The translations under genes and the position numbers were made by a program. Below the pieces are notes generated by a model, which worked only from the letters and a program-made list of their open reading frames with translations, was not told the origin of the DNA and did no database searches. A stretch of DNA of 64,000 bases. It comes from Chlorella sorokiniana (lineage: Eukaryota > Chlorophyta > Trebouxiophyceae > Chlorellales > Chlorellaceae). Position 1 is the first letter of the stretch, and each line of letters starts with the position of its first letter. The stretch spans positions 310,001 to 374,000 of the forward strand of contig CP084617.1 of NCBI GenBank assembly GCA_025917655.1, given 5' to 3'. Below are positions 1-64,000 of the stretch, piece after piece.

Positions 1-76
1 CTGGGCCCGCTGCTCTGCAAGCCGAGACCCTTCAACCGTCATCCGCCTGCAGGCTGCACGGCCCCGCAAGGGATCC

Positions 77-3000
77 ATGGATGCTTGCGACGGTCGGGCC
101 GGCGGCGGCGGCGGCGACGCCAGCTTCCCTCGCCAAAGCTCCGACTCCACCCTACACCCCGCGGGCCGCCCCAGCTCACTGCCGAGCGTGCGATCAAGCT
201 TCGATTCCTGCGGCGGCGACGCACCCATGTCAGACCCAGCCCACAGCCAGCGCGAGAGCTTGGACGAAGGCTGCGCCGCAGCCGCCACCGCTCGCTGCGC
301 ACCAGCTGGGGCGGCTGCGGCCGCCACAGGCTCTGCACCGCCCAGGCCCGCGCCTGCTGCTGCGCAGCCAGCGCAATCCGGCTTACCGGCCGCCCCAGAG
401 GCGCAGCCAGGCAGCCTGGGATCTTTTTACTGCAGCCCACCACCCCATCCTTCTGCCAGCCCTGCCACGACTGACTTCCGTCAGCGATGCACCCCGGGCA
501 GCAGCGGCCCCTGCCAGCCAGATCGGCCAGCGCGCCCCTGGGGCAGGGGGCGGGGGCGGAGCGGCAGCAGACTGCGGGCAACGAGCCTGGCTTTGGGGAG
601 CAAGGCCCCAGAGTGCTGCCGGGCGCTCGGAAGCCGCTGCTGAGGGGCTGACGATGGCGCGCGGCGGCCCGTCGCAGGCGGCAGCCGGCAACGGCAGTAC
701 TGGTGTCGATGGCAGCGGCACGCCGCAGCCTCTGGACCTCGGCAGCGGCAGGGAACACGGGCGGCCGCCCATCGACGGCACTCCCGGCCAGGGCAGGCTG
801 TCGGGCGGCACTCTGCGCCGGCAGCGGCGGCGGGTAGCCCCGCCACCCCGCCGCCCCTCAGTTCCCAGGCGGCCCTGCTGGCGCAGCAGCTGCTGCTGCA
901 GCAGCAGCAGCAGGCGGGCGGCGGCGCCTCCCCGCACACACGCCACAGCATACATTTGGGCTCGGGCGCGGGGCCCCCCCCGCCGCCGCCCTGGCAGCCG
1001 CCGCGCTCCGCTTCGCTCGACCGCCCCGCGCCTCGCCCAGCCCTGCCCGCTCGCCTCTCAGCGCGGCGCAGCTGCTGCTGGCGGGCAGCGGCGCCAGCAT
1101 GCCGGCGCAGCTGCCTTCGGGAGTCAGAGCATGGGAGCCATCATGGGGCTGGCGGCCATGGATGCCGCCGCCGCCGCCGCCGCGGCGCTGGAGCCGCTGC
1201 CGGAAGCCGTGGTGGAGGTGTCCCCTTTCTCCGCCATCCAAGGCAGGGCTCTGCTTCGTTTTTTGGCAGCGCTGGCTGCAGCAGCATGCCTGCCGCTGGG
1301 CGCTTGCCGCCGCTTGCGTCGGCTGCAAAGCCGCCGCCAGCCCTACCTCCCCTCCCCCCCCCCCCCCGAAGCTGCGCCTGCTTGCTTGTGTCCTGACGCA
1401 GGCACATACGGGTGCCACCTGCTGCCGCCGCAAGATGTGTCAGAGCCGGGTCCCGCGCCGGGGCGACCCCCGGCGGTGGCCCCAAGACCAGCAGCAGGCG
1501 CGCCGCAGCTGCAGCGCGCCGCGCCTGCCAAGCCCCGCATGAGCCGAGCTCCAGCCGCCCGCCAGCGCGCAACGCCAAGCCTGGACTGCTGCGCGTTTGC
1601 CCTGCTGGGTTTGGGAGAGCGGCACTGCTCGCGCCCCGTCCCCTCCCCTTTGACTCCCGTCCTCCCCTCCTTCCTTCTCCCCTCGCCTTCCTTGCCTTGA
1701 TTGTCCGCTCTTTCCTTGTTTCGCCCCCTGCAGAAGCAGCATCGACCTGCTTCTGGATCCTTCCGTGCCGGCCGCCGGCCGTGGCGCCCCAGCCAGAGCC
1801 TGGACACACTGCCGGAGCTGCTGGCGGCGCCGCCCGCCGCACTGGGGGTGAGCGGCGGCGCGGCCCGCCCGCCCGCCCTGTTGTGGCAGCTTGAGCTGCG
1901 CCCGCCAGACTCCCGCGCTGGCTGGAGTGCTGCAGCTGCTGCGCGCCCACCCCGCCTCGGCTTTGCCCAGCCAGAGCAGCGCCTGTGGCTGCGGTGCAGC
2001 CCTGTTTGAAGCGTGCCTGCGCTGTGATCGATTCATGCGACGTTCCCTCTGCGTTCCTGCCTGCTGCAGGTCGCCACGCCCGGCCGCCCCTCCGTGCTGG
2101 CGTCTGCCGCGCAGCTGCTGCAGCGGCTGCCGGGCGGCGGCTCGGGCGGGCGCCGCCCAGCGTGCGGCACAGCATGGACGAGTGGCGGCGCATGCCCAGC
2201 GCGGCACGCACGCTCAGCACGCTGGGCACGACGTGCGGGTGAGCTGGCGCCTCGGCAGCCCGCCGCCGCCGCTGCCGCCAGCCAGCAGTTTGGTCAAGCG
2301 CCTCGCTCCTCCTACCGTGTGCATGGGCACCCAGCCGCTTTGCTGCCTCCTCCTCATGCATCCCTCCCCCCGCCCCCGGCCGCCGCTTGCAGAGCGCCCG
2401 CCTCCGCCGCCGCCGACCCGGCGTCGCTGTTCAGCCGCTTCAGCGCGGGCGCCATGCACGACCTGGCCAACAGCACCGTCACAGTGGTGGCGGGGCTGTG
2501 CCGGCGGCGGCGCCTGCCGCGGCCCGCGGCGCCCGCTGCCCGCCGCCGCCGCCTCGTCGATGGTCGACCCGGCGGGGGCGCCGGCGGGGGCACCTTTGAG
2601 GCGCGCATCGGCACGCCCGAGGTGAGCCTGCGGCCGCTGCCGCTGCCGCCTAGGCAGTTTCTCCTCGCACCTTGTGTGTGGTCGGGCAGAGTGGGGGCGG
2701 CAGGCAGGCAGGGGCCTTGCGGGCCGCTCGCAAAGCCGTGCGCCGCCGAACGGCTCCGGCCGCCCGATGTGTTGGGTCGGCCCGCGCCCAGGCGCAACCC
2801 GCGCTCCCACGCCTCGCGTTTGCTTTGCGCCAAGTGCGCACCCGTGCCTCTTCTTAAGAAAGGTTGATGCTTCAGCTTGCATTGCTGTTGGTCGTAATGT
2901 TGTCGTCTTGCAGGACTCGATGCTGGATCCAGACCTTCACGACACCTTTGGCGCACACCCTCCTACGGCCTGCCCACCGCCCCCGCTGCCGCACGCCCCC

Positions 3001-6000
3001 GCGGCCGCCGTCAAAGGCAGCCCCGGCGGCGCGCCGCGCCGCCGCACCGTGCCGCCGACGGCTGGCGGCTGCCCGCGGGCCCGGCGCGGCGGGCGGCGGC
3101 GCCCATGCAGCGCCCGGCGGCAGCAGCCTGGACCTGGCTCGAGGCCTGGAGCGCTCCCTTGCGGCCGCCGCAGGCGCGGCGGCGGCCAGCCCTCTTTGGC
3201 CACTGCGGCTTCCGCCTCGATGGAAGCCGCATCCGCCGCGGCCCAGCGCCACCCCGCCGTCTACCAGCCGCACGTGCCGCCGCTGGAGAGCTCGCAGGGG
3301 GCCACGCGCCGCTGCTGACGCCCAGCAGCGTGGCGGGGCAGCACAGCGTCACGGTGCACGACCCGCAGGTGTGTGTGTGTGGTGGGGGAGAGGGGTGTTG
3401 GGGGGGAGGAGCAACAGACGACGCCGGGGACAGCCGCACGCCTTGGGGGAGGAGCCGGGGGGTGGAGCAGGGGAGGCAGGAGAGGCAAGGGACCGTGCGG
3501 AGGGAAACCAGCTGGCCTCCCAGGTTGGCTCGCCCCCGGGGCCGCCTGCCCTGTCAGTCCCCCCGCCCCTGTCTGCATTGGCGGCGGCGCTCTCGCCCGC
3601 CTGTGGCCCCCCTCCCACCACCACCACCACACACACAGACACCGCCACTTGCCTGTTTCAAACGGCATGCGCTGTTTTGGCTCAACGTTCCTGTCGCCAT
3701 GCCGCACTTGTATAACGCAGGTCATCGTCCCCAGCCTGGGCTTCCTCAAGCAGCGCGCCCTGGCCAGGCAGCAGCTCCAGCGCCTCGAGTGCGGGGGCGG
3801 CGGCGGCGGCAGCGGCCACGGCGGCGGCGGCGGCGGCGGCGGCTACATTGCCGAGGCCAAGCGCGTGCTGGCGGCGGCGGTGCACACGGCGTCTGAGCAG
3901 GAGGCGGCGGTGGTGGAGTCTAGGTGGGAAGGGGGTTAGGGTGTGCGAGGGGCTCGGGTCTGTGCTGGCGCTGCAGTGCTATAGGGTGGTGGGTTGTTCG
4001 CGAGTGTCTGCATTTCAGTGGCCGGCAGGAAGCCGCATGCGGCGGAACCTCGCACGCTCCTGGCGGCAGGCAGACCCCTGTCGAGCAGCCGGCAGCCACG
4101 CAGCCGGTGCACCCCCCTCCCTTCCCTCCCCCTGCCTCATCAACTGCCCCCCTCCTTGGCTTCCCTGCAGCTGCTCGGGTGCCATCGGCCCGCTGCTGCG
4201 GTACATGCGGGACCACAAGCACGACGACGGCGCGCTGCGGGCGGGCCTGCACACGCTCAGCCTCCTCGTCTCCAACTCGCCCAACCGCGGCATCATTGTG
4301 TCCTTCCAGGTGAGAAAGTGCTTCGATTCCTGTTGTTGGAGCTCCTGTTGCTGTGTTTTGTGCGTGTGGCGCCCAGTCGCCACAGCGCCAGCCGCCTCCA
4401 GCCCTTTTCCCTTGGACTTGGCCGGGCGCGCTGCTTGAGCACTTGGACACTCGGGCTGGCGGAAGGCGCCGGCTGTCACAAACTTTCTACGCAAGCAGAA
4501 GCACCTGCCCTCCCACCAACCTCCCGCCACCATCCCCCACTCCCCTCAGCCTCCCACCAACCTATTCAACAACATACGGCCCGCCCCATTCCCTGAACCA
4601 ATCCCTGAACGACGCACAATCATTCCATGCACGACGCAGGGCCAGGCCATGCTGTGTGAGGCGCTGCGCGCGACGCGCGCGACCAGGGCATCCGCGAGGA
4701 CGTCGTGCGCCTGCTGTGGGACCTGGAGGCCCACAACAAGGAGTGCCACTTTGGGGCGGGTGAGCGCGGGGGAGGGGCGGCGGGGGCGGGCGGCATGCGC
4801 GGCGGTGCGGGTGGTGGGATGGCGGGGGCTAGTGTGGGGTCGGGCCTGCGCTGACTTGACAGGGGCGCTACGGGGGAGCAGGGCCCTGTACTTGGTGGTT
4901 GGGGGCAGGAGGCTGGGCCTGCTCAGGCATGCTTGCTGGGCCAGCAGGGCCGCCGCTCGCCTCGGCTTCCTTTCTGTCCTTTCAACTTTCCGCCTCGCCT
5001 CATCCCTCCGTACTGGCGGTCGCCCCCACACCCAACAGCCCCCACCCACAAACACACAAATTCACCCGTCAATCCCTCATTCCTCGCTTTCCTTCTTCCC
5101 CTTCCCCCTCCCCCTCGCTGCAGAGGACCTGGAGGCGCTGCAGAGCGTGCTGGAGGCGACCAGCAACGCGTTGGTGGCCTCCCACATCCTGCACCAGATG
5201 CACCACTGCCTCTCCCGCGCCGACGCGCCGCCCATGAGCCCCCAACAAATGCAGCGTGAGCCGCCGCCGCCGCCGCCGCTCAACCGCGCGCTGCATCGCC
5301 CTCCTGCCCGCGCTTGTGCTGCCGGCAGCGTGCTGCTGCGCCTGCTGTGCCTGCCCCGGGCAGCGGCTGCCAACCCGTTCGGCCGTCTCCCTTCATGGGC
5401 CCTGCTCGTCGCCTGCCCATCCTCTCGCAGTGTTTGCGCAACGGCTGGTGGAGGAGATTGCTGCGCACAAGCACCACCTGCAGGTACGGCGTGTGTGCGT
5501 GTGTGGGGTGGGGGGTGGGGAGGGGGGCCGCGGGCGGAAGCAGGCTGGCAGACAACATGCCTCCTCGGGCACGCGGCCCGGCCCAGCACCGCCAGGCGCT
5601 GCTGTATTGCCAAACGCGCCCAGAAACAGCCATCCCCTGCCTCCACCCTTGGTGCTGCTCCTCGTTATTTTACCGCTCATGTGTACTGCCGCATCGTCGC
5701 CACCATATCGCAGGACGCCGCGCAGTATGCGCTGGGCAACCTGACGGCCGTCGTGCTGGGCGACTCGCGGGTGCCGCCGTCTCAGCGCCAGACGCTCGTC
5801 AGTCGCTTGCTGGACGAGCTGCGCCGCGCGGCTGCCGTGCCGGGGCAGTGCCAGGGTGAGCTGGAGGGACAGCTGGGGGCAGCTGGGCGGCTGCTGGAAG
5901 GCAGCTGCAGGGTGCGCCCCATGAGGCAGGGCGGGGGTGACGAGGTTCATGCAGTGACCCAGCCAGGTGGTGGCAGCTGGCCCACGGCCGCGGCCGCTGC

Positions 6001-6318
6001 AGCCCTGCTGCCCGGCTTTTCCGCACGGCTTCCCTGCCTTGCTAATCACGCCAGCCCCGCCCCGCCCGGTGTGCAGTGGTGCTGACGGTGCTGAGCTGCA
6101 TGGCGGGCAACGCGAGGGTGCGGTCGGCGATGGCGCACTGCCAGGCGCGGCGGCGCCTCGCCGACTTTGGGCAGCGCGTGGCCGACCCCCGGCTGCGCGC
6201 CCGCGCCCTGTCCCTCGTCAAGATTCTGCACAAGCAGGAGGCGTTGGAGCACAGCGGCGGCTGGTACTTTGGCGAGGGCGGCGCGTCCCCCGCCTCGTCC
6301 TCGCCGCCCTCACGCTGA
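77..6318 (+). CDS. Armadillo/HEAT-like helical repeat protein with long disordered N-terminus
   Basis: I do not recognise a named family. The C-terminal half is secure: seven exons join in consistent phase at about 3721-3923, 4171-4309, 4640-4759, 5124-5255, 5431-5483, 5714-5855 and 6077-6318 (stop TGA). They encode amphipathic helices typical of ARM/HEAT solenoids, for example GLHTLSLLVSNSPNRGI, EDVVRLLWDLEAHNKECHF and DAAQYALGNLTAVVLGD. The 4640-4759 exon needs one extra base after ALRA to stay in frame. Upstream (77 to about 3368) the protein would be Ala/Gly/Pro/Ser-rich and disordered, with a Gln run near 890 and an Ala run near 1165. Exon limits there are uncertain and the ATG at 77 is only a candidate; the true start may lie left of the window. 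Likely a scaffold or protein-binding role, by inference from the fold alone. Confidence 0.6.
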
Positions 6319-7156
6319 GCCGAAGCGTTGCATGGTGGCCACAGAACCACCCTTGGCGACACCCTTGGCCCACGCAAGCGTTGCTGCTCTCCCAGCCCAC
6401 CCACAAATGCCTGTTCATTCCGCAGCGCCGCAGCGGCACTCAGCCGCAGCTGCGCAGTTTTTGCCCAGTTTTCACATGTCGACCCCACAAGCCCGAACCG
6501 ACTCGGTCTTTGCCTCTCCCCCAAGCACGCCTCAACCCGCGGCATTTTTACCTGCACGGCAACACCGAGCAGCCACGTCCGCTCCCTTTTCCAGTCCAGC
6601 CGCGGAGCTCAACCACTTGTTTTCCTGCACCTTCCTGATCCCTTCCGTCTTCCTTGCCTGCGCACACCACGCGTGTTTGGCGCCCACCTCTTGCATGCAT
6701 GATAGCTGTGGTGGCGCCTGGGCATCTGATCAATGCACTGCACGGACACATGCTGCCACACCCCAATGCACGACGCCTTTCCTGATTGACACCGTCGACA
6801 TTGTTATGTACGAGCCGATGTGAAATTATCTGCAGCTGTATGCCATGGCAGGCTTCAGGCTGGCCAGATGACATGGGTTGAAGGGACTGTGAGGCTAACA
6901 AGGCAGTGATGTCATTATGGCGGCGCCGGTGCTTTGTGGAACCTGATCTCAAGTTGCATGGCTGTCCCCTAATTAATTGCAATTAGGGTTTGCATGGTTC
7001 TGCCTTTGCTCTCCATACCTGAGCTGTTGCCGCACGGCGGATGAAAGCCGGTGCTGTGCGCGCTGCGTGCTTGAGTCCTGATTGAAACCGTGCGCTGAGC
7101 CGGCGGTGCTATTCACATCGCTGCTCCTCATCAATGCCCTTCTAGTTCAAGCAGTC
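6319..7156. other. Intergenic: 3' region of ARM gene and upstream region of F-box/LRR gene
   Basis: No convincing coding exon or RNA gene is seen. The only notable patch is an AT-rich palindromic segment around 6970-6990 (core AATTGCAATT), about 170 bases before the next start codon. It stands out in a GC-rich background and could be part of the promoter. Confidence 0.5.
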
Positions 7157-10100
7157 ATGAAAACGCGGAGGCAGAGTCAAGCAGCCGAGGAAGACAAGCC
7201 CGCCGCTGTGCGGCGAGGCGGCATTCGCAAAGCCCCTACAAAGCGGGGTGGAGCTGTACTGACTAAGCGGGTTGTCATGCGGGGACGCAACACAGGCAGC
7301 CTGAGGGATGGCTTGAGCAGGTCCGCACAGCTAGACGCAGACGAAGACTCGGGTGCAGCACACACGGCGATGGACGCCAGTCATGTGCATGAAGAGCAGC
7401 AGCAGCAGCAGCAACTGGCGGGGCAGCCCACTGCGTCAGGGCTGTCACAACAACACGTGCGCGGCAAGCGGCAGAGTGCGGCACCTGCCGGCAAACACGC
7501 AGCAGCGGCGGCATCCATAGAGTCGCTTTCATTAGAGGCTCTGCAAGAGATATTCATGCACCTCCGAGGGCAGGAGTGCGATCAGCAGGACTACGTCAGG
7601 TGAGGGCAGCTTCTGGGTGCAGCTGCCGAGTCTTGATGGCGACTCACGAGTCCCCCCACTTCGATGCGAGGCAGGCCGCTCACCCCCTCAGTGCGATCTG
7701 CCAGCCTCGTTCCAAGCCACTAACGGGCCACCCTGCTGCGCATGTTGGCCCGACCGCAGAGAGATCTTGCCGCTGGTGTGCAAGCGCTTCCGGGACGTTC
7801 TGCGGGGAGCAAGCGCTGTGTGGGAGGCAAGCTTGCTCTGCTGCCGAAGCACACCTCCTCCCACAACATGCACTGCCTGTGCAACAGCGGTGCACCGCTA
7901 CTGGCCCCTGAATGAGCAGCCAATAGATCCTGCGCTTGTTCAAGGGCTCAAAGCGCTCGGCGGCTGTCGGAGGCTTTCAGCGGCACCCTGGCCGTTGCCA
8001 GCCGCTGCCCATCGTCTTCCAAGCTTTCTGCCCCCTGCAGACGGTGCACGTGGACTTTCTGCACAAGGGGCAGGATCTTTCCTACCCCGAACTGCGCATA
8101 GAGGAAGCCATCCGGCGCGGTGACTCTGACTTCCAGGACGGCGGCGAGGCTGCCAACCGACGCCTGCTGCGCTCCACTGTGGAGGCCTGGCTGGCTCCGC
8201 GCGCCGCCGCCATCAAGCGTCTGGTGCTGTGGTGAGCTGCGCCACCTCACCTCTTTGCACGGAGTTGCACGGCCCTGCAGCGCCGCAGCGGCTCAGGGTT
8301 CAGGGCAGCATGCTAGCAGAAGCGTCGCTGTGGCCGTGCGTGCCCGTCTCCCCACACGATGCCTGCCTGGCTGCCCCGCTCCGGCCCGCCCCTGCGCAGC
8401 TTCTCGGCGCAAGACCCTTCCCACTCCTTCCCCACCAACGGCCGTGGCTTGCGCCGGCTGCTGCGCCTGGTGGCACCCTCGCTCCAGGACCTGTTGGTGG
8501 CGCAATGCTCCGACATCTTCCAGCCCAAGTCGTTCGAGGACCTGGCGGCGCTTCAGGTGCGCCCTCCGACCCCCTTCGCGCTGGCCTTCGAAGGGGCCCT
8601 GGAGCAGCCTCCAGGCTGGCTGCGGGCCCGCTGCCAAGGGAAGGCCTGGAGGGCGAACGGGCCTGGGTGCTACTGAGTTGAAATGCGAACAATCTGCGCC
8701 GTGTGGCGGAACACATCACGCCGAGGCGCTGCAGCAGCTGCTGACCTGCTGACACGGGAGCGGCTTGAGCGCTGCGTCCGCCGCCTGGCTGTGCTGCCGC
8801 CGCCGCCGCCGCCGCCGCCCCTCACCCCACATACACACACCCACGAATATTCAACCTCACACGCCACCACACTGCACATTCGCACACGTGCGCTCACGCA
8901 CACACACACACACACGTCCCTGGCTCATGAGTGCAGAGCCTGCAATCGCTGGCGGTGACCTTTATCACGGGCCAGGTGGCGGCGGCGCAGCTGGCGCCGC
9001 TGGAAGGGCTGCCCTGCCTGCGCAGCCTGGCGCTGTCTGCCTGCCCGCGGGCGGAGGAGGGCGGCCAGCGCTGCCTCGCCGCCTTCCCGGACACCCTGCT
9101 CCGGCTCAGGGGCCTGACGGCGCTGTCGCTCAGCTCGAAGGGTGGGTGGCGCCGCCGGGCAGCGGCCGGCGGCAGGAGCCCCTTGCCGGCAGCCAGCGGC
9201 GGGGAGGGACGCGCGCTGCAGGCGGTGCGTCTGTTACTGCTTGAGCTGCTTCTGCCTGCTGCTCACTGCGCTGCCTGGCGCCGCTCCAACCCTCCCCTGC
9301 AGGCATCACCGCTCTGCCCACGGGCCTCACCAGGCTCAAGCACCTGGCCAGCCTGGATGCGTCGGGCTGCTACCTCCACGTCCTGCCCTCCAACCTCTGG
9401 CGCCTCGCCTGGCTGCGCCGCCTGCGCCTCAACTCCACCAACCTCCTGGTGGCATTCGGCCAGACGTGGGAGACGCTGGGGAAGCTGCCGCGGCTGGAGG
9501 CCCTGGAGCTGCGGTGAGGCAGCCGCCCCTGCTCGCCTTGCGCTGGTTTGGGTTGTTGAGGGAGGTTGGCACCCTGTTTGGCGGCTTGCTTTGCATTGGT
9601 TCTGTTTGTGGCGTGCGGCAGCTGCTTGCGTGGCAGGCAGGGTCGATTTGCTTGGTTTTGCATGGCTTGCAGTCGTGGGCAGAGGGGGCGCGCGCTGCTG
9701 CGGAGCAGGGCAACGCAGCCAGCACCGGAAGCCGCAAGGGCGGGGGAATCAAGCTGCCTTCACCTGTGGTCCTGGCGGTTGTGCTTGCCCCCGCAGGGAC
9801 AACAAGGCCGTGATGCTGCCCGCCCGCCTCCCGGCCTGTCCAGCCTGACCAGCCTGGACCTCAGCAACAACCAGTTTGAGCTGGCGACGGCGTCGGAGCC
9901 GGGCCCGCTGAACGCGCTGTCGTCGCTGCCCAGGCTGAAGGTGGGGGCTGGGCGGGCAGCTCTGCTTGCAAGGGGGTGCAGGCTGCATGCCAGCTGGAGT
10001 TAAAGTGCCTGCCAGCAAGCTTTGCGGTGGTCGCTGCTTCGGCCGGCGTTGGGCTGCAGCAGGCTGGATGCTGGCGGCTTCCCTCCCTCCACCCCAGCCC

Positions 10101-10945
10101 TCCCCTGCCCCGCCCGCAGCGCCTGCTGATGCGCTGCTGCCACATGCCCTCGGTGCCCGACTGCGTCAGCCTGCTGAGCACGCTGAGCCACCTGGACGTG
10201 TCGCGCAACCAGCTGGTGGAGCTGCCGGCCGGGCTGGGCGCGCTGGGCGCGCTGCGCGAGCTGGCGGCTGAGGGCAACTGCTTCCCGCGCCTGCCCCAGG
10301 CACGTCGCCCCGCCCCTGGCTCTTTCTGCTCTGCGGGCGCTGCTGTGCCCTGTCTGGGAATCGCTCCATCCAGCCACCTCCGTCCCATCTCCCCTCCTCT
10401 TGCACCTTACCCCCGCGGCGAATCCACCTTGGCAGGGTCCCCCCTCTGCCCCCTCAGCCTCTCTGCACGCGGCCTCCCCCTGTGCAGGTGCTGTTCCAGC
10501 TGCCCTCCCTGGAGCGCGCCGACCTCTCCTTCAACGTCTACATGGAGTGCGCCTCCAGCCTGAAGCCCCCGCTGGACAACGGCGGCCTGGCCAGCCTGCG
10601 CCGCCTCGACCTCAGCGCGGCGGCGGCGCTGGGGCTGGGCGTGGCGGGGCTGGCCTGCAGCCAGGGCGGGCGCTGCCAGCTGGCATGCATACTCCAGCCA
10701 CGTTGCTCTGCTGAGGGACTGCACTCTGAGTGTGGGGCCGACGCCACGCCAGCCCCATCTCACCCAACCGCCGCCGCCCTCCACCATATCAAACGCACCC
10801 ACCATGCCCGTTCCCCGCCGCCTGCAGGAAGATGCTGGGGCCCTGGAAGCAGCCGAGCACCCGCTGGCTGCAGGAGCTGGTGGCGGAGCTGGAGGAGCGG
10901 CGAGCGGCGGCGGGCCAGCCGCGCCCAGAGGTGCTGTGGGACTAG
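7157..10945 (+). CDS. F-box-like / leucine-rich repeat protein
   Basis: Exon phases agree across about 7157-7599, 7760-7826, 8041-8231, 8400-8556, 8937-9141, 9303-9513, 9797-9940, 10120-10299 and 10488 to about 10640, with a last exon ending at the TAG at 10943-10945. The N-terminus (from MKTRRQSQ) is basic and Gln-rich. Residues about 125-170 form an F-box-like helix set (SIESLSLEALQEIFMHLRG, then EILPLVCKRFRDVL), followed by leucine-rich repeats such as LTSLDLSNNQFEL and LSHLDVSRNQLVELPAGLG. Such proteins usually recruit substrates to SCF ubiquitin ligases, by family inference. Introns after 7826 and 10299 use GC donors. The 9797 exon shifts frame within a C run, yet splice phase on both sides requires the restored base. 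A small extra exon near 8692-8756 is possible, and the junction before the last exon is unresolved. Length about 600 residues. Confidence 0.75.
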
Positions 10946-11515
10946 GCGCGCCCCTGTCAGCGAGGCGCGCCTGCAACACCTGTCGATTTGTGAGGAGGGT
11001 TTCGTGCTGAGGCAAAGTGGTTGCGAGGTGTTGTCTGGCTCTTCTGCTCAAGCTGCCCTGATTAATGCTCCCTTTTATCTGCTTCGCTCGCATGTTTCTA
11101 TGCATCCCCCTCCTTTCCCTCAGCAAACACCAAGCTCCCCATTTGCAATGCCTGGCACTGCGCCTCGTTAAAGGCCTGCCTTGCGCAGCAACAGCAGCCA
11201 ACAAGCAAGCCCAGGATAGCCAAAGCCAAAGTTGCATGCACAGTATTGGTGGCAGCAAGGCCTGGCTTTATGGAATGTGGGGGAGACGCAGCTGCCGCGC
11301 CTGCTGCTGCAGCAGATCGGCGCTCCCCGTTGCCACATGGACCCAGTGATCCAGCGCAGTCCTCAGCTGGGCATGCGCAGCCGGGGCGCAAGCTCCCCAA
11401 CGACCTCCGTTCCCAGCGCCACGCCTAGAAGGCCACTGCGGCCGCCGTTCCGCCGCCGCCCCGACCGCTGCACCGCCAGCGGCGCCAGCGCCCGACAACT
11501 GCCCGGCCCAGGAGC
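10946..11515. other. Convergent 3' regions of F-box/LRR and mS29 genes
   Basis: The two flanking genes end toward each other here. I see no coding exon, RNA gene or repeat; presumably both 3' UTRs. Confidence 0.5.
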
Positions 11516-14346
11516 TCACATGTCGCCCAGCTCGTAAACCCGCCGTGCCGCCGCCTCCGCCTTGTACCCTCGCGACAGGCCCAGCATGTCTGCGCCCAGC
11601 AGCAGGCCGGGCGCGTAGTCCCGCAGCTCCTTGGCGTTGCCGTTTGTGAGGAAGAGGGCGCGCAGCACGGCGTCCTCGGGCGGGGTCTGCAGCAGCGGGC
11701 GGAAGGCGGGGGCGGGCGTCAAGGCACGGCCAGCAGGGGGCGGGGCGTGCAGCGAGGGCGCGCAGCTGGAGCGAGAGCTGAGTGGTTGGTGCATCCGTGA
11801 GGAAGCGAGTGCGAGGTGCGCTGGTGGGCAGCTGCGGCTGGCTGAAGGGCTGGAGCTGGGGCTGGCTGAAGGGCTGGGGGTGGGCTGTGACAACAGCACG
11901 CTGCAGCGTGGTGGCAGAAAGGCTCGGCAGCCGACCGTTCCGGCGGCGGGAGGACCTGTGCCGCCGACAGCGGAAGCGGCGGCAGCGGCCGGCGCTCACC
12001 TCCCTCCCGCAGCACCACATCGATGAAGTAGTCTGCCGCCGCCGCCACCTCGCCCGCCGCGTAGCGCGGCACGGCGTGGCGGCTGCCCCGCGGGCGCGGC
12101 ACGCGCAGCCGCGGCGACAGGTGGCCGCCCAGGGAGGGCGCCGCCACGGCGACGCCGTTGGCGGGCGCAGGCTGCTCCAGCACGCGGAAGGCTTTCACCT
12201 GCCGAGGGGCCCAGGGGGGTGAGTGGCGCTGCTGTGAGCCGCCAGACGGAAACCCTCACGCCGGATGCCGCCGTGAGGCCGCCCAGCAGCGACATCCCCA
12301 CAACACCTGCCAGCAGCGGCAGGCTCATGCAGCGGGGCAGATCGACAAACAACAGGCATGATCAGAGGACCCAAACGCAAACTTTGCGGATGGAGCCGGA
12401 ACAGGCGGGGGCGGCGGCTCGGCGGCCCGCACCAGGCGCAGCTCGTCTGGCGCCAGCTGGCGGCGGTGGAAGTTGTGCACCGACTCGTAGTAGCCCGTGT
12501 GCGAGTAGAGCACGTTGTAATCGTCCACGGCGACGAGGGTGCGAGCCTCCTTCGTGGCCGCCAGCGCCTCCTTGGCGGCGATGGCGGCGGCGACGACGGC
12601 GGCGGGCTTGGCAGCGCGGTCCAGCCCCGCCTCGACCGCCTCGGCCAGCGGCTGGCCCGACGGGGTGCGCAGCGCGGGCAGCGCGTCGGCGTGGGCGTCG
12701 CGCAGGCTGGACAGGATCCAGCGGGCGGCCTCGGGCGTGTCCCACAGCCCGTCCTCTGCCTTGGAGTAAGTGCCACCTGCGCAGCGAGAGGAAGGGAAAT
12801 GGGGTGGAGGGCTGGGGCGGCTCAGTGCGTGGGGCCGCGGGGACGGTGAGAGGGGCGGCTTCAGGACCAGGGGGCGGCAACAGTGAGTGGCAGGGCGGCA
12901 GGGCGGTGGGACGGCAGTTGCAGCGCAAGGGCATGCAGGCTCAGCGCGGTGATTGGTTGGTGACCCAACAAAAGCGATGCGCCAGCGGGCGCCCGCCTGT
13001 GGCTGCTGCCACCCGCAGCAAGGTGGCCGCTCACTCTGCACGAGGGAGAAGGCGGAGGGGAGGTAGAGCGCCACGTAGCCGTTGGCGCGGGCCCAGGCCA
13101 CCAGCGAGAACAGCGCGACCGACTTGCCGCTGCCCGCCCAGCCGTCGAGGTACAGCTGGCCGCTGCGGCTGGCCTGCAGCACCGTGTGAACAAAAGGAAC
13201 CGGACGGGAAGCTTGTTGTCTTGGTTTCGGGAGGACGGCCAAGGGTGTGAAAGGGCAGCCTTTGTCTGCAGAGCACTGCTGCTGAGCCAGGGCTGGAGAA
13301 GGGTGACGAGCGTTTGTGCGCGGTTCAGAGCGGGGATGGTTAAAACGAGGGGGCCGCACCTGCACACGCTCAGCAAGGTCCCGCATGCACCGCCGCGCCA
13401 TGAGGCTGCGCCGCCCGACCACTCCCACTCCAGCTGCACGCCCTTGCACCCAAAGTTGGGCTCCCTCACGCCCTCACCCTGCGGCGGCGGGAAACCTTGG
13501 CGTGTGAAACGCGGCGCGGCACAGCGTGGGCATGCGGGCGGGACAGGCCAGCGGCGCTTCTGGCACCCCCGCCACCCTGCCCCGTCAGGAGCCCTGCAGC
13601 TTCCGGGGCAGTGCATGCTGCGCTGCGCTGCACGTCTGCAGCGGTCGCGTTCTGCAGCAGGGCCCGGCACGCAGCAGCAGCGTGCAGCTGGAACAACTTG
13701 CGACGACACCCGCAAGCGCACCTTCAGCAGCGGGTCTTCATAGTACTGCTTGGTGGCCTCGGGCAGTACGCCCTGGGGCACATCGAAGTACAGGTTCTCC
13801 CCACATCCAGCAGCCGCGACACCGGCAGGCCAGCCAGGCGGGCACTGCGGGCGCGGGCAGCAGGGGCGGTGGTGGGCTGGGCATTTGCCAAGAGACAGAG
13901 GCTCAGAGGGCACGCAGGCTGGCTGGGTTCTAGCTTGCCGACCGACAGGCATGACAAGCAGGACCAGAAGATGCTGCAAGAAGATGCTGCAAAGCATATC
14001 ACCTGTTTGCTGCTGCCGATGCAGTGGCATCCGGCTTTGCCTGCTGCGCCGCTGCCTTGCCAGCCGGCTTCTTGGCGGCAGCCTTGGAGGCGGCTGCCGC
14101 CTGCTTCTTACCAGGCTGCTTCTGCTGCTGCTGCTGCTTTGGTGTTCCTTTTTGCGCTCCTGGCGCTGCAGCAGCGTGCTGCTGCTGGTTGCCAGCGCTG
14201 CCGCCGCTTGCGTTGGTCGCCGCCTGCCGCAACTGCGCAAGCGCCCATGGTGCGCTGCTGCACAGCCTCAGGTCTGCAGCATTCGATTCCCTCGTGCCGG
14301 CCGAATGTCTAACATGCGCCAGCAACTGCACTAGCCGGCCCCTCAT
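11516..14346 (-). CDS. Mitochondrial small-subunit ribosomal protein mS29 (DAP3 family)
   Basis: Structural GTPase-like protein of the mitochondrial ribosome small subunit. Exons on the minus strand: 14346-14003, 13844-13722, 13478-13360, 13173-13035, 12776-12433, 12198-12000 and 11686-11516 (TGA), about 479 residues. The start MRGRLVQLLAHVRHSAG resembles a mitochondrial presequence, followed by a Gln/Lys/Ala-rich linker. The P-loop GWAGSGKS lies near residue 207 and a Walker B-like LVAVDDYNVLY near 327; the order LPEATKQYYEDPLL, RSLMARRCMRDL, P-loop, then DDYN is typical of DAP3. Frame jumps of one base occur in exons 2 and 3 (at G-rich runs) and at the start of exon 7, while the splice phases remain compatible with repair. 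The ATG at 14346 is preferred over an upstream in-frame one because of the presequence. It diverges from the mutase gene 460 bases away. Confidence 0.85.
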
Positions 14347-14806
14347 GCTGCAGTGACCGAGCGAAAGCCGACCCGAAGGGATGCCGTTCTGCAGCAGCAA
14401 TTCTCCGGAAAAATGATGCGAACTATTTGATGGCCGCGTGTAAACTTGACACAACGCACTGCCGGGTGTTGGGAAAAGCGATGGTGGCCAAGCAGGCAAA
14501 CGTGCGGTAGAAAAGTTTGGTGTTACGAAATGAAGATCGCAGCATGCGCCAAGTGGGCTCATGCTGCAGACATTGTTCACACAGCATGCGTACCTGCAAA
14601 GCGTACCGGACCAGGATAGTTCGGTCCAAGAAAAGCGTTCAGGCATCAGCGCGTTGTTGATAAGTGATAACCTTGATTGTGGGCAGTGATCAACGCCTGC
14701 CCCCGTTTCCCTTGCTGCACTTAGCAGCCAACCTTTTCGCTGCCACCAAGTGTATGTGTCCGCCTTCTTTCATGGCAGAAAAAGGCGTTGAGAAGGTGAG
14801 AACAGC
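14347..14806. promoter_or_regulatory. Shared divergent promoter region, mS29 / UDP-galactopyranose mutase
   Basis: A 460-base gap separates two head-to-head genes, so it must hold both promoters and 5' UTRs. No specific box is recognised. A longer upstream start for mS29 (open to 14646) cannot be fully excluded. Confidence 0.45.
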
Positions 14807-19756
<4,950 letters not shown>

Positions 19757-20809
19757 GGAATGGCACTGGCCGTGCACGGCACAGGGGCAGCCAGGCCCCA
19801 CACCGCCGGCTTGCGCTGTCCTCCAGCCAGCACGCGCTGCACTGCACCTGCACCTGTCAGCTGAACTGACACGCCGGATCCCCTGGAACAGCATTTGACT
19901 TGACCTGCCTTACGTTTGCACTTCTTCTCCTCATCTCATCTCTTGTTACATAGGCAGAATGCCATGCGCTGAACCCCTCTCATTCGCCTCACCGCGCCTG
20001 GCAATCACAGCTACACTTTTAGTGACGCGAGGCAGTTGTATTGTTCTGCCCGCCGTTCTTATCTCCCGCCGCCGTCGGCTGACCCTTGTTCTCAGCCAGG
20101 GCGCGCACGTGCCTTTTGATTTGCATTCTGTTCGCTGCTCACCCTGTAACTCTTCATGTGGGTCTCCATGAGGTTGCATCAGGCGGTGCGTCGCGACCGC
20201 AATCGCTAGCTGGAAGCTGGACTGCCCGCCGGTGCAGGCTGAGCACATGAGAGCCGGCTGAGCTACGTTGCGTTTTGACAACAAGGTGTCCGTGTCGTCA
20301 TTCAGGTCCCTGCACCCGCCCAATATCCCAGGGAGCCTGGGCTCCGGCCCGCCTCAACCTCCCCCAACCGTTAAACGAAGCGCCGCCCGGAAACTACCGC
20401 CGACATTTGCAACTTTTGCCGCCGGGAGCACACGACGGCCACATTTGCACTGCACAAATCGTCCCAATTGTGCAGCAGCCGACCCAAGGTGAAGCTGGGG
20501 GCTTTGGTGAGCCGGGCCGGATTAGGTGAGTGAGGTGGGGGCAGGGGCTCCTTGTGAGTACGAGCATGAGTAGGCTCCTTTGAACCATCCACTTTTTCAT
20601 CCCATTCGCGACTTTGCTTGCGCTTCAGCGTATTGCACGGCCGAAATCGGTTGAAGCCGCTCACTTGCACCACAAACAGGGTGCACCTGTTGAGGCATTG
20701 CGGCCCTCTGTTGCACTTGCACCTCCACGCTCTTTCATCGCCCTAACTAGAAGCCTATCGTCAAAACTAGCCACAGCAGGGCCCATCGCGCGACCGCCCA
20801 GCCGCCACC
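19757..20809. other. Intergenic: mutase 3' region and heliorhodopsin upstream region
   Basis: No exon with family resemblance or consistent splicing is seen on either strand. A TGTAA element near 20145 could be a poly(A) signal for the mutase, although it is about 390 bases past the stop. The remainder holds the heliorhodopsin promoter and 5' UTR. Confidence 0.45.
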
Positions 20810-20813
20810 ATGG
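20801..20813 (+). promoter_or_regulatory. Strong Kozak context at heliorhodopsin start
   Basis: The start codon at 20810 sits in GCCGCCACCATGG, a full match to the classical eukaryotic consensus, which supports this ATG as the true start. Confidence 0.7.
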
Positions 20814-22797
20814 CTCCCCTGACCTTCAGCCGCCTGCGTTTGTGGAACGTCGGCGCCGGCCTGCTGCAGCTGGTGACTGGCGCGGCCATCCTGGGCATCA
20901 CGCCTTATGACGACAAGAGCAAGCTGCCCTGGTATACATTTTTCATTGCCAGCTGGTCTCGGGATGACGATGCGGCCGGCTTTTACAGGTGACGCCAGAT
21001 GCCGCCTCTTCCGCTGCCGGTCTTGCTGCATCCGCCATCCCTGCCTGCGTTGCTGGTACATGCGTGTCCCACTCTCGGTGTACCCCCAGGCCACACGAGC
21101 TCACACGCAAGCCGCGTCGCTCGCTGCCTGCCCCTGCAGCCCCGCCCCCAAGCAGGTCGCCAGCTTTCCCATCGGCGTGTGGAGCGGCGTCTTCCTGCTT
21201 CTCTCGGCGGCGGACCACCTGCTGGTGGTGCTGCCGCGGATCAACGCCTACTACAACCGCCAGCTGTGCCTGAACCGCAACCCCTTCCGCTGGGCAGAGT
21301 ACTCAGGTGGGTGGCTGGTTATGTTGGGGAGAAAATGCGAGCGGGGCAGAGCAGCTGGGCTGCACACAGGAGGGGAGGGCACTCGGTGCCAGCATGGGCC
21401 GGCGGCGGCGACACCAGCAAGTGGCCGCCACTCACCCCGCCGGAGGCAATGCTGCTCGCGGCCGGATTGCGCAACCGACCTGCGCCCGCACCTCCTTCCG
21501 TTGCCTGCCCGCAGTCAGCGCCAGCCTGATGAGCGTGATGATTGCGCAGCTGTGCGGCGTCACCGACATCCACCTGCTCTTCACGCTGGCCGCCCTCATG
21601 GGCTCCACCATGCTCTTCGGCCACCTCATGGAAACCGCCAACGGCGCCCGCATCCCCACCTTCACCTACACCTCAGACCCCAAGGCCCCGCCCGCCCCAG
21701 CCAAGGCCGGCCCCGCCGGCCTGCCCCGCCTTCATCACCGACGGCGCCAGCGGCGGCGGGGGGGCGGGGCGCCGCGCGCGCGTCGACTGGACGCCGTTTG
21801 TGATGGGCTGCTGGCCCTTTCTGGCTGTGGAGCTGGTCACCGCCTGCTTCTTCTTCCAGGCGGTCTCCAACGGCGACCCACCCGACTTTGTGTGGTGAGG
21901 TGGCGGCGTGGCTTTGATGGGAGGCCGCTCTGGCTCGGGGTGGCTTGGGGGTTCGCTGGTCGGGGCTCTGCTCTGCTCCTGAGGGGGTGGGGAAGACGGA
22001 CGCCGCGCAGAACACCCCCGCCATTTGTGGCGGCGAAAGGCGCATGCTCGGTGCATGCAGCCTCATGCCCTCGGCGAGCTGCCCCGGCCAGTTTGGGCCG
22101 CTCCCCCCGCCGAACACACAACCCCCACCCTCTTGACCCCCTCCCGCACACACAGCCATCCCACCTAGCCCCCCTTCCCCGCCCCCGCAGGAGCCTGTTC
22201 TTCATCCTCTCCCTGCTCTACATCCTGTTTGCCGTGAACCAGGTCCTGCAGTTCCGCCAGGTCGGTGGCTGGGTTGCACTGAGCATGGGATGCGCACACG
22301 GTGGTGTTTGTGTGTTTGTCTTTTGGGGGCGGGGCGCCACTGCAGGGGCACGGAGTCGTTAGGCATGGCAGCGTGTGGCGCTTCCGCGCCGCGGGAGAGC
22401 GGCGGCACCCCGGGCCTGGCTGCCCACAGCCTGGCTGCGCCCGCAACCCGCGCCGCTGCGGCCCGCCCTCCTGCCGCAGGTGCGGGGCTGGCGCGGCTTT
22501 GCCCAGGCCGAGTGGTGGTACATCATCCTGTCCCTCGCCAGCAAGCAGCTGCTGGCGTGGATCACGTACGGTGCGTACTGGCGGTACTGCTGGGTACTGC
22601 TGGGGGACCGGGAGGAACCGAGGGCAGGGGGCGGGGAGGTGCGCAGGTAGCAGCCTGGATGCTGGCTGGTTCTGGAGGGGGTGCCGGGGGCGCTGAGCAC
22701 GAAGGTTTGTCGTGGGCTGGTCTGTGGGCGCTGAGCAGGCCTCTCCCCTTTTCCCTCTGCAGGCGGCAGCAGGCGCTTCGAGGGCGAGGGCGCGTGA
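20810..22797 (+). CDS. Heliorhodopsin (retinal-binding seven-helix membrane protein)
   Basis: Six exons: 20810-20988, 21140-21306, 21515-21894, 22191-22260, 22480-22570 and 22763-22797 (TGA), about 306 residues. Signature stretches: LRLWNVGAGLLQLVTG in helix 1; SGVFLLLSAADHLLV in helix 2; RWAEYSVSASLMSVMIAQL in helix 3, with Glu about 113 at the heliorhodopsin counterion position; and SLASKQLLAWITYG in the last helix, with Lys about 287 as retinal Schiff-base lysine. The SASLM pattern after WAEY and the K-LLAW motif separate it from type 1 microbial rhodopsins. By comparison with bacterial heliorhodopsins remembered without alignment, the helix-1 His position appears to be Gln while the helix-2 His is kept. 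Exon 3 carries a one-base frame jump near 21725 (C run), in a variable loop rich in Pro/Ala/Gly; the next junction confirms the later frame. Function unknown; photosensory or membrane-regulatory roles are proposed for the family. Confidence 0.88.
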
Positions 22798-23216
22798 ACC
22801 CCCTGCTGCCGCGCCCAGCTGAAGGGCAGACGCGTGCCGCGCATGCTGCCACACCCCACTCTCGCATTGACTGCCCACAGCAACACTGCTCTTCGACTGC
22901 GTGCCCCCTTGGCACGGCCTCCTCTGCAGATATCAGGTACTGAATACGGTTCAGCGCACGATCACGCGTTCCTCCGGTGCTGAGCGCTCCCTTTGATTGA
23001 TTTCATATATAGTTTGATCCATCTGAGCACCCACCACCTGGATGCCAGCTTCTGACCCTTACGTTTGTCCCTTGCTTGGCCGTCTTCAGCTTTTGCGCAC
23101 ATACCATCGAGATGTAATGCTTTCATCTGTGCTTGCAGCGACATGCGGGTGTGTGCAGGGGTTTGCGGCTGCGGGGCAGAAGGCTCTCGGGGCTGGCGGC
23201 CAGCAGGCCGGCGTCG
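22798..23216. other. 3' region of heliorhodopsin gene
   Basis: Non-coding in appearance. A TGTAA element near 23113 could serve as the poly(A) signal. LINE-derived sequence begins just beyond. Confidence 0.4.
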
Positions 23217-25200
23217 TCAGCGGGAGGGCAGGCGGGGCGGGCGCGGTGGAGGCCCGCCGGTCTTCGCCGCTGCCCCGCAATGGCGCAAGCTTGGGGCTCG
23301 AGGCCTAGCGGGTTGGCGTCCAGCCACGCGGCATGCAGCCAGACGTGTTGGAAAACCCCACAACCGTCGCTGGCTGACCCAGGCGGACAGCCTCCACGCA
23401 CGCTGAGGACACTGCGAGAATGCACACAGCCGCTGCCGCTCCCGCACCGCAGCATGCCCACCTGGCAGGGGGACAGCAGACGACAGGGCGACGGGGTGGT
23501 AGGAAGGCAAGAGGCTGGTTGGGAAGGCACATATCACCGACGTCGATGGTGTCGGAGGCCTTGCGGAAGTCGCAGAAGGCCGCCAGCGCCCAGCGGCCCG
23601 CACGGCGGAGGAGGTGGGGGAGGAGCTGCAGGGCCATGATGTTGTCGCCGATGCGGCGGCCGGGCACAAAGGCAACCTGCTCTGGGTCGATGACGGAGGG
23701 GAGGCAGGGCCCAAGGCGGCGGGCCAGCACAAGCGCATAGAGGCGATAGTCGGCGCCGGGCAGGGTGATGGGGCGGTAGCAGGAGGGGTCAGCGCGGTCG
23801 CCAGCCTTGAGGAGGAAGGTGATGAGCCCCTCATGGAATGAGCGCGGCAGCTGGCCGGTGGAGGCAATGGCGGTGAAGAGGCGGGAGAAGAGGGGCAAAG
23901 GCGGTGCGGAAGTGGCGGTACTGGTCTGGGGGACGCCGTCCAGGCCAGGCGACTTGCCCGGCTTGACGCGCCACATGGCGCGCAGCACCTCCTCAGCAGA
24001 AAAGGCAGCCTCGCCCAGGGAAGCTGCCTGCTGCTCGGTGAGGCGGCGGAGGTGGTGGGTGCCGCAGAAATGGCCGCAGCTGCCGGGAGGTGGACGGGTT
24101 GTGCCGCTCGCCGCAATGCAGCCAGGTGTAGCGGCGCAGCTGGGCACCCTCGGCGACGCCGGCCGAGTGGGCTGCCCGCCGCCACGCCTCGTGCGCTGCA
24201 ACAAGCTCGGGCAGGGCGCCATCGTCCTCGGCCTCCCACCGCTGAGCAGCTGCCTCGAGGGTGGCAAGGGCGGCGGCGGCGCGGGGGCAAGCTCTCGGCT
24301 GGCGCGGTGCAGGCGGCAGCAGAAGATGTAGAGGACGCGCTGGAACCTGGGCCGCCACTGAACGGAGGCAGCAGGGTCCTCCGGGGGCGCCAAGGCAGCC
24401 AGCCAGTCCCGCAGCTGCGAGGACAGAGCGGGGCGGGAGAGGAGGCCGAGGCGGAGGCGGCGGCGCTGGCGGCCGACGCCCGGAGGCCGGGTGCCGAGGC
24501 TGGAGGAAGACGGGGTTGTGGTCGGCGACGGGGCGCGCGCCACGGTGGCGCTGGCGGCGTAGGGGCGCAAGCGGGCGCAAGGTGGGGATCAGGTGTGAAG
24601 GTAAAGTCGCCGCCCCACACCAGCTGTCGCGAGGCTGCAACGGCAGCCGCTGCCAGCGGGCCGAGGCTGGTCTGGATGTAGGTGCAGCGGGCGCTGGGCT
24701 CATTGGACAGGTGGACGCCGCAGAGGTGGAGGCGGTGGCCTGACCAGGAGACGGAGACGGCGGTGAACCGGCCGCTGGGACAGAGCTGCGCCACGGGGCA
24801 GACACCTCCCGCTGGCGAGGAGGGTGCGCGGGACGACGAGTGCCGCGAAGGCTGAGGCAGAGGGGGCATCACACGGCGTGTGTGTGTGTATGGGGGGGGG
24901 GGGGAGGGGGAGTGCTGAAGGGCCACAGGTAAGTGGGTGGGGGGTGGGGGTGGGGGTGGGGGGTGGGGGGTTGGGGGGGGGGGGGGCGCGCTCGCCTGCG
25001 CTGCTGCTGCTGTGCGCATTGGCGTCCATGACGTCCACGGGCTGCGACTCCGCGGGGAAGGGGGACCGCCGCACAGGAGGGGGCGCGGCGCTGCGAGAGG
25101 CGCAAGTGGCAGCGGGGCCTCGGCCAGCTCCTCTGGACACGTCGGCGTTCATGGACTCTATTCCCGCCAAGAGGCACCGCAAAAATGCTGGGGCCGCAAC
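23217..25200 (-). mobile_element. Degenerate non-LTR retrotransposon (LINE): endonuclease plus truncated reverse transcriptase
   Basis: Read on the minus strand, the order is endonuclease then reverse transcriptase. The APE-type endonuclease half includes HRLHLCGVHLSNEPSA and SRQLVWGGDFTF (about 24725-24590), then DHNPVFLQ (about 24530). The RT half is open in another frame: PGKSPGLDGVPQ (about 23960), GLITFLLKAGDRADPSCYRP, PEQVAFVPGRRIGDNI, then motif A as FCDFRKASDTID (about 23575-23540). After motif A the similarity ends; the GxRQGCPL and ADD motifs that should follow are not seen down to 23217, so the element is dead. At least one frame break separates the two halves. Loss of the 3' coding end is atypical for LINEs, which are usually 5'-truncated. 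Clade not assigned. The outer limits are approximate. Confidence 0.82.
24885..24987 (+). repeat. G-rich low-complexity tract inside the LINE
   Basis: Long G runs with TGGG and GTGTGT interruptions, capable in principle of G-quadruplex formation. In the LINE sense strand it reads as a Pro/Thr/His-rich stretch in the endonuclease N-terminal region, so it probably expanded after insertion. Confidence 0.7.
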
Positions 25201-25324
25201 TGCAGGCGGCCATCTGCTGAGAAAAGAACGGGTGCGAGGCGGGAAAAAATCGCCGGCGGCAGCGAATGAAAAACGGGTTTTGCGGTTATAAAGCCCAAAA
25301 ATTGACGTCTGAGCAACACATTCT

Positions 25325-25396
25325 TCCTCTATAGTCTAGTGGCTAGGATACGCGGCTCTCACCCGCGAGGCCGGGGTTCAATTCCCCGTAGGGGAA
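25325..25396 (+). tRNA. tRNA-Glu (anticodon CUC)
   Basis: 72 bases with no intron. The acceptor arm TCCTCTA pairs fully with TAGGGGA (one G-U), and A is the discriminator base. The anticodon stem CGCGG/CCGCG encloses the loop CTCTCAC, giving CUC, which reads GAG codons. The A box (around TAGTCTAGTGG) and B box (GGTTCAATTCC) are intact. It closely resembles plant cytosolic tRNA-Glu. No CCA is encoded, as expected for a nuclear gene. Confidence 0.96.
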
Positions 25397-25406
25397 AATT
25401 AATAAA

Positions 25407-25410
25407 TTTT
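25407..25410 (+). terminator. RNA polymerase III terminator of tRNA-Glu
   Basis: A TTTT run 11 bases past the mature 3' end, the usual Pol III stop signal. Confidence 0.7.
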
Positions 25411-25557
25411 GTTCGCGGTTGGCGGAACTTAAATTTACTGTAATTCCTCCTGCAGGCCCGCGCATCAGTTGTGACCTCCCTCCCAAGCACACCGGCCAGA
25501 TGCGCAGGGCATGCCTCCCTCCCAGGGCATGCCCGCCACTCCAGCAAGCCGTCTCAC

Positions 25558-26560
25558 CTCGTAGCGCGGGTGCCCCGGCCGCACCACCACGTCGGGCTCC
25601 GCCACCAGGATGATGGCGAGCGGCACGCCGCGCACAAACCCGCCCGTCTGTCCGTCGCGCCCGCCGTAGCTCGCCTTGCGCACGCTGGAGTCCCTGCGCG
25701 CCAAACATGCACAGCAAACAATCAGGTTTTTGCAAGCAGCCTGAACAGCATCCCCCAAACACACACAGAAAAAAAGAAAGAATGAAAGGACAGCTGCCGA
25801 CTCACGCGGCGCAGGGCGTGACGTGGTCCAAGCTGGTGGTCTCGTCGGCGGGGGCGCTGCCGTCCTCGGCGCCATGGGCGGCTCGTGGTCCAGGTGGCAG
25901 TAGGGGAAGGTGATGTACAGCTGGTGCCCGATGCGCTGCAGGTACGCCAGCGCCTCGGGCCCGGTGAAGCCCAGCAACAGGTGCCGCAGCGGCGGGCTGG
26001 GCTGGCGCAGCACGCCGGCGCGCACCACGCTGTTGAGCTCGTGGCGCCGCAGGTAGCTGATTTGGCGCCGCACCAGGGAGGCGACGACTGCGCCATGCCG
26101 GAACGTCACCTCCTTGTGCACCAGCTCCTCATCCGCCGCCTGCGGGTACCGCACCTGCCGCAGCCGCTCCAGGCTCGGCTCCTGCTGCACCACTCGCAGG
26201 CTGGCCTCCACCTCCTCGCCGAACAAGTGCAGCAGCTCCACCCCTGCTGCGGGCTCAGCTCCAGCTGGTGGGGCTGCCCGCCGCCGCCGTTGCCGCCGCC
26301 GCTTGCTGCCTCCGCCGCTGCCCGCCGCGCGTGGGCCCGCAGCGCCGCTAGCTCCGCCCCCTGCGTTTGGTAGCGGCCGTCAAAACCCCAAGTCTTTGAG
26401 CGCGCCCGCCACTCGGCGCTGCGGTTCTCCCGGGCTCGTAGCTGACGCCGCGGACGATGCTGCACGGACACGTGCGGCCGCCTGGCCGCTCGGAGAAGTT
26501 GCGCATCCTGAAGGCGTCCCGTGCGCTGATCAGGCCGCACCGCAGCGCGTCTGCCACCCA
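25558..26560 (-). CDS. Unrecognised protein, 3'-incomplete gene or gene fragment
   Basis: Two exons are well supported: one from about 26400 down to 25806, and one at 25693-25558, with matching phase (GC|G gives Ala) across the intron. The first contains EASLRVVQQEPSLERLRQVRY, EVTFRHGAVVASLVRRQISY, HRLNSVV-like and GFTGPEALAYLQRIGHQLY stretches, then ADETTSLDHVTPC. The second reads ASYGGRDGQTGGFVRG, VPLAIILVAEPDVVVRPGHP. I know no family for these. One-base frame jumps occur near 26250 and 25870. The second exon ends at a good splice donor (GAG|GTGAGA), but no further exon is found before the tRNA and the LINE, so the 3' part is lost or unrecognisable. Upstream, a segment near 26790-26710 (METWMEMEGAFLTSKYYCVC) may belong to it. 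The start is unknown. Confidence 0.5.
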
Positions 26561-27457
26561 TGCATCAACTTGCTGCGCCGCCTCGAGCTCTGTGCTGCAG
26601 GTTGTGGATTGAAAGCCGCAGGTGGCTGGGTCCCTTGCCAGCGGCGTTCCCGGCTGGGCACCGCCGCTGTCCAGCTCTTTTGCTCCTTCGCATGGCACAC
26701 GCAGTAGTACTTGGAGGTGAGGAAGGCGCCCTCCATCTCCATCCACGTCTCCATCTCTGCCCCAAACCGCCCCTCCGCGTGGCGGCCCGCTGCCTCTGCA
26801 TGGTCGCTGACCCTGCGCGCATCGCGGGACGGCGGGCGGCCAACCTCCCGCCAGGCTGCAAACTGTGCTGCTAGTAAGTAGCGTCGCCCTTGCACATGAG
26901 GTTTGCATCTGGTGGACCGCCAACATTGAGCGGCCTCCTGGCAGGCCAGATGGGCGGGCAGGTCCACCACCCTGCCTGGCTTTGGTGCCCTGCCGAGAGA
27001 GCTGCCGACAGAGCTGACGTCCAAGTACCCAAGTACCACTGTGCATGGGGGGGGGCAGCAGAGGAGGGACGGTTACGGTCCCCGTAGCGCTTTGTGCCAG
27101 CGATCCAGCCACCTAAAACTTCAATACACACGCTTCACAACCGCGCTGGGTTAGGGTTCATGCCCCATACCTGGCTTCCCCGCCGGCGGCGGTACTTTCA
27201 GCTCCTGGTCCAGGCCGCGTTGGGCCTGCAGAGCCATAACACCCATAACGCGCTGACGGAATGGTAAAGAAGGTCCCAAAGACGTGTGAGCGAAAAGGAG
27301 GAGCAGCAGGAGGCCACCGAAGGCCCCAGGGGGCCTTGCTGACTGTGCGGTCGCAGGAGCTGACCCAAATCGCGATCATAAATTCCTGGCACCACCTCCG
27401 AGCTGCTCATCCATCCCCCTACTTGCTGCCTCTGCCCCAACCCTCGTGGCTGCAGAT
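26561..27457. other. Region between unknown minus-strand gene and cupin gene
   Basis: Several overlapping minus-strand reading frames exist (for example 26530-27039), but none has a clear family match or clean splice frame. It should contain the 5' part of the unknown gene and the cupin promoter. Confidence 0.35.
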
Positions 27458-28725
27458 ATGCCCCGCTTCCCCCTCTTGGCGCTGCCTGGCCCTTGCGGCC
27501 CTGCTCTTGCTGCTGGCGCCTTCGGTAGGTGATTGCATCACGTGTGCAAGGACAAACCCGCCATTTGTGGGGCCAGCGGAGGGACGGAAAGGCCTTAGGT
27601 TTCAGGCCAGGAGCAGGAGCCGCTGGAGCTGGCAAGGGAGCTGCTTCACTCCTTGCAGGCTCGCGCTGGCGCCGTTTTCGAGATCAGGGAGGATGTCAAG
27701 ATCAACGGAGCCGACTTCAACTTCAACTTCGGCGGGGGGTGAGGGCTGCTGCCGGCGCCCCTGCTGCTTGCGTCCCGCTGCCACCACAGGGCAGGCCCGT
27801 CCTTTGCCGTCAAGTGCAGGTTGCGGCGTCCTTTTCTGCCTCCTCGCCTGTTTGACGGTGTGCTGCTGCTCCTCCAGGCTGGACAAACCACCACTGTCTC
27901 CGGAGTCGGCAGCATCCTGCGCAGCGGCGGCGTCGGTGCCGGCGCCATCTTCAAGACCTCCGCCATCCCTTTGGCCATCTTCAGCCTCAACCGCTGCTGC
28001 GCCGTGGCCCCCACGTGCACCCCAACGCGGCCGAGACCCTCTTTGTCATCCAGGGTGCGCTGATGTATCTACTGCCGCGTACAGCATGACTGCAGCCACA
28101 GCAGTGATGCAGTAACGAAGTCACAGTGGTGTGTCTTATGTGAACACTGCTGCTGACCTTGGCCCGCCCCTGTTCCGCAGGCAGCATCCGCATTTACCAG
28201 TTCCGCGGCGAGGAGGCCCTGAACAACGTGACCGTCACCAACGTCGGCATCAACAAGGCCGCCTACATCCAGCAGGGTGAGCAGTACAGTGACAGCTCCT
28301 CGTGGCACTGGCGCCGTGAGGCCACCACTAGCTGCCTTAAGCAGTCAGCTCTGGCTTGCGTGTGCAATGGCAGGGTGCCAGGGGGCATCACACCTTCCTT
28401 GTGGCAGGAGTACACTGCGCCGGTCACTAGCTAGCACGAGCAATGATGACAACCCCATCACCCGCTCCCCGCCCCCAGGCGCCTACCACATGGTGGAGAA
28501 CACCAGCGGTGGCTCCGCCAAGTTTTTGCAGATCTTTGACCACCCGCAGGGCGGCGCAGTGTTTGCAACCCCTGCCCTGGCCGCCCTGCACAACTTTGGT
28601 GTCAACAACAACTTCAATGCTGAGAAGATTGTGGATGCTGCCTTCTCCTCCCCCATCTTCCCGACAGTGGCACTCTTGTCACTGGCAAGCCTCCGCTGGT
28701 GAACTTTGGCACCTGCAACTGGTGA
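27458..28725 (+). CDS. Secreted germin-like cupin
   Basis: Single-cupin protein of about 222 residues, probably a secreted metal-binding germin-like protein. Exons: about 27458-27524, 27659-27738, 27878-28054, 28181-28276 and 28479-28725 (TGA). Cupin motif 1 is APHVHPNAAETLFVIQG, matching HxH-x4-E-x6-G; motif 2 is GAYHMVEN, matching G-x2-H-x3-N, so all four metal ligands (three His, one Glu) are present. The N-terminus reads as a strong signal peptide (SWRCLALAALLLLLAPS) if one C is removed from a C run in exon 1; exon 2 then joins in phase. Single missing bases in C or G runs are also inferred at the end of exon 2, in exon 3 (just before HVH) and in exon 5, where repair gives the end PLVNFGTCNW and a stop at 28725 instead of 28702. 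The catalytic activity, such as oxalate oxidase or SOD, cannot be told from sequence. Confidence 0.8.
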
Positions 28726-30034
28726 TTGTGACAATCCTTTATGTCAAGTACAACGTTGATGCCGCTTGTTGGCAGCTCTCTTGCGAGCCCGACTTCCACC
28801 GCAGACCCTGCCCCCATTCCCATTCATTCCCGACCGTTGTCCAAGTCCTCCTGTGCGACTTCCCTCCCCGTTTGTTGATGTTCCTGCCTTCCCTTTGCAG
28901 CGCTTGTCGACGACCCCTTGTCTCCTTCCCCCAGGCCTATCATCGGTATTGTGATGCGCAAGGTCGTAACTGCAGAAGCCATGCTGCCAGCAGCCTGCCC
29001 CCTTGTGCAAGATTGAATGTTGTGCTGGGACATGTGACGGGCCCCTCAGCCGCATCCATCTCCCCTCTTGTATCGTTACTGTTACACAGCCTTTTGATCC
29101 CTCTGCGTGACCTTCGACGTGATGCCAAATCTTGCACCAATCTTACGTAGCGCACGTTCAGAACCCTGCCGCAACGCTCGTGATTGCGCTGCCAGGCAAC
29201 GCATACTTATTGGACCTGCACAACCGCCTGCATGCAACTGTGGACTGCTCCCTGTGATGACCAAGTCAGCTGCAAAATAAACAAGGGTGCAAGGGCAGGC
29301 GTAAGCGTCACAAAGGGGCCGGAGGGCCTGGGTGGGTGTTGGAGTGGAGTGGGCGAAAAGGGGTGGTGTGCAACAGGGCAAGCAGGCAACGACTGGCGGT
29401 GCAGTTTGTGGAAGGGTAGGTGGAGCACGTGGCCACCAGGAGATGGCCAATGGGCTGGATGGGTGGGGAGTGTGGGTGAACGGGGGAGAGGGCCCCGGGG
29501 GAGCACGGGCGGCGGCAGCACGCAAGCAGCGGAGGCGGGCATGCTCAACCCACCTGCTGAGCCTTCTGGAGGGCGGCAGAGCAGGTGCGGTCGGAGCTGG
29601 AGCGGCTGGTGCTGTCGGAGCAGGAGTACGTGGAGGAGGCGGATGTGGAGGTGAGCGGTTGCCGAAAGGAGGCGGCGGAGGAGGAGGAGGCGGAGGCGGC
29701 CGTCGCCGCCCAAGGTGCTGAGGCCTCACTCGCCGCCGCAACTGCCGGGAGGATGCTGTGGGGCCTGGAGATGATCCAGAAAGGCATGCTGTCGCAGCGC
29801 CCGCGGCGGCCACCGATGGTGGGGCGGTGGCTGCGCATCGGCAAGCGCGGCCATGGCAAGCAGTAAACACGCCGGCGTCAGCCTGTAGCTGTCCTGCCCT
29901 GTTCACCTGTCCTCACCAGAAGCAGCCCTCATGATATCAAGAGTGAAGTTAACACCCAGGCTGTAGAATAGTATGGCAGTGCGAGCGCAGGAGATAGCAG
30001 CGAGTGACACGGGGGCGGCAGAGGCGGCGGCACA
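28726..30034. other. Convergent region between cupin and OLA1 genes
   Basis: It holds the cupin 3' UTR and the OLA1 3' region. Apart from a weak open frame at 29585-29866 (listed separately) I see nothing identifiable. Confidence 0.4.
29585..29866 (+). CDS. Doubtful small open frame, acidic coiled-coil-like
   Basis: A frame of about 93 codons with Glu/Ala-rich heptad-like sequence (SELERLVLSEQEYVEEADVE) and a basic tail ending RIGKRGHGKQ. It is preceded by an AG that could be a splice acceptor (about 29581), so it might be a terminal exon of a gene not otherwise seen, or a fragment of one. No family is recognised. Confidence 0.2.
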   Translation: MRSELERLVLSEQEYVEEADVEVSGCRKEAAEEEEAEAAVAAQGAEASLAAATAGRMLWGLEMIQKGMLSQRPRRPPMVGRWLRIGKRGHGKQ

Positions 30035-33000
30035 TCACTTCTTGCCGCTGCTGGTGACGTTGAACTTCCAGTGGATGATGTCGCCGTCCTGCACCTCGTA
30101 CTGCTTCCCTTCTTGCCGCCACTTGCCCGCTGCCTTGACAGCTGCACGGGGGCGCAGGCAGAGAGCCGTCCAGGCTCGTGTTGGGAAGCCCTGGCCTCCA
30201 CCTCTCGCCCTCGCACCTCGCGCCAGCCTCCTGCCCTTGCAAGGCACAAACAACACCCACACAGCACTCAAACCCCTCCCCACCTAGCTCCCCCCTGCTC
30301 ACCCGCCTCGCTGCCATGCTCCTTCATGTCGGCGAACGACATCACCTCTGCGCAGATGAAGCCGCGCTCAAAGTCGGAGTGGATGGCCCCCGCCGCCTGC
30401 GGCGCCTTGGTGTGCTCACGGATCTGCCAACAGCGCACCTGCGGAAAAGGGAGACAGAGTTTGTGTGCGTTTCTGGGTGTGTGGTGGTTGGGAAGCGAAG
30501 ACAGGGCGTCAGAGGCGCACAAAACGCGTGCATGACACGCGTGGCAGACCAGCTGAGGTGGAGTTGGCTACTTGTGCGTGCCGAGGCGCTGCAGTGTCTC
30601 TTTCAAATCAAAAGCATGCGGCGCCTACCCACGCAACCTTCACGGCACCCCAGTACATCCCTGCCTGCAACCCCAGCAGCCCCTGGTTGCTGTCATATCA
30701 CACGCTGTCATATCACACGCCCCCCAAAAAACAAAAAAAACAGCAGCCCCACCTCCGGTGGTCCAGCGGTGAAGTAGTAGATGAGTCGCACAGCCTTGAA
30801 GCCGGCAGTCACAATCTTGGGCAGCGCGCTCTGCACATCGTTCTGCGGGCGGCAGGCGGGGCAGCAGCACGGGGGGGGCTTGATGCATGGGAAGGGCCAT
30901 AACCCCTGGGCCAACGTGCAGTGCGGCCGCGCGCCCTGGCGCTTGCTGGCCCTGCCTATGCATGGCGGAGCGGGTGGGTGCGGTTTGACGTGCTCCAGCC
31001 AGGCGTGGCCGCCAGGCAGCCTGGTTGATCAGGCTGCCCTGCTGGCGCCCGCTCACCTCCTTGCAGTACACTTGCCGCTCATCCTCGGGCAAGTCCAGCA
31101 GGTTTGCCTCCAGTGCGCCGCTGCAGCAACAAGCGAAGCGGCGCAGGGCGGCTTGCCTGTCAGCGCACCAGCAAGCAGTTCCCAGCCGATTCGAAGCGGA
31201 CCCGTCTACCCCCTGTCACACCATGCACACACACACATGTACACACAAGCCCATACGGCAACCACAAAGAACACTGCGCACAGGAGCCCATCTCCGCGGC
31301 CCCGCAGCAGGAGCCACTGCAGCATCAGGCGCCGGCGCGCCTGAAGGGGATGATGGGGTCGCCTCCGTGGTCCTTCACCCACTCGAAGATCTTGGGCAGC
31401 CACTTGTTCTTCCTGCGCTGGTAGTCGCGCTCGCTCAGGTTCACAAGGTACACCACGGGCTTGGCGGTGAGAAACTGCAGGGAGGGGAGGCGGGGCGGCG
31501 GCGAGCACTTGCTGGTGGGTGTGTGGGGGCGGTGGGGGCCCTAAAGCTGGGCCGGCGCCTATGCTGCCGTGTCCTGGCTCCGCTGACCTCCCTTGGCCGG
31601 GCGTGAACTCGGTGAAGGGGGAACAAGGAAGCACATGGCGCGAGGAAGCACATGGCGCGAGCAGGGACACACCGCAGCGATGTGCCGCGAGGAGACGGCC
31701 GGCAGCGCTGAGGCTTGAGCGTCACACGCGGCCGCCGCTGCTGCCGACGCTGTGCCGCCTCGCTGCCGGGCAGTGCGCTGCCTGGCTCCCAAGCCCCGGC
31801 CTGCCTTCCCCAGCGCACCTGCACCGAGTTGAGCCAGTCCACGTCCTTGAGGCTCCAGTCGCCAAAGCGAATGTCCTTGCCCTCCTGCAGCCAGGCCAGC
31901 ACCTTCTCCGCACTCGCCAGCTCATCCTTCTGCTCCTTGGTCAAGGTCTGTGATGGGGGATGGGTGGTGGGGGGAGGGAGGTACGTGGATGGGTAGGGGG
32001 TGGGGCGGTGGGCAGACAGGCAGGGGTTCGGGGAAAATCAGCGCAGGAAGGGGGCTGGCTGACAGCAGCAGGGCCAGGGCAAGGAGGAGTGCCGCAGCCT
32101 CGCACACCGGCGCCGCCGTTCCTGCGCCCCCTTTCTAGCCCTGCCAGCCTTTGCCGCCCCCTCAGCGCCGGCAGCAGCAGCCGCAGCGAGCAGGCGGCTC
32201 CCCTCCCACCTGCCGCATCTTCTTAAAGCTCTCGATGATCTTGCCGCACTGCTCGATGTCCTTGGCCCGCAGCTCAGCGTGGATGATGTCCAGGTCTGCA
32301 CGTGTGGCGCAGGGCGGCGAGGGCGCGACCCAGGCGATGAGGAGCAGGCAGCGGCGCGTGGGCCGAAAGGAGGGGAGGCGAAGCGAAGGCGGGCAGCACT
32401 AAGGCCAACACGCGTCACCTCTTCCCCCAAACGCACCCACACACCCGCACAAGCCCCCACCCCTCCCCCTACACCCTTGACTCAGACAGGCCTTGTGCCT
32501 TTCCACACAGCACAGCACAGCACAGCGCGGTGCTGGCGCTCACCCTCCACTGGGTCCACCCGGTCCTCCACGTGCACCACGTCGGCGTCGTCAAAGGCGC
32601 GGCAGACGTGGAAGATGCCGTCCACGGCCGAGATGTGGGAGAGGAAGGCGTTGCCGAGGCCCGCGCCCTGCGGGGAGCACGGGAAGCTGGCAGGAAGCTG
32701 TGCGGGGCGTGGTCGCCGAAGTGGCGGGACCAAGCTGCGAGGAGCTGCGCTGCCAGCGGGCGCGGCTGGCAGGCGGCAGAAACGGGTTGTGGGTTTGCAA
32801 GGGCACAAGGGGGGCCACAGCCCAGCCTGCATCAGGCGGCTGCATCCTGCGCTCCGAGACGTGGAGCCCGCCCGCAAGCCCACCCTCCCCCTGCGCACCT
32901 CCGCCGCACCCTTCACCAGGCCCGCAATGTCGCAGATCTCCAGGAAGGCCGGCACGCTGCTCTTGGGCTGGATCTTCTCCACCTGCAGCACGACGCAGCA

Positions 33001-33710
33001 TGCAGCGCCGCCCCGATTGCGGCAACGCTTGCTGAAGGGCGGCAGCGGCTGGCGGCTGCTGCCGAGGCCAGAGAGGCCGCGTCCTCAGCCGCACCGGCAG
33101 CCACCAACACGCTGCACAGCTCTGGCGCGATACAGACTGCCAGCGGCGGCACCCGGCGCCACCAGGCTCTCCCCACCTCCACAGCACCCAGCAACCAGCC
33201 CGCCATCGCCAGCCACGAACTGTAAGCAAACGACCTGCGGCCCTTGCAGCCGCTGCCACCCACCAGCCAGTCGAAGCGCTCGTCCGGCACGTGCACGCGC
33301 GTTGTTGGGATCGATGGTACAAAAGGGGAAGTTCTCCGCGGGGATGGACAGCTTGGTGAGCGTGTTGAAGAGGGTGGACTTGCCCACGTTGGGCAGGCCA
33401 ACGATGCCCATCTGCGGCGGGCGCGGCAGCATGGCAGAGCAATTGAAACGTGCCAGGGCAAGGCCTGCAGACTGTGGATGCCGGCGCAAAAGCGAGGGCA
33501 CGCCTCCCGGCTGACATGGCGGCGTGGCCTGCCACGTTGGCGGTGCTCCTGACAGAAGCCTGGGCTGCTGCCGCTGCGGCTGACGAGGCCGACAGGCCAC
33601 CTGGGCGCTGCCTCCATGCCTCCGTCCCAGCCACGCCTCACCTTGAGGTTGGTCCTGAAGCGGCCCAGGATGGGCTTCTCCTTCACCTCCTCCTTCTTCT
33701 TAGGCGGCAT
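30035..33710 (-). CDS. OLA1: OLA1 / YchF-type P-loop ATPase
   Basis: Cytosolic Obg-like ATPase that binds ribosomes and acts in translation and stress responses. Eleven exons: 33710-33642, 33411-33264, 32982-32899, 32667-32544, 32295-32210, 31947-31819, 31474-31341, 31120-31057, 30842-30753, 30438-30303 and 30141-30035 (stop); about 390 residues against about 396 in humans. Motifs: N-terminal [16 protein letters not shown]-loop GLPNVGKS at 28-35; G3 DIAG at 91-94; the OLA1-specific NLSE (in place of NKxD) at 226-229; central coiled-coil; C-terminal TGS domain with [13 protein letters not shown] and the end [12 protein letters not shown]. Exon 2 lacks two bases in a GCGC run before [11 protein letters not shown]. 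The intron after 31341 has an unusual GC donor. The start is fixed by the conserved N-terminus. Confidence 0.96.
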
Positions 33711-34360
33711 TGCGTCTGTCTGTGCCTAGGGCTCCCTGCCTGCCTGGCTACCTGCACACCCGGTGGCGGCAGCGGCAGCGGCCGTCGGCGGCAAAGCAGC
33801 GGCAAGGTTGCACTACTTCCTTGCCGCTCAAGGGAGGCACGGTTGAATCACTGAGCCTGTGCAGTCTATAGGGAAGTTGGCAGCAGACTGGGCCACAGCG
33901 GCCAACGCTGCCTGACGTGGGGTGCTTGGGCGATCCTGGCAATGCCTTCAATCCAAGTAGATGTGTTTATGCGATACGCTATTTCAAGTGCTGCAGGCTG
34001 CGCATGCTGCTGCACAAAGCTGCATGATTGCCGCGGGCTCCATCGCTGGCGCTGCCAAACAAATCGAGCTTCTTCTGAATCGTAAACAACAATAGCCACT
34101 GAAACCTATTCATCAGCGGCATTCTCACCCTGGCTTGGCGCTGACAATAGGCTGGCGTATGTTGTTCGCTGGCGGATAACCGAAGTGAGTCCTCTCATTG
34201 GAGCAGCAATGTGCTCCTGTACATTTGCAGCAAGCCATCGTGTACATGCTTGCGTACTGCACCGCTGCTGCGCTCTGGCAGACCCAAAACAATGCAAGGG
34301 ATTCAACCAGTTCACGAATCTGAGGCCTTCAAAAGTATCCCATGTGTCAAAGAGCAAAGC
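33711..34360. other. Region between OLA1 5' end and phosphatase 3' end
   Basis: Both flanking genes run on the minus strand, so this holds the 3' UTR of the phosphatase gene and the OLA1 promoter. No other feature is seen; an open frame at 34106-34357 has no support. Confidence 0.4.
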
Positions 34361-37300
34361 TCAAACCAGCGTGGGGCCTGGGGTAAGGGGCTGCAGCACC
34401 TCCTCGCCCTGCTCGGCAGCTGGGGCCGCTGCCCCTGCCGCCTGCCCGCCCTTGGCCCGCCGTTCTGCCACCACAGCCCCCGGACGCTGCCCCAGCAGGC
34501 GCTGGTGGCTGCGTGAGCGGCGAGCCTCCTTCAGCTCTCCCTCCATCGCCGTTGTCGTTGGCTCCGCCGCCACGGCGCCGCTTCCCAGCCCCGCACCTGG
34601 CAGGGCCACAGGCCGCGCAGCGGGTGCCGCGGCGCCAGCACCACATAGGTCTCGTCTGCGTAGCCTCGCCTGTAGCAGAAATGGAGCAAGATCATGAGGC
34701 AGGCAGAGTGTGTGCCCTGATGCTGAGCGCCCAGCTGTGCCCAAGGGGCAGATGGCCCGCTCCCCACCCCCGCGGAAGGCACTATCTAGCAGACACTCGG
34801 CAGTTCGCCGCCGCCTGCCTGTGGCGCGGGTTCTCCACACGCAGTACAAAGCGCAATCCACAGTACTGCGGATCTTGCGGCACGGTGGGGGCCGTGAATG
34901 GCGGCATCACCAGGCTCACGTCGCACCTGCGTCATGGGGGCGCAGCGAGCAGAGAGGGCTGCATCAACCATGCAACCACATCGCAGGCATCTCATCAGAC
35001 ACAGAGAAGCAGAATGCTGAGTCAGGTCATGCTGGACTGCAAGCGGGTCGATATGCCAGTGCCAAGCGGGGCGTCCCACCGCACCCCCACAACCACAGCC
35101 AGGGCCCTGACACACCAGTTGCGCTGCGCAATCAGCTTGTCGGTGCGGGGGTGGTATGGGTAGAAAGCGCGCACCAGCTTCTCACGGGTGCGAGCGTCCA
35201 CGTTGGCGGCAGCAGGGAGCAGAGAAGGCTGGGCTCTCCCACAGGCAGAGGCCGGGCCGCTGATGTAGCAAGCGTTGAGGCACCACAAGGGGCCGGGCAA
35301 AGTGCCTCCATCGCTGGCTTGCTGCCAGCCACCCGGGGACCCTGAAAGGCTGCAGACAGCGATGCGCCGCAGCCTCCTACGCCATGCAGCGGCCCTCACA
35401 TGCAAAGTTGGTGCGCATCAGCATCTTGACCACGGGGTGGGGGCGGGGCGTTGACGATCGCGGAGGAGATGACCTGGCACATGAACAGGGGGTCATCGCT
35501 GCGGGAAGGTGGCGGTACCGGCGGGATGGTCAGCGCTTGTTCAAGGGCTGCCAGGAGCACTGGGTCGATGGCCTGGCCGCCCACCCATGTACCTCGGGCA
35601 GCCCTCCGGCCCGCTGCTGCCGCCGCCGCCGCCACACCAACCACCCTATCCTCGTTTCACTACACACTACACGAGTGCACTCACCCCTGGTTTCTGATTT
35701 TTGGGCGGCTGTAGAGGCGGCCAACGCCGCCGACATGCGCGTCGCCGCTGAGAATGGACACGCGCAGCCCGCGCTTCAGGCTGAAGTCCTGCAGCAGTTT
35801 GATGAACTGCAGGCGCTCCTCTGCAGGCAGGCAGGAGTGGGGGCGGGTGTGCATGTGTGAAGGAGCGTGGGCGCAGGAAGGAGCGTGGCGAGCAGCAATC
35901 CTGGGCATCACGGCAGCGGCCGCCCGGCACCGCCAGCGGCGGCAGTGCTGGCGGCCGCCCGTGCCCCTGCCTTGCCTGTGTGCACGTCGGCCACCCAGCC
36001 ATCTCGCAAATCATCCAAGATCTCCGGCTGGTCAAACCTGTCCAGCAGGCCTGTGAGATAAGGAAAAACAGCACATCTGGCGGTTGGGTAGCATCTTCAA
36101 GCAAAGCAGAGGCAAGGCACAGCACTTGCTGAGGGGCCAGGTGTGTGCAAGGCTCTGGCATCCGGGCAAGCTTGCCCTTAAGGGAGGCAAGGCGCAGGTG
36201 CAAGGGCCCCGAGAGGACGTCCAGCTTTGGCTGAGAGCAGCAAGCTAAAAGCAGCTGCCTTGCAGGCAGTTGTCCGCCGCAAGGATTGACAAGGGCAAGC
36301 ATGCTGGCACGCTTTTCAGGGCAGCGGCGCAGCAGGCGCGGCTGCAGCGACGGCGCACCTGAGCTGCGGGCCAGGTTCTCGAGGAGGGGCACCGTGCGGG
36401 AGAGCTTTCCGATGCAGCCCAGCACTGACTCGGCTCCCGGGACCTGCAGCACAGGCATCAGCAAGATCGGCCAGCCTTTTCGCCTTCACGATTGGATGAC
36501 ACGCTCCATCGCGCCTTCTATGCCCATTCGAACGCTTCTCTGCGGCCCGGCTGTGCCCTGCTGGCAGGGCTACTGCCAACCTCAGCCCTCCCAGTTCCAC
36601 GCAACACACGGTCACACCTTGGGGAAGATGAGGGGGATGCCCGACAGCACCACGAGGTGCTGCGGCCCGGCAGGCATTTCATCAACCGCTTGCTTGAGCA
36701 GGTCAAAGGTGACCTGCAGGAGCGCACGGCGGCGGCTGGAAAGCTTAGGACAGCAGGCGCCTGTCGCGAGTGTTGGCTTGCTTCCAGTCGGCTTGCACAG
36801 GCCTGGCCTGCCATTCGCTGCCTAGCGACTTCCGGCACACTGCACGCGCCAGGGGGGGGGGGGGGGGGGCGCGCGGGGCCTTGCCTGTGGCATGACGCGG
36901 CTCTGGCTGCGCTGGCTGCGCATGTCCACTACCAGCAGGGCCACCTGGGGCCCCATGAACTTGAGGGAGTGGAAGGAGCTGCAGGCGGGCGTAGGGGACA
37001 GGGGGCGGCAGCGCGACTTTGGCGCTGCGATGAATTACATTGCTGGCTGGCACGGCAGACTCCTTGCCATGCACTGCCAGCGCAGGCAAACGCGTCAGGC
37101 GCCCGGCGTCTGGGACCACCCCCAGGGTTTGATGATGACAAGTCATCGATGAGACAGGCTGCCTTCCCCCTGCTCACAAGCCGTCGTTGCGCAGGAACTC
37201 CTTGCGCTCCGCGTTGAAAGCGTCGGTGGTGTGCTGCTGGAACAGCAGGTAGAAGCGGCGGGCGATCCCAAACAGGCCCTGGCGCAGGCGGATGCAGCAG

Positions 37301-39257
37301 GGGTATCAGTGCGGCGGTACACCCCTGGCAACTGGAGATAAGGACTCAGGGAGGGGTGGCCAGCGATGCGCTTGGCGGCACCGCCCGCCGCCGATCAGCG
37401 TTCTCTACTGCCACACCCCTCTCCTACCCCTCCCTACCTGGAAAACAGGGCAGTCCTGGGTGGCTGGCTCGTAGCTTCCGTACCCATCCCATATGTCGTG
37501 GCTGCAGGCCCCAGGGAGGGGGTGGTGCACAAAAACAGCAACGCTGAAGCCCAGGACCGATCAGAGGAGCAGCAGCCCAGGCGGGAATGGAATGCCGTGG
37601 GTCACGTCAGCGGCGGGAGACCAGCAGGCACAGTGCAGCTGCCCCTGGCAGCTGGCACTCACTCGTCCCACACCATGACCTGCAATCGAGGAAAGAGCCT
37701 CCAACGGTCAGCGTGGCAAGGGGCAGGGAGGGGAGGAGGCACAAGCTGTCGCGCACCCTGCACCGCTTCCCTTCCTGCCAGTGTCTGCCAGCATGGCCAG
37801 GCCCCCGCCTGTTCAGGCCCGCAAGCACCAAGCCACCTCTGCTGCACCGAGAGCCCATTGAATGCCTGCCTGCGGTATCTGGGCCAGCGCCAGGTCGACA
37901 TCCGGCGTGCCAAAGGAGTCGACATAGTTGGTGAGGTAGAAAGAAGTGGCCTCCGCTTCCATCTCAGGCGAGAAGGGGGCAGACGTCTTCTTGCCACTGT
38001 GTTGGTTTTGTTTTTGTGTGGGTGGGTGGGGGATGGGGGGGGGGGGGCGCGCGGGGGCAGCGAGGCGAGTCAGATGCCCCAAGTGGGGAAAGCGGAACAG
38101 GCACACACAGGCCAGGCCAGCACAGGGAAGCAGCAGCAGCCGGTCGGCTCACTTTTCGGTGGAAGCGCCCCAGGCCTTCAAAGAGGGACACTGCCAGACG
38201 CCGTCATTGTACAGCTGGTCGCCTGCGGGGGTACAAGAGCTAAAGACAGGTTTCACCTCCTCCCTGGCACAAGTACAGCTGGGCTGTTTGAAAAGACGGC
38301 CAGGTGGGCTTCCCGCAAGGTACAGCTGCACGCTCCCAGAACACGCTAAGGTGATGCAAGCCTGTCGATGCCACGGGCTGCTGCAGCCGCCGCCGACGCA
38401 CCTCCCCCACCATGCAGTGCAGCGGGAAGGCGGCGTGCAGCTGCAGCACGTCCCGCCACAGGTAGGTCGGGTCGTCGCGCTCAGGGGCTGTTTCTGCCAC
38501 GTCCGCCGACATGCCGTTGCAGGAGTAATAACCCCAATGCATCGGCTGGCCTGCCCCGGGCAGCCAAAAGGTGAAGGAGCGCGTCGAACGCCCGCCTGCG
38601 CAGGCAAAAGGGAGGGCGGCAGTCATGGGCGGTCAGCAGGGGCGGACAGTCTTTTTGCAGGCACGGTGCAGCGCTGTCGCTCCCCTGTCAGCATCGGCAG
38701 CCCACGTCTGCATCTCCCGCTGCACTCGGTTCCCAGCAGCTGGCAGCACTTTGTCCGTCATCTACATACCCAGCCGCTCCTCAGCCCCACCCACCCGCTT
38801 CGATGGAGTAGTGCACGGGTCGCTGCCAGCCGCTCAGCTGCAGGGCCAGGTCGAAGCGCCAGAAGGTCCAACCCAGGCAGGAATCCAGCTGCACCGGGGT
38901 CAGCCGCTGCGGCTGGCCGCCGTCGTCCGCAGCGCCGCTGTCCGACAGCATCAGCGAGGGCGGCTGCCCAGCGCCATCGCCCGCCACGCCTGCCTGAGCC
39001 GCGGCTGCTGCATCGTTGGGTGCTGGGGCTGTGCCATTCAATGCTGGGGCCGCATGGGCTGCCACCTGGCCGTTGCCAGCGGCGGCAGCAGCGCGGGCGG
39101 CAGCTGCGCCGCGGCCGCCCGCCGCCCGAGTGAGGCAGAGCACCGAGCCCGTCCAATGCCCCTCCTGCCCGGGCCCAGTGCCGCTGTTGAAGCGCAAGTA
39201 GGGTCCTGCAAAGTCGGCTGTCTCGGCCACCTTGCCGTGAGGGTCTTGGTGGGCCAT
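34361..39257 (-). CDS. PhoD-like metallophosphatase
   Basis: About fifteen exons encode a PhoD-like phosphatase domain of the uncharacterised eukaryotic type. Ordered motifs on the minus strand: start MAHQDPHGKVAETADFAGPY (39257); SFTFWLPGAGQPMHWG (about 38590); GDQLYNDGVWQCPSLKAWG (about 38220); VMVWDDHDIWDGYGSYE, spliced between about 37660 and 37490; LKFMGPQVALLVVDMRSQ (about 36965); LVVLSGIPLIFPK (about 36650); ISILSGDAHVGG-type metal site (about 35765); KLVRAFYPYHPRTDKLIAQ (about 35170); and MPPFTAPTVPQDPQYCGLR (about 34905). Metal-binding Asp/His residues (GDQ, DDHD, GDAH) are all present. There is no signal peptide, so cytosolic by inference. At least one intron has a GC donor (after about 36888). 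The last exon has two possible ends, 34531 or, after a one-base repair, 34361; the latter gives a more natural tail. The substrate is unknown. Confidence 0.85.
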
Positions 39258-39638
39258 TCTGTCGCTTCAGGTGCAGGGCAGGCTGGAGCAGGCCACACCC
39301 CTGCCTTTTCAGGTTGACTGCCAGCCTTGTCACCCAGGTCCTTGGATGCCAAGGTGTATTCTATTCACTAGCTGTGGGTATTACCAAGTCGTACACCCGC
39401 AGTAATCGAGGAAAAGGGCCCAGATCTCAGCAATGAACGGCGCGGCAGTGGCGGCAGTGCGGCGGTGCAGGATGAGGTGGAAGGCAGGCCCTCACAAGTG
39501 GAGGCATTGCGTCGGATTGACCGGCCATCGCGCGTATGTCTTTTATTTGTGGCTTGTAAGCGCTTGGGAGCACGTCAGGCAGTCCTCCTGCGCTTGCTTT
39601 TCGCTTGACAACTTCTTGAAGGCTGCATCAGTGGCGCG
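39258..39638. promoter_or_regulatory. Divergent promoter region, phosphatase / small unknown gene
   Basis: A gap of 381 bases between head-to-head starts, less GC-rich than its surroundings. No specific element is recognised. Confidence 0.35.
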
Positions 39639-40215
39639 ATGTTCGGCAAAAAGAAGGCAGAACCAGCAGCAACCGCCAACAGGCAAGCTTGCACATGCCG
39701 ACACCGACGATGCCCAGGCCCGGTTCTGTGCGCGCAGTTGACGCCCGCCTGCCTTCACCTGATGCAGCACCGCCGGCCAGAAACCTTGCTGCAGCGACAA
39801 GCAGGCCAAGGCGGGGGCGTTGAGCAGGCAGTAGCGGCGGCGGCAGCCCCAGCGGCAGCAGGAGCGACGGCCAGCAGCAGTCAACAACCAGCGGCAGAGA
39901 GCCTTTCCACCTTCATGTTTGGGGGTGAGGGTTTTGTAGGGATTGTTCAATTTGGACTGGGTGCACAGAGCTCGTTTGGCGCGGTGGGAAACTTGAAACC
40001 AGCCTGTTTCTCCTGCGCTGCCCCTTTGATGCAGAGACGTTGCTGACGGGCTGCCGCTGGTTGGCTTCTGCGCTGCTCCTAACCCTGATGCGATCCAGGC
40101 CTGCCTGTGGACGCCCGGCACAGCGGTGCAGGAAGGGGGCAGCGACGGCGGCAAGAAGGGCAGGAAGGGCGGCAAGCAGGCAGCGAAAGAGCAGCGCTTC
40201 ACCATCATCTTCTAG
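39639..40215 (+). CDS. Small unknown protein with basic tail
   Basis: The first exon starts MFGKKKAEPAATANRQ and can be read open to a donor near 39927 (FMFG|GTGAGG); part of it may itself be intronic. The last exon (about 40036-40215, TAG) reads DVADGLPLVGFCAAPNPDAI, then Gly/Lys-rich KKGRKGGK and the end KEQRFTIIF. Phase fits if the acceptor is the AG before ACGTTGC. The middle is Ala/Gln-rich. A TGTAA element at 40425-40429, about 210 bases after the stop, fits a chlorophyte poly(A) signal. I recognise no family. Confidence 0.5.
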
Positions 40216-40660
40216 TCCTCCCACCCTCCCATTGTGTTCCTTGTGCTGACTTGGGGATTGAGACACGTGCAATCACATGACACACTGACTGAAAATTGCC
40301 AGCTGCCCGCAAGCAGGATACAGGGTTCGTCAGGGTCAGCACTGGCCAGGACCAGGGCAGCATTGGCCAGGGGTGCAGACCGCCCCAGGCCAGGGCTGCC
40401 AGATTGGGGAGCGCAGCAGCAAAATGTAACGGCAGGGAGGCAGGGAGCGACGGACGCCTCAGCCGTCCTCAAGGCAGCAAGTATGAAGGGGTGCGGCAAG
40501 GGCGAGCAGGGAAGTGCAAAAAAGGAGAGTCTACAATGTGAGCAGCAGGCAAGTCTAGCGTTCTCGAAGCGGTGGCAGGAGGGAATGCAGCGGACATCGC
40601 GCGTGCACATCCGCCTGGCAGCGGCAGCGAAAAGGGAAGGAAGCAGAGCGGGTCGCCGCA
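40216..40660. other. Convergent 3' regions of small unknown gene and transporter gene
   Basis: Only the TGTAA element at 40425-40429 is notable; otherwise no feature is seen. Confidence 0.4.
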
Positions 40661-43376
40661 TTACGGCGCGGCCTTCCTGGCAGCTTCCTCCAGCGCGTCG
40701 CTGCTGGCCACGGCGTGGTACCGCGGCAGCCCCTCGCCGCCCTTATCCCCGCCCAGGCTGGCGGAGGAGCCGCTGGCCGACAGCGCGGCGCGCGAGGCCT
40801 CCCCCGATATCTGCTGCATCTTTATCCGCTGGTACCAAAAGAAAGCCGCCACGCTGAGGCCGTAGCCAATGCCCTGGGGGAAGCAGGGAGCCAGCAGGGG
40901 CACCACTCGCCGAAACACATCGAATGCTGTCTGCGGCAGCATCCCAGACCCGCGCGGCGGCAGCCTGGCAGCGGGAGGGGTCGGGTAGCGAGGCTCTGCG
41001 AGGCAGGACCCCAGCGGCAGGCGCGGCACCCCAGCCGGGCTTCATGCCATCCCGCCGCCGCCCTTGCCTGCAAGCTGGTCACGCGCTCCGCCAGCAGCGC
41101 GATGCCCAGGCAGACCACCAGCGCGTTCTTCACCGTGCCAAGCACCTTGAGCGTGAGGGAGGAGGCGGACTGCAGCAGGGCGGGCACGGCGGCGGCTTTG
41201 GCAGGAGGGCGCGGGCAGCAGCGGTTGGCAGGAGGGGTTGTGGGGCGGCAGCGGCAGCAGCGGGAGGCCTCTGCCAGCCTGGGCCTGGGCCCCTGCCGGC
41301 TGCCTGCATGCTGCGGCGGAGATCACGCCGCTCCTTCTCTCTCCTGATGCCGCTGCAGCAACGGCTTTGACCCTCCCCTCCCCGCTTTCCGCCTCACCCC
41401 CATTAGCGCATCCATGCCCAACCCTGCCCACTCGCCCCCCCGGCCCATGCCCCCCCCCCCCCACCCCACCCACCCCACCCCCACCCACACACCCACAAGT
41501 CGAGCTTCTGTTGGTACCCTTGCCTGCCTCCTGCCGTCAGCATCAGCAAGGCCGCAGCAGCGGCAGCAGAAGCAGCTCTGTCCCCTGGCCCCAGCCGAAA
41601 TGTGCAGCTGCCGAGCGCGCTGGTGCCTTGGAGCCCCACCTGGATGACGATGTAGGCCAGCGAGTTGACGGCAAAGCCCATCATGGCGGCGGCCAGGAAC
41701 TTGGCGGGGCGCTGCCACATGAGGAGGAAGGCGCCGCTGTCCAGCATGGGACGCAGCTCCAGCAGCAGCGAGCCGATGACGAGCCAGAAGGTGCATGCGG
41801 GGGCCAGGTACATCAGGCCCTCGACTGTGGGGGGGGGGGGGCAAAGAGGGAGGGCGTCGGCGCTTTGGCAGCGGCAGTTCACGGCAACTGCCTTGGCAGG
41901 GACGATCCCCATTGCCCCACCACCACCACCACCCCGCCCCCCTCTTTTCAAGTGCGGGCGCGGCGAGCGGTCTCACTGGGGTGGAATCGCAGCCCTGTGA
42001 GCAGCAGCTGCGTCATGACGAGGCGCACGGATTCAAACAGCTCGCTGAGCAGCATGATGGCCACCCCGGTCCAGCTGAGGTTGACCTCTCCCGCCGACGC
42101 GATCGCGGTGCCCAGAGCAATGAAGGAGACGGAGAGGATGAGGCGGCGGGAGGGCGTCTCCAGTCGGGCCACAAAGAGGGACACCATTGTGATGATCGGG
42201 GTGAAGGCCTGCGGGAAGAATAAAAAACAAAGAATCAGTGGTGGGAGTAAAGGCCTGGAGAGAGAAACGGCAAAGTGGAAACGTGCGTGGAGCAGCATGC
42301 TCCGCGCTCCATGCCTGCTCATCCCAGGCGACTGCCGTTTCTCGCAATGCTCCGTCAACTGCACCCCGACCTCACAACCGCTGCGCAGCGCCGGCCAGCT
42401 GCCAGCTGCTGCCGGCCCAGCGGCCCCGCCTCCGCCCACGCAACCACAGCACGCACAGCAGGGCTTGCCTTGAGCATCTGGATGAATGCCACGGTGAGGT
42501 AGAGGTAGACCAGGTTGCCAAAGTGCAGGGTGAGGGCCATGAAGAGCCCCACCGGCAGGATCTTGGTGGCGTAAAAGTGCCAGCTCAGGCTCTTCTTTGC
42601 CTCCACCACCCTGAGCACCTGCGGCGGCGGGCGGGAGGGGCGGGAGGGGTGTGGGCGCGTTGGGCGCTCTGAATCGGCTGGGGTTGGCTGCACGGGGGCT
42701 GCACAATGCTGCAGGAGGGGGCTGCACAGGTGGGCCCAGCGCGGGGTCTGGTGCAGACGAGCGGCAGGCGCGCGGAGCCCTGCAGCCGGCCCGCAGCGGG
42801 GGTGGAGCTGCAGAGCTGCAGGGGAGCAGCCCATGCAGGCTGCCGCCGCGCAGCGTTGCAGCCCGCTTTGAAGGGTCATCCCCTGGTGGGGCCTCCGCGG
42901 CGACGTGGCGGCGGCTCACGCGGCAGCAGAAGAAGCTGGCGGCGGCTGAGAAGGCCATGCCGAGGCCGGAGAGTGCCATGGGGTAGTGGAAGCCGTGTGA
43001 GAGCAAGTCCTTGTTCAGCAGGATCAGGCCAGAAGACACGCTCATCCACGCCACGCTGGCCACCACGGCAATCACCACCTGCGGCGGCATTGGGGGTGGC
43101 GTGGAGGAGCGGCGGCGGCGTGGCACACGGCGGCGGGGCATGGCGGCGACGAGCTGGAGGACAGGCTGGCGGTGCTGCCATCGATGCTGGTGGGCATGGA
43201 GCGGGGGCGGCAGGCAGCATGCGCGGTGGGCCGCGGCCCCGGCTCGGTGGGGCAACATGCGCCGCTGAGCGGCGGACCTTGGAGAGGCCAAAGAGGCGGA
43301 ACTGGTGCGCATCACTGCCGCTGTGTGCGTCGCCGCCATCCTGGCCTTTCAAGCGCCGCGAGGAGGGGGCGCTCAT
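40661..43376 (-). CDS. Nucleotide-sugar / triose-phosphate-type transporter (DMT superfamily)
   Basis: Membrane antiporter of the plant NST/TPT family, expected in Golgi/ER or plastid envelope. Seven phase-matched exons: 43376-43278, 43078-42920, 42618-42469, 42208-41977, 41824-41640, 41169-41068 and 40873-40661 (stop), about 379 residues. About ten hydrophobic helices are visible, for example VVIAVVASVAWMSVSSGLIL followed by LNKDLLS, ALTLHFGNLVYLYLTVAF followed by IQMLKA, FTPIITMVSLFVARLE, and SSLTLKVLGTVKNALVV; the LNK, FIQMLKA.TP and LT.KVLG.VKN patterns are family signatures. The C-terminal tail is Ser/Ala-rich. No plastid transit peptide is obvious. The start at 43376 is preferred, but the frame is open to an ATG at 43487. 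The introns after 42469 and 41068 use GC donors (GCAAGC, GCAAGG). The substrate cannot be read from sequence. Confidence 0.88.
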
Positions 43377-45615
43377 CCTGCGAGAGCCGCGGCGGCTGCT
43401 CGTGCTGCGCGGCTCTGCACTGGGGGCTGGTCTGCAGGCGGCAGGGGGCAGGCGCGGCCGGGGCGGCTCTGCAGCGACACACCACACCGGATCACCCTAG
43501 CTGCTGTACGTGTCAGCCTAAAGGGCTGCAACGCCCAGTGTTCAAGCCGCTCGCAGGCCTGGGAAGTGGCGGTTTGAGCTGAAACCGCTGTCTTGCACTT
43601 ACGCGAACCCCAGATCAGTTTTTCCGTGCTGTAAAGCTTGCCTGCCAGGCACTCAGACGCTTAGCTCGACGGGCAGCTTGAACAACCTGTGCTGGAACTG
43701 CCGTATCCGAAGTTGTGCTGCGGGATCGATCGGTGCTCTTGAACGATAAGATCATTGCGCGCTGCGGCTTGATTAGCTGCTGCGCTCTAGCATGCACTGT
43801 CCTGTCCTGCACATGTACCTCACCGCTTTGCGGTGGGTTGCGTTGACCCTCGCAGTAAACCAAGTAGCCGGTCATGGCTGTTCCACCATCACGTTGCAAA
43901 GTATGGCCGTGGTGCTGCAACAGTTTTCTAGACTGCCACAGCTTTCCATTCAAGCCCACAACGCCTTGGCTGCTGTGAAACCCGAGCATCGCCGCCAATG
44001 GCAACGGCGCCCGGGCTGACCTTCATTGCCACCCACTCACACGAGGCAAATCTTACAAACAGACTGTTAGAATTGCATGGCAAGGGCGCAACATCTGAGG
44101 CCAGCCAAACAATGTGCTGATGTCGGGCGCCCATGGCACACGACCCTCGGCAAGGCGATGAATGCCTGCCCAAGGATCACCGGAGCGTCAGCACTCAGAG
44201 GAGTGTTGGGCAGTGCGCCCTTACGCAAATAATACCAAGATCTTAACTGCCAGTTCAGCTGCAGCTGCAGGAGAACATCGGGCACAGAACAATGAGGGGC
44301 GGGGAGGGTAGGAGCTGCTGCACCAAAACAGCCAGCAATCGAGGTGGGCAACAGTGCATGCCAGACTCTTCCAGAAAGGCAACAGGGCGATGCAGCAGAA
44401 TCCAGCCAGTGTGGGCTGACTGCAAACCTGAGGCTGTGAAAGCACGGCGTTTGAGAGAAGCGTAAGCGCGGCTCGCTAGCAACTGCTCCACAAAAGCAGG
44501 AAAAGGCCAGCCTAACCAAAGAACGATGTTCGTGCTGTCCAAGAATGCATAGGATTCACCTTAGCGATACGGTGCTGGGGCAATGCGCCCGGCGCCGTGA
44601 AGCAAGGGAGGCTGCCAGCCACCGGAGGGGCGTGGGCCGTGGCGGCAGCGGTGACTCTTTATCGATCAACAGCGCTGCCTGCATTGCCAATGAAGCGACG
44701 CTTGATTGAAAAGAATGAACGAGGCAAAAACGCTGGCCAAGCGCTGCGGCCTTTGGAAAATGCGGAGAAGGTGTGCTGCGTGTGGCCCCGGGGTCTATGG
44801 ATGATAATGAAAACGTAGAATTGTTGGGTTTACGGTCTTGAGAGGTGGCGGATCAAACCAGACATCCCCATGCAGTGGTGCTATGAAACGGGCACAGAAG
44901 GGTTGCATGGCGGCGTGTGCGTGGTACCCAAAAACCCGGAGAATGGATGGGACGGGGGCCATATCAATGCAGGGGGTGCTCAGAGTCCGTGTGAGGTTGG
45001 GAGGCGCAGCAGCCCTCACCGCCATGGGGCGCGGGGGCTGCACGACAGGGTAAGGTCGGTGAGTCCATTTATCGGGTACATAGTGGGGTAGAAAGAAAGT
45101 GGTCCAGCCCAGCCCGGGAACAACGAGGCTGGCCACCGACGGGCTGGGGGCGCAGGAGAGTGGCCTCGTTTGTTGGGCAGGGGTAAAACGTATGAAAGAT
45201 GCGCATGCAGGGGGTGTTGGGTGCTGCCGTCAGCGGGAAGGTCCGCGGCGGAGCAAAGGGGGCATGAGTTTGGCTGGGGCACGCACTGGTGCTGGTTCTG
45301 ATGCGAGAGAAAACAATGCCAGGCGAGGGTACTGTGCTCTTAACGAGTGCAAAGGGGGAGCAGATGGTCTCGGGTGCAATGGGGGTGGGCAGGGAAGCCA
45401 TATGGGCAGGCAGGGGGTGAGAAGGGTTGGCTGGTCAAGACAGGGCAAGGCTGCAGGTGGCGACCACCTGAGTCAGCTATCATGAGCCTGCGGTACTGCG
45501 GTACAACATGGGACGGAGAAAAGGTTTACTTGAGAGACGTACGTCTGTCCACTCGAGGAGTTGGCGGGCCGGCCACACAGATCGGCCGGCGGCTCGGGTG
45601 CTCACTGGCACCTGC
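43377..45615. other. Long stretch without a recognisable gene
   Basis: About 2.2 kb upstream of the transporter. Short open frames exist on both strands (for example 44067-44519 and 44795-45136, minus), but none has a family match, splice support or coding-like composition. GC content is lower than in the gene regions between about 43.6 and 44.6 kb. Confidence 0.4.
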
Positions 45616-47264
45616 TCAGGGGGAGCGGCCGGGGCGGGGCAGGGCGTGAGTGCAGCGGAGCCACAGCGGGGAGGTGGCTGCCCCCATCCAGGGCATGCAG
45701 GCAGCCCAACGCAGACAGGCAGCCCGCGCAGGCATCCGCACAGACAAGCGAGGCAGCGTGGCGATCGGACAAGCACACGCACGGCGGCCATTTGCGCGCC
45801 TGGGGGCCTTGCGGGGCGGCATGCAGTGCGCCAGCGCTGCCGTCTGGTCTTCGCTGTCCGCCTGCTCGCCGCCACCGAGCAGCAGGAGCACGGGCAGCTC
45901 GCCCTCCGCTGCGGCGGCCCGCAGCGGCGCCGCGCACTTGCGGGCCCGCTTGCGCGGCGACACCGCCATCTCGGCGGAGAGGCTGGCCGGGGCGTGGCCA
46001 GCGCCAGAGCCCTGGGCAGGTGCACGCTGGCGCCGTCGCTGACCCCCGGGCCGCCGCCGAGGGAATTGCAAGCAGGTCGGCAAACGACGGCTCCCGCCCA
46101 GCAGACAGCGCCGCCCGGCCTGTGCTGCCTGCACTCATGGTGCAGCACCCAGGCGCAGCCTGTCCCCATGCGTAGCACGTGGGCGGGGCGCAGCCGCTGC
46201 GGCTGCCGCGCCAGCCCGAGTGCCAGATGCGGGCGAGGAAAAGGAGAGGGAGAGCTGTCGACGAGGCATGTGGAGAATCTCGTCGCCGCGCAGCCTCACT
46301 GCATCAGGAGCGCGGGAAGAGCGATCGCGTCGACAGCCGCACTGCAAGCATTGTCCAAGGCTGTGCAGCAGCAGCACGTGGTTGCGGCACTGCAAGCATT
46401 GTCCAAGGCTGTGCAGCAGCAGCACGTGGCTGGGCGAGGGGCTCACGCAACCCTGGGGGCGGTGCCAGCGAGGCGTGTACCAGCAAAGCTCATGGGGGTA
46501 GGGCGGCCGGGGTCACCTGAGCCCGTCAGGCGCACGCTGCAGGGTCGCAGCGCGCTCAGCAGCCGTGGCGTCATGGCGACCAGGGGCGGCGCTGGAATGA
46601 AGCTGGCATCCAGCAGGGCGCTGCAGGGGGTGGGGTGGGGCGTGGGGGGCTGAGCCGCAAAGGAGGTGGGCTCTAGAGCAGCCGCGGCAAACAGCCACAA
46701 CCCCAGGCAGAGTTGCAAGCATCGAGGCTGAGTGCGGCAGGACACGGTGTGGGCAGCGATGTGGGCAGCGGCTGGCGCTGTGCGGGCACCGGCAGGGAGG
46801 CGGCCCACTCAGCACGCCTTGCCTGCACCGAGGCGAGGCTGGCACTCGAAACCACGCCCGCCCTCGCACTCTGCTGCCTCGCCTTCAAGCCGCAGCCCGC
46901 CGCCTTGCCGCTGGCCAGCAGCTCGGCGGGCATGGGGCTGCCCAGGGGGCTGCCAAAGCGGAAGACGCGCGAGTGCGGGGTGACGGGCGCCGGGGGCCAC
47001 GGGCGGCGTAGCTGGCAGGGGCGTGCGCAGCAGCGAGCCATCGCTGGCCGTGGGCGTGTGCTGCACGCTGTCCTCTGGGGCGGGGTGAGGGCCTGCCTTC
47101 CGTGGGCACGGCGCTCTCGGGCACCGCGCGGCGGCTGCAGGCGCAGCTAGTGGTGGGATCCGCGGGCTCGGGCGCGCCGCAAAACGGCGAGGGCTGCTCA
47201 GGAGGCTGTCCTGCCCGCCCTTCAGCGCATGCGCCTCGCGCCTGGCCACCGGGGTGGCCACCAA
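45616..47264 (-). CDS. Putative disordered Ser/Thr-Pro-rich protein
   Basis: Weakly supported. Minus-strand segments look protein-like but cannot be joined with certainty: near 47264-47100 (SLLSSPRRFAARPSPRIPPL); 47080-46880 (HTPTASDGSLLRTPLPATPP and SRVFRFGSPLGSPMPAELLA); about 46620-46500 (ALLDASFIPAPPLVAMTPRL); about 46100 (AGREPSFADLLAIPSA); and about 45970-45800 (AVSPRKRARK, then GELPVLLLLGG). Several sites fit S/T-P-x-K/R or minimal S/T-P, the pattern of cyclin-dependent kinase substrates, which is inference only. Frames shift more than once. Start, end and exon structure are all uncertain. It diverges from the peroxiredoxin gene. Confidence 0.3.
46339..46434. repeat. 48-bp direct tandem duplication
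   Basis: Two nearly identical 48-base units, starting at 46339 and 46387, each containing GCAAGCATTGTCCAAGGCTG and a CAG run followed by CACGTGG. The unit is a multiple of three. Confidence 0.9.
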
Positions 47265-48042
47265 CTGGCTATAGCAGGCGGAGGGCGGGTACAGAGCGCC
47301 CGGGAGGCCATGGCGGGGGCGGGGGCGAGTGCGGCGAGCAGCGGGAAAACGTGCGGCAAGCCAGGCTGGCAGGGTGGGCTCTCACGGTCCCTGCACGGCG
47401 CGGGGGGGCCAGGGCATGCGATGCTTGATGCAGGGCATGGTTTGCGACAGATCTGGGCAAGGAGGGGGCAAGTGCAGGGCGAGGGCAGGCTGCTAAGAGG
47501 GTGAGGACATGGGGTACGCAACCCCACCACGACTGCCTCCCAGGGCCGTGAACGGGCCCGCACCCAGCTTCGATCGCCATAAGATCCATTTACGATGTGC
47601 CATGACGGCGGGGGCCCGTGGCAAGCCCAGAGGAGCCGCGCCAGGGTTTCCCTCCCAAATTGCCTGAAGCAGCAAGTACCCCGCGAGCAGCCCCTTCCGG
47701 CGCATGGCGCATTGCCCACCTGTGCAATTAGCGTTCAGAGCACGCTGAAGGCGGAGGGCGGCTCAAACCGAGCAACACTCGGCGAGGAGCTCCCCACTCG
47801 GTCCACCAGCAGCCTCCCGGTGTGCAGCAGGTATCAGATGCTAGTAAATATCGCGGGATGACTTGGGCAGGCGTCGGCGGGTCGTTTACGTGCCACTACG
47901 GGCCACTGCATGGGACACGTGGTCGTGGAAAGCGTTGGCTACCACGCATGCGCTGACGGTATGCATTGGGGGCAGGGTCGCCTCTGCATCCCCAATTGAC
48001 GGACAGGTTCACGTTTGTGCGCCCCCAGGTCCCTGATCAGCC
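47265..48042. other. Upstream region of peroxiredoxin gene
   Basis: No supported exon or RNA gene. It contains the promoter and 5' UTR of the peroxiredoxin and, on the other strand, presumably those of the putative disordered protein. Confidence 0.4.
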
Positions 48043-49867
48043 ATGCCCGCCACCATCGGTCAGCCCGGTGAGCTGGGCAACTTTGCCGGACGACCCCTGC
48101 CCTGGGAGCTTGCATGCAATATTGAGATTGCATTGGCAACCACTCAGGGCGCGGTGTTTGAAAAGCCCTGACCTCGATCATTAGCGCCGCATGTCTGGGC
48201 GCAGTTGCCTGCACGCCCGTCCTTGGCCGTCCAGAACAAAGCAGCAGCGACTATCCTCCGCGCCGTGCCCAATGGCTGGCCGGGAGGGCTGCCTGGCTTG
48301 TGGGGCTGGGCCGTCGGTAATGTCGCCGCCGCCGCCGCCCCCGCCCTTCCACTGCAGCCCCAGCCTTCACTGCCACTGCGGTGGTAGATGGCGAGTTCAA
48401 GACGATCTCCTGTCCGACTACAAGGGCAAGTGAGTGAGCGGGGGGGGGGGTGGGCGGACCAAGCGGGCCGGTCGTCGCGGTTTTGCCCGGTCGCCACCCG
48501 TGCCAACGCCTCCTTCTCTCGCTGCTGCTCCCCCGCCTTCGCAGATACGTGGTGCTCTTCTTCTACCCCCTCGACTGGACGTAAGCTGGGAGATTCCAGG
48601 GTTTTCTCTGCGACTTGACCGCCCCTGGCTGCTGGCCGCTGCGTGGTGTTGGCAAGATGAGGCCGATCAGCGCCGCCCCCCCCGCCCCCCCCGGGCGCAG
48701 CTTCGTGTGCCCCACTGAGATCATCGCCTTCAGCGAGCGCATCCAAGAGTTCAAGGACATTGATGTGGAGGTGGGGGCGCGGGGGGCGGGACACGGGGCG
48801 GCGGCTAACCCTTTGCCGGCACAGGCAGCTGCAGCACCCCGCCACCTGGCCCTGGTGTGTGTCCGCCGCAGGTGATCGGCGCCAGCGTGGACAGCGTGTT
48901 CAGCCACCTGGCCTGGATCAACACGCCGCGCAACAAGGGCGGGCTGGGCGGCCTTGCCTACCCCCTGCTCTCCGACCTGACCAAGTCAATCGCCAAGGTG
49001 GCTCCCGCCTGGCTGGCGGCGGCTGGGGGTTGGGGTTCGGGGGTGTGATGGGGGTGCGCGTTCAAAGGGGGGCCGACCGTGGGCGACACCAGCAGCAGCT
49101 GCAGCGACAGAACGCGTGCTGCTGCCTGGGCTGCCCTGCCGTTTCCCGCTGTCTCGCTTGCAAGGACCCTCAGCTCTGTCCTCCTTTATCCTCCCCCTCG
49201 CCGCCCCTCACCCCTTCCTTAAATAAAATTTACACAGGACTACGAGGTCCTGATCGAGGAGGGCGAGAACGCGGGGTGGCGCTGCGCGGCCTGTTCATCA
49301 TCAGCCCCGAGGGCGTGCTGCGCCAGAAGACCGTCAACGACCTGCCCGTGGGCCGCTCGGGTGCGGCGGCGGGGCCGGCACGGAAACGCCCGCTAAGGGA
49401 TGCCCGCTTGCCCTTCCCCAACATTGTTTGAAGCTGGCTGCTGAGCTCGGAAACCCTTTGTTGCCGTGCTCGCTCACGCTCTGACGCTCGTTGCCCCCTC
49501 CCTGGCCTGCAGTGGACGAGACGCTGCGGTGGGTGGCGAGACGCGTGCTGACGTGGCGCATGCCCGCGCCCGCCCCTGCCTGCCCCCCTGCTCGCTTCAC
49601 TTAAGCACCTGCTGCCCCCTGTGCCTCCCCATGCAGCCTCCTGCGGGCGCTCAAGTTCAGTGACGTTCATGGCGAGGGTAAGGCTGCCGGCACAGAGGCT
49701 GCCAGCACAGAGGCTGCCAGCTCGGCCGCGGCACTCATGAGTGCCGCGACATGATCATGTCGCAACCCCACCCCGCCCCCGCAGTGTGCCCCGCCAACTG
49801 GAAGGAGGGCGACGCCACCATCAAGCCCAACCCCAAGGACTCGCTGGAGTACTTCTCCAAGCAGTAG
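48043..49867 (+). CDS. Typical 2-Cys peroxiredoxin, cytosolic type
   Basis: Thiol peroxidase reducing H2O2 and organic peroxides using thioredoxin. Nine exons: 48043-48067, 48358-48429, 48545-48580, 48701-48770, 48872-48997, 49238-49360, 49513-49528, 49637-49677 and 49785-49867 (TAG); 197 residues, the usual length without a transit peptide. The protein starts [20 protein letters not shown], so it is the mature form and not plastid-targeted. Peroxidatic Cys48 lies in FVCPTE, split across an exon junction; resolving Cys172 is in VCPANW. GGLG (91-94) and the C-terminal YF (193-194) are both present, the pair that makes eukaryotic enzymes sensitive to over-oxidation. Exon 2 (before LSDYKGK) and exon 6 (at GENAG/VALRG, a G run) each lack one base; all splice phases fit only when these are restored. 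Confidence 0.94.
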
Positions 49868-50531
49868 GGAAGCATGATTGCAGTAGTGCGCTCCACTTCA
49901 TCTGCGCAGCATGCATGGCACACGCTCCACCCCGCTCCACCCTGCCCACCCTGCCCACCACTGCACGTATTCCCTTGCCATTTTATAGCGCTCGCCGCAC
50001 GAATTCTTTCGATGTGATATTCTGTGTGCATCGGTTATGGCCCTGCGACGGGAGCAAGGACTGGTAGTGAGGCATGGCGGAATCTATGCCAGCGCGTGTG
50101 CAACCTGCACAGGCAGCTGCTGTCCCCATCCGGGAGGCTGGGAGAGGGCTTGCCGCAGCGATGCCCGCCCAGCTCCCGTGCCTGCTGGCAGCGCACGCAC
50201 TGCCTGGAGGTTCACCTGGCAATCCCGGGCGCCCGATCTTCCAGCGAACGGCGAAGCTGGGTGCTTGCCGATGCTAAGCTGCTGTGGGTATCTTACAGCG
50301 TGCTGCCTTGCTGCTAGGGGAGCAGTCGGACTTGCATCTCTCAAGGGGGCACAACAGCAGCAGGAGCAAGCAGGAGGTGGGTCGGTGGCAGCAGCAAAAC
50401 AGGTGTCAATGCGGTCGGTGGATGTCTCCAGGGTCACGGCAGAGTTGGTGGAAACAGGTGGGTGCAAAGCAGGAGGGCAAGGGTCGGGCCAAGCGCGCGG
50501 GCATCAGCCAAGGCCTCCAGCTGGCCAGCGC
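49868..50531. other. Convergent 3' regions of peroxiredoxin and polymerase theta genes
   Basis: No coding exon is supported. A plus-strand open frame (50037-50756) overlaps the polymerase end and is taken as a shadow. Confidence 0.45.

Positions 50532-64000
<13,469 letters not shown>

What the first reader, a model, noticed from the sequence alone, without database searches (positions are those of the whole stretch)
20810..22797. Spliced algal heliorhodopsin with a Gln where the helix-1 His is expected
The gene encodes about 306 residues with the family's WAEY counterion Glu and SKQLLAW retinal lysine, split by five introns. In bacterial heliorhodopsins as I recall them, a His in helix 1 and another in helix 2 frame the Schiff-base pocket. 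Here the helix-1 site reads GLLQLVTG while the helix-2 His (SAADHLL) is kept. This could shift colour or proton handling. A Pro/Ala/Gly-rich insertion near residues 165-190 is also unusual.
Basis: partly seen in the sequence, partly recalled or inferred. Interest (0 to 1): 0.75.

Follow-up and report, generated by a model that had tools for sequence, protein, structure and literature searches.

The report
Ordinary green-algal heliorhodopsin gene
This is a normal spliced rhodopsin gene of a Chlorella-like green alga, one of two copies found in its genome; the glutamine that looked odd is what related green algae usually carry there, and the break in its reading frame looks like a sequencing error.

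Summary
The gene is real: six exons (20810-22797), five GT-AG introns, Pfam Heliorhodopsin 209 bits (cut-off 26.7), with Lys286, Glu113, His86, and Gln20 at the 48C12 His23 site. Gln20 is no oddity: the paralog on another contig has it, as do 11 of 12 green-type sequences (window and paralog included) and 52 of 82 eukaryote-type rows (25 of 82 have His; prokaryote-type 158 of 184). As assembled, exon 3 changes frame once. The paralog and a near-identical metagenomic ORF are open there; against the metagenomic copy the window is shorter at 10 of 10 length differences, nearly all beside G/C runs, so consensus error is likelier than a pseudogene. The Pro/Ala/Gly-rich stretch is the D-E loop, 44-73 residues in 12 of 12 green-type rows and at most 33 in the other 254. 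The published His80-His23-Gln26-Trp246 switch cannot work unchanged, since both middle residues differ. Colour is more likely tuned by Ser285 (A240S: 5 nm blue shift reported in 48C12) and Tyr251, at the retinal-stacking Phe206 site, which is Asp in 68 of 82 eukaryote-type rows. Photochemistry and function are untested.

The parts
20810..20988 (+). Exon 1 of the heliorhodopsin gene: start codon, helix A with Asn13, Gln20 (48C12 His23 site) and Thr23 (48C12 Gln26 site)
   Evidence: GT donor; same exon in the paralog
21140..21306 (+). Exon 2: end of the A-B loop, helix B with Ser82 and His86, start of helix C with Arg110 and counterion Glu113
   Evidence: AG/GT borders
21515..21894 (+). Exon 3: helices C-D, long D-E loop, helix E; carries the one change of reading frame (about 21720-21728)
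   Evidence: open in one frame in the paralog and in metagenomic ORF P0007
21673..21784 (+). Pro/Ala/Gly-rich D-E loop, long in green-type heliorhodopsins; cytoplasmic if the family's topology holds
   Evidence: the matching part of the C. vulgaris model has low confidence
22191..22260 (+). Exon 4: helix F with Leu247 (V2HeR3 Glu191 site), Tyr251 (48C12 Phe206 site) and Gln258 (48C12 Gln213)
   Evidence: Gln258 read from the helix-F alignment printed. Residue numbers after about 184 are those of the read-through protein
22480..22570 (+). Exon 5: helix G with Glu275, Ser282, Ser285, retinal Lys286, Trp291
22763..22797 (+). Exon 6: C-terminal tail and stop codon
20989..21139 (+). Intron 1
   Evidence: GT-AG
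21307..21514 (+). Intron 2
   Evidence: GT-AG; read through in metagenomic ORF P0007
21895..22190 (+). Intron 3
   Evidence: GT-AG
22261..22479 (+). Intron 4
   Evidence: GT-AG
22571..22762 (+). Intron 5
   Evidence: GT-AG

Best explanation
An ordinary nuclear heliorhodopsin gene of a Chlorella-like green alga, one of two paralogs found, under purifying selection. Gln20 is the inherited green-algal state, not a mutation of this gene. The frame change in exon 3 is most likely a consensus error at G/C runs of the assembly. Inferred mechanism: light isomerises the retinal on Lys286; the Schiff-base proton passes to the Glu113/water/His86 cluster and stays inside, so the protein is a slow light sensor, not a pump. 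Because Gln cannot take up the proton as His can, and Thr23 replaces the Gln26 partner of Trp246, the extracellular His23-Gln26-Trp246 switch proposed for prokaryotic proteins does not operate in that form. The signal more probably leaves on the cytoplasmic side, through the Tyr98/Arg110/Glu155/Glu275 network next to the long D-E loop. Shown: gene, paralog, residues and their distribution. Inferred: everything about the photocycle and signalling.
For: Pfam heliorhodopsin 209.4 bits; model of the C. vulgaris orthologue, mean pLDDT 84.3; its ten best PDB matches, the only ones with E under 0.001, are all heliorhodopsins, TM 0.84-0.90 by target length and 0.68-0.72 by query length. Gln at the His23 site in 11 of 12 green-type rows, window and paralog included, in 52 of 82 eukaryote-type and 1 of 184 prokaryote-type rows, and in 0 of the 77 named prokaryotic loci used of 80 fetched. 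Frame: paralog open; two near-identical metagenomic ORFs share 458 of 461 matched codons, introns included, yet 10 of 10 length differences are losses in the window, 8 of them in introns; dN 0.072 and dS 0.497 before the frame change, dN 0.032 and dS 0.517 after it, loop left out. No ion-transport glutamate: Leu247 at the V2HeR3 Glu191 site.
Against: No reads or transcripts were seen, so the frame change could be real in this strain. The metagenomic copy could hold errors of its own, though it is the one that is open. Sensor function and a cytoplasmic output are inference; nothing I read describes the function of a green-algal heliorhodopsin. That His86 is kept does not show that it takes the proton. 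Gln20 may be compensated by waters that no call could show. The eukaryote-type class rests on similarity to 18 seeds, not on taxonomy.
Confidence: 0.6

Rival explanations
1. The window copy is a young pseudogene: the exon 3 frame change is real in this strain and the C9 paralog does the work.
For: The assembled sequence does change frame and an intact paralog exists.
Against: All 10 length differences from a near-identical copy are losses in the window, 8 of 10 in introns and 9 of 10 beside a G or C run of 4-7, as consensus errors would give; the part after the shift is still under strong constraint; all splice borders are intact.
Confidence: 0.15
2. Gln20 is a functional specialisation that changes colour or proton storage.
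For: H23F slows the 48C12 photocycle strongly (PMC9726877 passages); His23 reorients in the low-pH forms and is part of a proposed signal path (PMC9385722 passages).
Against: Gln is also common outside green algae (52 of 82 eukaryote-type rows), so it is no special trait of this gene; H23F still forms M; the colour sites found by mutation are others (PMC7807009 passages).
Confidence: 0.2
3. The protein is a light-gated proton transporter like the viral V2HeR3.
For: V2HeR3 transports protons, and coccolithovirus heliorhodopsins stand near those of haptophytes and other algae (PMC9448325 passages).
Against: Leu247 and Tyr251 stand where V2HeR3 has Glu191 and, by spacing, Trp195; the paper calls Glu191 the hallmark of ion transport, and the E. 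huxleyi host protein, which has that glutamate, showed no ion transport.
Confidence: 0.05

Closest known systems
Chlorella vulgaris hypothetical protein ACK3TF_001284 (P0001)
   Same: 73% identity over 99% of the query; Gln at the helix-1 site, Thr three residues on, Tyr and Ser at the 206 and 240 sites, long D-E loop
   Different: Loop sequence; the database protein is in one frame
Paralog in the same genome, contig C9 708113-709991
   Same: Six exons, five introns, Gln20, His86, Glu113, Lys286; 91% identity over 244 columns
   Different: Frame intact; lower third-position G+C (0.74-0.78 against 0.88-0.92); introns only 45-53% alike; flanks not shared
48C12 heliorhodopsin (PDB 6su3, 6uh3)
   Same: Asn16, Ser76, His80, Tyr92, Arg104, Glu107, Ser111, Met115, Glu149, Glu230, Ser237, Lys241, Trp246 all kept
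   Different: His23 to Gln, Gln26 to Thr, Phe206 to Tyr, Ala240 to Ser; D-E loop of 56 residues in the read-through protein
V2HeR3 of Emiliania huxleyi virus 202
   Same: Heliorhodopsin family, as named by PMC9448325; its sequence was not fetched
   Different: The window lacks Glu at the Glu191 site and Trp four residues on (positions taken from PMC9448325 passages via TaHeR numbering)
Heliorhodopsin-like proteins of betachloroviruses, which infect Chlorella-type algae
   Same: Heliorhodopsin homologs reported in 23 of 25 betachloroviruses (PMC12390592 passages)
   Different: The paper reports Asn in place of the retinal Lys; the window gene keeps Lys286 and has introns. Their sequences were not fetched or compared

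Membership tests
Heliorhodopsin (Pfam PF18761) | Score above the curated cut-off | tested here: met
   209.4 bits against 26.7, for the read-through protein
Heliorhodopsin (Pfam PF18761) | Retinal Lys in helix G and counterion Glu in helix C | tested here: met
   Lys286 = Lys241, Glu113 = Glu107
Heliorhodopsin (Pfam PF18761) | Seven-helix fold with a beta-stranded A-B loop | tested here: met
   Model of the C. vulgaris orthologue, not of the window protein: eight helical segments, read by me as seven membrane helices plus a short one at 93-104, and strands 38-45 and 63-71; ten best PDB matches are heliorhodopsins
Heliorhodopsin (Pfam PF18761) | N-terminus in the cytoplasm (inverted topology) | not tested
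   taken from PMC6951262 (first of two parts of the text read)
Heliorhodopsin (Pfam PF18761) | Retinal binding and light response | not testable with these tools
   needs expression
Ion-transporting viral heliorhodopsins | Glu at the V2HeR3 Glu191 site in helix F | tested here: not met
   Leu247

The most novel reading that the evidence does not exclude
Eukaryote-type heliorhodopsins are a differently wired class: the His23/Gln26 pair of the proposed signal path occurs in 0 of 82 of them against 158 of 184 prokaryote-type proteins, and the retinal-stacking Phe206 is Asp in 68 of 82, Tyr in the Chlorella group. Green algae added a long, probably unstructured cytoplasmic D-E loop as an output arm. 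If so, the mechanism drawn from prokaryotic crystal structures does not carry over to eukaryotes.
Probability: 0.35. Interest if true: 0.55.

Novelty: new member of a known kind. Interest (0 to 1): 0.3.

Why it matters
It shows that the helix-1 histidine, prominent in the studied bacterial and archaeal proteins, is not general in the family, so models of the switch built on 48C12 and TaHeR should be tested on a eukaryotic protein. The C. vulgaris orthologue, or the intact paralog here, would be a direct subject. It also warns that reading frames in this assembly need checking at G/C runs.

Tried and rejected
A tiny intron to explain the exon 3 frame was rejected: no GT from 21640 to 21781, and the paralog has no intron there. 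An alternative first exon restoring His was rejected: the paralog and full-length relatives of the Chlorella group begin alike with Gln. A segmental duplication was rejected: between 22 kb of C9 and the window, only the gene and a few bases beside it match. Viral origin was tested only weakly: two viral-contig scans gave two loci and none, and those two loci were used in no count. Published viral kin exist: betachlorovirus homologs that lack the Lys (PMC12390592 passages) and heliorhodopsin genes apparently without introns in mobile elements of the green alga Cymbomonas (PMC10675990 passages); the window gene has five introns and a Lys, and I did not compare their sequences. Neighbours: 20 of the 36 ORFs of 220 residues or more listed were scanned; two gave a Pfam match, no functional hint. 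A Pfam check of a type-1 rhodopsin exon failed on stop codons and was not pursued. A short FITD-like motif in the loop (10 of 17 loops, counted by eye, several near-copies; 5 of the 22 rows given were dropped) is too weak to claim. Papers: a search for heliorhodopsin with H23Q, H25Q, 'histidine is replaced', 'eukaryotic heliorhodopsins' or 'eukaryotic HeRs' found one paper, by the last term only; broader listings showed no title or abstract start on it. Most of those papers were not opened, and figures and supplements were not open to me, so the His-to-Gln difference may well be in print.

Full report
Gene. Six exons with GT-AG borders span 20810-22797: 20810-20988, 21140-21306, 21515-21894, 22191-22260, 22480-22570, 22763-22797. 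The read-through protein scores 209.4 bits with Pfam Heliorhodopsin, cut-off 26.7. In the PDB six distinct heliorhodopsin chains match, among them 48C12 and TaHeR, and three weak contactin chains that I take as chance. Residue numbers after about 184 are those of the read-through protein.

Frame. Exons 1-2 and the first part of exon 3 are in one frame; from about 21728 the homologous protein continues in another. No GT lies from 21640 to 21781, so no ordinary intron helps. A metagenomic ORF (P0007, JGI) reads through intron 2 and exon 3 in one frame, and a second ORF (P0052) covers introns and exons further on. Aligned to the window with frame changes allowed, 236 of 239 and 222 of 222 matched codons are identical, introns included. 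The cheapest alignment needs 10 length differences, all 10 with bases missing in the window, 8 of them in introns. The longest run nearby is G or C, 4-7 long, at 9 of 10; at the tenth it is a T run of 4, five bases from the next difference. Between window and paralog, introns are only 45-53% alike, so this metagenomic copy is from almost the same strain. One-directional losses at homopolymers fit long-read consensus errors; that signature is recalled, and how this genome was sequenced is unknown to me. Between window and paralog dN is 0.072 and dS 0.497 before the shift (495 bases), 0.032 and 0.517 after it (303 bases), with the loop left out, so the part after the shift has not relaxed. P0007 and P0052 show the same longest-contig length, 79,308 bases; that they come from one contig is inferred.

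Paralog. A second heliorhodopsin gene is on C9 at 708113-709991 with the same exon plan and an open frame of 312 residues. On the tree the two are sisters (SH-aLRT 98); flanks are not shared. The nearest named relatives (C. vulgaris 73%, C. sorokiniana 68%, Micractinium 67%) place the alga near Chlorella; the species was not determined.

The helix-1 site. I aligned 292 sequences: 208 database proteins, 80 named prokaryotic loci, 48C12, TaHeR, window and paralog. The 80 loci are the best of 199 found with an actinobacteria-rich query, and the database lists were capped at the best 120 of 216 and of 454, so the sample is not even. Before any dropping, the site has His 188, Gln 56 and Leu 24 of 280 rows with a letter. 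After dropping 26 rows without helix 1, His80, the counterion or the lysine, 266 remain, including at least one intron-bearing misaligned row (P0043). Split by similarity to 18 eukaryote-type seeds or to the prokaryotic set (a similarity class, not taxonomy), prokaryote-type rows have His 158, Leu 19, Phe 3, Val 2, Cys 1, Gln 1 of 184; eukaryote-type rows have Gln 52, His 25 and five others of 82. The pair His23/Gln26 is in 158 of 184 and 0 of 82. Named Gln-bearers are C. vulgaris, Micractinium, C. sorokiniana, an Ulva-labelled protein, Chlamydomonas sp. UWO 241, Balamuthia, Pinguiococcus and Gloeochaete; Leptocylindrus has His and Salpingoeca rosetta Asn. On a quick tree of 187 rows (75% identity thinning of the 266, the site's own columns left out) Gln needs 8 changes. 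The 12 green-type rows are window, paralog, five named algae and five unnamed proteins; the grouping of P0008, P0009, P0151 and P0152 with the Chlorella group is not well supported on that tree.

Other pocket sites. At the 48C12 Phe206 site, one of the two aromatics beside retinal (PMC6951262), prokaryote-type rows have Phe 180 of 184, eukaryote-type rows Asp 68 and Tyr 10 of 82; the eight Chlorella-group rows all have Tyr. The stretch aligns without gaps in the rows printed. Ser285 stands at the Ala240 site; A240S is reported to shift 48C12 5 nm to the blue (PMC7807009 passages). That study says it left out the eukaryote and virus clade.

Loop. From Glu155 to the helix-E glycine there are 56 residues in the window (as typed), 63 in the paralog, 44-73 in the 12 green-type rows, and at most 33, median 16, in the other 254. 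In the C. vulgaris model 188-204 has pLDDT under 50. With the N-terminus in the cytoplasm, as reported for the family, this loop is cytoplasmic.

Mechanism. [quoted passage not shown] the low-pH TaHeR paper calls the same switch conserved between TaHeR and 48C12 (PMC9385722 passages). Here the two middle members differ while the ends are kept. I infer proton storage at Glu113/water/His86 and a cytoplasmic output. Leu247 at the Glu191 site argues against ion transport.

Verdict. The wider pattern in eukaryote-type proteins is more interesting than the finding itself.

Noticed in passing
window 22191-22260 (Tyr251) and the 266-row alignment: The retinal-stacking Phe206 of prokaryote-type heliorhodopsins (180 of 184) is Asp in 68 of 82 eukaryote-type proteins and Tyr in the Chlorella group: a carboxylate in the retinal pocket, and a sharper divide than the helix-1 site.
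   Followed up: partly
48C12 sites 23 and 26 in L012-L018, L020-L022, L029 and P0100, P0125, P0139, P0142, P0143, P0150, P0193, P0208: Nineteen of 20 rows with Leu at the His23 site have Glu at the Gln26 site; the named ones are Micromonospora, Verrucosispora and other actinobacteria. A natural variant that puts a carboxylate in the proposed switch.
   Followed up: no
window 21150-22780: Compared with near-identical metagenomic ORFs the assembly is short at 10 of 10 length differences, mostly beside G/C runs; other genes of the assembly may show false frameshifts.
   Followed up: partly
window 23308-24588, minus strand: Weak reverse-transcriptase match (26.8 bits, under the Pfam cut-off of 29.6): perhaps a retroelement downstream of the gene.
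   Followed up: no
window 12328-13473, minus strand: Part of a mitochondrial ribosomal DAP3-type gene upstream (47.4 bits).
   Followed up: no
L008 and L009, G000:C7:2523360-2524207: Two exon-sized matches to type-1 rhodopsin (Pfam PF01036, 26.4 and 25.9 bits, just over the cut-off of 24.6) in the same genome: it probably also has a classical microbial rhodopsin.
   Followed up: no
P0163 and P0166 (tig-named eukprot proteins): Two sister heliorhodopsins (support 94), one with Gln and one with His at the helix-1 site; both names start with 'tig' (which I recall from Cyanophora), so they could be a natural pair in one species for testing the site.
   Followed up: no
P0005 (eukprot scaffold2.g6951.t1): A green-type heliorhodopsin listed with a second Pfam domain, PF04832, in one protein: a fusion, or two genes merged by gene prediction.
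   Followed up: no
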